From Apteryx mantelli (lineage: Eukaryota; Chordata; Aves; Apterygiformes; Apterygidae), in contig NC_089978.1 in NCBI RefSeq assembly GCF_036417845.1, positions 141,478,288 through 141,542,287 on the forward strand: a DNA stretch of 64,000 bases, in the 5' to 3' direction. A model generated the notes under the pieces. It was not told the DNA's origin. It searched no databases and saw nothing but the letters and a program-made list of their open reading frames with translations. Made by a program: the position numbers and the translations under genes. Each line of letters opens with the position of its first letter. Position 1 is the first letter of the stretch. This document shows, piece by piece, positions 1 through 64,000 of this stretch.

Positions 1-3000
1 CATGGCACGGTTCCGCTTTCCTGCACAGTCTTTGAAGGTGTTTCTGTGAGGCCCAGGAACAGCATATGTTAAAGCTTTACTAATTCATGAAAGGCTCCCC
101 CTCTACAGAGTGGAACTCCGAAAGGGGGATCATCCGCAGTTCCTCTCTACAGGGGCATAACACTAGGAAAGACCTAAATGATGCTGTGAGATGATTCAAG
201 GCCAGTAAACCTCTAGCAAGAAGGACATTCATCCTCCTCAGGATCCCTTGAGATCCACAGCTATCTGTTTCCATGAGGGGCCATCAGTGAGTTTTCTCCT
301 TCCATCTTCTGTGATTTTAAGGCCCAGTTCAAGCTGCAGGAGAAAGCCTGACATATGTGCATAGTGTCAATGCCCATGTTAGGTGTTGCTCTGCTCAGGT
401 TCAAAGGCTTTTCCAGGGGCTGATTTAAAGCACTTACATCAGTCTGCTGCTCTAAATCACTGAAACTTGGAGGTAAGTAGCTAATGTTAGATGGTGTGAA
501 TATGCCCATCTGTAGTCACCTCACAGGAGCAAGTGATGTCATGTTATAGAATAGCTTTGTCATCAGTTTGACAGGTATTTTACAATAAAAAATGCAGGGG
601 TGATGGTGGTGTGTGTTTGTTACAGGTACTTTTTTGTTTTTTATCATCTCCAGTTCTTCACACAAATGAGTTATTTATTAACTAACTGCTGCAATGTCGG
701 GTATAAACATTAACCAAGTGAGCAATGGATGTACACAGTTTGACAGCTGTTTGCTACATGTTCGCTTTGATGACATATATAGTTCTTAGCTGTCTAGTGA
801 CTTGTCCTATTGAAAGAAGAATCAGTTACAGAGCACAGTAAACTTGCTCCAGTGAAATCATTCCTTTCCCCTGCCTCCATCTTTCTTAATTTCCTATAAA
901 TTTCTAGCTATATTAGGGAGAAAAGGCCCTATTGCTGAATCTGTGTGAGACTGCAATGGAAAATTTTCCCCTGACACTTTCAGAAATGTCATGCAGAGTC
1001 CCTCAGATAGCTACAGCACTCTTAAATGGAATACAACTCACCCTTTTCCCCCTTTAATGTGTTCAGCAGACAGGTGGAGACCCAACTGGTGGCAAATTCC
1101 TAAGTATTTATATCCTTTAACTCTCAAATGATATGAACAAGTAATAGGAAATGTCATGCACTGAGCATATGAGTGATGTTCCCATTAATCAATCATCCAA
1201 AATAAACTGGATTATTGTGTCTGTTTGTACCATTCTGTAGCTATTTGCAGTTAGACACACTAAAAGAGCAAGCCTGACTCTTATCTGTTTTGCTGTGTGC
1301 GGAGATTTAGGGCCAGAATCTCTTACAAGTTCACTCCTCTTCCACACATGCTTTGGTCAGGCACAAGAGAGATTCATGAATGTAGAATATTATCAAGCTG
1401 GAATTGCCTATTTTCTGCTTTTAGCATTTGACTCCCACTTGGACGTAATTTTCAAGTGAGTATTGAAGCTATGAGGCAGTGTGGATACAGGCTTGAAGAA
1501 TGAGATCTTTAGCCGCTACAATCCAGCAATCAGGCCCAGCACATTTGGAGACAATCAAGGTTTTGAAAACAAGTGCAAACAAAACAAATGGTTTTTGAAT
1601 TCCTAGTTTCAAGAAAGAATGATTGATTCACCAGTTAAGCTGGTGACTGACTTTCTACATTTCCGGTTGAACAATGAAACTGGATGGAATTTGTGAGTTG
1701 CAGTAGAGGTCTAGTCTGTCTCACTTCCTGATTTTCTTGCATCAGTTTTAGCAGCAGACTAGTACTTTTAATGGATGTGTCACAGGACATCCAGGAATCC
1801 TAGAAAAGTGCTGCTATGTACATACATGGAGCAACTCACTCAATGTCCAATATAGAAAAAATCACTGCAAAGAACATGTAGTACTTCCAATTTGTTCCAG
1901 ACAGGTTTGAGTCACTGCATAGTTAGTACAGTCTCTCTCACAGCGAGAAACAATCTGCACAGGTAAGTACCTTGAGGCAAATTTATCTGCAGCACATTGA
2001 TTTGATAGGCATTGTAGGTCAACAAATGTAGGACCTGCTCAGCACATCTCATGCCCAAGTCTAGTGCCCCAGCCAATTTGCAGTACTGCTGCATTTGTGC
2101 TCCCACTCCCCTTTGAACCCCAATGTGGAGTTTATGGCCACGGTCCCACCAAGATGCATCGAAGCCATAGGAAGTACTTAGCTAATTAAAAGTGTGTTTG
2201 AAAGATTAGAGCCTCAACCACTTGATCATACCTGCTTAAAACACTGAAAACAGCATAGGTGTCTTATCGATCAGGATAGGGTTATACTAGCTTGTCCTCA
2301 AATGCAGAACAGATGTCCCTGAATCTATAGCACTGAGTCCATATAAAATGGAGACAATTTTAAAAAAATATAAGACTCCTTGGACTGATAATAATTCAGA
2401 AAAGATTTAGATGGTTTTGTTGCTTTATCTTTGTGTCTATTTGGTTTATTAAGTTCATAAGCTGGCTGCAGAACCGTGAGAAGAAACTAGAGAATGGCAC
2501 AGTACAGCTCTTTTGCACCATTCTAGAAGTGTAGAGGAACATATAACTGAAAGTAAGCATACGCTGTGCAGTTGCACTGTCATCTTACAGACAGCTATGG
2601 ATAGTGATGGGTGTAGCTGAGAATTAGGTCCAGGGAGTTTTTTAATGATACATTTCTGTGTGTATTTGTTACTAGGGGTTGTGCTAGTTTTTAAGGATTT
2701 CATACTTTCATTCCTTCAATTATGTGTACACAGCCTTGACTTGTTTAATTTCAGGGCCTTTTTACACACCCCCACTAATGTAAAGGGGCCTTTAAATGGA
2801 TGTAAATGTAATTTGCTACCATAAAAAAGACCAATTGAAAAGCACAACAACAATTTTTATTGGCCCAATAAAATCCTGAAGCCATGCTTCTTTGCAGGCA
2901 TGTCACAGGGATACGAAGTAGAGAGGGAATCTGAATATGTTTTTAACATCCACTGAGTTTAATCTGGACCAATCAAAATATATTATTCATTATCATATGA

Positions 3001-3354
3001 TTGTTGCAAAGTCTCTCTTCAGTATGGATTTAAGCTTGTAAACTTTAACTGTGCACATATTACTTTAACAATTTTAAGGTATAAATTCATATTTAATTTC
3101 CTGGGTTCATAATACTTGGTTTAGCAATAATGAGGTCAGCCCTACAATATTTTTCATTTTTAAAGTACTGACATACACCTCTAACTAAATTTTTTCCCAG
3201 AATAATATTGATCATAGAAATTTCTATACTGAAATTTCATAATAATTACAGGACCATCCTAATGCTTGATGGACAAATTTTCAGCCGGAGACACTGATGC
3301 ACAAGGAGATTTCTCAGTGTTAAATATGGAACAGATACAAGAGTCTTGACCTAG
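1..3354. other. Intergenic DNA upstream of DUSP16, no gene seen
   Basis: AT-rich single-copy-looking sequence. Open frames here are short (about 60-80 codons), lack recognisable domains and have no convincing splice-site pairing, so none is called. No tRNA, rRNA or repeat family was recognised. In mammals the divergent neighbour of DUSP16 is CREBL2, but I found no bZIP coding exon here on either strand. Confidence 0.6.
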
Positions 3355-3625
3355 ACCATACAATAATTTAGGTTAGAAGGGGCCTCTGGAGTCCAGCTAG
3401 TCTAACTCCCTGTGCACAGCAGAGCCAACTTTGAAGTTAGATCCAACCTTGAAGTTAGCTCAGATTGCTGAGGGCTTTGACCATTCAAGTTTTGAATATC
3501 TTCTAGGATGGAGATGCCACAGTCTCTCTAGGCACCTGTGCCAGTGCTTGACCACCTCCTCTGTGAAGAACTTTCTTCTACTATTGTCTGGCAAATGTCA
3601 ATCTAATGACTGACTTCTGTCAGAA
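3355..3625 (-). mobile_element. CR1 LINE 3-prime end fragment (avian type)
   Basis: Read on the + strand, this begins with an AGGTTAGAAGGGGCCTCTGG-like segment followed by TCCAGCTAGTCTAACTCCC. It continues through TTTTGAATATCTTCTAGGATGGAGAT, the block on CAGTCTCTCTAGGCACCTGTGCCAGTGCTTGACCACC and AAGAACTTTCTTCTA. This is the reverse complement of the 3-prime end of chicken-repeat-1 elements as I know them in birds, so the element is on the minus strand with its 3-prime terminus near 3355. It is a 5-prime-truncated, diverged copy with no coding capacity. A 16-bp internal duplication (3425-3440 and 3443-3458, one mismatch) is not part of the usual family sequence. The family match is from recall, and a repeat-library search would settle the subfamily. 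Confidence 0.8.
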
Positions 3626-6600
3626 GGGGTAATCTCATTCTACTTCTTCTGCTGGATTAGCAATTGAATTGACTCGTTTTGCGGTATGACAATGCCAGAT
3701 CCACAACAAAGAAAACAGCAAGAGCTCACAGGGAGAAGCAGAGGGTAGGAAACTGAGAGAGCATCTTCTTTTGGCATCAGCAAGCTGTTACATGCACTCA
3801 ACCAGGTCATCTGCCCACATCTTCTCAAATTCTTTACACCCATGTAAATAGGGTCTGCCACTGACACAAACTGGTTCACTCTTCTCCCAATTGCTATGCA
3901 TGCTTGTTCCCGTGTTGCCCTCTCTTATGTGGTGGTTTGAGTATTTGTTCATTCACACACTGTAAAACAAACTGGGGACTAAGCTGCACTAAAAATAACT
4001 TTTATTTGTTTGCTTTTGGGGAAGATTTTAGCATGGATCAGGACTTTGATCTAATTCACTGCATAGGTGAGCAACTCCTTGCTCCAGCAAAATGATGGGG
4101 CAGCACTGGGGCCGAACCTCCTCTTTCAGTGCCATTTCCAGCTTACGCTTATACTGTTTGTGCAACTGCATTCTGATCTCTTGCTGGAACTATATGATAA
4201 AAAGGTATTTAAAATGAATCATCCGTTAAAATAACCGCTTTTCTTAAACAGTAGCTGACATCATTTAATTGTAGCTCCTAGTAGAGAATAACAGATGAAT
4301 AAACATACAATTTCTGCAACTTAGTAATTAGACAGGCCCTTCTAACAGGGACCTCTTTTTCCTTTTGTATTCTGAAACTCAAATTGCATCTAACATTCTC
4401 CCATAAATGTCTCCACTGACTGGAACGCAAAAGGATCTATCCTCATATGCTGCTGTCTAAGAAGTTCTTCCAAGCTTACACAGTTCCCAATAAATGTCTT
4501 GGAAAATCATGTCCTCTAATTGAAACTCCCCTTCTTAAAAAAAAACTTCTGTCCTGTTGGTTTTCATAACAGCCTGTTTAGATTTTAAATGAGCACAAAG
4601 ATGCACATTCTTCAACATATGTTTATTTGGAAACGGCTTTTGGTCAGCGGCTTGAAACAATTTTTTAATGATTTGTTAATGATTCTTTCCCCCAGCTACA
4701 GGTAGAAAAAGTGGCAAACTGCTTTGGAAGAGAAAATACTGAAATCACTTGACAAAATCCTGTTCTTTCAAGATTTTCAGCTCAACATTGTAGCCACTGT
4801 ATAGCTAAAAGAGTTGTACCTGCACCTAATACACAGAAGCCAAGCAGTTCCTGAACATCTGAACAGTAGTCCAGAAGACAATATCAAAAAAACAAGCAGT
4901 CCTTCACCTCACCTCCACCTTAGATTTTTGAACTCAGATTGTTGCTAAAATAGGTATATTCTAACCTTGCATCCTAAAAAAAATTAAATGCCAGGCTCTG
5001 AAATCTTCACATGCTGCTTTTCCATGTAACCTGATATTTTCACCTGTCCTTCTTGACAAACTGCTGTCTGTTGTTGACAATTGGGCTAGTACCAGACTGA
5101 CAGTTTTCTGACCAGTGCATTTACAAAACAAGAAACTCTTCAGAGTTAACACTTTTTTTTTTTTTTGTGAATGTTTTTACTGCAAGGCCAAAATATTGAT
5201 ATTCTGGATGTTATCCACTTAAAGGTTTATGTGAATGAAAGCTTATAAATGAAGGTCATTGTGCTCCTCATGCCTTTTTTTCCCACACTGACAATAAATA
5301 GCAATTAACTTGGTTTTCTTTTCTCTTTTAGAACTCAAGTATTTTTCATTTCCAGTATGGTTTTGTCTCTCTTCTCCTTTTTTGATATGAGGCTCTTTTT
5401 ATCCATTAAATACATTTTAAGAATTTCACGGAAGATGAATCCATCTCTTTCACAATCTCTTTGAATAACAGTGTAGGTTCACTTGAGTATTACGGCAACA
5501 CCCAAACTGCAGCCTGGAAATAGAAATAAAATAAACAGCAATATATCAAATCCAAAAGGCTTAGGATATCAGTAAGTGTCAGGAGTTGTTAAAGATAGGC
5601 AGAAATAACAAAATGGATTAGGAGAAATGGTGAAAACTCTAAAACTGTTAGAAAATTTCCTCTTTTGAGTATATATCTAGAAAATAAGAAATATGTGAGG
5701 TTGGTCTTTAATATCACAGGTTATTTTTTCACTTTCTACACTCAAACCTTGAAATGAGTTTTCTGATTGTGAGCTTACTTCATCATGCTGTCAAGACAGT
5801 AAATGTGTTTAATGTTTTTACATAATTTCATATTATATTTCACATATCATAACTTTAAAGCATGTTATGGATGTTGTCCTTTTTCATCAGATTCTCGGTA
5901 CTGTTAAGAAAATATTTCATTCTATGAAAAAAACTGTCTAAAATGTATTTAAACTTGGTAATTTGCCATACTGTCTATCATTTAAAGTATTCAAGTAGTT
6001 AAAACAAAGGATATGAATAGTCAAAGACCTCATACATTTTATATTGCCCTCATAATAAACAAAAATACATTTTAGTTCTGATTCATCATTGGCCACAAAC
6101 AAAACATGAACATACTGAGTCAATCTTCAGCTAGTATAAATTGGCATAGCAACTGAAGGGTTATTTGAGCAATGTTGATTTACACCATCTGTGCTTAGAG
6201 CTCATTACAAGTTGATTTCAATGCAAGAACATCAGCCTAAAGCCAAGTGACTAGCAGTGAGTAAGGGTTAATAGAAACAAGGTGGGAAGGGGTGTTTATT
6301 GTGACAGAATTATCTTAATTTCTGGAATGTGTTTGTGATTTTTTTTTAAATGTATCACTTCATTTATTTTGATTTTTGTTATTTAAATATTTTCTCTTCA
6401 GATATACAGAAAAGTGAGAAATGTTGCTAGTTAGGTTTCTCACTTTCTGTAGATTTGTCTGAACTTGCTGTTTCTTGAGAACAGTATTTCATTATTCTGT
6501 TTCTTGATGACAACATGTTATTATGCTCCTTTTCTGTAAATAATGTTTATTATGATCTCCAATTTCAAATGGCTTCTCAAAACCTAATCTTGCTATTGCA

Positions 6601-6914
6601 CATAAAAGTAATCGCAAAAGTGACTTAACCTTCAAAATAGCTGCTTTTTTCAGTCTAAGATGATTAGGATCAATCAAAAATCCCTAAGCTTTGTAAAGCT
6701 TGTCTATAGAATCACAAGTTATTATTTCTTCCTTTGTCTTTTCTCATCACCTTCTATTATCTATCTTACGTATATACTTTTTTTTTTTTGTCTCTAATTG
6801 CAGACTGAGCTAACAAACTTCTGTGCAAGTGCTTAATTTTACTAAATGTGACTGCTTGGGTAAGTAAAAATTACTACCCTTTCTTTTGCAAGATGGAAGA
6901 GAAGAGCAGAAAAA
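3626..6914. other. Intergenic DNA, nothing recognised
   Basis: AT-rich sequence without a supportable gene, RNA or repeat family. It contains a T run near 5153-5166, and short chance ORFs only. Confidence 0.6.
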
Positions 6915-7070
6915 GGATGGGCTAATGGTTAGATCTAAAATTTAGGAGCACTTGGTTCAGTTCTTTGTTCCACTGTCTTGCTGTACTACCTTGAATAAGT
7001 CACTTTATCTCAGTAACTCAGTCTTGTATCCATACTCTTCTGCCCCACAGAAGGCCTATGAAAATAGAGT
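6915..7070 (+). mobile_element. Probable MIR / core-SINE relic
   Basis: The order of features resembles an ancient tRNA-derived SINE: a GGGCTAATGGTTAGATCTAA head, then GGAGCACTTGGTTCAGTTC, then a stretch reading CTGTACTACCTTGAATAAGTC followed by ACTTTATCTCAGTAACTCAGT. In amniote MIR-type SINEs the matching order is a tRNA-like head, 'gggttcaattcc', 'gtgtgaccttgggcaagtcact' and 'cctctgtgcctcagtttcc'. The copy is heavily diverged and both ends are uncertain. The identification rests on recalled family structure. A profile search against amniote SINE models would confirm or reject it. Confidence 0.5.
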
Positions 7071-10000
7071 GTGTTCAGACATTATAGAGATAGTGATCAC
7101 GTAAATTCTTGTTGACTAATGGATAAGAGATTTCTGAAATAGGGAGATACAGGCAAGCAGAGAGCTGATGCTGATAACTTTCTGCTTCCTTTTTCCCTGT
7201 ACTACCTGCTGCTCCTGTTCCTGTATTTCTCCCTACAACTGCTAATTTCTCTTCCACTGCTCTAAATCCTCTGATACTTCCTCCATCGTCCCACAGAGCA
7301 AGAATATTGTCCTACTTTTCCTCCCAGTTCAAAAACACATATCTGCATTGTTCCTAGACCTCTCTGCTCGCACACCATCTCCAGTCTCTTTGACATGCTA
7401 AGAATCTGGCAGTGCTAGAGAAGCTTCAGAAGAGTGATAGAAGTATGAAAATTACCTGCAGCAACAGAATAGTGAGGTTATTCATATCTGAGTATTTTCC
7501 AGAGAGCTTCCCAGGATCTGATGCATGCACAGTAAGGAAGAATGAGGAGATATGAGTTGTTCTCAACCCATCTTTTCCTCCTAGCTTTGTGGCTTTCCAC
7601 CCTATGTCTCTGATGCCTGTATTTTTCACCCTACTGAAATTCTTCCTCTCTAGACTGAGCTCTGTGATCTCTCAGCTATCCTTATCTGCTAACTTTTCTC
7701 TCTTCTGCTCTTTCCCCACCCTCAGTCCTACATCTTCTATTTCTACCTGCTTCCATTCTCCTAATGGAAGAGGGAAGGGAAGGTTCCCATTGCTGCTCCC
7801 TCACAGGCCTGCACTTCTCCAAGTAACAAAGCTAGCAGTGTCTCAAAATGCTACCAACATATCATTTTATTTATCTCAGCAAGCCTTCCAATTTTAAATA
7901 CCCTAAAGGGCTGTCTATAGCAGCTGTGCCTGGTAGAGCAGTCTGCTCTGAAAGTAGATTAGGCCAAACTACCTAATACCTCTGAAGCTGTCTGTGAAAT
8001 GGTCATCACCTCACTTCCCATCTGCTGATTTGGGTTTCCCCTAATCCATTTCAGCCCAACCCCCCCCCCCCCAAAAAAAAAAAAAAAAGCCAGTTTAGCA
8101 GACATCTACTATTTAAACTGCTTAAGCTATTCTGGTTGACTTTGACTGAAACAAGTTTGGGTGCAACTGCATGAGTAGCTCACAAGTAGGTAGGAAAGGC
8201 AGTAACCTTTGGCAGAAGACAGCTGTGACAGTCATTGGGGAGGAGGCAGGGAATGGTAACCCCTTCAGCAACCCAACTTCAGCCTGTGGAGGAAGTGAAT
8301 ACCAATGCAGGGATTTTAAAGCATGGTAAACTCCGTGTTTTAAGTTCAGTTCCCATTTATTTCGCAAGAGGTTCCCTTAGAAAACCACTCCTCTCCACTA
8401 TGCAGAAAACATGATGACGTTATTCAAACTGTCTTTCATCTTTCCCCTGTTTAATCACTGCTGATTAACCCAGTGAAGTGCCACAAAATCCACTAGGTGG
8501 AAAGGAAACAAAATGTCAGGCATGCTAACTTTTAAAAAATAAATAAGCAGAAACCTTTGTAAACAAGCTGTATAACCTGCAGTTCTCAAAAGTACCTATC
8601 TATTCCCCCTCTCCAGCAATAGGGGTAGTGAGTAGTGACATGCAGTCACTCCTTCTGACAGAAGCAGAACATGGACTTGTAGAACACAGGGGAGCACCAA
8701 AGATCAAATACTGTTGTATATAACCTGTTAGCCACCACAATGTCTCCTTTTACCCCACATAGATACTTCAGGACTTCTAGTGAGCTTGATAAGTAGACGC
8801 AAGAAAGGGATATTAACTTTAACTCCTTCAGTACTGCTTTGCCAAAAGGGGGCAGTGAGTGCTATGTGCTAAAGCCAAAAAAAATCCATTGCCAGAAATT
8901 TAGCAAAACACATTTCATATAATCAACAGATCTTTAAACAACTGGGGAAGCAAGCTTAGCAGTCAGAGTCACAGGCAAGGACAGACTGTTTAGCTCATAG
9001 ATGGTTCAGGTGCGTGTTGACTAAAAGTGTTTACAAAACTATGGCCTGACTCCACCTCTGGTTTGTGACTGCAGTGCAAGCCATTCTCAGGAGCCTGCTG
9101 TGCAAGTGCAGGAGAAAGAAAGGCTTTCACAAAAAAAAAATAGGCTGAAGTCAGACTCTGACATGCAAACAAATTACTGCTCCTTCATGAGTGACCACCT
9201 GCCAGTTGAGGCATGTTAACTGCCAACATGTGCGCTCTTAGCCCATTGCAAATAGAAGGCAAAGCACACTGCCTTTAACCTTAATGAAGGTCAGATGCTC
9301 CTTGGTTTGAGCCCTCAAAACTACTTCTCTTTGGGTTAGCCTACCTGTTGGAAACAGTATAGTCTTACTGGCACAGTAACTATATACCACACCCCCCCTA
9401 AATCCATCTTTCATCTCAAACTCAGCTAAAAATAAAAAGTTATTCCCAGTAATAACTTCAGCCTGCAGGAGTTATTGTGATATAACAATCTATCTTTATA
9501 GATTATAAATCTATCTCTAAGAATCTATCTCTAATATATTCTTTATAACATGAGGAAAAAAAATTCTGAGTCCATATTGGATAAACTTTAATTTGCTGTG
9601 CTGGTCTTTTTTGTGTATATCCTTTTTCAGTTAAAAAATAAAAATATTCCAAAAGATCACAAGTACTTTTTATTCTTACACTTTTACAATGAGGAAACTT
9701 TTTTTAATCTCTCAATTAAAAAAGAAAAGAACACTTGCATAACACGTTAACAGGTTCTGATGATAAAAGGAAAGAGAGGATTCAAGTATCTTTCCTCTTC
9801 AACACATGTCTCTTTCTGCTGTTCCCCACTTCTATTTGTGAGGATAATATCCTGGATCTACTTGTTCTTGCACTTCTCTGGTCTGAATAAGCCAGTGCCC
9901 TGGCTTTTCCTTGCGTTTCTTTGGCACACTCCCTGTTCCCCTTCATAGAAATGGGTCAGTGCTGGCTTTCACTGTTGTGGGTATTTGGGAGTTGCAGGAC

Positions 10001-10635
10001 ATATCTCTAGGGCCACTGGTAATAGAGGCAAAAAGGCAAATTTGCTCTTTAGCTACTACAAGAAACATACATGCAAAATAGCAAACGTACCTATGGAAAT
10101 TACTTTGCCACAGTTTCTTCACTGCTTTTGGTCATTCTTTGGTCCGAGTGTCATAAGGAGTTCAGACTTCTCTCTACTATGCTACCACATATTACGCACT
10201 CCCCCTTGTAGAGGAAGTTACTGTTCAGCACGAGCGCTAACAAAGCTTCTTCAAGAGAGAGGAGACTCAGCTTTTAAAATTCGGGTTCTTTGTCAAGGTG
10301 GTTCTCAGTCAATTTTGTCAGGACAGGGACAAGCACCATATGATTTGTTTTGTAGTTGCCTGCTTCCCAAAATATGAATCACACAAACTGTGGGTAATAG
10401 TCATGTGTCTTTCCAAAGGTGCTTCATCTGAAGGGACAGCCGTGAAAGTCTAAGGACCCACGCGGTTAACAATCTTTCTCCTGCCATCTTCTGGGGTTTG
10501 TCATGTAGGGATTCAAAAGTCAGTGGATAAGACTAAATGGAGCTCTTGAATCCTGACACTTAAGACTTCCTGCATATCAAACAGAACCTGGAAACTCAGC
10601 TTAGTGATGGTACTCTGTGATGGTATCAGGGATGT
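7071..10635. other. Intergenic DNA, no supported gene
   Basis: No gene was recognised. The longest open frame (9985-10377, 130 codons, + strand) has no recognisable domain and no supporting context. It is treated as a chance ORF. A 13-bp direct repeat (9508-9520 and 9522-9534, AATCTATCTCTAA) sits in an AT-rich patch. Confidence 0.55.
8060..8088. repeat. C13A16 double homopolymer tract
   Basis: Thirteen C are followed immediately by sixteen A, with no interruption. On the opposite strand this is T16G13. Exact lengths in such tracts are often unreliable in assemblies. Confidence 0.9.
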
Positions 10636-10636
10636 T

Positions 10637-10699
<63 letters not shown>
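10637..10699. repeat. (TG)n-(AG)n compound microsatellite
   Basis: About eleven TG units pass directly into about twenty AG units with one small interruption (AAAG near 10675). The tract lies about 0.4-0.5 kb upstream of the CpG island, on the promoter-proximal side. Confidence 0.95.
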
Positions 10700-10701
<2 letters not shown>

Positions 10702-10884
10702 AGCATTGTAGACTACTCCAGAAGTACTTAGAACAGGGTTGTGGAAGGCAGATATGTCCCATCAAATCCTTGATGTATGTGTGCCTTGTTCGTTAAAGTC
10801 TGTAACTAACCAAAATGAATGTGTTAGACAAAATATTGTGTTTATGTATATCTAAATTTCCAGACAACTTTCATTTTCTTCAAG

Positions 10885-10901
10885 TTTTTTTTTTTTTTTT
10901 T
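10885..10901. repeat. T17 homopolymer
   Basis: Seventeen consecutive T. It sits just upstream of the CpG island. Confidence 0.9.
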
Positions 10902-11782
10902 AATTTAACAAGGTATGTGAAGGGTGAAAGCCCTCAACTTTCAGTGCAGTCTACAGGGCGCTCTGCACACATCAATTCATGCCACAACCAAAGGATTTGA
11001 AGTTGTAACAATTTAACTATTGCACGTATCTCAGTGTTCCTTTTTAAAGGATGACAACTGCCTTCACAAAGCCACCTGGAGCGCTTCTTGCCCAGAAGCG
11101 CAGTTGCATGCCGGGTGAGTAGCATTATCACCTTTCTGCATGACCTGGCACCCACACGCTTGGAGGGGGAGTGCAGGGATGGTGACGGAGGCCTAACCAA
11201 AGCATGCAGAGCCTCGAGGGATGGAGGGCACGTGCCTGGGCGCTGGCTAGGGGGGGTGGATGGGGGGCGTGAAATCGTCCTTCCCTTCTGGCAAAGGTGC
11301 TCGCTTTGGGGCCCGAGGGAGGGTGGGCGAGGGGGGCAGGAGGGCACGGAGGTGTCAAGGAGAAGGCAGGCGGCGAGGTGCTGGCTGAAGGGAGGGCAGA
11401 AGAGCGAGGGATGGAGGAGGAGAAGGGCAGGCCTGGCCCAGTCCGGCCCGGCCGCGACGCGAGGAGGTGCGAACGGGGGCGGGGGAAGGGCCACGGCCGC
11501 CGCCGCGGCTCCTTGGTGGCTCCGCCCCGGGGCTGGCCCAGCAACCTTGCGCCCAAACGGGAGTGCGGGGGCGAGCAGCGCCTGTCCGTTGCCCGGGCCC
11601 GGGCCCGGCCCCGGCACAGCATAGTAGCCTGAGCCCCCGCCGCCGCCCCGCCCGGCGGCACCGGCACCGGGACCGCGGCGCTTGTCCCCTCGCACGGATC
11701 CTCTCCCCTCTCCTCCTCTTTCTCCTTCTCTCTCTCCCTTCCTTCCCTCCCCCCCACTCCCCGTCTGAGTTCATTCACTGGG

Positions 11783-11830
11783 ATTGGTTTCAAATGACGC
11801 CATCGCTTTATTTTTACACCAATGACCTCA
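11783..11830 (+). promoter_or_regulatory. DUSP16: CCAAT / CRE-like / AT-rich core promoter cluster
   Basis: Within 48 bp there is an inverted CCAAT box (ATTGG, 11,783-11,787), a CRE/ATF-like TGACGCCA (11,795-11,802), a TATA-like TTTATTTTTA (about 11,807-11,816), a direct CCAAT (11,819-11,823) and a second CRE-like TGACCTCA (11,823-11,830). The cluster sits at the downstream edge of the GC-rich core and upstream of the proposed first exon, so transcription could start in the following 20-300 bp. The motifs are seen directly. Their use is inferred. Confidence 0.5.
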
Positions 11831-11839
11831 TCCCAGCAG

Positions 11840-12354
11840 CTTGAAGTTTACTGAGCAGCAAAATTCTTTTTTTTTTCCTCCCTCTCTCCTCCTCCGTGTG
11901 TCTCCTCTAACCATTTATTAGTGATTGTTTGGTTCCTTTAGGGAACCTAAGCCTTTTTAGAAAAACAAACAAACAACTTTCTCTCCCTTTCCGTGGCTTT
12001 TCGGTCCTGCTCCCGCCTCCAACCGCCGGATCACTGTCCCTTTTTAATTTTCTCAAGCCATCTTGGGGGGGCGAGGGGGGAGAAGACAGAGAGAAAAAAA
12101 AAGCCTCTAAATGCTTCCTTTTTCTTCTTCTCTCCCCTCCTACCTTCAAGCTTCCCCCTCTTAAAAAGACCAGAATAGATGGTTTTTTAGTTACAGGATT
12201 TTTTGTTTAATTATTATTCAAGAAGAAGGAGAAAGAGAAGCTCTCCCAGCGGCTGGAAGGAGACAAAGTTGGTTCTGGCAGCAGCGGAGAGAGGCTGGTG
12301 GCAACTTTTATTCCTACCAAAGGGGACAAACCAGAGGGGGGGGGCGTGAAAACA
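11840..12354 (+). other. DUSP16: Proposed non-coding exon 1 of DUSP16 (5-prime boundary approximate)
   Basis: The interval downstream of the core-promoter cluster ends at a good splice donor, ACA|GTAAGT, with GT at 12,355-12,356. DUSP16 in other vertebrates has a non-coding first exon far upstream of the ATG exon, which fits the 38-kb gap seen here. The transcription start is not determined and the exon may be much shorter, since a purine-rich stretch after 12,210 looks like a plausible 5-prime leader. An alternative donor, CCGG|GTAAGG (GT at 12,649-12,650), could define a longer or separate first exon. RNA-seq or CAGE would decide. Confidence 0.5.
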
Positions 12355-12509
12355 GTAAGTGTCGGGCAGAGAGCAAGGAAGAGGAGGGCACCGGGTCCCC
12401 TCGGACGAGCCAGGGACCTGCGCCGCCGCCTCCCGCCCGGCCGCTGTGTGCCCCTCCGCGTCCCTTTAAAATGTCGCCGGTGGGGTGAGGCCGGCCCGTG
12501 TGGTGATTT

Positions 12510-12525
12510 GGGGGGGGGGGGGGGG
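12510..12525 (+). repeat. G16 tract inside the CpG island
   Basis: Sixteen consecutive G, just downstream of the proposed first-exon donor. A second run, interrupted by a C, is near 12,901-12,912. Both could form G-quadruplexes on the + strand. Confidence 0.85.
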
Positions 12526-13229
12526 CCGTGGGGCAGGGCTGGGCGGGGAGCGGAGGGGAGGCGAGGGCGAGCTGCCGGCCTGCGCTTCACATGCCCTCCC
12601 GCCTGGCTGCGGCCCCACCGGCCCCGGCTGCCTCTGCCCCCGCTCCGGGTAAGGAGAAGGGGGCGCTGCGGTGGGGGGGACCCTCGTACCCGCCCCCCCG
12701 CGGCTCTTTGGCCTCTTCCCCCGCCCGCAAATTTACCTTTAGGAAAGTACCTATCCATCTGCCTCTTGTTTTAAAGGAAGGGAAGTAAGCAGGGCTGCCT
12801 CTGCGCGGGGAAGGGGACTCGCCTCGGTGCTGGAAAAGATGCCTGAAAGACCCACTTCTGTAATTCTGCGCTGGAAGGGAGCTACAGGGGATGGTTGGGG
12901 GCGGGGGGGGGGGCGCTGCTAAGCTTTGATGCGCGCGTTGGTGTCTCTAAATTTAAGCGAGCGGCGCTGGCTCCCAGCGCGCCGCTTGTTGAAGCGATTG
13001 CGTACGTTTTGCAGCCCCTCGGGGATTCCCAAAGCAATTTCCAAGTCCTGCCTTGAACCTGGGGGGAAAAACGTCTAAATTGAGGCAGTTGACAAAATGG
13101 AGGGCCGGTGTGGAATCCAAGGGTAAAGCAAATTGCGAAGCGTCAACCTGATACTGTAATCTCGCAAACAAGTAATTCTGTGGCTTGTGCTAGTACAGGG
13201 CCTGCCAGATGCTATATTTCATCTTCCAG

Positions 13230-13232
<3 letters not shown>

Positions 13233-13262
<30 letters not shown>
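13233..13262. repeat. (TG)15 microsatellite
   Basis: A perfect TG dinucleotide run at the start of the large first intron. Confidence 0.95.
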
Positions 13263-13267
<5 letters not shown>

Positions 13268-16200
13268 GCTATGGGGACCAGGAAAATGCTGTTACCCATC
13301 AGTGTGTGCTGAACAAGGTGCACGGGATGTGCCTCTTGCAAAGCCTGACCAGTAGTCGGATTTTTTTTCAGTGTCCAAAAGCATTTTGTTACATGTCAGA
13401 TGGACCGTAGGAAGCTGGCTTTTAGCAAACAAAATCAAGGCAAATTCACTTTCTTCTGTTCCTTTAGTTGGCTGAAACAGAAATTGATCTTTCACTTTTC
13501 CTTCAAGTGAAGGGTGTAGCCGTAGTAAGCTTTATTGTCTGACCTCTGACTAACTTTTTTTGTTCAAACATTATGTGTATGCCCAACAGAATAAATACAT
13601 CTGTGCTCATTTTGAAAGCTAAAAGCAATTTGAACTGTTTCATCTTGTAAGGATGCATTTTGGGGGGCTTTTCAGTAACTTTAAAAAAAAATCCAACCCC
13701 CCATATCATCTTGTATTCCTTGCTTTAAGATTTATGCTATTCCTGGCAACATGTGGTTTGGTAGATACAGAACTTAAAGTCCCAACTGACCAGACAAGAG
13801 TTGATTTTGGCTGCAGTGTTTTGAGGGTAGATGGAAAAATATTAAGTCTTAGTTTCTTTTTATGGTGTTCTTCTCACTGCCCGTTAGAAATTGAAGCATT
13901 AATCACAGTTGTTTATGCTGTTTGGGGTTTTTTTGTTTGAATCTGGAGGAAATATGCAACAGGGAAGTTGTAAATATATTTTTAGCTTTAATTTTTAATC
14001 AGCGAAGATATAAAGAATAGTGATATTCTAAAGTAAATCCTGCGTTTACTAAATATACTTATTAATAGTGTTAGGAATGAATCTATAAAAAATGTCTGAG
14101 GTGTAATAAACTCGGGTCATTATGCTTGTTTAACACACTAATGCTTCAGTATATGTTAATGCACAATTTTTAATGTCTCTTTTTAAATGAGCAAATAAGT
14201 AAAAGAAGCAGAGAAGGTGCCAGTTCTTGTGCTAATTTAGAGGTGATAGCTGCAAAAATGCTCTATGGCTTAATACATGTGCAAAGGTCTAGAAAGCCAA
14301 AACAAGTATTTTAAAACTCAACATGTTATATAAAGATACATAAATAGATTCCTACTCCAGTAGGTCTGGTTTTGTTAGCTACCTAAGTAGATATAATGGA
14401 ACAAAATCAATTTGGGGCATACCAGAACAGCTCTGTAGGAGGAAAATGAGCTCAATTTATCTTTGTTTCTGTGAAACGCATGCTCTCCTTTCAGTGAAGG
14501 CAGCTAGCCTAGCAAGGATGTTTGCTTTTAGTGAGAATAGCTTCAACTGTCCATGGGAACCATAGTGGCAGAAGCTGTTCAGGAATGTGTTAAATGGATT
14601 CCACCAGAAGCTCTTTCTCCCTCGCCAGCGCCATCTACTCTCAGGTCTGTGCCCGTGAGTGGGATTGTGGTTGTAGCTGCCATGTGCCTGTGCAACCTGC
14701 TGCCGCAAAATGACTCGCTGCCTGCCATGGGAGTCCTGGGCCTGCGTCCCTGTGGCTAGAAGCTGGAGGCATATGGGGGAGTTAAGTCAGACAGACTTAA
14801 GCATTCTTCCCCAAGAAAACTGAGTCAGGAGGACAGTTTTCACTTTTTATAGTATTTCTGTTGAACTTTTGAACTTTTTAGTGCTTTATTTATTTATTGT
14901 CTGTAAGAACAGTCAAAAAAGCATGGGCGTTCTGGGAGTGCTGACAATCTTTAATACCCAGATTGCATATCATGGGTGTTGTAAAAGGATGAGGGGTAAG
15001 AGGATTGGCACATCCCTTCCTTTTTTGTTCTTGTGTTGTTTTTGCTTTTGTTTCACCTCAGGGAAGAAACCTGAGTTTGACCTGTGAATATGTCTCTACA
15101 GATTTGTTGTTTTACTGGTCAACTGACTAAAAATTTCTTGCTATCTTGTAGTATTTTGTCCATGGTTTTGTAGTAGTATGCTCATAATTATTTAAAAAAA
15201 ATTATCAAGAAGCTTGTTTTCTGGGTAATAGGGAAGTAGCTGTGTCCGTAATGTGTTGAAGTGGAACATTCTCTTTCCCTGCAATTCCTTATGGATTGCT
15301 TCCAGATTTAGTGTAGAGACAATGGAGAGTTTCTGTAGAATATTTTAAATATCAATACTTAAAGTTTTGTACTTCTCTGATTTATTCAGTGTCTCTTTTC
15401 ATAAGCGAAGAGTAATGCAGCTTTCTTTGTGGCTGTCAGTTGTCTATCTACATGGCCTCTACTTTCTTTGTGAATCAAAAGTCATGGGTGATGGGTGGCC
15501 TGGTGATGAGAATCGGAATGTCTACCTGGACTAAAGCCAGCAATACTAAAGACCAGAAGACATCCGTGTGAGGGAGAAGTGAACGCACAACCTCAGACTA
15601 CTTTCTAGTGGTTATTTGATGGACCCTAACCTCAGTTCTTCTGCATCACTTACATAATGGCATCACTGCACTGATGTCAAAGTTAGTTGAGATAATACCG
15701 GCTCTGGAGGGTGAAGAAACAAGCCTGGAATCCGAAATGCCCTGTAGTACTACAGTATTACTCTTGGTTGAAGAATGCTGTCAGAACAGGGAAGTTAGTA
15801 TTACCACTTCTTTCCCTTGCCTTATCTGATCTCTAAATTGGTATTAGCTTTGCAGTTCCAAATATGAAATCTCCATTATAGTTACTCTGTAACTTCCTAT
15901 AACACCTGAAGGAAACTTGAAGTACACATGCAAGGTAAAGTCTGGCTTCGTAACTTCTGGGTTTGTGTAGTTTTAATCGGAGCAGTTCTTGGTTTGCTTA
16001 TGGATATGGCCTGTTGGCAGCTATCGTAGTCTCCAGTGGAGATCTTGTTGGCCACCAGTGAATTACTTTTCCTCAGCAATCAAAGACAATCTGCATCTAG
16101 GGTGTGTGTACAGAGGACAGGAGGGGAGACGGGCGTGAGTTCAAGGCCTTGTGTTTCCTTTTGCTGCACTATGTGGTCTGCTACTGAGCCAAAACTGACC

Positions 16201-17525
16201 TACTCAGAATTGGCTCTGGGAAGATTGGCGTCTTTCCGTTTTATGTCCCTATGAAATGCTCCTGCAGATGAAAAAACAAAATTTAGTAATTGGTCAGGGT
16301 AGTAAAGAGGGGAAAGAGTGTTGTCTCAATGACAGGAGATTTCCTGTAAGGATGTAGGGATGTTGGATGATCTATTCTGAGACTGACCTTCCCTAACTCC
16401 TGTACTGCTGTTTTTCTGCTCTTGTACTGTACAAAGCTATTACATTTATGGTGCATGAATATATGAAAGGAACTGTAGAAACAAGGCCCTTCACTGTGAG
16501 GAGGTCAGTTATCTCTGCTCTTTGTCACAATATAAACCATATATAGCCAATAACTTACACAGCTTCTCTTTAGTTGTGTTATTGAATTTTACTCCGTTTA
16601 ATACCAGCCCTCAGTCTGTTTTTCAGAACTAGGATCTCTTCCTTGCACAGCCCTCCTCAAACGCGTTTGCAGTCTCTCATTTTGGCTGAAGTTATAAACT
16701 TCTGTCAGTTTTTTAGCAAACAAGTGGAGGTGTACAGAGATTTTTATTATTTGAGAATAAATACAATTAATTTTTCTTCCATAAGATCTTTTTACATGCT
16801 ATCCAGAGTGATAGCCTACTAAAATACTATAAAAATTTTCTTCATCATATCATAAGCGTGTTCCATTATGTTACAGATAGCAGGAAACTATGAAACAGGA
16901 TATCTAATATTAAGATTAAACCGGTGTTACCAGTTTTCATGGTGTTTCACTTAATTTTGCAGTACTATAATCTATGAAATGAGTCTGTCTGACTAAATCA
17001 TGGATCAGGGGTTGGTGCAAATACTTTTTTTTTCCTTTCTTTTTTTAAAGACATCCTTGTCTGCTTGTCTTAATGTTTTTATATTACTAAAAACATTGTG
17101 GGGGGCAAAAAAGATGCATCTGAGTGTGTAATGATAGCAACATGGGAATGAGAACATAAAACAGAGAGCGTAAAATGAGGACAACAGACTAATTGTATGA
17201 AATTCCTTTTATGCACACGTTCTTGAGTTTGAATAACTAGTATGTATTCAGCCTGCTGGATTAAAAGGCTTTGGTTCTGCATGTATAGCATAGATGTTGC
17301 TCTCAAAATAGGAGAGCAACTCTCCCTCCCCCCGCACTATTCCAGATGAAATTGATTCAGTACTGCATTTTTCTCCTACTGAACTCTCAGTAAAGCATGT
17401 TTAAAGGCTGAATAATTCATAATGTTAGGGATATGAACACCACATTTTTAATAGCCTGAGTGTTTTGATTTCTTGATTGCTAGATGTGAGTAAGACTCAT
17501 TCACCCCAGACTTTAAAGACTCGAA

Positions 17526-17547
17526 TGCCATGCCATGCCATGCCATG
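17526..17547. repeat. (TGCCA)4 pentanucleotide repeat
   Basis: Four perfect TGCCA units followed by a partial unit. The ORF running through it is incidental. Confidence 0.9.
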
Positions 17548-18279
17548 GCTTGGGTTTCTACCCAGTGATACAACTGCAAGATGGTGCTTGCAGGGGAGTG
17601 ACTTTCTTGATGGTGTGTATTTCACTAAGCCTATTCAGCCCTGCATGGCCCTTGAACATGGGAGCCAGCCATCTTTCAAAATACATCCAAAGAGTCTAAC
17701 CTACACTTGAGAGGGCTTCTTGCAAGAGGCCAACTCACTGCTGAAACAAGCCTCTATTTCAAAGATGGATAGTAAGCACTGAAAAGATATTTGCCTAAAC
17801 AATGGGCATGAGATTCATTTCCAGTTCATTATATTAATGCTATCTGGAATAAGTACTGCACCTGTCATCTATACAATTCCCACAAGCATTTGGTTTCAGG
17901 TGGGAACCTACCTAGCTTGTTTGTTTCTTTCTTTAAAAATTATGCTTTAAGCACTGGGACTCAGCACGTTCTCTTGCTTTCCAGCTCTGCTTCCCTGATA
18001 GTTTTGGGGGAGTTCATCTGAACTCCAGAAAACCAGGAGGAAGAGAGACAGAGGGGAAAGGAGCATTCTGATAAGCCTCTCTCCTCTGACCTTATCATAC
18101 TCAGAAGTACCTTACTAAAATTAGAGAATTTAGGTATAGGTCTCTTTCTTACCAGAAAAACTTGCAGAGCAAATAGAATAAAATTCAACTTGGTTTAAAC
18201 AAAGAAGTGCCTGACTTCTCATGACTCAAAGCTTTGCCAATTTTTGAGTGAGGAAGAAAAATATTCCCGCAAAAAAGTA

Positions 18280-18290
18280 CAGGCATACCT
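18280..18290 (+). repeat. Tigger1 terminal inverted repeat, left
   Basis: CAGGCATACCT pairs perfectly with 20,702-20,712. Similarity weakens beyond 11 bp, although AATAAAGCGAA-like motifs recur near both ends. Confidence 0.93.
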
Positions 18291-18492
18291 TGGAGATTTT
18301 GTGGGTTCAGTTCCAGACCACCACAATAAAGCGAATATCGCAATAAAGTGAGTCACACAAATTTTTTGGTTTCCCAGTGCATATAAAAGTTATGTTTACA
18401 CTATACTGTAGTCTACTAAGTGTGCAGTAGCATTATGTCTAAAAAACAATGTACATATCTTAATTAAAAAATACTTTATTGCTAAAAAAATG

Positions 18493-20288
18493 CTAACCAT
18501 CATCTGAGCCTTCAGCGAGTCGCAATCTATTTGCTGATGGAGGATCTTGCCTCGATGTTGATGGCTGCCGACTGATCAGGGTGGTGGTTGCTGAAGGCTG
18601 GCGTGGCTGTGGCGATTTCTTAAAATAAGACAGCAATGAAGTTTGCCGCATCAATTGACTCTTCCTTTCATGAAGGATTTCTCTGTAGCATGCAATGCTG
18701 TTTGATAGCTGTTTGATTTTTACCCACAATAGAACTTCTTTCAAAACTGGAGCCAGTCCTCTCAAACTGCTGCTGCTTTATCAACTAAGTTTATGTAATA
18801 GTCTAAATCCTTTGTTGTCATTTCAACAATGTTCACAGCATCTTCACCAGGAGTAGATTCCATCTCAACAAACCACTTTCTTTGCTCATCCATAAGAAGC
18901 AACTCCTCATCTGCTTTATTTAAAAGTTTTATCATGAGATTGCAGCAATTCAGTCATGTCTTCAGGCTCCACTTCTCATTCTAGTTCTCTCGCTATTTCC
19001 ACCACATCTGCAGTTACTTCCTCCACTGAAGTCTTGAACCCCTCAAAGTCACCCATGAGGGTTGGAATCAACTTCTTCCAAACTCCTGTTAATGTTGATA
19101 TTTTGACCTCCTCCCATGAATCACAAATGTTCTTAATGGCATCTAGAATGGCGAATCTTTTCCAGAAGGTTTTCAATTTACTTTGCCTAGATCCATCAGA
19201 GGAATCACTATCTATGGCAGTTATAGCCTTACGTATTAAGAAATATGTAAGTATTTCTTAAATCATAAGACTTGAAAGTCGAAACAATTCCTTGATCCTT
19301 GGGCCACAGAATGGATGTTGTGTTAGCAGGCATGAAAACAACATTAATCTCATTGTACATCTCCATCAGAGCTCTCGGGTGACCAGGTGCATTGTCAATG
19401 AGCAGTAATATTTTGAAAGGAATCTTTTTTTCTGAGCAGTAGGTCTCAACAGTGGACTTAAAATATTCAGTAAACCATGCTGTAAACAGATGTGCTGCCA
19501 TCCAGGCTTTGTTGTTCCATTTATAGAGCACAGGCAGAGTAGATTTAGCATAGTTCTTAAGGGCCCTAGGATTTTTGGAATGGTAAATGAGCGTTGGCTT
19601 CAACTTAAAGTCACGAGCTGCATTAGCCCCTAACAAGAGAGTCAGCCTGTCCTTTGAAGCCAGGCTTTGACTTCTCCTCTCTAGCTATGAAAGTCCTAGA
19701 TGGCATCTTCTTCCAATAGAAGGCTGTTTTGTCTACATTGCAAATCTGTTTAGCATAGCCACTTTCATCAATTATCTTAGCTAGGTCTTCTGGATAACTT
19801 GCTGCAGCTTCTACATCAGCACTTGCTGCTTCACCTTGCACTTTGATGTTATGGAGATGGCTTCTTTCCTTAAACCTCATGAACCAACCTCTGCTAGCTT
19901 CCAATTTTTCTTCTGCAGCTTCCTCACCTCTCTCAGTCTTCATAGAATTGAAAAGAGTTAGGGCCTTGCTCTGGATGAGGTTTTGGCTTAAGGGAATGTT
20001 GTGGCTGGTTGGATCTTCTCTCCAGACCTCTAAAACTTTCTCCATATCAGCAATAAGGCTGTTCAGCTTTCTTATCATTCGTGTGTTCACTGGAGTAGCA
20101 CTCTGAATTTCCTTCAAGACCTTTTCTTTTGCATTCACAGCTTGGCTACCTGTTTGGCGCAAGAGGCCTCGCTTTTGGCCTGTCTCGGCTTTTGACATGC
20201 CTTCCTCACTGAGCTTCGTCATTTCTAGCTTTTGATTTCAAGTGAGAGACGTGCAACTCTTCCTTTCACTCGAACACTTAGAGGCCAT
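18493..20288 (-). pseudogene. Broken Tigger1 transposase (TIGD1-like, DDE superfamily)
   Basis: Translation starts at an ATG complementary to 20,286-20,288. It reads MASKCSSERKSCTSLT and hits an in-frame TGA at codon 17 (20,238-20,240), after which the frame continues openly. The order is an N-terminal pogo/CENP-B-type helix-turn-helix region (about 20,250-19,900), then the DDE endonuclease region, then a C-terminal tail ending GSDDG before a stop at 18,493. All three catalytic-type aspartates remain: in NVDKTA (19,731-19,733), [10 protein letters not shown] (19,394-19,396) and PKDQG (19,295-19,297). The residue after the first motif Asp is Lys, where Tigger-family proteins usually have Glu. 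Frame is lost near 19,630 by a small deletion, again near 19,180-19,230, and again after about 18,976. No functional enzyme is expected. The human domesticated relative is TIGD1, but this copy is a transposon remnant, not an orthologue. Confidence 0.92.
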
Positions 20289-20701
20289 TGTAGGGTTAGT
20301 AAATGGCCTAACTTCAATACTGCTGTGTCTCAGGGAATAGGGAGGCCTGAGGAGAGGGAGAGAGATGGGGGAACGGCCAGTCGGTGGAGCAGTCAGAACA
20401 CCCACAACATTTAGCGATTAAGTTTGCTGTCTTATATGGGCGCAGTTCGTGGCGCCCCAAAACAATTACAATAGTAACATCCAAGATCACTGATCACAGA
20501 TCACCATAACAGAAATCATAATAGTGAAAAAGTTTGAAATATTGCGAGAATTACCAAAATGGGACACAGAGACATGAAGCGAGCACTTGCTGGTGGAAAA
20601 ATGGCACCGATAGACTTGCTTGATGCAGGGTTGCCACAAACCTTCAATTTGTAAAAAACACAATATCTGCGAAACGCAATAAAGCGAAGCACCAGAAAAT
20701 G

Positions 20702-20712
20702 AGGTATGCCTG
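20702..20712 (-). repeat. Tigger1 terminal inverted repeat, right
   Basis: AGGTATGCCTG on the + strand is the exact inverse of the left end. TA follows directly. Confidence 0.93.
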
Positions 20713-23700
20713 TATATCACTAATCTTAGTGCAGTGGTTTGACATGTTGCTAGTTCCAGATAAAACTGAAGTTACACACCTGATTGAATCCAGGTTAGGA
20801 GACCACCTTCGTACGGCTCCCTCTGCCTGTCTCAAGTCCCTGGGTGTAAGACAGATGTGCTCCAAAATGAGGGTAGGCTGTGGCAATGTCTTTTCCCATA
20901 ATCTATTTAAGGTTCTACATTGATGGCAAGTCATTTCTCACAGAAATAGGACCATGTACCTTTTTCCCCTTTCTGCCAAGCTAATCCTGTGTCATTTCAT
21001 TTTCCTAAGAGCTCTTGAAAGGTAAATGCTCAAGCTTTACGCAGAGGGTGCTTTGAGGTCTTAACTGAAGAGATGTAATCAGCAGTGATTGTTCTCCAGG
21101 TTCATAATCGCATATTTCCAGGAAAACATGGCAGCTGCAAGCAAATGGGCGCAAAGTCTTTATGAGGGCTGGTAAGATCTTCTATCTCTGTGATATCCAA
21201 GCGAGCAGGAGATGGGCAAATTTAGACAGACTAGTAAACCTGCTTGTACTTGTACTTCCCCTCGCCACCCTTTTTATTTCTCACTGTCTCCCTTTTTTTT
21301 TTCTTTGCAAGTAACTTTTCATATGAGGCTGTATTGTGTTTTCCCCCACCCCGCCCCAATCTCTCGTCAGTGGAGTCCGCTCTCCTGTTCAGCCCCTCTC
21401 CAGTATAACTGGTGAAAAATCAGATTTCTCATGGTTGACATGTTGTGAGCATGTTGTCAGCTTCCCATCTTCCAGTCTGCTTATTAGGTGATCGAGGCCT
21501 GGATATCATCTAGTTGACATAGCCTGTTTCCTAAGTGTGGTGTATTCAGCCTACTTGCCATGATTTCCACATGGACCTATTTGAAGATGTCTGAAAAATC
21601 TATTCATATAGCCCAGACATGATTGTATGATTAGTCCATTCATTGCCTATTTCCTCTCTCACAGGGAATATTGCTGAAAGTTAACTCCTTCAGATCAAAA
21701 AGCATAAAATAGATCAGAAAAAACAGTAATAAAAGTAATGTGCTAATCTCTGCGATATTAGTCAGGACAGCAAAAAAAAGTCCAGAAATACTAACCCACA
21801 TCATTGTGTATTTTACCAAGGTACTCTTGCCATGAAGAGACCCACATCTTTTTGCACACTCAAATTTATAGGACTCAATCTTTTTCTCTGTGATTGGGGC
21901 TTGTATGACTTAACAGCTATCTTGCAGGTGTGACCAGTTCTGGAACGAGGAGGTGTGTAGTATCTCTTCCCCTGCTGTCTCATCTGTGGTTAAACATACA
22001 GAAAAATGCGGAGGAAGCTTAGTCATTCTATTCTTCTGACAGCCTTCTACAAGCACAAGCTATTAATGACCATTGCCTTTAATGGACAAAAACAGTACTG
22101 GCAATTCCTTTGTGCGCTTTATTTAATGGTGTAACAAGCAAGCACATTAGCTATTTTTATTCAAACAGCCAGACATAACACTGTATGGCAAAGTGGCTAT
22201 GAAATGTCTGCATAGCTAAGTGAAAATATGTCTGTTCTTTAAAGCTAAATCTTTTTTCTTTTAGTTACAATATTTTGAGAGGGTTCGACCAATAATTGTC
22301 TGATATATTTAATTGTGCTGTGGCATAGATTTTCAAGATTTTTTCATTAAAATGGACAAATGTTCTTTTCAGCCCCTGACTTTAGTTTACTGTTTCCAGT
22401 CAACAGCAAAGATGTAATGCAATAAGAAAGGTGGTTGGGTGGATAAGGGGGGAACTGATTCAGGTTGAAGGTTCAGTCCTTTTCCTTTCAGGAGGCTTCT
22501 GAGCTATCTATTCTTACATGCTGCTTAGTGACAGGCACAGAAAAAGAGCTGAGTGCAGTGACACTGTTAGTAAATGCTAGTTTAGAGACACAGTGTTTGG
22601 GGAATTTTTGAAAGCTGCCAGGTCCTTCCTCCTCTCCCCACCCACCCAGGAAAAGGTTATCTACTTTGGCAGAAAAAAGGCTTTCATGGATTGACAGATA
22701 ACTTAAAAAAAACAAAAACAAGACGGCTTTGATGATTTAAGTCTTTAAATATTTCAAAACCAAGAATTTGTGTTATGGATTAACTTTGGGGCTGGGGGGG
22801 AGGATGTTGAGGATTTAACTTTTTGTGTTCGTACGTGTTCGTTGGTATTGGCATGTGTGGCATATTGGCATATTTCTGGTCCAGAGTCAGTAAAAGGAAC
22901 TTTAAGCCTGCGATAGACGTTAGAAGTCCTAAGAAAAGGAAAAATCACTTGATACTATGCTTCCCGTGACTTGGAGCCTCTCTGATATCTTGTAATAGCA
23001 CATATTTTCACATCTTTGCTTAACTAAATAAAAGCACACATGCAATTTTTTCCCCTCTATTTACATCCAGCCAAATAAGGCATTTCTACTGAGAGCTTGA
23101 TATTTGGCCCAACCGGTAATGTTGCTTTTCAGTACAGCTGAACATTTTTCTTAGGGAGCTATTTATCACTTTTTAACCTGTTTTCTGAGGATAGGTCAGC
23201 AAAGCAAAAATGTGCAAACATTTCCTCCTTGAAAGGTCTCTCCCTTTCAGATGTCAACTGTTTTACATCAAAACACAGCTGGAGAAGCCTTCCTATTGAT
23301 AGAAAATAGCATTGCTTTTTTGGAGGGGTGGAGTGGGATGGGGTCAAGTAGATCAGCTGCTCTGGATCACTGTAAAGATAAGGTAATGCACCTGCCAACA
23401 ACTAGCCACCTCTTTCAGCTTCCCCCACAGTAGTTAAAATAGGCTTCCTTGAATTTAGAAATCTGCAGAATCTGTTCTGATTTATGTTTAAACACTGAAC
23501 TTGAAATGCAGTGCTATCTTCTGATGTCTGTGGACAGAGCTCTAACCCTCCTGCTGTTACTCAAAGTACTGTTAAGTTGCACTAGAGTGGAAAAACATTC
23601 AGGCTCATCATTTTCTGCTGCTGAAATTTAAAATGGTATGTCCAGTTCTGAAATCTGTGTGGTATTAGGGTCAACTGTTTTCACTGCTTATTGAAAACAC

Positions 23701-24575
23701 TAGAAGAAGGAGACTTGCATATAAGTGGGGAGAGAGAGAAAGAATAGGGAATAATGGAAAAGAAGAGGTATTGCTCCAAGTTTTTTGGAGAAACATACCC
23801 TGTGGGCTAATACAGGGGGGAGGAAAAAAAGGTGGAGGCAACAGAGATGAATTGGTTGCAAACCACAATAAGCTCTTTAAATCATAGGAAACGTAATTCT
23901 AGGATGACAACAGCATAGGAATGTTCCACTTTGGCTAGTAGTGCTATACTTACACTGGTAGATAACAAAAGAGGGTTTTTTTTCTGTGTGTGTGAGGAAA
24001 AGACATTTGATAGTCTGTCTAAATAAAGTTTAATAACAAGTAATAGGAAGTACAGGGAAAGGTATAATTTCCAGTGAGTTCATAATATAAATATTACTTG
24101 TGTATCTAGAAAATATCATGTAAAGGTATTGCTGTTAAACATTAATTTGTCTGAAAATTGTTTGGGGAGCGTGCTGTTGTGCATTTTGCCATTCAGAGTG
24201 CCTATTTTGGTTTATAATTCTTGTACCTGAAGATAAATATTCGAATCTATAAGTGCAGGACTGGAATACATGGTGACTGTTTGGAGAATAATGTTTTTTT
24301 GTTTGTTTGTTTTTTATAGCTAGGCATTTACAAATTCTTAAGAATGTTTTGATTTCAAAATGTTGCCCCTCTTCATCTTGGAAATGTAAAGGGTTCAGAG
24401 ACTTAGGCCTTAAATAGCATGCTCCTGAGTCCTTGTGAAGACATGTCTTTCAATGCAACTGTCTAAACATTTTTGTTATGAATTGCTATGTTTCTTCATG
24501 TTATTGGTAGTTTATTGTTGGAGGTTTTAAAATCAAGTATGTAGTTACTGTAGGTGAAAGAGAAGCTTTTATCTT

Positions 24576-24597
24576 AAAAAAAAAAAAAAAAAAAAAA
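24576..24597. repeat. A22 homopolymer
   Basis: Twenty-two consecutive A. No retroposed gene or SINE body was recognised immediately upstream, so it is called simple sequence. Confidence 0.9.
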
Positions 24598-26725
24598 GTT
24601 GGCAAATTTTGTGTTATATATTATACATCAGTAGTGATCTGTGTTGCTTCTAAAATATATCCAGTTCAAGAGGCTGATGCTCTCTGCCTACTTTACGGGT
24701 ACAAATTTACATGCTTCCCCAGCCCCTGCTGTTTGTCTTCTAACATTTTTGGCTTATGTTATGTGCTTCCATTGGAGTGAGTGCTCTATAACACAACTGG
24801 TCATGTCCCAAGGAACTTTAATCTAAACACACAAAGCAGAAGAACAGTAGTCTAAAGGCTATTGACAGTGTCTTTTTCCAGCTGTGCTAGTAGAAGAGGT
24901 TACTGCCTCCAGCTGCTTGTCTCAGCCCCTTTGCCCCTAGTTACTGCCCTGAGTCTGCTGCTGAAGTAGTTTCTCTGAGTGTTTGTACTTCAGGCCAAGT
25001 CAGAGAATTAACTCACAAGTAGCCTGTTTTGTTGTTTGAGCTATCCTGTTTGTCTTTTATTTGAAGCAGACTGGAAATCCCTTGTACAGATTGCTCCGTA
25101 GGCTTTAGGTGATCATTCACTCCCACGACAAACCTTAAATTACATACCTTTTTGACCCATAGAGAAGTCCTAGAAGTAAAATACTCTGTAGATCATTCTC
25201 TGCTTTGTTCTGGATTCTGGCCAACTTGCTGTACTCTAACTGACCAAAAGAAATAGGTCCAGTAGCAATAAAAGTGAAATGGTAGAACATTAGCTTGGCT
25301 CCGCTGAAACTGGTGGAGCTCTGTCAAGTTAGTTCAATGGAGTGTGTGTTTCTGTGGCAGATAACACCAAATAAAGTCAGTTACTGTGATTCTTCTGTCA
25401 TCTTTCCAACCATCGTCCTTGCAGATTCACCCTTTTAATGGCTCTAAGGATCTTGCAGGGAGCCAGAAATGGCTGAAAGCTAATTGTTTTGTTGGGTTTT
25501 TTTTGTGGGTTCTCCCCTCTGCCCCCCCAAGTTAGTTTGTGACTGATTTAACCCCTTGAATCTGCTTACTGTATTAATATATGAGCTGGCACAAGGGCAA
25601 TGGTTGCTCTGTAGTAGCCCTGACTTATGTTGCTCTAAGCTACCATAGAGTGTTATCTCTCAGCCTGCCCTGTTGTGTGTGTGAGGTTCTGAAAAAGTGG
25701 TTCTTCAAGCAGCCAGATGCGTATGACGGGCTCTGCCTCCTATTCATGTTGCTGCCTGTTGAAGGTATATAAACAGGCTTAGTGGTTTACCAGCCAGGCA
25801 TGCTCCAACAAAAGAATTTCCTCTTGTTTCAGAGTCCAATCTTTTGCCCTTGTTTGTGGGCTTTCACAAGCCAGAGAGCTTGTGAGGGTATTCTTGGTGT
25901 TACCTGGATCTTGCAGTGTATGTATGCTCGTTACATCTCACGGCAGTCTGAAAGGAATTGTTGAGACTCAGGAGGAATTTCCTTTCAAGCTTGTTTTTCT
26001 GCTGAGGCAGCAGGAAGTGTATTCATTACATGGGCTTGCCCGCGGGAAGCTAGACTGGAACCATTTCACAAATTCAAGCTAACAGCCTAATAGCAACTTT
26101 TCATTTGTCGCTGTGCGCTTGAATTGGATTGGAATTGGTGTCTAGAGCTAAAAGAGCTCAGTACTCCACTGAAATATCTTGCTTGTGTGTGATCTGACAA
26201 ATTTAGAAGTTGTAGTTCTGTGAGGATGCTTGTCTTTTCTAAAACAGTGGCAGGACACTATACATGTGCGTACAAACACACTTTGTCCAGAACTGCTTAT
26301 ATTTTATAAAGCATTCATTCAAAATGATTACCTGCTGTATAGGATAAGAAAAGCAATTAATTAGCTAGTGAAGAAAAATAGATATGCCTTCTTGGGCTAT
26401 GTCCATGTATCTCATGAATCAAGAAAAAATGGATACATGGTCTTCGTGGAACATTTAGCTATAACCACCAAAACTACTTCCTATCTGAAGAAGGTGGATA
26501 AAAAAAATTACTGAACACAAAGTTTACCTAATTGAATATGCTTATGACATGTAGTCATTACCTGATCTTTCAAAAGAAATTGAAATGAAAATCTAGTGCT
26601 TTTCATACTGGAAACTTGAAAACATTTCTTTGAGATCATGCTTAAATAGGTAAAATGAAAAATCGCTTCCTGCTTTGAGAGTGGATGGCTAGTAATGCCC
26701 GGCTATTATTTATTTTTACCACGTC

Positions 26726-26748
26726 TTTTTTTTTTTTTTTTCCCCCCC
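26726..26748. repeat. T16C7 double homopolymer
   Basis: A T16 run passes directly into C7, a pure polypyrimidine tract. Confidence 0.9.
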
Positions 26749-27865
26749 TCCTTTGTTAACTTAAAAGGTCTCAGTCTCTTCAGTGTTGTCATATGGAACT
26801 CTCATTTTCCATGTTTGTTCATTGCTTGTGTTATCTCTGACCACTGTTTTGGGGGGAGGGTTGGTTAAACCTAGAACTAGATCTAGTATTTCCATTCCAC
26901 TGTAGAAAGTATTTTTCACTTCTTTTTAGTCATATCACTATTTCTTTTCTTGCATACTTTCAATCTTGAAATCGTTTGGTTTTTTTGAGTGCTCTTTACA
27001 GTTGCTTTGGGTTGTTATATGTGATACCTGGATCATCATGTTGGAGTCCTGCCTATATTGGAAAGGTTCTGCTGCGCAGAGTTCCTGTCACTGCATGGCT
27101 GCTTGTCATGATGGCCATGTTGCAAGCATAAACATATGCTCGGCACCAGGCATCCACACTTGAAGAGATAGTTTTGCAGGAGATTGTGTGTAGGGCAGAT
27201 AGGAATCCAGAGCATCCTACCAATGAAATTGCTGTCCCTAGAGCATGTCAACACTAGTCTTGTTCCTGGTGACATTTTGTCAGCTGAGGACTTGTGTCAT
27301 TCAGGGAAGAGACTCCTTTTCAGATCACGTAGAGTGAGTTTTGCTGACTTGCATCAAATTTGCATGTGAATCTGTGCAAACAAGTCAATAGAAGTATCCT
27401 TCTGTTGACACAGCTCTGCCATTCAGTCAGGTGTACTAATTAAAAGTGGTTAATTTCAGATAACTTAGTCCAATATTGTTTCTAGCAACACAGACTTCCA
27501 TTTGTCCTTTTTTTCCTTCTTTACTGCTCTTCTGTTTGTTTTTTTCCCTATCTCATCAGTGGTGGGGAATATTTGTGCGTATAGTTGTGAATATTATATT
27601 TTATTTAGATTCTTTGAGACTTTTTATTATAGGCTACAAAATGGACATTCTAGTAAGTTTACATAAAGTTCCTTTAAACAGTTAAAGACAACAGAGTTGA
27701 CAAGGTCCGAGATATATGGGCAACTTTAATGGTGGATCCAGGTCAGAGGGAGAGGGGTGTCTCTATGTTCTCCTCCACGTTTTGTCTCGCACTCACTTAT
27801 GACTGTCATCAGGGCTTCCAGAGGTTCTGTGTGATTACTTTTAAACCAGTTTTTCTAGTAGAGGC

Positions 27866-27883
27866 TTTTTTTTTTTTTTTTTT
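27866..27883. repeat. T18 homopolymer
   Basis: Eighteen consecutive T in intron 1. Confidence 0.9.
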
Positions 27884-30800
27884 AATATCACCTGTAGCAT
27901 GTTTTACAAACACTTTGTATCTATCCTGGAACAGCTCACTTTAATGAGCAGTTACATATTTCTGTTATCTGCTCAGCCATTGCGTTCTTTAATTCCCTCA
28001 TAAATCTTGGGGGTGTGGTGACATATTGTTAGTTAATCAATTTGTTTTATCTTCTCTTCTTTTGACATGTCAGTCCTGACAGTAGATCATTTTAGTTTAA
28101 CCTGAGTTTATCTTTTGCCAGCATCCTATGTGGGAAAAACTCTTGCAAAGAAATCTTTGTTTGTTTTTTTGTTTTCCAAGCTAGTATTTAATTGCACCCT
28201 TTTTTGTGCACCAGTACAGTCTTTGTATCCGGTATGATTTTTATTATTATTTTGATGTCTGTTTTCTGATCTGATGCTCTTTGCTCTCCTAAAACTTTTT
28301 TTTCCCCTATCTGTAGTGGCTTATTCTGCTTTGTTTCTTTACCCAGGCTTGGATTCACATTTTTCTGGGATATACTCATTTGGCCTGTGTAACCCCGTGA
28401 AAATGTTACCATTTAAGCATAATGACTCTTTTCTTCCATGGCTTCCTGTTCCCTTTCCTTGTGAAGTGGTATGTATACCTTCTGTAGCTTTGAGACTCAG
28501 TTGGGAGTTACTTAAACATACAGCTCTTAATTTCCTCTTTTTGCTCGAATTGAGGATCTTTTGGACTTTTTAAATCCCCATTTCTGAAACTTAAGAGCAT
28601 GGTACTAGTTTTGATAGGATTCTTTCTGTGAGCATGGTGAACTCAGTTGTATTATGGCTGTTATCATTTAGCTGTGAGCTGTAATGTGAAAGGTGAACTG
28701 ATGTTCTGACATAGTACTAAGATCACTGTAGGGAGGAGCAGGGGGAAAGCTTGGTTTCTTATTTTGTGTGTTTTCCAGGTAGAAATAAACAAAAAACAAG
28801 GAACTGAAAAATATCCTTTGGCCTATTCTGTCATGGTTAAGACTAAATTTCAGTTTAGGTTCTCCTTTGTGAAATTTAAGTTCCGCTTACAGTTTGGTGT
28901 GGTATTCCTCTTGCTTCCTTCTCTAAACTTAGCTGACTGGATGCCTTTTCCACAGTAACGGTGCAATTCCTGTTTAGTTTGTAGGAATTGCAAGAGACTG
29001 ATATCTTTTTATTAGATTAAAGATACTAGATTCTTAGTGATTTCTTCCTCCTTTCTGCTATTCTTCCCCTCCTTCCCACTGGCATATGCATGCTTTTTGG
29101 AGTTTGTTTTTTATTTTTCCCTAAGAAAAGACTTTTCCTCATTATTCTTCATGGTCACTTATGGTTTCTTATATACAGAGCTTTTCAGCAGATCTCAAAC
29201 AGTTTGCAATGCCAATGCCATTTTACTAACTAAAGGAGAAAAGAAAATTGGGCTGGTGGTGTGGTAATAGAGAGCTCTCCACTCCTATACCAGCTGTCTT
29301 TCCTTCATTTGAGGAGCATAAGTCTCTGAATTCCTTCCTGATAGGTTTCTATTTTGAAAATATACTCCATCTAGAAACACATGGTGTGTCTGCAAGCATA
29401 AAATTGGTTAGTATGAAACATTAAGCACAGAGAACTTGTCATCAAAATTCCTGTTTCTTCATTTCTGTTTAGGTCACTAGTGTGCAATGGAATGATTAAG
29501 AAGTAGTACTCTGGAAGCAGAGAAGGTATGAGGGATAGCATCTTTCTTCTGCAAAAATCAGTGCTGTCTTGAGGCCTGATTACTCAAAAAACAGTTGTAA
29601 TGAAAATATACTGAAGTCCTAGACTTTAGCTTGGTTGTATCAAATACTTGGTAGACTCCAAAGTGGTAAATAACCCAGTTATTTTCTTTATGGGGTACTA
29701 ATCTTGTTTGCTTTGGCACCTAAAACTGAAATCGCAGCTTATTTTTACTTAATACACATTTTCTATTGCAGTATCCTTTCTATGCAGTGGGACAGTTATT
29801 TATTACAGAATCTAGCAAGCCAGTCACAGACCAAGGGTTCTGCTGTGCTTAGTGGTCCCAGAGGTGGAGAGCAGTGGTGTTCACGTAGGCAATGCTGGTC
29901 AATACAATAAGCTTCCATCTCAGTACTGATACCAAGGTCCTCATAAGCATCGTGGCAAAGTAGTTTGTTTTTGAGGCAATATTGTGAAGGCGTGTGAGAT
30001 AAGCTTTATGAGATAACATGAGAGGTTGCGTAAGTAGAAAATACAGATGTGTTCACTTTAATGCATCAAATAGGTAATGGGAGGCTGGCAGCATTAGCTA
30101 ACTGAAGGTGGGAATCAAACTCTGAAAACTGAGTAAGAGATGACAAGAATAAGAGAGAGGTCTTGGAAGTCTAGTTTTAAGTTGGACTTGATAGAAAGGA
30201 GGGAGGAGAGGAAGATGTGCAGGGAGAAGAGAGCCTGGTTAAAGGAACAAGGCTTGGAAAATTACATTTGCTGCACTGTTCTGAGTAGAACAGAATTGTC
30301 TAGGCCAAGGGAAATGTTGCTGTACTACTAGCGAAGGGAGAACATGTGTCTAGTCTCGGTAAGCGTTTTTCATCCATCTATGTTGTTCAAACTATCTTAA
30401 TACTAAGCAGAAAAATGGGCAGGATGCAGCTCTAGCTTTGATATAGAGGTCTAGGGGAAAATCCATCATGAAGATCAGGTAAGTTGGTGATATTTCTCCC
30501 AGTGAATGAGAAGGGAGAATGCAACGAGGAGAGTCTCTCAGCTGTAGCAGATTTTTGAGTTCCATCAGGAGGTATTAGAAATGATTTAAACATGAAGTGA
30601 CCTGATTCTTAGGTGGACCCATTAGCTAGTGACACATTTTTCTAGACTGGCAAGTTTTTAATCATGTTTTGGGTTTTTTGTTTTTTTTTTCCTGTCACCA
30701 TTTTTATTGCAATGCAGTGGTAGTTAAAATCCAGAAGAAAGTGTAGTAACATGGTAAGTTGTCTGTCTTTTCAGTCACTTCTGTTAACAGCAAGTATTTA

Positions 30801-33800
30801 TTTTTAATGATAACTGCCAACAATTGGCATGCGGAAGCTGGCATATTGAAAGGAAGTCTTAAAAGAGCCTTTCAGCTGTAACTTCTGGTGTTAATTACTG
30901 TCTTTCCACTATTTCCCTTCAGCCTGTATTTCAAGCAGTGACTGCTTCCTTAACGTGATTAGATTTGGTATGGAGGTTGTAACAGATCTAAATTTTGAGA
31001 CAGCTATCAGATCAGGTGAGGTGTCAACCTGATGAGGTTACTCATGGTGGCTACTGACAGTCCCCAAAAGATAATTAATATAAACTGGTTTCTGCTTTAT
31101 CAGACCACATCCCTTTGACTCCTGTTGTTAGTGTGTTCTCATTGAACTTACTGAAATAGTACACATTTGTGTATTAAACTGAGATTTACTCTGAGTGTTT
31201 TTTAGAAAAGTCAGAGCTACAAGTTGACAAGTTTTGCGATTGAATTTTCAGAGACATCACTGTATTTTTAAAAGCCCATCAGTTACTAATATGTAATGGT
31301 GGGTTTTAACTGAGCTTTTTTTATAGGATCCCACAAATTCATTCATCTCTTGGTGTAGCCATCAGCCTCAAAAGGTTTAGCTACATGTATAATTTTATAA
31401 TAGATTCAAAAATTTAAAACTAAACACCGTTGATTATGATAATACAAATAAGGTAACATAATTACCAGCTCCTGCCTTCCAGGAGCCTTAATCACTTATT
31501 CTGTATGACTTAGTTGAAACCTGCAAAGCATAAAATGTGGCCCAGAGTTAATCTTCTCCTTTATAATTATTCAACTTTAAAGTTTTCTTAATTGTTGGGA
31601 GACAATCAGAAGATGCCTATCTAAGTAAATGTGATGGAAGTGTTACCCCCAGGCTCCTTGCACATTGGCTGCTCCATTTGTAAAGTTGTGAATGCTTCTA
31701 CCATAGTGCATACTGCACACCATTCCTGCTTGGGTCACCAATAGTTTAGACATGGTTTTTGCAAGTTTGTGTCTGAAGCTATTGGTTAGTGTAATTGCTG
31801 GGTTCAGACATGGAACTTGTTCTTTAGAGGAACTTTTTCGTGGGCGCACCTGAATGCATTTAAATTTCTGAAAAGACCAAGGGTTGGTTAGAGTACATCA
31901 GAAATTGCCTTTAGCCTTGGTGAATAGGTAAGCAATCAGTGGCAGGTTCTGGGAGGTTTGACCATGTCAGCAAAATAAGTCATCCATAGTTGGAGATTTT
32001 TAGTTAGTCTAGTCCTTTGTGTTCATTTACCTTGAAAAGAAATGTTTTACATTAGTAAACTATTTACTTGAAGTCAGTTGTTCACTGACTTCAAGAATTT
32101 TGACTGAAAGAATTTTGGATATGACTGTGGTTTTGTCAAAAGATAACTTTGCTAGAAGATGTTTACCTAGACTGTTCAGTAGCCTGTCTGTGAGCTGCTC
32201 CTTTAAGTCTTGGGAATTATACAAAGTAGTAGGTACAAAATGCAGTGAAGGAGTGTGCCATGTATTGCATGCCTCTATCTTTTTTTGAAGGTGACAGCAT
32301 GATCATTTTCTCGGATGTTCCTCTTGGAGCTTACGAGCTTTGTCTGTTCGCTCTTCCCAGAAGAAATACCTCAGATGTCTTTAAGTAGCTAATGCGGAAC
32401 AGGGTTGTGCTTTTTTGTGGTTATAAGCTCTGGTTCTGGTAGTAAAGGTATTGCCTATGTGTAGGTAGAAACAGAAGCTGTTGTCCCTGAGTAGATTCAT
32501 ACCACTTACATTGCTATCTGGAGTTGTGCTGTTTCTGTTGGGAGTCCTTTTTACATGTAAGAGTGGCTAAAGTACAGCAAGAGAAATTACGGTGCCTGCT
32601 GTTTTCCTAGTTCCCCTCTACCCAAAGCAGAGAAACCGTGGCTCTGAAGTTGTCGCTAAACTGATTCCTTAAGAATACTTTCATTAATTGCATTGTCTGT
32701 ATAGAATAGTTTAACAAGTTTAGCAAAGCCTGGAGAGTACTTCCTACTGTTAGGTTTAAAATTTTCTGTTAATTAAAATGTTCTTCAGATTTGGCATAGT
32801 CTGCTGCAAACTTCTGAAGTACATATAGCAATGATCTGGCAAGCAACTCAGCACTAGTAAGAGAATATTTGGATGAAGGACTCATAGCCAAGCTCTTACC
32901 TTTGCATAAGACTTTCTTTAATGGGAATGCAAAGCAGATGGGATCTTGGTTAAATAATTACTCGCTGATTGAATGAGTACTGCCCCAAGGAACAGAAGAT
33001 GGTTATGTAACTAACATCTGTATTGTACTGCACAAGAACAAGGAAGCTGGACTGAAATTGCATGAGCAGTCTTCACTCTGGTGCTTTCTAATTTCAGTGT
33101 ATATGACTCTATAGACGTTTGTTGGAAGGCGTTCTTAAAACATACCTTGATTTTTTGACCTTAAACACACGAAAAACTACTGCAGTCTGGCAGGAGGGAC
33201 GAGGGTGCTCTTTCAGCTGTGCCACAGGGGTTTGTGGATCTGGAGGCTCACACAACAAAAGTCTGCTATTTGTACCAGTGGAGCAATAATTCTCTGTTTT
33301 CCCTTTTCAAGCAGTACTGTTTAAAGCCAGAGGTACATAAACCTCTGGCACAGTTGTAGGTTTTGTGGATTAAAATCTAGTGGTCACATTCAAGGTTTTG
33401 GGCACTGGTGTATTTCTCCTTCTCTCTTTCAGTTACTCTAGCATATTTATGATTGCTCTTATGCAGAACCTTTCCAACCACTGCTGTCCGCAACAACTTC
33501 ATTATGCTGGTGGTAAGCTTATTCTCAACTCCTTATGCTGTCCGTGTGTCTGAGCAGGAGTAATAATGCAAGCTTAAGAGATCATCTGCTTTGTCTGGTG
33601 TTTGGTGCTGTGGTTGCACACTACAGCAATTGCAGAAAAAATCACTCTGAAAGTGATGGTGAGGAGGCAGCGGTGCAGCTTGAGAAGTTGAGCCTCGTCA
33701 TCTACCCTGCACTGTGGAGTGCTGTGGAGAGAGAATTTAGCCCAGGTTTGGAAAGCTCTGTAGTCATGCTACAGGGTGAGCCTGCACAAATAAACCTTCC

Positions 33801-35340
33801 TTATTATCAAAGGCTAGTTTGAGCACAAAGTTGTTGGTTTGGTTCAGAGCTAGCTTACGAGTCTTGGATTTGGGCATCTCTCCACTGCGCAACACACAAC
33901 CTGTCCCTGCACTGAAGGATGCTCAATGCACGTGAAATCTTGGGAGAATTTAGCTGTCAAACACTTTATTTAAAAAACAAAAACAAAACAAAACCCTGAA
34001 GTTGCTTGCTTTTTGACTAAAATTTATGCATGTGGCCATAGGCATAGCAAAAGGCATACCTTTAGATTTGGCAGGGAGACCACCTGGCATGAAAGCCAGT
34101 TCTTAAGAAGTTCTTGTGTGGTTATGGATTATTTAAGTGTGGGCCTAGGCACTTGCTGCTCTAGCTTGAGCCTCCTGTTGTGGCTGCAGGGGAAAAAGCC
34201 TGAAGGCGGGATGCGAGGAGTGTTTCTCCTTCATTGCTTTGCTGGGGAAAGCAAGTAATGACCTCTGGTTCTGTGGCTGTTTAATGCTTTTCCTGCATGC
34301 TTTGACCCATGCTATAATCCTATCACAGAAGGGCAATTTCAGTCAGGGATGAATTCTTTCTGGAAAAGATTTCTCACCTAAGTCTGCGTAACTGAAATGC
34401 TTCTGGCATTTATTGGTAGGAGCAGACTTCTCTCGGTTGTCATTTTGCCATTACTCCTCTTAGTCTGTGGTTCAAATCACCAGTCAATTTTTTTCATATT
34501 AGCCAAAATTCCCAGTGGAGAAGCCAAGTTGTATATACCACTATAGGTGGAAAACTATTTAGCAAACATTTAATCACAATTCAAATAGAAATTAAAAAAA
34601 AAACAAAACCACAAAACAAGTAACAAACATTAAGTATATCTATCACTGTCATAACTATATAAAGGCAAATGTCTCTAATCTCACTTGCCATCTTTGTCAC
34701 AGATATTTTAAAATCAAATCATGAGACTGAAGGAAAAAAATGTTTTTTAGCTTAGAACTACTAAGTTGTTACCTTTTCTTAGCTTTGTGGTTCTATAATT
34801 TCAAAAGTAATGCAATACATTTTAGTTGTATCTGGAAATAATCAGTGTTTCAGTAATTCTGAAAATATTATTAGGAAAACTTTCATTTTTGTATGAGTTT
34901 TATTTTTTAATAGAAAATGCAAACTATTTTTTTCAGACAGTGGTCCTAAGAAAGGATTGCAAGAGGATGGGTGTATGATTTTTGGAGGAGAGGAGGGTTT
35001 GTGTTTGTTTTTTTTTTCTGATTAATCTGGGGAAGATAGGCAAAGTTTTAGGAACACAAACCCTATCTGAAGCTTGAAACAAAAGCAGTGAATAAAAAAG
35101 TTAAGTCTAGATCATATTTGAGTTAATAAAAATGGACAATTTAATAATTCAGAGAAAAGTTGGTTTGGCAAGGGAAGCGCGAGAAGATAGTTAGACCCTG
35201 TACAGTAGAGAGGCAGGTAACAATTATCAAATAGCAAAAGATAAGTAGGAGCCAAGGTGTGGGGGAAAATGTATCATAAATCTAGTAACTCTGTGAATAA
35301 TCCATGACTCTTTCTTGGTTTTAATTCCAAGGGTGGGTGG

Positions 35341-35361
35341 TTTTTTTTTGGGGGGGGGGGG
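35341..35361. repeat. T9G12 double homopolymer
   Basis: Nine T are followed immediately by twelve G, then a purine-rich stretch. Confidence 0.9.
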
Positions 35362-35524
35362 AAGGGGAGTGGGTTTGAATGACAGTGTTCGTTCATTGAA
35401 GATATCTTGAAGGTTTCTTTTTGTCTTTTATCACACGTTTTTAGTGGTATGGCTTCAGCAAGATAGTTTCCATGAGGAATTTAATGCACTGGGTCATTCA
35501 TGACATGCTTTGGGTTGTGCATTA

Positions 35525-35543
35525 GACACACACACACACACAC
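35525..35543. repeat. (AC)9 microsatellite
   Basis: A short perfect AC dinucleotide run. Confidence 0.9.
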
Positions 35544-36019
35544 CCTGCCTTGTGGAAAGAGGGACAGACTGTGGGGATGTTTTGGAAGTTTTGGCATTTG
35601 TTTCTGTCACAATTTGGTTCTATTTGGTGTTTATGTGTTTGAAGAAGGGCTTGTGTGTTGTGGAGTTTGTTTCCATCCCTTCTCTTACCCCTCCATATTA
35701 ACTGGTCTCATAAAAGATGATACCTCTCTTGGCAAGCTTTACCTTTCCTGTATCCCTGGACAGTCTCAGGTAAAACAGTAATAGTGGGGTATTAGTACTG
35801 TAGTAATAGATGGATGCAGCTCTTGTGAATGTGAAGTCTGTACCTCTTCTTTTGTAGGATAATTAGAATTTAATGTAGTGCTGGAAATTACCATGATAAA
35901 GTGTGCTTTTTCCTGATAGGAGGCGGCTTTTCTAACCATGCTAAGAAAGTTTGTGCTATAGCATTGTTTCATAAAAGAATGTATACTATAGGTTTGAACA
36001 TACTGACAAAATGGTGATT

Positions 36020-36042
36020 AAAAAAAATTTTTTTTTTTTTTT
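36020..36042. repeat. A8T15 palindromic homopolymer pair
   Basis: An A run is directly followed by a T run. It is self-complementary over eight base pairs and so could extrude as a hairpin. Confidence 0.85.
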
Positions 36043-37248
36043 AACTATCTGCACTAGTCAGGAAATGCAGCCACATGAACAAGAGTCATGGTGTAGGCCC
36101 AAGAGAAAAACTTAAGCAACTTATAAGTGGTTGCATTTCTTTTGCTTCTACTTCATCTGAGTGTTTTGTGGGGGAGAGTTTCTATTACGGTTGCTGCAGT
36201 GGGAAACTAACAGATTAACTGCAGTTAAGACACACATATTGTTAGTTATAGATATTTAACGATGGGTACAGAGTTAAACTGTGAGAATTAGGCTTGTTAG
36301 TAACTGGCTTGCAGATGGTCATTTTCACAAACAGTCATCTGATTTATTTAATTGTTTTTACTTACAGTTGTATTTAAGATGGCTTTCCCCTTCTCCCACC
36401 TGAGGATTTTTTTTGTGGCCTGAAGTTAGAGAGCAGCCACATAAAAGGTTGATTTGGTCCATCCAAGAGGATGGGGGCGGGGTGGGAACAATGGAGGAGA
36501 GGTAGATGGCATCTCAGAGTGGGTCTCCAGTTGCCACAGATCTGCCCACCTGCTAAGTGTGCCCACTTGGCTGTGCCACCTGCCGAGGCATCCTACTGTC
36601 TTCTGAGGGAGTGGGGTGGAAGGGACTAAGAACTGCTTTTAAAACCTCCTCTTTGTCTTTTTCAGTTTAATTTTGCCACTCAGGCAAAACTAGCAACGAT
36701 GCTGGTTCAAACAGCTGCTTGACTTGAGTCTAGTTAAAGATGCTTGCAAAAGCTTACTGCTGGATCCAAGGCTCATTTGAAGTTTTGTAGCTGGCCAAAA
36801 TTATTGTCTCAATATCTTTGTGCCCTATAAGCTGTCGTCTTTGCTAATGTGCTTAAAAAACCCGTTGCAAGTTCTGTGTCAGAAATAATGAAGTCTGTAA
36901 AGAAATCTTTCCTTAACATCCAAAGTTACATAGTCAGATTAGCTTCTGTATGTGAGTGTGCTTGTTTTTTGGGATGAGGTTGCATAAGAAGCATTTTCAT
37001 ATAAAGTTCCAGTTCAGTGAGATGCTTTGCACCCTCAAAAGTTAACTGAGGTTGGGTAGAATACAAGGACATTTAGGATTTCTTTAGATCAGGTTATTGG
37101 GGAAAGATGGGGTGAAATAGTTCAAAGCACACATTTCCTAGACCTTGTAACAAGCAGTTGCTTTGGATGTTGTCTGAAGAAGCTGAGGCCTAAAAAGATA
37201 ACCTGAATAACAACACATGTTCTTAAACTTTCAGTCAGTAAAGTAATT

Positions 37249-37269
37249 AAAAAAAAAAAAAAAAAAAAA
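37249..37269. repeat. A21 homopolymer
   Basis: Twenty-one consecutive A in intron 1. The minus-strand open frames that run through it are artefacts of the T run. Confidence 0.9.
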
Positions 37270-39521
37270 GGAGTATTTGACAGGAAGCCAGTGCAAATCC
37301 CTTGAAACTGGAGTGGCATGCCTGAGTCAGTACAGTATGAGGTAAGAATCTGGCAGAAGACTTGTGCACAAAGGAAGGCTCAAAGAGTCTCTCAGGAAGC
37401 CTGTGCACTGCTAAATGTGGCATGTTTGAACACGAGACTGACATCATAGTGAGTTCATAGGAGTGAAAGAACAAAGCATCAGCCACAAAGTAGACTGACC
37501 TAATTTCTAAGTCACTTCTAAAAACTTAATAGCACAGTATGTTGCTTGTGCAAGCTGTTTATTTCCATCCCAGCCTTACTACTTAATTTAAACTGCGAGT
37601 TAACCCTCTAAAATGTCTTGGGAGCTGTTCAGGAAGGTGTGCGTTTTGGGGGGGGAGAAGCAAGGGAGGGCTACAGACTTCCTTCCTTGGCTCTTTTCCT
37701 CTCTGGCCTCCATCTTCAAATAAAGGAAGCGATTAAAGACCACCCATCATATACCTTTATCCTTCAGAATCAGTTTCCTGGAGGTAAAAACTCAGGATTG
37801 CATACCAGAACCTAATTCATTTGTATGTGCTTCTCACATATATGGCTCTTAATATAACTGGAAGTCTCTCTGGAAGTATCAGAACACTTGCCAGCAGTTT
37901 CAATAGGAATTTATTTATAATAAATTTATAATAAAGCTAATTGGGAATTACTTACAGAAGTATCTATGATTGTTGACAACCAGTGTTTCTTCCATTGCTG
38001 AATACCTAAGAAATAGAGGGATCTTGGAGTTTGGAGCTGATGTATTTCTTCCCAAGTATTTATTACTTGATTCTACTTCCACTAAGTTTTTGTTTTGATA
38101 CGTTTCTTCAGTTATTGCAGAAGTATATTGAACTTTCCTAACTTGGGATTACTTTGTCAGAAATCAGTGCTTTTCCAATCATTATTTAAAGGACTATGTA
38201 AAAGAGCATTTAATCAAATGGAGAAGTATGAAATCTTGTTTATGGATGTATATGGAACTGCACACTTCAAATAGTATAATACAAATGAACTTAGGCAAAT
38301 AGTTTTTGTTACTCTCTCCTTTTCAAAATCCTATAGAAGCCCAACAAGGTTGCTGCAAAACTTTTCTTGATGACCCTGGCCTGTGACTAGGGCTCATCAA
38401 ATAATAACAGTAGAATCTACTCCCCCTTTTTGGTATTGAAAGTTCTTGCGATTGAAGTGTTTTAACATCCTGATCCCTTTAAACTCTTTCAAACTGAATG
38501 TAATGGTGGTCATGTTTTGTCAGTTGTTTTTAAGGGGGATTAGTATATTTTGTGCTTATGTCACTCTTCCTCTACTTAAATGGTAATGTTTATAATGATG
38601 TAAGAGGCACAGCTGGGAAACATAAGTTACCCTCTGCTCTTTCCTTCTGTTGTAAAGATATATATGGCTTCTCTTTTCAGTCATGTAGTTACCATGCTAG
38701 AAATGTGGCTTTGGCACTGCTGCTGATCTTGTATAACATGGTTCAAATTCAAAGAAATAGTTAGCATCCTTTGGGAAAGACATACCAGAACACAGTATGT
38801 GGAGTATAGCTCAGTGAGCTACCATGACTTGAGTTGTTATTGCTGAACTGAATCCGTGTTTGTACTGTCTTGTCAATTAAATGAAAATTTGAAAGCATCT
38901 GTAATAAGAAGCAGGCCGTGAGAATGACCTTTGTGGGTAGAAATTACATATGAAAATGTGTTCTGAGTGTCTGAATTATCTTATCAGAAGTGTGTATGTC
39001 ATGGCGAGAGGTTTGTGTCCTTGTCTTCTGGACTGGCTTCTGGATCACATACTTTCCTGTGTCAGCTTTTCTCTTGGCTAAGACTTGTCTGCAATTCAGC
39101 AGTTACTCCATGCCATAGTCATCACCCCTTCGTTCTTCATGTGTCTCAGAATGGGGTACCTCTTTAACAGGATTACTGTGAATGCCTAGTTTCAGGGAAC
39201 ACCTGACAACTTGAACTATTCCAGCACATTAATTGGGAACCATTGCTGTAGACTCTGCATTTGCCTCTCTCTCCTCCCCCGATAGTCAGGCTATGCTATC
39301 TCTGTGGATTCAGCGTTTTCTACCATATACTGCCATTAACTTGTTGTGTAAATGTCATTTAAGGGGAAACACAATTAAACTTAACTACTTTGCTGAGTAG
39401 GAATGATCTTACATTTGTGTTTAGGTGTTTTATTGGGCCCAGCATCCTTTCTGATGACTTCCCTTTGGAAGCCTGTAGTGGGTAATTGCTATGGCAGGTC
39501 TTTTAAGATGCTCCTATATGC

Positions 39522-39547
39522 TTTTATCACTATGTATAGTGATAAAA
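39522..39547. repeat. Perfect inverted repeat, 11-bp arms, 4-nt loop
   Basis: TTTTATCACTA (39,522-39,532) pairs with TAGTGATAAAA (39,537-39,547) around a TGTA loop. It is AT-rich and has no following T run that would suggest a pol III signal. Confidence 0.9.
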
Positions 39548-42199
39548 TAGTATGCACTATTGAAAGTATTAACTTGGCTTTGAGCTTGCAGAGTCTTTTT
39601 GAATGAGTTTGGCAATAGATTTAATTAACAGTTATTGAGTACGTTTTTTAAAATTTCTAGATGTTTCTCTATATAGCTGACAAGACACGTATGCAGTGCA
39701 GTTCAGCACTGTATTTTCAGAGACAAGCAGGAAGAAACAAAGTATTAATGTTGACAGTTTAAAAAAAAAAAGAGAATTCCTTCCAAACTTTCTCATGCCC
39801 TGATGAGAACGGGTTGAATGTACTTGTTGCCTTCCGGGAGAATTCGTGTCATTTCCTCAAATGTGTGAAAGACCATTGCATTTTAACCCCCAGCTGACCA
39901 TGGAAGCAGTTTACATATCTCTGTTCTTAAGGGAGATCGGCTCACTGTGATCTTTAGTAATTTTAGGGAAAAATCATTTTAAAAGTCTATTGAAAGAAAT
40001 TCACTCCTGCCTTGCCCAGAAGCTATTCTGATTTATTCCCATACTAAAATGCCATCATTATCCTCTGCCTTTAATGCATCCTAGTGATATGAAGACTTCA
40101 GATCCATCCTTCTATTTTCATTGTACAGTGACCACAAAACAGATCAAGGTGCTTTTTTGTGGGAGGTATTTTTGGCTCCTTTATTTATAGGCCCATATTA
40201 TTTGATCACCTCTGTTAGAATGTCTCTACCTTAAAGTCTGTCACTGGAGAAAAGGTCTTAACTTTAAAGGCTAACCATTACCTAAAGACTCTGAGGTCTT
40301 ATTATCTTTTTTTTATGGAAAGATTTTAAAGTAGTAGCATGGGCTATTAGAATTGCTGTGCTTAATGTTTATTTAGCATTTCTCTTCAGAGCACTCATCC
40401 TCATTTTAATCTGTTTCTTAGCAAAAAGATGACTGTATAAAATGCGCATTATATTGCTCTTCGTAGCTGCAGAGCACAGTTAGTTGATTCAGTATGCTCA
40501 GGCTGCGTAGTAGACCGAAACCTGGGTACCATGAAAGGGGCTGCTGTAAAAAAGTGTTGTTCTACAAAGAGTAAGGAGACACTGAAATTTTGAGAGCTCA
40601 ACCCTTCCAGGTTTTACATTTTGTGTCTTTGGATCGAATGCTAAAATACAGGTGCCAGTAAGGAATTGCAGGTTTGGAATTTGCCCATTGTCACAACTAA
40701 ATGATGGATCTTCAGCATCCCATGTACAGGAACAAGATACTGTTTGTGATGTGTGTTGGAAAGATAGGAACTGTCCTCCCACCTCCCAGTTTGAAGACAG
40801 TTTGTAAATACTTACGTCCCATAATAGTACAGGACATAAGACGTACCTGGGCTTTTGTGTGGTTGCTCTTCAGACTCTGACTATGTAGAGTGAGGTACTT
40901 GAGTTGTATGGCTTGCTAAGGTTTAGCTAAGGCTAAACAAACTAATAAGCTTTATGCCAGATACCTCGTACAGGGTTAAACTTTTAGGAAAGGAAAGGTG
41001 CTAAGGGCCGTAGAAGGATGCTGTCATGCTTGAAAGTTCAGTCTCTTCTTAGCTTCTTGCCTGTTTGCTGTACCACTGCTCTGCATAGCAGTGGGAGGGA
41101 TACTCCCTGTGACCGGACTGGTTGGGTTCCGTTGGCTGAAGTTTAGGGCAGGCTCTGAGCAAGAGTAAAAAGAATAAGGCTTCCATTTCTAATTCTGGAG
41201 CATAGAAAAAAAGGTGTTTAAATAAGGCCTGGAGGAGTGCTTATTTGCCAGAAGTCAAGGGAAAAGGCAAGTTTATATCCTTTTGTAACCCACCCTGATT
41301 GAAAGGATGTATATTTATTTTCCTGAAGTCAACAGAAAAATCCTGGGCTCTTAATGATGAAAGACTCCTGCCCGTCCCACCCCCCTTCTTCCTTCTCCCA
41401 AGCATGAATTGCTGAAGTTTCCACTTTAAACTTGGGTGGCTCATTCACATTTCACTTAATTGTAATATGGTATCCTCTGTGTCCCTCCCCCTTCTTACCA
41501 CCAAGGCTAAAAAGGAGGAGGGGAGATAGAAAATGTTTCCGAAAGTTACAGGAAATGTCTGTTCCTTTAGCAGCATTGCCAGGGAATTTCCAAATGTGCT
41601 TAATGCTTATGGCCCAATTTGTAGCAGCTCAGTCTTCAGTCATGAGCGGGCCTTGTTCTAAAAATATGACACCTTCTTCCAGTAAAATATGTTGAAATTA
41701 AATATATGCTTTGTTTCTCATCTAATCTTCAGCAGAATGAATTCTCCCTAATGGCAAAATGGGGACATCGGGCAACTGTTTTAAACTCCTGGTGTCTTTC
41801 TCTTCATTGAAGTAGGGAAAAATATCACATAGTTCCTTGAGGTGATCATTAGTTTATTTGTAAGGACTTTGGAGAGGCATGGTTGGCAGGCACTATGAAT
41901 GCCAAGACTGTGTGGCTGTTCTCCGAGTGACTCTAGAAACCGTGTGAAGGATTAAGGAGCAAAAGAGGGGATGTATTTTGTTCCAGAATTTTGTTTCCTT
42001 GGACGATTGCAACATGGTCTCTGATCCTGGAGTTTTGTGTCTTGGCAGAACCTGATGTGCATTAGGAACAGGGTTTGCTTCCATTTCCAGTGATATGACT
42101 GGAAAAAGCGAACACAGCAAAGACGATCCAGAGAGCTTTCTCTTCATTCTCTGGTGTGGGACTGAGGGAAGGAGCAAGAGGGATTTGCAGAGCCTCTTC

Positions 42200-42430
42200 C
42201 TGGGGCTTTGAGGATTTCTGCCAGCCGGAGCAGGCAGGGCAGATGCAGATCTGGCGCGGTCTTCAGCGGAGCTTTCTGTGCTGTTGCTCACCTCTCTGCC
42301 CTATTGGTCTCGTGTATGGGCGCTGATGTGTCAGTGACGGAGAAGTGGGGGGCTGTCCCCCCTGAAACCGCCGAAGGAGAAACGTGGTCTGGGCGCTGCT
42401 CAGAGTGTCTGTCTCAGTGAGCAGAGCGTA
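42200..42430 (+). promoter_or_regulatory. Small intronic CpG-rich patch, possible enhancer or alternative promoter
   Basis: CpG density is clearly higher than in surrounding intron, with CpGs in GGCGCGG, AGCGGA, GGGCGCTG, GACGGAG, CCGCCGAAGG, AACGTGG and GAGCGTAG within about 230 bp. A pseudo-palindromic GGGGGGCTGTCCCCCC lies at about 42,347-42,362. No clear exon or GT donor defines a transcript. A regulatory role is inferred from composition only. A GC-rich repeat relic is an alternative. Confidence 0.35.
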
Positions 42431-45400
42431 GACTGAGTAGAAAACACTGTAATTATCTGCCTGAACCACTCTAGCCCAGTGTTCTGCTGTTTACATTTGC
42501 AAAGTTTTTAAAGTAGTTGCCCAAAGACAGCAAGGTAATTCTTGTTTTTTTGTTATTTATTTATTTATTTATTGCGAGATGACATCAGTTTTGACTCTGT
42601 TCACTGACTTTCATGCTATGCTCTGCCCTCTTCTGGGGTGGCTCTCCCTGGTTTGATATCATTGACTACATCAGTCAGAGCCACACCTGGGTTTCGTAAT
42701 AAGGCGATGCTTGGCGGTTATGGTGGTTTATGTTATGCTGATGAAGCAGAGTTGTCATCTCTTGATAGTGATGATCTGAATCTTGTTTAACTGCCCAGGA
42801 AACAGTTTGGAGTTGACATTAATGTGTTTGTTTTTACTTTCTCATGTAGAGGTTATAATTTAATCTGTTCATGTAGTGACGCGGTACTTTGTATAGAGGC
42901 TGTACAGATATGACTATATATAATGACTGGTAATATCCAGTTTCCAGTGTTGGCTGAGGCTTTTTTTCAGTGTGTGGGAAGCTGGGATCAATTACCTGAA
43001 ATGTTGTGTTTCATTAGCCTTTGTCCATTTCAAATACAGCTGTAAGCAGACTAACTTTTGGCTAACTCCTCTATTAATAGATACTAAACAAGAACTTGTG
43101 AGGTCAAATTTGCTTGAATTCATGCACGTGCATCATCTGTAAATGTTAGTTAAAGATTAGCTTTCCAGCAGGAGGGAGATGGATCAAATTGTTTGCAAGG
43201 CTACTGTGGGTGGGTTTTTCTTTTTCCCTCCTGAATCTTTAGCTTTTTCAGTGTGTTGTTTCTTTTTTGTTTTTTGTTTTTTTCTGTTTTTTAAGATGTA
43301 TCTAAACTGAGTGGGAAGATACTTGCTGCATGTTTTTTTTTTCCTTGTCTTTTAAAAAATTAGTATAACATAGTTTTTTATTTCTGACTCCTTCCATTTG
43401 ATTGAATGCTAGCATTTATAGATCCCCTCTCAGCTAGGTTTTCGTATGTTTGGGGGAGTTTTACTCCAGATGACTGCACTGAAAGTGTGAAATCCATTTT
43501 CTGGTTTTTGACTTGTAATAAGGGCTTTTTTTATTTTTCCTGTATTTAGGTGTTTCCCTCTGCTGGCTTCTGTATGTGGACCACCCTCTGTTCTGTTCAG
43601 CCTATTTAGAAGTTGACTTAAGTGCAGGTGAGTAATTGTTTTTGATATGAGACAATAATGAATTAACATAAAAGTACTCCAGAATTTTCAGTTGCTTTGA
43701 CTTAGAGATCATACAGAGAGAATGATCTTTTAAAAATCCATTGCAGCTCTTCATGGTTGTCTAGGGTCCCAGGCAATAGGAAACTGCAAGTGTTTTGTAT
43801 TATAGCGTTTGTTTCAAGTGGATTAGGTAAGCTTTCGTTCTAGATGTCACAGAGTGATATGCTGTACACCTACAATAAAAAAAATACTTTCAAATGTAAA
43901 GATCTTCTTGTATAGGTGGAGAAGGGAGTCCCAGAATAAACTGTGTGTGTGAGCTGTTAAATATTGAGTGATGTAATATATCAGCAGCATAATCTAACAC
44001 CTCCCATGAGCTCACATTGTAGCAATCGGGTTTGTGTGCTATAATACATAATAAACCTTTATTATTCCACAGTGAGTGTCAAACAGGTTGGCTTCTTGGT
44101 AAGTGCAAGTCAGGATGACCTGGCTCATTGCTTTGAGTTAGTGATGGTGCATGAGTGAGATTTGCAAGAGCATTGCACATACATAGAGGGGGTATATTGA
44201 GTAGGACACCAGAATGTGGGTCTTTTGGGCAGGAGAATAGGTTGTCTAGTATGTGAACAGGTTATCTTTTTTCTAATGCCATTATTTGTATAGTAAGTGG
44301 TATCAAACTGTTGTCTAAAAGGAAACTCCATTCATTCTTGCTTAGCCCAGCTATCTGAGAGTGCTGGTAGTGAAAATGACACTGAAAAGTAGATGTGGAA
44401 GTAAAGAAAGAGCTTAATCTAAACTGGAGGTGTCTTTCTGCAGCTTATTCATGGCAAACTGGTTATTTCTTTTCGGACTACATCTCTGCATGTCTCAGTT
44501 CTCAGACTGGTGAGCCGAGTGAAATGGGGTGACTTTTCTTTAGAACAATTAATCAAAATTGAGCAAGTAATTAGCCAAGTAGAATAAAGTACAGCAGATC
44601 ACTGAACAGAAGATTCTCCCTCATATGTGTTTTTTTTTTCCCCAATGGATTATACTTGCCTTTATCATGAATGTACAGGATGTAATCTAAAACGTATGTG
44701 ACTGTTATTTTTACAAGATAGAGAAAATAACACTATTCTGTTCTGGCTGCATATATAGATTTAGAATACAGATCCACTGAAAATAGAACAGGAAGGAACA
44801 GGCAGTTTGATCATACAGATAAGCACAGGAGAGCAGGGTAAAAATTTCAAAACTGTTTCTCTTATATCCCATGTTCATGAAAGTGACTCTTTCAAGTAAC
44901 ATCGATAGTTTTCTGTTTGAGTGGCTTCCTCACTGCTTTCCACCTTTGTGCCAATGTGGAGTGTGCTAGGGAGGGAGGGGGAAAGTCTGTTCTGTCATCC
45001 CCTACCTGACTTGAGGAAATGATGTACTTATGAGAGGATGACACTACCTGAGTCATCTGAAAAGCCAGGAAACACCCTCCCTTCCCTAGTCCGAGGAACA
45101 TGAACCCTTACATCTTGTGTTAATAGTCCCTGTCTTCTAAATCACAGGTATTTGTAATCTCACCCCTCTGTGGTCTGCATAGTGGCACATAAGACATAGG
45201 CTTCTTGTAACCTTGGTAAAATTTTTTCCTAGATTTTACACTTTACTGTTGTTGGCCTCTGGAATTTATTGGTTTGCTTGCTGAATTCAGGGAAAATTTT
45301 GCCATTCCTCACTTACTACAAATCGTATTTCCCATACACTCCACAAGCACTGTGCTTCTCACCACTGAGGAATAGCAACCTAAGGCAGGGATCAGCATTC

Positions 45401-48400
45401 TCTCTTCTTGATCATCAGCCAGTCTCCAGTAGCTTTAGTTATGAGCTTCTTCCCAGGACAGCTTTTATTTCAAATCTTTCTGAGGCTGGTGAGGGAATTC
45501 TTTGGGTATCATAGATGTTGAGGGAGGTTTGTGGGGGGGAAGTGTCTTGCAGGAGTAAGAATTTACTCTGAGATCTCTAGGATATGAGTTCCTCTCTGCT
45601 GCAGGAATTTGTTGGTGAGGACCACATGCAGCTATGGTGGTGGGGACTGGTGCTGATGATAGTGGCACCAGCTATTGAACCACTGCAGCTCCCAGCTCAG
45701 TAATACCGAAGCCAAATACTCCTTTGAAGCAGCTGATGTGCCAACAGTCACAGGCGTACTGCATTGTAGGAGCTCCAACCTCAGTGTTTTGATTCAGCTC
45801 TTGGGGTGTTTTTATTTTGTTTTATTTTTTTCTTCTTTCACTGTTGTCCAACCTGAGAAACATCAAAGTGAATCGGATTGCAGAGAGGATATTGTTTTTC
45901 TGGGTTTTTTTGTTTTTGGTTTTTTTCTTGTATGTGCATGTGTTTGCCTGTTTAGCAAGTGGAAGAATGCATGATTTTTAAAATAGTCTCTTTTTCAGGT
46001 GTCTTAAGCTGGGTATCCAAAAGTCTCCCTTCAGGCCTTCTAACGTTCAGATGTTGTAAAATCCTTTTGTTGGTGTTTTGCCGTGCAGCACAGATGGGTG
46101 TGAGAGCATTGCTGTAGGAACCTGACAAAGCAGGCATTAGTGACGTCGTAAACAAAATTGCTTAGTGTTTATGACACCAAGGTTCAACTTCAGGGTTATT
46201 TTCTTCATGAGCTAGGGATCTTTCAGAGATTGTAGCAAACCTTCTAGAAGCTATTTGCCAGTCCTTTAAACTAGGAAGAATTAGGGCATAATTCTGAGGG
46301 GTTTTAACATATATTCTTGTCAAATCTACTTCTTCAAAAGTAATTGCTATAATGTGAGCCGAAGCCTGAGATGCCTAAAATAAGCATCCTCCTATAATGT
46401 AAGGGAGTAGGTTGGACTCAAGGTGGTAGAAGTAGAAATTAAGGTTGCATACAAAATGTGAATTATTTTGACTGAAGAATCAAACACAACATCTTAGGTA
46501 GCAGATTCTCAGTTATGTGGTTGTCTTCTGTTTTGCATCAGAGTCACTTGTGGAATGGGGCAAGGATCCTTGAGGGGAAGAAAGAACCTGTAGCTCTGTG
46601 GTATCATTATATGTAAGTATTAGAGGATCCAGTTTTGTCTGCATGGAAGATAGCATGCAAACATGTGTAGACAGGGTTTTGGTTGCTTTTGGTTCTTTAA
46701 GCAAAATGGAGAAACTCTAAAGATACTGGGGAGGTGCTGAACACAAATCATTTTAGTTTTACAGTGAGTTAAAAGTTTTACTTTTTTTTAAAGAAGAAAA
46801 TTGGTAACAAGCAGTGTCACGTGTTTCAGTCATCTACAATGAGGAAGAAGCCATGCAGTATTGCCAAGTTGTATGTGGGTGACTTCATGCAGTATTCTCA
46901 TAGCTGGATTATGTTTCACTTTTCCTTAATGCTGATTTCAGTGTAGAACATCCTGTGACTAAGATGGTTTCCTAGCTTGAAGATCAGCAACATAATGGCC
47001 TCTTTAGGGCAAAGCATTATATTGCATCATTTTGTGAGACACTGTGGTGTCAATACATACCATTGAGATCTAAGTCACAAGTAGAGCACAGAAAGAAAGC
47101 GGTTGAGAAACTGTGATTTTGCCTGTTCACAAACTTGGATTAGAAATGGAACAAATGTTCCAACACCTCATAGTAGCTGAGAGATTAGAGCAGTCACCAG
47201 GAGAGGGGAGACACATAGCTTAAAATCTGTGTTCTTCTCAATTCCTTCATCTCTAGTCTTTACCTAAAGCAGGGGGCTGCCAGTTTCTCTTGGTTAGGTA
47301 GGCTTCAAGAAAGAGTCTGAAAGTCTGATAGTACCAGAAACAGTGGGGAGAAAAACAAAACAAAAACTTTCAATGGAATGCTGTTTTGACAGAAATGGCC
47401 CCCTTGGTGGGGAGGGGAGGAACACAATGTTTATCAATCACAATAATTTGAGATGACGTTACTGTTAAGTTTACTTTCCAGCCATGGGCAGAGTGCTTTC
47501 AGAAACTTACCATTGTGTTAGTGCATAGTTAAGCATTAAGGTAATAGTAGTATTTGAAAGGACTCTGACTGGTAGCCCACTTGCCTTGCATTAAGAAATT
47601 TGTTCTTTACCAACCACCATATATGACTGGTTTGAGTTCTTTTGAGGATCTTCTAGTAGAAGAAACTTTCATCATAAGAGAATGAAGGCCAAGGCAGCAA
47701 ACAAAGAGAGTTTGGAAGTTATGAAATGTCCCAAACTTAAAGTTGCTTTAACTGTCTCCATTTTAGAATTCTGTAGTTTCTAGCTTCTCAGCTGCTTTAC
47801 TTTCTTGTTGTTACTTGGACTTTAAGTTGGCAATTTACCCCTCAAAACAGACTGTGTAGTTCATGACCGCACTGTCTAGCTTATAGAAGAGCTAGAACCA
47901 ATTCCCACTATAGCCGCTGGAAAAGTTTTCATTGATTTCAGTAGGCTTGGTATCTGGCAGCCTTTGCAAAAAGAAGAATCAAAATTTGTGACAGGGCATG
48001 TTAACAGAAATAAAAAATGCATTTTTTTCTCTAACTGAAAGAAATTGGACACAACTATCGAGTTTTGACTTTTTTTTCCCCCCCTACCATAATTATACAA
48101 TCTTTTGATATCTCCTAGCCTGTCTGCAGAGAGCCTGAGGCCTGTGTATAATCACTGTCCTTTGAGGGGAAACACAGCTGCCAATTAGGCTGCATAGGTA
48201 GGTGGGGGGGGGAGTTCTTAATAGATTTGATTAAGGACTGGTATAGGGTCTTTTTTTCTTTTTTTTAGTTTAAAGCAATATGCACTTCAGTACTATGTGT
48301 TTCAGTTTGAACAAGCTAAAAAGCACTGGTGACTGCTAGCTGTACACCAGTGAGTTCAGGCAAACAGATAATCCCATTTTATCAACCTAGTGGCTATTTA

Positions 48401-50616
48401 TGTAAAACCTGGTATTTTTCTGGTGGTGTTACTGAAACTCTGTTCTCTTCAGAACATGGAACAAGTTTGCTTTAATTTTGTTTTCTGCGTTTTCTTAAAG
48501 ACTGATTGTTTTTTGTTAAGGTGAGGCTTATACTTTATGAGTTTAATTTATGTTTTTGTATATGTAAGTTTGTATAATTCATCTAATGAACAGAACACCT
48601 GCTGACCTGGGATTTCCCACTGCTAAGCACAAGTGACTTGTTGCTGTGATAGGACTTTTAATTAATGATTTCTAGATTAGCTGGAAGGTTTTTTTCTAGT
48701 ACCTGGGGGCCAAGATGCATGCACTGTTGCTGAGCAGAGTACAGAACTGTTTCTGTTCTTCTCACATTTATAAGTGAACCAGCTATTCAGCATTACAAGT
48801 ACAATGTATGTTTTTCAGGTGAACTCTTAAACTGAGGAGTTAAGATTTTTTTTTTTAACAGCTTTTAAATATACAAAATCTTCATCTTTGTACTTGAATG
48901 TGTATTAAGTGTTCAGGAAAATATATCCTCTTAACATGCTCCTGCTTGCAAATGTTTCACTGCCATAAGGAAAAGTGTCAATCAACTGGACTTTTATTTT
49001 ATTTTTGTCACCCCTTTCCCTACCAGCCTGCTTCAGTGTTCTGACAGTTGAGTTGTCTCGCTTTGTCCCACCCAATAAAAAGTAGAGGTAAGAAGACTGC
49101 TTGGGTCATAGGCTAGATGGCACAGGCCAGAATTGACCCAGACGTTGCTTGAATGTGTACTTGGCTTTGTGCAAGAGGTGTGCTTCATAGTTTTACTGAC
49201 CTGAAATCACTTTCTGAGCAGGGAAAGGGACCACTACACTGTGAAACACATGAACTAGAGAATGTGGCTCCTTGCCGAGTCAGCTTTATCATGCACTGAT
49301 CTGAGCCCAGACTGCTTGTTTATAAGCAGTGTGCCATATTGAGTGGGTGAGGAATTCTCTAAGGTTTGTCCTTTCGCATACAGGCTCTAACTCTTGAGCT
49401 CTGCTGCCGTGGTTGAGTCACCACGCTCAGCAGTCCCCTTTTGCTGGCGTCCGTCACTGAGGCAGCTGAACATGTAGCTTGTGTTTGTTCCTGAGTTGTT
49501 CTTTGCAGCCTTATGTGGACTGCTGTAAATATGCATGACTGCACTAAGAGACCAAGTTTTGAACTGTGGGAGCAAAGCATCTTTGACTCATGATTCCTGT
49601 TGGATCTGTAGCTGCAGCACTAAGCACACTAAACCTGCAGCTAAATCTCCTGGGGATGGAGCCCTATGGTGGCTCCTTTCTGAAGAGTGTTCCCCCAGAG
49701 ACGTCTTCCATGAAAGTGTATTTTGGGAGACTCTGAAAAGCCTGAGGTCAACTGTGTGACAGTAATACAAACAGATGGTGAAACATTTCAGCTGGTTGAT
49801 TTACTACTGTGCTTCAGGTGCTGTTTAGAGTGATGTGGTTCAGGTGCTGTTGGCATCTAATTTGACTGAAGTATAGTTTGCTTCAGACATTATTTAGCAT
49901 GTATGAAAAGTGTAGTGCACCTCATACAACTGTTCCAGTTGCTCCACGAGGGCCAGGCAGTGCCTGATGCTATACATTTCAGTAGTGTATATGAGGCCCC
50001 AGTTTCATATCTGGTGATTAATTCAAATAAAATGCTTTTGTTTTGATGTAGCATCTTGTTCTTCTGGTTTCTCTTCAATCATGTTCTCAAAGGAGGGAGG
50101 TGGATATAAGTTTTGTCCTTACTTTTGTACAGTGTCAGTTCCCAGGCGTGCAGGACTGGTTTATGAAATACTTTTCAAGGCATTAAATTTTTAAAAAGTA
50201 TCCTGACAAATTTTACAACTTTTTACAGATGCTGGTGAAGTGCAGAAACACATCCAATTAGTTTTCCTATTGAGAAGAATGCCATGATTTAGGGCAGTAT
50301 CTCTTAATTATATTCTAACAAAGCTCTGTGAAGAGGCAGAGCTAGTGGCAACAAAAGTCTGCAATTAAGACAGGGTATGTTGCCTGAAATCCAAGATAGT
50401 TGTACAGGCAAGATTGTTGGAATAGATTCAGAGACCGTAGTTGCAAAAATTATCTCTTAGACTTTTGGAATATACAGCAAAGTGGGGAAACTTGTCAGGA
50501 GTGTATTTATTTTATGGTACAGACCACTGTGCACTTAGTCTCAAAGTTGGATATTCTGTGTTGCAAACTTTCATGGCCTCATCTGGTTCATGTTTTTTAT
50601 CTTCCCCTTCTTACAG
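42431..50616 (+). other. DUSP16: DUSP16 intron 1, distal part
   Basis: AT-rich intronic sequence without a supportable exon, RNA gene or transposon. It contains a T8C7 tract at 48,070-48,084 and other short homopolymers. Confidence 0.5.
42553..42573. repeat. (TTAT)5 tetranucleotide repeat
   Basis: Five TTAT/ATTT units in intron 1. Confidence 0.9.
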
Positions 50617-50655
50617 GCTCTTAGTCCGGTGCAAAGCTGATGGCTGGGAGCAAAG
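50617..50655 (+). other. DUSP16: Candidate 39-nt non-coding exon or alternative exon 2 start
   Basis: A strong acceptor (CTTCCCCTTCTTACAG, AG at 50,615-50,616) and a donor CAAAG|GTAAAG (GT at 50,656-50,657) delimit 39 nt lying 331 nt upstream of the DUSP16 start codon. If the donor is not used, the same acceptor could begin one long 5-prime UTR that runs straight into the coding exon. The splice signals are seen. Their use is not proven. Confidence 0.35.
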
Positions 50656-50863
50656 GTAAAGAATGATGTAATGCAGTGGCAGCCAGAAAGCATCTTTTGT
50701 TTGAATTGTGAAATGACCACTCCATAGTGATCTCCTGATGAATCAGATGTGAGGGGCTTCTTTGTGGAACGAACCCTTTGTAATGGCACATCAACTGGAA
50801 GCAGGAGGAGACGTTCAGTTGAAGAGCTCTTTCTGAAAATGGGTTTAACTTTTCTTTTGCCAG

Positions 50864-50986
50864 TCACTACCAGCATGACCTCATACACTTCTAGTACAAT
50901 GGCATGGCTAAGCCTTTGAGTACACAGCCATTACATCATCACAGCAAATTAGAGAGGGAGGTGGTAAAAGAGGCCTTATTGTTGTC
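50864..50986 (+). other. DUSP16: 5-prime UTR part of the first DUSP16 coding exon
   Basis: A second good acceptor, AACTTTTCTTTTGCCAG, ends at 50,863 and would start the exon here. The alternative acceptor at 50,616 gives a leader 247 nt longer. The leader contains several upstream ATGs, described separately. The boundary choice is uncertain. Confidence 0.5.
50875..50919 (+). promoter_or_regulatory. Upstream ORF 1 in the DUSP16 leader (14 codons)
   Basis: ATG at 50,875 opens a 14-codon frame that ends at TGA 50,917-50,919. A second in-frame ATG at 50,899 has A at -3 and G at +4, a strong initiation context. The ORF ends before the main start, so reinitiation at the main ATG remains possible. 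Confidence 0.5.
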
Positions 50987-51002
50987 ATGGCCGATGAGAT
51001 GA
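50904..51002 (+). promoter_or_regulatory. Upstream ORF 2, overlapping the DUSP16 start codon
   Basis: ATG at 50,904 has G at -3 and G at +4 (strong context). It opens a 32-codon frame in a different register from DUSP16. It stops at TGA 51,000-51,002, 13 nt past the main ATG, so ribosomes that start here cannot simply reinitiate at 50,987. This predicts reduced DUSP16 translation unless the ATG is bypassed or spliced out. Confidence 0.5.
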
Positions 51003-51217
51003 TCAGGACTCAACTCATTGTCGCTGAGAAGTTGGTGGCTTTGCTGGAGAGCGGTACAGAAAAATTGCTACTGATTGATAGCCGCCCCTTTGTGGAATAC
51101 AATACAACCCACATCTTGGATGCCATCAACATCAATTGCTCCAAGCTTATGAAGCGGAGGCTGCAGCAGGACAAAGTTTTGATTACAGAGCTCATTCAGC
51201 ATTCAGCAAAACACAAG
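50987..51217 (+). CDS. DUSP16: DUSP16 (MKP-7) coding exon 1, residues 1-77
   Basis: DUSP16 is a dual-specificity MAP-kinase phosphatase that removes phosphate from Thr and Tyr of JNK and p38 and shuttles between cytoplasm and nucleus. This exon encodes the start of the N-terminal rhodanese-like (CH2) domain that binds the kinase. The reading begins MADEMIRTQL. DSRPFVEYNTTHI (residues 31-43) is the rhodanese-like core. LMKRRL (54-59) is the basic kinase-interaction motif that docks on the acidic groove of MAPKs. LITELIQHSAKHK ends the exon at residue 77. The end is a phase-0 donor, AAG|GTAGGG (GT at 51,218). The ATG (context GTCATGG) matches the start position known for mammalian DUSP16 (MAHEM...). 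Reading through the donor gives a chance 98-codon ORF, which is not the real protein. Identity to DUSP16, as opposed to the paralogue DUSP8, rests on the near-complete match of residues 17-77 to the recalled human protein. Confidence 0.95.
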
Positions 51218-52311
51218 GTAGGGGGTCATTTTCCTGTTATTCCTTTCATTTGTTTTAAAGAGTGCCTGGAGAGCAACTTGTAATAATTTTCCCTTAGGTA
51301 ATTTGTTTTAAAAAACAAAATTGAGGGATTTTTTTGCCAAGCTTACCTGATCTAAGAGGTTGTCAGTTACTAGAAAGTTTATCTCTAGCATTCTTTGTAG
51401 CTGCTCTCTCTTACCTGACAGAGTAACTTGCTGGGACTTTGAAATTACTCAGGAAGAATTTTGCTTGTAAAGCACAGTCCCTTCAATGTATGTAACTAAT
51501 GCACTGAACATTCACATTCTAAACTCTGAAGGATCCTTTGGGGTCTGTGGTAGCAGGGATTGCGTCGTAAGTGGTCATACAGTTTGGAAAGAAACTGGTA
51601 GTTATGTCAGTCCTGGCTCCTACTTACTGTTTAAAATGCTCTTCATGTGAATAGCTTTGGGGGGGGGTTGTTTTGTTGTTTTGTTTTGTTTTGTAATAGT
51701 GTTGCTAGTGAAAAGAAAATAGCCAAGTTTTTTAAATTTAATGTGCATCTATGTGACTTTTTTTTTTAGTCCATTAGTAGTTGTTTTTAATGTCTTAGAT
51801 GACAAAAGTAATCTGTACATGATACTTTTGCTTTGAAATGTTAAAAATTAAAGCCATTTTTTATTATTATCTAAACATGCATTATACATAGTTTACAGAT
51901 GGCTAAAGTGCATATGGCTCTAGGCAGCTTAAGGTCTCTTTACTCTTTTTAAACAAAAAGCTTAGAAGCAGAAACTGAAGTTGGACTATTTTTAACAGTT
52001 TAGGCTCGGGACAGGGGAACTAGCCAAAGTAATGAATTTTATAAGTGACATTACCCAATGATTGAAACTTACAGAGTATGCTTCAACTTGGATCAGATAA
52101 TAAATTTTAAACTGTCAAAGGAATTAAATTTGGTCAGGAACATTAAGTATAAAATAATAGTTGCTTTGCATATAGCTAGGTAAGAAATCCAAATATCTGG
52201 ATTATTGCATAGTAAACAGGTAGCAGCCCTTAGCCTGACTTCATGAAGCTGATAATGTGCTTTTAATCATCTTCCTCCTTCATACCTTATTTTCAATGAC
52301 TTGTATTTCAG
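51218..52311 (+). other. DUSP16: DUSP16 intron between coding exons 1 and 2
   Basis: A 1,094-bp phase-0 intron from GTAGGG to TGTATTTCAG. It contains a G8 tract and a TTTTG-rich stretch near 51,660-51,700. No other feature was seen. Confidence 0.9.
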
Positions 52312-52450
52312 ATTGAAATTGATTGCAAGCAGGAAGTGGTGGTGTATGACCAAAGCTCTAAAGATGTGACCTCTCTCTCATCTGACTGCTTTCTTACTGT
52401 GCTTCTGGGCAAACTGGAGAAGAATTTCAGCTCTGTATATCTGCTTTCAG
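52312..52450 (+). CDS. DUSP16: DUSP16 coding exon 2, residues 78-123 plus first base of codon 124
   Basis: The exon opens after TTGTATTTCAG in frame with the previous exon. It encodes IEIDCKQEVVVYDQSSKDV, then TSLSSDCFLTVLLGKLEKN and FSSVYLLS. This is the second half of the rhodanese-like MAPK-binding domain, with its VVVYDQSS strand and the FLTVLLGKLEK helix. The end is a phase-1 donor, TCAG|GTATGA (GT at 52,451). The split codon fits the Gly-Gly-Phe that follows in DUSP16. The family's Cys-X5-Arg phosphatase active site lies in later exons outside the window. Only about 123 of an expected roughly 650-670 residues are present. The exon is intact, with no stop or frameshift, consistent with a functional gene. 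Confidence 0.95.
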
Positions 52451-53258
52451 GTATGATGTGCCCCAAAAAAAACCCAAAAACAAAAAAACACTCAAAAAAG
52501 AAATGCTATTGATATAATTGATGTGTGCACAAGTTTGCAAAAATGTTGGTGTAACACTTCAGTTATAGCTTAGTTTTTTCATTATTTTTTTATGCATATA
52601 GTGACATTCATAATACATACCGTGTGTAGGAATTGCATCTTACAGGGGACGTATTACGCCACTAGAGCTGTGTAAATGGAAATTGATCAATATGGCTTTC
52701 TTTAGATGCATATGTTTGCTATTTTAGGGTCAAAAATCGTATAAGTGTAGTACTCTGCTCTTTAAGCTTTGTAAATACCAGGAATTGGTGCATACTACAA
52801 TAACAAAAATGATTCCCCCATACTTAAAGAAGTTGTTTTGTATGACTACCTAAACTTCAGTTCTTTAAGAGATACTCTATTTAGGACCTTTTCCTCACCC
52901 CCACTTTCTTTATTCCTTTTGAACCCCAGGTCAAAGCATCCTTAGAAATTTAAGTTCTTATAATATAAGATTTGTTTATTTGGGTATGTGTGTTGTTTCT
53001 TCTGTCTTGGAACAGTAGACTCAGTGCTCACGAGAGGGAGCAAGGAGGGGCATGAAGTAGATCCAGGACTGAAAGAAGAGGGGTTGACCCATAGACATAG
53101 GAAATTATTGCAGTGACTGGTTGAATGATCTAAGGAAGCATATGTGTGGTCTATGAGAACTGTTAAAACTACAGTCAGAGACTGGATAATGATGAGAAGA
53201 AGGGAAAGAACTCCAAAGAGATGCTTCCTTTTAGCAGGAGAATGCCACTGAGTTTTCA

Positions 53259-53288
53259 GTGACTTCAAATGAAGTGACTTCAAATGAA
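53259..53288 (+). repeat. Perfect 15-bp tandem duplication
   Basis: GTGACTTCAAATGAA occurs twice head to tail (53,259-53,273 and 53,274-53,288). Confidence 0.95.
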
Positions 53289-55865
53289 AGTGGTAGAGGT
53301 GGTTGCGTTGCTGAGAGAATTTTCCCAAACTATTTTGAAAGTGAGTGCAGTGAAAAAAGAATGATTTCTACACTTAGGTGCATTTGGTGCTGATATAAGC
53401 TGTACATATATAGTAAGCTTTATATATGTAGTAAGCGTATATGCTGAACTATAGTAAGTAGGATTTTGCTTTGGCTATGTTTGGTGCTTCTGCTTTCTTT
53501 GTCCTTTTGGTAAAAGTTATGCTTGTGGACTGTGGGCTACAATCTAAGATGAAGCAGCTCTTCTTCCATTTGAGACACCAAGTAAACATATAGTCTTTAG
53601 GCACAGTAAATGTTGACTGCAAAAGTGCTGAAATGTGTGACTAGTACCCTATTAAAATTAAAACTGTTATTTCATTTGAAAAAATAGACCAGTCAAGAAG
53701 ACATTCATGCCTCTTAAGAAACACTCTTATTGTTCAAATATCTAACTCTGTTGATCTGTCCTGAGGTTTTTTTTAATACCCTGGAGCAGATCATAGCTCC
53801 ATGCAGCAATACAGACTATTCACAATTTCATTTTCATGGTGGGAAGAGAAGCAGTTCTCTATAACTAAGAATTGGATCTCATAAGGGAGGGAGAAAGCCT
53901 GAGTAAGGTCAAGCAGAGGAGGGTAGCACAAACCTTCACTCCCAGAATTGCTGGGGAAACATCATCCTTGGGAGTAGTTGGAAGAAGAAGGTTGCCCAAA
54001 CTCTGTCAATGCTGCTCTTTTTCTGTAGTTTTGAAATTGGTTTACTGGAAGCATGGCTCTGGTTCTCTTCTTGCTCTGCATGGGGATGATGTTCGTAGTG
54101 TCTCCATCCTCGGGCTTTTCGGTAGCCTCTGTAGGAAGGGACAATATCAGAAAGGGAATGTACCCCTGTTCTGCATAATCTGGGCAAACACCAATTGTGT
54201 ACCTTATAATGATACTATGAGTGAGTGTTGTGGATTTTTTTTCTTGTATCTACGTATGGTAGTTGCCTGTTCAAGCCGAAAATGCAACTTAAAACACCTA
54301 TAAGATACAAGTGCATATTAGCTAGCTGAGATGAATTTAGCCATGTGCAGCTGAAGTTTGGGTGTTAGGGAAGGGTGTTAATGTATTAAAACTCTCCTAT
54401 AGAAAGGAGGATCTTTATTTTAACATGTCAAATGCATTTCTCTTAGCAGAGATTAGATTTGAGAATTTCATCATTTTTTGGTTAAATAGCTAGGGATGGG
54501 GCTATTTCTGAATGCAAAAATAACTGATAGTAACAAAAGGGAAATACAAAGAAAGTGTTTACTATTGATCTATTAGCGGTAAGTGTTTATTTCAGGAAAT
54601 ATAGCCAACTAAGATGAATTGGTATTAAAGTAATTAACATCAACTATGCTCCTTCAGCTCTGTGGCGTTTCCTTCTCTTATAACTAGCTTCCTTCCTTAC
54701 ATAAGAAAATTCCTTTTCACAATTCTTTTGGTTTTATTACGTCTGTTAAAGAACTAGCTACTTAAAGAAGCAACCTCACACAAGTGGTAAATGCATCTTC
54801 TGCTGTGCTGTAACCGGTTGCAGTCTCAGCAGTGTTACCTTTCCTGCTTGTGTCTTGATTAAGGAGAAGAATCTTCATATTCTTTTCCTGGAGCCTTGTG
54901 GGGGGAGGGACAGCATGCAAGATTTTGTCTTATAAAACATTTCTTGGAGTTTGTTGATATGCAGCTATAGAAAACTAGATAAAATGTGTTGTCTCAGCAA
55001 GCTGATGACAAACTCTCGTAAACGTTTATGGCTCGTAATGAGAGTAGGGGTCAATGCACCATGCAGAAAGAAAAAACCTTTGGACTTGAGTGTTCCCTAA
55101 GCCGCTCGATGTGGTTTACTTAAAACAGTGACCTTAAATAAACGTTTTGGGGTAGGAAAATAATTTTTTTTGAGATAGAATAAACAGCAATTAACAAATA
55201 TCTGAAATTCCTGTGTCCACTCTTGCTGCCTCCACCTATTACTGATCATTTGGTGAGTTTTGTGGGGTTTTGTTTTGTTTTAATTATTTAGGTTGTGCAT
55301 AGAGGTATGCTCTAACCTGAAGGCTGTTTTTCATTGACGTAACTAGTGTAAAGACCTCAAAGGAACCCTTACCAATTAGTTTAAGCTTTTGATCTAACCT
55401 CATAAAAATACTTATAATCTGGTGGGGAATGTTCTCAGGAATTTAAATATTTGTTTTGGTTCTTAATTTTTAACAATGCACAAAATACTGAAATGTGGGT
55501 ACTGAAGGCTTAACCCCACTCCCATTACCATCATTGTACCTACCCCACTGAGTTAAACACAAGGGTTTGACTTGAACCATTCCCTTCCCAGATTTTGAGA
55601 ATTGGATTTATTTTTATGGAGCCTTTTTAATTTTTTTTATTTTTTAATTAGTTTTTAGTTTCATTTTTTTAGTTTGTGATGTTTCTGCTTGGTCTACAGA
55701 AACAGTTAGGAGAGGCTACTAACATTCTTGCTTGATGCCATAGCATGATCAAGGTGGTAAATAGCAAGAGTCTTATTTAAATTCTGTTCCACTATGCCAA
55801 TGGAAGTTATTCATTGTCTACTTTCCTAATGCACTTATTTTTTCTTACTTTTCCTCTTAATCAGG

Positions 55866-56780
55866 CTTGATCTTACTCTTGTAAGCATGGATGTCCTCAT
55901 GATGGTTACCTTTCAAATGTTGCCTCTGATGATGAAGTGGAGGCTGATATTATGTTTTCTATGAAGAGAATTCCTGCTAAATGGAAGGATTTCTGAAAAA
56001 GCAGGTAGAAATCCTTACCTGTCTCTCTATCCAACCTGAGATTAAAAATTTCAATAGCCTAATACAGAGACACTGTATTGGCACTGAACTGAAACCAAAA
56101 GCAGAATTCTTGTACTCATATGAACGTGGAGCAATGGTAAATGTCTAAGAAGGATTAGATAAACATCAGAATTCTGTAATGTAGGGTCATAGAAACAGTT
56201 TCACTGAACTCTCTGTAAGAATTTCTTAAAGTGCTGCAAAAATGGAGCATGTTTTGCCAGCAAATCATAAAGGACATATTTTTCTTTTTTGTCAGTTGCT
56301 GAATTGCCACTTAGACTTGATATAACTGGTATTCGGTGCCACTGAGAACAATCAGTGATGTTGAGGAAGGGGAGTAAAATATACTAGAAGCCTTTTGTGA
56401 GCTTCTAGAAGTGCCTGTACAATTTGACCCTCCAATGCCTATACTCTGTCATAAATTTGTATGCAATTGTGTTATATTGACCCATACCTTTCATTAAATA
56501 GCATGGACCTGATCTGTAGATGAAATTGGGGTTGGGTATACTTGAATCTTGTCTGTTGAAAACCTGTAGAAAAGAGTGTCCAAACACTGCTGGAGACAAA
56601 GGTGCCATCCTTCAATGGGTGAAGCAAGGAGTACTTGGGAAGAAAGAGTGGTGTCTCATGCTAAGGTCAGGTGAGAGCTGTCTTGAAGAAATGGCGTATA
56701 TAAACTCCTATGTGCTACTTACTACACAGGTCAGCTTAACAGTTCAGAGAATCACTAATGGAGAATTACAGTTCTTCTAG
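55866..56780 (+). other. Unidentified coding-like stretch, possible eroded retropseudogene
   Basis: Several short open segments, all on the + strand but in shifting frames, read more like protein than random translation. Examples are SYSCKHGCPHDGYLSNVAS leading to IPAKWKDF (about 55,870-55,993), FLKKQVEILTCLSIQPEIKN continuing to FLYSYERGAM (about 55,990-56,150), NILEAFCELLEVPVQFDPPM (about 56,380-56,440) and an 86-codon frame at 56,520-56,780. One-base shifts would join the first two. I do not recognise a gene. Open stretches of this size also occur by chance in 64 kb, so this may be nothing. A translated search against bird proteins would decide. Confidence 0.2.
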
Positions 56781-58164
56781 GTGCCCAGTGTGAAGCCTGC
56801 ATTTGACTTGCATGAACACTAAACACTGAAGTTGGGGAAGTTGTACAGCACCATTCCAAAACCTTGTTTGGGTGCAGTCATCACAGAAAAGAGTTATGGT
56901 AACATGCAGTCAAGGCCCAAATGGTGAACTATCTCCTAATCTCTGCTACACTTCTGCCTATTAAAAATGTGAACAATAATATGATTTAATGGATTTTACC
57001 TTCCCAAGGTCTCTGAGCTTTCACCAAGTACAAAGGTACTGTGATAAGCAGAAAGACATAAATTACTAATTTCGTATTCAGTGACAAATGCAGGTGACAT
57101 ACAGTGAACAATAAATGAAGTCATAAACTGAGTAAAGGTGGGGGGAAAAAAGGCAAACAGAATGAGTTCAGTGAGATCAGGCAAAGGTCCTGGAAACAGA
57201 GACCATTGCAAAAAATGTTTTTGCTGAAACTTTCCAAATCACTGTTTCCCCCTGTCCTGTCCTGCACCTAGCAGAGAGCACATGCAAAATGGAAGACTCA
57301 CGTGGAAGATACAAAGAAGGAAGCAAGCTGAAGAACTCTTCTACAGACTTACTTATGCTGGGATTTCTCTTAAAGATATTTGAAATCAACTCTGTTTAAA
57401 GGACTCTTAGTATAAAAACGTGTGCATCTCAAGGGTACATTTGCCACTGTATTGTCTTTACTTGCCTAAAGCAAAGATGGATTAAAAAAAAAAAAAGTGT
57501 CCTCTCCCTGCTTTTTTACCATGAAAGCCACATCTTGTGGCAGAGGAGCCACAAGATAAAATTTTAAGAATATACTCTACATGACTAGAGCTGGTCATTT
57601 CCATCTACAGTTGACATGAGCAGGGTTGTGGAACTTGAACTTTTTTTCCCTATTTCTGCAATCCCAAATGCCAAATATGTGCATAGCCAGTGCGTACTGA
57701 AAGATGGCATGAGTTAGCTGTTTGTGCTGCCTGATAGTTTCCTGTCTAACACCTTGTATTTGGTTTTCTCCCCTAGCCCCCTCTGCTTTTTAATATTGGA
57801 GATGGACCTTAATAACCTTTGGTTGTGGCTGACTAAAGTTCTCAGCGTTCCCTATGCACAAGTCTTTTGGGAACACCTCAGGGAGAAGAGCATATCTCCA
57901 AGTGGTGGTAGTTGATTAGAATAACTGAGTTATTTGCAAGTTGAAATAATAGGAAATAAGCTATTTAAGCATTCTGCCAGTGCTTAGAGGAAAAAGGATA
58001 GTTGCATAACGATGCTAGTTTTCCTGATAATCTGAATGTGAACAGTGTTACCAGCAAGTCTCTGAAAGGAAAAAAGTGAAAGTCTTGCAGAGTAGGTGCA
58101 AGTTCTCGAAGTGATCTTGTAGCCTATGGAGTTCAGCCCATGTCAGTGGGGAGGAGAGGAGAGC

Positions 58165-58203
58165 AAGAAAGGAGTTTTGCCTTGAAAGAAAGGAGTTTTG
58201 CCT
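58165..58203 (+). repeat. 18-bp tandem duplication (21-bp period)
   Basis: AAGAAAGGAGTTTTGCCT occurs at 58,165-58,182 and again at 58,186-58,203 with no mismatch. Confidence 0.95.
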
Positions 58204-58638
58204 CTGTGAAAGCCTCCCTCTCCATCAGCCTTGGTGAGAGCCTAGAAAAACTAGTACCCTTGGCTACAGCTGGCCCTGTGCGAATATCCTCCCACCCTTT
58301 GTACTTAGAGCGAGGTTTTGAGTGTTCGTTTAGTGCCATGATTGTTTTAAGCACTTGAAAAATGGGAGTACACTTTATTACTTTCATATGTGTATCCACT
58401 TGCTGTCTTTTGAGAGAAAGCAAAGTTTGACTAGTGTGACGCTCTCATAATACTTTTCAAACCCAAGAATAACTTGTGAACTTTGCTTTTGTTTTGGATA
58501 CTTCTAGATGCTTATGAAACTTAATTGACTGAAATTATGATGAGGATGTTTTTTCTTCAGAGGCAGAAAGGGCAAGCAAATGTCCAGGATGTTCTCTTTG
58601 CTTGTGTTTAGGCTGACTCTTCTATTGGTATACGCCAC

Positions 58639-58668
58639 TTTTTTTTTTTTTGGGGGGGGGGGGGGGGG
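58639..58668. repeat. T13G17 double homopolymer
   Basis: Thirteen T are followed directly by seventeen G. The G run can support quadruplex folding, and tract length is error-prone in assemblies. Confidence 0.9.
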
Positions 58669-58684
58669 ACTTGACCTGATTCTC

Positions 58685-58730
58685 TTTTTTTTTTTTTTTT
58701 TTTTTTCCCCTCTTCCTTCCCCCCCACCTC
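58685..58730. repeat. T22 tract followed by polypyrimidine
   Basis: Twenty-two T (58,685-58,706) run into CCCCTCTTCCTTCCCCCCCA. Together with the T13G17 tract 17 bp upstream this makes a strongly strand-asymmetric block. Confidence 0.9.
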
Positions 58731-58769
58731 TTGCTTGCTTAACCTCTCTATTAACCTTGTCTTACCGAA

Positions 58770-58842
58770 GACAGTAAACTCTGCAAGGCAAGGAACTCGC
58801 TTTGCTCCTGTGCTCACAGAACGCCTAGCATAACAGGGCCGC
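58770..58842 (+). mobile_element. Probable ancient L2/MIR-type 3-prime end relic
   Basis: The order is ACAGTAAACTCTGCAAGGCA, AGGAACTCGCTTTGCTCCTG, then GAACGCCTAGCATAACAGGG. It matches the shared amniote L2/MIR tail (agactgtaagctctttggggcagggactgtct..., tacagcgcctagcacaatgggg) as recalled. The copy is diverged and only the tail is recognisable. Confidence 0.5.
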
Positions 58843-59686
58843 TTTCCGAACATTGCCATGATAAAACCAGAGCTTTGAGAAGCTTTTAGTCTGTGCAGCA
58901 AATCCCAGTGACCACAATGAGAAGGGGCGGGAAGGGAGCAGTGGGGGGAGGCGTGCTGTCTGCCGGCATGGCAGCAATCTGAACTGGGCTCTGCAGCGTG
59001 AACTTGTGTAATGGAAAATGGCAAGCATCCCTGTTTGGCGGAGCTGGAATGCATGAATTCTAACGGTCTGTGTAGCTCTGCAGCTCACTTAAACAAAGAC
59101 AAAACATTGCAGCTTCATAAAAGTTTGGGTTGGAAGGCTTACAACTCTGCTTCATTACAGCAGAGGGGAAAATCTATCCTGTAGCTTTTAGATACATGTT
59201 TTAATGTGTTTGGGTAGAAAATGTTCAATGGGAATATGACTGTGAAAATGCAGTTAAACCACAGAATAGTGTCTGATCTGAAGCAAAATAAACATTAATG
59301 TTAGTATTTTGTGTATCTTCTGTCTTTGCTGTAATGTTGTTTAAATTCAATTTTTGCATAGTTTTCAGTAATGGTAGACAGGTTGTGTGCCTGGCACTGA
59401 TAAGCCTTTACAATAACAAGTTCCAAATTGCTATGAGGGGGGAAGCTAAACATTAATGCACTCCACTGCAAACCCTTGGTGAATACAGAAGTTTGGTAAG
59501 GTTTACTTAAACGTACAGGATCTAAACATTATGTTGAAGAGCTAGTTGGAAATTTTGCTGGGTTTTGTTGCTGCTCTTTTTGTTTTAAAAAGGGATGCTA
59601 ATATACTGTTTATTAGTATATAGCTATATAAAATTTATGAATAATTGGTACCCTTAATGAAGAAGCTAATTCTGGATTAAAAGTGT

Positions 59687-59697
59687 GGGGGGGGGGG
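59687..59697 (+). repeat. G11 homopolymer
   Basis: Eleven consecutive G in the last intron of the window. Confidence 0.85.
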
Positions 59698-61602
59698 ATC
59701 TTCTGTCAAACAAGCTTCAAGGTCTCCCTCATGCAATGCTGTTCTAGTATATGCATGTCTTCTATGTTTTTTGACTCATCTCTTGGGTCCTAGGCTGTTT
59801 CTACCTCTTGCCTCTGCTCTAAAATAATTGTTTGATGCTGACTTAACACTGATCAACTGGCAGACAATTAGGTCTTGTAGGAAAAGGAGTGAAGTTGCTT
59901 CTAGTCTGTTTTCAAGAAGAATGAATTGAGGGGAAAACTAATTTCTCCCTTTGGTCTTTTCTGAATAGTCAGAATCCAAAGGGGAAGAAAAAGGAAAAGC
60001 AACTGATTTGAGTGGCACTCGAGAAATACCAAAGTTGGCAATGTCCAGTGTGCTCTGCATTACCAGTGTGTATGGGCTTCTCCTGCAGCCTCTGCAGGCT
60101 GTGGAAAAAACAGACATGTTCGCTGTCTCTTATATCTACATCAGCAGCAAGAGGAGGAATTCTTCCATGCATCCTATATACGACACACAGTGCTGCAGGG
60201 CCAGCTGGATGTACTGGGACATTGTATACAACACTTCATATATTTATTTTAGCCTGAAGTTTTAGGGAAGCCATGTGAGTTGCCATGTTGTCTCTGTCTG
60301 CTGTCACCCACAAAGATTTTTAAGCTTGTTGCTCAGTTTCAGTAAGGTTTGACCAAAGGAGTAACAAAATAAAATATGATGGAAGTTCTGTCAAGTCCTA
60401 TGGAAGTAAGCACTGGTACAGTGGAGAGCCTCAAATTAGTGTCTCTCTGTGAAAAATATTTCCAGGTTGAACTGAGCAGCGGTGCTGTGTAGGCCCCAGC
60501 ACTAGAAAGAGCTGTTCGGAGCTCACGCTCTAGTAGCCACCAGAGAATCCGACCACAAGGAAGTCCCCCGTAGGCAGGCGGGATTCTTAAGTTCTGCTCC
60601 CCCTGGAATTACTTGGTTTAAAAATATGCTTGCTTAGTGTGAAAGTCCAAAGCTGCTATTCTAATCTTTACAATGAGTCTCTGTTAGTTTGAGAAGGTGG
60701 CAAGGTGCCTTATCTTGGTTACCAACCTGTTTTCTTCTCTTTCTGAATCTCTTCTCTTCTCCCCTCCTTCTCAGCTTTGCTGCCAGGCACTTGGCATGAA
60801 AGGCAATTGTGTGGGGCTCTCCTCAGAGCCTTGTTTGACAGGCCCATAGGAAACCAACAGTTCTTCACATCACTTCATGTATTTTCTCAGCTTTCTTGCA
60901 TTCCAAGTTATATTTCATGGATGCCTTTAAAAAGAAATTGTCCCAGGACAAGTGCAATTTAAGTTCATTCTTAAAAATGGAAGTAGTACTGTTAGGATTT
61001 GTATATGCATGGAGCTCTTCCTTTATAGGACCTGTGTCCACATTTGGACAGTTGTACTAGAAAAAACAAGTTACACCTAACAGGGAGGTCCCCTATTCTC
61101 ATATTTACCTTTCACTGCAGAGATGTGGGCACATCAGCTGTTGCACATTAATTTCATGCCCTACCTTAATCCACCTTATTTCTGAAGTGTAGTCAAGTAT
61201 CTGCTCTTTTCTGTGCTTTGTCAGTATGTACTTACTTGATTTGTAAGAGAGCAGCTATCATTAGGCAATTAAAGAGCAAACTTGAGGTACAGAGCTCTGA
61301 AAAGATTTGAGAATGGTAAGGAATTATGGGGTTGGCTGTTTCAACAGTAATTTTCAAAGGAACTTTAAAGAGGTATTAGGATTGTCTAGTGATCAATTTG
61401 TCCGTATCTTAGAAATATGTGGAAGCTGATGCACAGGAGGAATATGTGTATGAGGAAACAACTGTGTTATACTAAACTTGCATGCAAAGGAAAAAAACTT
61501 AATTGTTAAATGTGTGTGGATGGGGGAGATGTTACCAAAACAAGCCTGTTTGGCTAACGTAGTAGCTGGTAGTTAGAACCAGCCAACAGCCCTGTTACTC
61601 TA

Positions 61603-61658
61603 GTATGTTGTGTAAGTGTGAGTGAGCTGGTGTATGTTGTGTAATTGTCAGTGAGCTG
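61603..61658 (+). repeat. 27-bp tandem duplication (29-bp period)
   Basis: The unit starting GTATGTTGTGTAAGTGTGAG (61,603-61,629) recurs at 61,632-61,658 with two substitutions, separated by 2 bp. Confidence 0.95.
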
Positions 61659-63827
61659 CTCAGGGCAATCTCTGAAGAGACTAAGAGGAGGTGATGGCAG
61701 TCTGCTTTCTCCCCAGCGCCCTGCAGAAAAGAAGGGTATTTTGGGGGAGGTGGAGATCAGGTGAGCAAAGGGGTCCTGGGCTGATGGATGGGGGGAAGTC
61801 TGCAGGATGGGTGCAGGGATGTTCTGCTCAATAACAGATGAAGTTTCACAGGACCAGCCATAAGACCCCAAAGCAGAAGATGAGTGATTTGTGTTCATGC
61901 GAGGAAAGGTTGTGTGTTGTGTGTGAATGAAGACCAACACTTGAATTTTGAAAACTGTGTTTTTGTAGATTGGAGTTTCTGCTTAACCTTTGTACTCTTC
62001 CCCGTACTAAATCTATATCATGAGTATTTAGATTTCTCTAAACAAAGAAAAATGCTTTTAGTTTTTAATTCAGAATCTATTGTTGAATGTTTTCTGAAAC
62101 TGTCATGTTTTATTTTCAGTGGTTACATCTATCAGCATGGCTTGAACCATTTGAAAGAAATATAAGGAGCAAAGACAGGGGAGGGGAAAAAGAATCCAGC
62201 ATAACATGGAAGCATAGGAAACATCTGCATTTTTATCCCCAATTTTATATCCTGTTAGAGTGTTACTTATCTTGAATGGTTTTACTGAGTGTTGAACACA
62301 ACCAGTAAAATGTTATCTGCACTTCCAAGTTCTGTGTTAAGTGTTCAGATCAAGGATTTAGGGCTTAACCAGCCTTTTACTTGCAAAACCTCTCCAGTGG
62401 TTTACAGAGCTACTGCCCCTGCAACTGCAGCATGGTAGTTGACAGCATAGTGGAATGCTCTTAGCCTGTTCCCATATAAAATAAAACAGATGAGCTGATG
62501 TAAATGTTTGTGATTCTCAATATTATTTCTCTTTAATAATTTAGAATTTGCCTCTGATGGTAGTACACTAAATAGCCCTAAGGATCTGGATGGATTCTGT
62601 TTCTGTAATGAAACGTAGCTGTTCCCAAATCAACAAAATTTCTCTGGCTATCATTTGTTGCCACCTGATTCCAGCTTCTCTCCCTCTTCTCTTCCTGCTG
62701 CTGACAAAGTTAGTTGGGAGATTTATTTGTACAGGGGTTTATGCAATGAATCTATAAGAAAAAATAGCTTTTAGTGTGGAAGTTTGTTAAAACTCTTTCA
62801 TGCCTTCTGGGTTTGGCCCTGTTTTGTTTCCTGGGTTGGCTAAGAAGGGAGTTGAAACTTCTCTGGTGTCAAGATACCTTTAATGATCATATCTTTATGA
62901 TGATAATCATAACACATGTATGCTGTATTAGGAAACTGTAGTGTTTTGATCAAAGGAAAGTGTGTAGTCACCACTTTGCAGAACCATAGCAACAGGGTAA
63001 TTGAGTAGGATACTGGATCTTGCCAAATTTCTGTTAATGGATGTGGAGGCTTGTAAGCCAGCAATGCAGGCTTTACTATAAAGATCTAGGAGGTGTTGGG
63101 TTTTCTGCCACACACAAGCATTTACGCTGCAAAACCTGACATCTTTTGGCTCCTTAACATGGTTTCATAGAAACTCTGTGTGAATCATAGCTACACAAAG
63201 CGAGCAGAACAAGTCAGCACTAGAATGCGGTACTGTACTGCAGTTTGTTAAACACGCTGCAACCAAGGGCTGCTCATCACTTGGTTAAAACTAAAATCAT
63301 TTTACTGGTCTGTTCATTCTAACAAGCTACTTAAGCGAGAGCTGAGCTGCCTCGAGGCAGTTGTATGTCTTTGCAATCTTTTGAGGGACCATCTGAAATT
63401 AGAGCAAACTTAAATTAGTGGATTTTTTTTTTCAGAAACGTACAGGACAAAACCAGCTGAACATCACAGTCAATTTACCACTGCTATTTTGATATCTTAT
63501 GCTTTCAGCTTGGAAAATATATTAGACGATGAAGTCTGAAATCACTTCCGTCTCAGTTACTTTAACTTGCTCCCATAATGATGGTAGTCATCATCCTTGA
63601 AGATTTTTCCCTCAAACTTGGGTAGGGCCTATTATGCAAGTAAGTCAGACTTAGAGTAGTGTTAGCTACTTGCTACCAGCCAAGGGATACACTGACTTTA
63701 CATGTGTGCAGTCGTGGTAGAAGCAATCGTATACTTAAAAGTGAAGAGCAAGATGCTTCTTCCTCTGTGCATATATTCCATGACAATAAGATAGAAATTT
63801 TGTTGTAGATTAAGTTACTGTGTATAC

Positions 63828-63849
63828 CTGTGTGTGTGTGTATATATAT
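63828..63849. repeat. (TG)n(TA)n compound microsatellite
   Basis: A run of about six TG units passes into about five TA units near the right edge of the window. Confidence 0.9.
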
Positions 63850-64000
63850 GTTACTGTGTTACTGTGCAGCAGGAGGTGGAAGGGTCGTCCATTTAATTCA
63901 TTGGTATTAGGTGGGTTCACTGAAAAAGTAAAGGGTGGAAAATTTCAAAAACATCCTTTGGGGTGGGGCAAATAGTTTTAAGCACAAGCAAAAATTTTAG

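What the first reader, a model, noticed from the sequence alone, without database searches (positions are those of the whole stretch)
18280..20712. Nearly full-length Tigger1 transposon inside an avian-looking genome: candidate horizontal transfer
Terminal repeats, TA target duplication, length and internal sequence all point to Tigger1, a family known from eutherian mammals. The rest of the window looks avian (avian-type CR1, sparse repeats, no mammalian SINEs). The visible differences from the recalled mammalian sequence at the left end are mostly CpG decay, so the copy is not so old that it need descend from an amniote ancestor. The element is embedded in continuous DUSP16 intron sequence, which argues against simple contamination. 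Either the host is not a bird, or a Tigger1 lineage entered this lineage separately.
Basis: partly seen in the sequence, partly recalled or inferred. Interest (0 to 1): 0.85.

Follow-up and report, generated by a model that had tools for sequence, protein, structure and literature searches.

The report
Mammal jumping gene inside a bird
A DNA transposon known from placental mammals, Tigger1, sits complete but dead beside coding parts of a bird's DUSP16 gene, with hundreds of related sites elsewhere in that genome, so it most likely crossed between these animal lineages, and neighbouring copies seem to overwrite one another.

Summary
The finding is real and its interpretation largely right. Window 18280-20712 is a full-length, dead Tigger1 copy with 11-bp terminal repeats and TA duplications, in continuous DUSP16 sequence. 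The window's genome (1.50 Gb, 408 contigs) is a bird's: 150 scored beta-keratin matches, 2490 CR1 candidates, DUSP16 exons well outside the human-mouse range. It holds 639 sites of a Tigger1 left-end 35-mer (up to 3 mismatches), so contamination is very unlikely. The consensus of 38 copies is 2419 bp, has an open transposase frame, and differs from my recalled mammalian Tigger1 at 18 of 2419 positions. These copies lie 3.75% (non-CpG) from it and decay neutrally. Common descent cannot give this; horizontal transfer can. Donor, direction and date are open. A 2016 paper noted more than 20 Tigger1 insertions in brown kiwi but could not exclude contamination; the host here is probably a kiwi (inferred). 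Found here besides: short Tigger1 derivatives; divergence between copies that falls steeply with distance, read as gene conversion (the window copy and one 100 kb away differ at 2 of 2205 inner but 14 of 200 end bases); and one copy elsewhere with an intact frame and synonymous excess, a candidate domesticated gene.

The parts
18280..20712 (.). full-length Tigger1 DNA transposon copy, 2433 bp
   Evidence: one of the 38 copies aligned
18278..18279 (.). TA target-site duplication, left
20713..20714 (.). TA target-site duplication, right
   Evidence: 44 of 46 copies that reach the right end have TA on both sides
18280..18290 (+). left terminal inverted repeat CAGGCATACCT
20702..20712 (-). right terminal inverted repeat AGGTATGCCTG
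18502..20288 (-). broken transposase frame (CENP-B_N, HTH_Tnp_Tc5, DDE_1)
   Evidence: Pfam; tblastn with recalled TIGD1; 5 of 6 coding indels shift the frame, and two in-frame stops besides one at codon 455 that my recalled consensus also has
18303..20623 (.). tract nearly identical to the Tigger1 copy 99,850 bp away (C1:141596418): read as a recent gene-conversion tract
   Evidence: 2 differences inside the tract, 15 differing columns outside it within the element; no match of the two copies' surroundings (about 5 kb and 2.5-5 kb each side)
19225..19272 (.). inverted repeat around a 13-bp insertion relative to the consensus
50987..51217 (+). DUSP16 first coding exon
   Evidence: phmmer to human DUSP16 2vsw/3tg3, E 7e-37; splice donor
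52312..52450 (+). DUSP16 second coding exon
3357..3584 (-). old avian-type CR1 3' end
   Evidence: against recalled CR1-J and CR1-X ends

Best explanation
The window holds one of several hundred Tigger1 sites of a bird, probably a kiwi. A Tigger1 element almost identical to the one that spread in placental mammals entered the bird's germ line by horizontal transfer. Its transposase, from the minus-strand frame, cut and pasted copies into TA sites and also mobilised internally deleted derivatives (a form lacking about 704-1336, and a form of about 350 bp keeping about 177 and 158 terminal bases). Copies then died and decay neutrally. Since then, copies on the same chromosome have been homogenised by ectopic gene conversion, strongly below about 350 kb and weakly up to about 1-3 Mb; the window copy took part in such an event, by the rates tried, within about the last million years. 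Shown: identity of the family, bird host, copy number, TA sites, neutral decay, distance gradient. Inferred: the transfer itself, the host species, conversion as the cause of the gradient. Not known: donor, vector, direction, exact date.
For: Own-genome search: 41 match rows, 38 of them near full length, 88-100% identical to the window copy, on C1, C2, C3, C4, C5, C7, C9, C12 and C16 (40 of 878 candidates scored). Patterns with up to 3 mismatches: 639 left-end, 284 DDE-region and 99 short-form junction sites, reversed-pattern control 0 each. Bird: 150 beta-keratin family matches, the 150 scored of 229 candidates, all over the cut-off; 2490 CR1 candidates, the 40 scored all matching a recalled CR1-Y at 75-78%; DUSP16 exons 105 of 122 to recalled human against 119 of 123 for recalled mouse-human; PF02994 (L1 ORF1) 0, though no control genome rang. 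38-copy consensus: 2419 bp, 636-codon open stretch, 18 of 2419 differences to recalled Tigger1, copies 3.75% (non-CpG K2P, sd 0.50) and 5.07% (all sites) from it. Neutral: substitutions at codon positions 1/2/3 are 1002/1018/979 over the 38 copies. Mammalian TIGGER1 copies lie 12.1-28.0% from their consensus in four species, one of whose consensus is 2,419 bp (PMC3517439, passages), and 13.6-16.0% in bats (PMC4971623, table passage).
Against: No mammalian, reptilian or other bird genome could be searched, so the patchy distribution rests on papers. The kiwi hits of PMC4971623 were at least 97% similar to the bat consensus, whereas the 38 copies here lie 3.8-6.3% (all sites) from their own consensus, so either only its best hits agree or the host is another bird. 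At the published kiwi rate of 8.0e-10 per year (PMC9550048, passages) 3.75-5.07% means about 47-63 million years, later than the expansion that PMC3517439 puts before the placental radiation of about 100 million years, yet the two consensus sequences differ by only 0.75%; rate or dates must be off, or an intermediate kept the element almost unchanged. The 38 copies are among the best matches to the window copy, so older and truncated copies are under-sampled.
Confidence: 0.92

Rival explanations
1. Vertical descent: Tigger1 was in the amniote ancestor and was kept by mammals and this bird.
For: None direct. PMC4971623 thought the mutation load might fit neutral divergence between the hosts.
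Against: Bird and recalled mammalian consensus differ by 18 of 2419, while the copies decay neutrally at 3.75%; two neutral lines of about 320 million years each (age recalled) would leave no such identity. PMC3517439 found only one or two degenerate copies in marsupial genomes.
Confidence: 0.02
2. Contamination or chimeric assembly: mammalian DNA joined to bird DNA.
For: PMC4971623 could not exclude it for the kiwi assembly of its time. One of the listed DDE-pattern sites is on a contig of unknown size, C333.
Against: 38 near full-length copies on nine contigs of 22-223 Mb; TA on both sides in 44 of 46 copies that reach the right end; copies far closer to their consensus than mammalian ones; derivatives with shared break points. 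Raw reads were not available.
Confidence: 0.01
3. The host is a mammal, so the copy is ordinary.
For: The family is known from placentals.
Against: Beta-keratins, DUSP16 exons, CR1, hardly any repeats in 64 kb.
Confidence: 0.005
4. For near-identical neighbours: local hopping or segmental duplication rather than gene conversion.
For: DNA transposons can hop locally (general knowledge). One close pair is almost as alike at the ends as inside (L066/L067: 2 of 2219 interior, 2 of 146 ends).
Against: No homology in the 300-base flanks of any of the 23 pairs checked (12, 11); ends stay diverged while interiors match, e.g. 14 of 200 against 2 of 2205; opposite orientations occur.
Confidence: 0.1

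Closest known systems
Tigger1 of eutherian mammals (pogo group, Tc1/mariner)
   Same: Length 2419, termini, TA sites, transposase domains, sequence within 18 of 2419 of the recalled consensus
   Different: Host is a bird; the 38 copies lie about 4-6% from consensus against 12-28% in mammals
Tigger1 insertions in brown kiwi (PMC4971623, passages and section 7)
   Same: Probably the same family and host group; more than 20 insertions at least 97% similar over at least 92% of Tigger1_MNa
   Different: That report left contamination and vertical descent open; here hundreds of sites, TA ends, derivatives and divergence were measured. Copies here are somewhat less similar than 97%
galluhop mariner in Galliformes and hornbill (PMC5556988, passages)
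   Same: DNA transposon inferred to have moved between distant hosts, with short derivatives
   Different: Bird to bird; other Tc1/mariner family
TIGD1 (mammalian gene derived from Tigger1)
   Same: The intact frame in L011 is identical at 538 of 591 positions to my recalled human TIGD1, compared without gaps
   Different: It lies on a bird contig and has 18 changed residues against the bird consensus; independent retention is inferred

Membership tests
Tigger1 | Full-length identity to the Tigger1 consensus | tested here: met
   93.1% end to end with gaps; bird consensus 18 of 2419 differences. Reference recalled, not from a database
Tigger1 | Terminal inverted repeats starting CAGGCATACCT | tested here: met
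Tc1/mariner superfamily | TA target-site duplication | tested here: met
   44 of 46 right-complete copies, 46 of all 59 examined
pogo/Tigger transposase | CENP-B/Tc5 DNA-binding domains and DDE_1 | tested here: met
   window pieces; L011 frame
Active transposon | Intact transposase in this copy | tested here: not met
   5 frame-shifting coding indels and stops
Horizontally transferred transposon | Divergence far below host divergence | tested here: met
   0.75% between consensus sequences, the mammalian one recalled
Horizontally transferred transposon | Patchy distribution among relatives | not testable with these tools
   no other vertebrate genomes held; PMC9219625 lists Tigger elements in 1 bird species
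Host-domesticated gene (L011) | Intact frame with synonymous excess | tested here: met
   593 codons, 27 synonymous against 18 other changed codons, p 7e-6 uncorrected, highest synonymous share of 54 copies
Host-domesticated gene (L011) | Expression and conservation across species | not testable with these tools
   no transcript data and no relatives held

The most novel reading that the evidence does not exclude
A mammalian-type DNA transposon invaded a bird lineage, and its dead copies now act as natural reporters of ectopic gene conversion that reaches hundreds of kilobases along chromosomes, while one copy was kept as a gene, in parallel with mammalian TIGD1.
Probability: 0.4. Interest if true: 0.85.

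Novelty: new member of a known kind. Interest (0 to 1): 0.72.

Why it matters
Transfers found to involve mammals or birds are rare: 24 of at least 975 in a survey of 307 vertebrate genomes (PMC7070016, passages). This case has a founder sequence, hundreds of sites and clean TA ends, so donor, date and vector become testable with existing bird and bat genomes. Several hundred once identical, dispersed copies also give a ruler for gene conversion between distant sites in a bird genome.

Tried and rejected
Searches for further Tigger1 copies outside the host found nothing: plasmids and phages, viral contigs by protein and by two patterns, genome contigs by protein and by pattern. So no virus vector was seen; these collections would hardly be expected to hold one. 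CR1 tail motifs with up to 3 mismatches gave nothing clearly above chance; the CR1 was found by reading and then by blastn. A tRNA scan and an Rfam scan of the window gave nothing. Mitochondrial gene order as a test of class failed: only pieces of COX1 on C2 and C15 came up, most of them with stops. The recalled Tigger2 end gave no match, with no positive control. The background mean of 17.27% and the four pairs of 26-36% are alignment artefacts of the short derivatives, and so is the mean of 0.0875 for the new copies there; I dropped L053, L058, L069, L071 and also L047 before the distance table (55 copies). The count of the 704-1336 deletion junction did not complete. Against the recalled consensus the window copy alone shows 26/30/30 substitutions by codon position.

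Full report
Observation. Minus-strand pieces carry CENP-B_N, HTH_Tnp_Tc5 and DDE_1. The copy is dead: six coding indels, five of them frame-shifting, and two in-frame stops besides one at codon 455 that my recalled consensus also has. A 13-bp insertion lies in an inverted repeat.

Host. Two DUSP16 coding exons lie at 50987-51217 (splice donor seen) and 52312-52450 (acceptor and donor seen); their protein matches recalled human DUSP16 at 105 of 122 aligned residues with two gap columns, where recalled mouse and human share 119 of 123 (PDB match of the first exon). The window has an old CR1 of avian type, no match to recalled mammalian repeats at E up to 1 and one self-match, a palindrome. The window's genome, reachable from then on, has 1,504,198,195 bases in 408 contigs; of the contigs whose length I saw, the largest are 223, 173 and 141 Mb and five lie between 22 and 46 Mb, a spread that fits birds. 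It has 150 matches to the beta-keratin family, all over the Pfam cut-off, 150 of 229 candidates scored, some on small contigs that may repeat others; 2490 CR1 candidates, of which the 40 scored all match; and no L1 ORF1 match (no control rang). It is a bird.

Tigger1 in this genome. One search lists 41 match rows, 38 near full length. Patterns with up to 3 mismatches count 639 left-end, 284 DDE-region and 99 short-form junction sites with zero reversed controls; only part of the first two lists was shown, the left-end part all on C1-C3, the DDE part on many large contigs and one (C333) of unknown size. I aligned the window copy and L010-L046 (38 copies; L009 left out because it is almost the window copy, L047 because it is partial). 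Their majority consensus is 2419 bp, with a 636-codon open stretch, and differs from the recalled mammalian consensus at 18 of 2419 positions without indels; one of these, position 632, is very likely a recall error as it puts a stop into the frame, and several vary among copies. Copies lie 3.75% from it at non-CpG sites (range 2.68-4.84%) and 5.07% at all sites (range 3.82-6.33%). Codon positions change equally, 1002/1018/979. Of 59 copies examined 46 have TA on both sides, 12 on the left only and 1 on neither; of the 46 that reach the right end, 44 have it on both sides.

Derivatives. Of the 20 further copies chosen by an exact left-end match, 4 are short forms of 307-366 bp joining about 1-177 to 2262-2419, 7 lack about 704-1336 (one of them shortened further on the right), and 9 are long copies, some truncated. 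Five of the seven share part or all of one 21-base insert at the junction. Shared break points mean that deleted forms were themselves multiplied, most simply in this genome; whether mammals have the same forms was not tested.

Horizontal transfer. Mammalian TIGGER1 copies lie 12.1-28.0% from their consensus in four species (PMC3517439, passages) and 13.6-16.0% in bats (PMC4971623, table passage). The bird copies are closer to theirs, yet the founder is almost identical to the mammalian one. Vertical descent and contamination both fail (see rivals). PMC4971623 (passages and section 7) reported more than 20 insertions in brown kiwi at least 97% similar over at least 92% of Tigger1_MNa and left contamination open; this window and genome remove that doubt if the host is kiwi, though the copies here are somewhat less similar than 97%. 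PMC9219625 (sections 9 and 11 and passages) lists Tigger elements in one bird species without naming it in what I saw, and claims Tigger transfers between eutherians and crocodilians or turtles; its mammalian cluster E holds 60 mammals and one arthropod. With the kiwi rate of 8.0e-10 per year (PMC9550048, passages) the copies date to about 47-63 million years; with 2e-9 to 19-25. The near-identity of the founders fits better with transfer close in time to the mammalian wave, so the date is open. The ten paper searches were made; among the papers they listed I saw no fuller treatment of Tigger1 in birds.

Gene conversion. The copy 99,850 bp from the window copy has other flanks, yet differs at 2 of 2205 interior bases against 14 of 200 at the ends. 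Over 55 copies, mean interior divergence by distance is: under 60 kb 0.25% (4 pairs), 60-350 kb 2.27% (8), 0.35-1 Mb 5.36% (9), 1-3 Mb 6.55% (5), 3-10 Mb 8.05% (55), over 10 Mb 8.71% (409), other chromosomes 8.53% (995) (pairs share copies and are not independent). Of the 12 pairs under 350 kb, 8 are below 1% inside and 2 are at 5.03% and 5.40%. The first set raised the idea; the 20 copies were picked as neighbours to test it. Of the 11 pairs drawn up, 4 had a short form and could not be compared; of the other 7, 4 fell to 1.13% or less, 1 to 3.91% with an identical stretch of about 700 bp, and 2 stayed at 5.97% and 6.47%. The 300-base flanks showed no homology in any of the 23 pairs checked (12, 11). 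Equal bit scores of neighbouring copies (for instance C13:8472334 and C13:8484855) point the same way. Conversion is my reading; local hopping would leave the ends as alike as the interior, and assembly error should not follow distance, but raw reads were not available.

A candidate gene. One copy, L011 (C5:50323106-50324884, minus strand), keeps a 593-codon frame with aspartates at the three places that I take as catalytic (from memory of the family), matches the consensus only to about 2404 and so lacks the right terminus, and shows 27 synonymous against 18 other changed codons where a synonymous share of 0.28 is expected (p 7e-6 before allowing for 54 copies; codon positions 9/10/27; coding divergence 46 of 1773 against 4.5% in the other 37). 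Its noncoding divergence, 64 of 644, is inflated by the lost end. Two copies on C3 and several partial ones also lack stops in the matched stretch; their selection was not tested. This resembles TIGD1 of mammals but is only a candidate.

Verdict. The kind is known and a kiwi lead was in print; the present evidence turns it into a well-supported case and adds the conversion gradient and the candidate gene.

Noticed in passing
L011 (C5:50323106-50324884): Tigger1 copy with an intact 593-codon transposase frame and synonymous excess: candidate domesticated gene parallel to TIGD1.
   Followed up: partly
window 18303-20623 and L009: Near-identical interior shared with a copy 100 kb away, diverged ends; part of a distance gradient among the copies examined.
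   Followed up: yes
L053, L058, L069, L071; junction sites: Short Tigger1 derivative of about 350 bp with 99 junction sites in the genome.
   Followed up: partly
C3:112242539-112244329 and C3:112380486-112382237: Two neighbouring Tigger1 copies without stops in the matched frame.
   Followed up: no
C15:26341346-26653072: Long array of identical-scoring beta-keratin genes, mostly about 5.6 kb apart, in both orientations.
   Followed up: no
C2:89839564-89840273 and C15:19220576-19221130: Nuclear pieces resembling mitochondrial COX1.
   Followed up: no
window 6920-7100: Stretch that on reading resembles an old MIR-like SINE; not confirmed by blastn at the threshold used.
   Followed up: no
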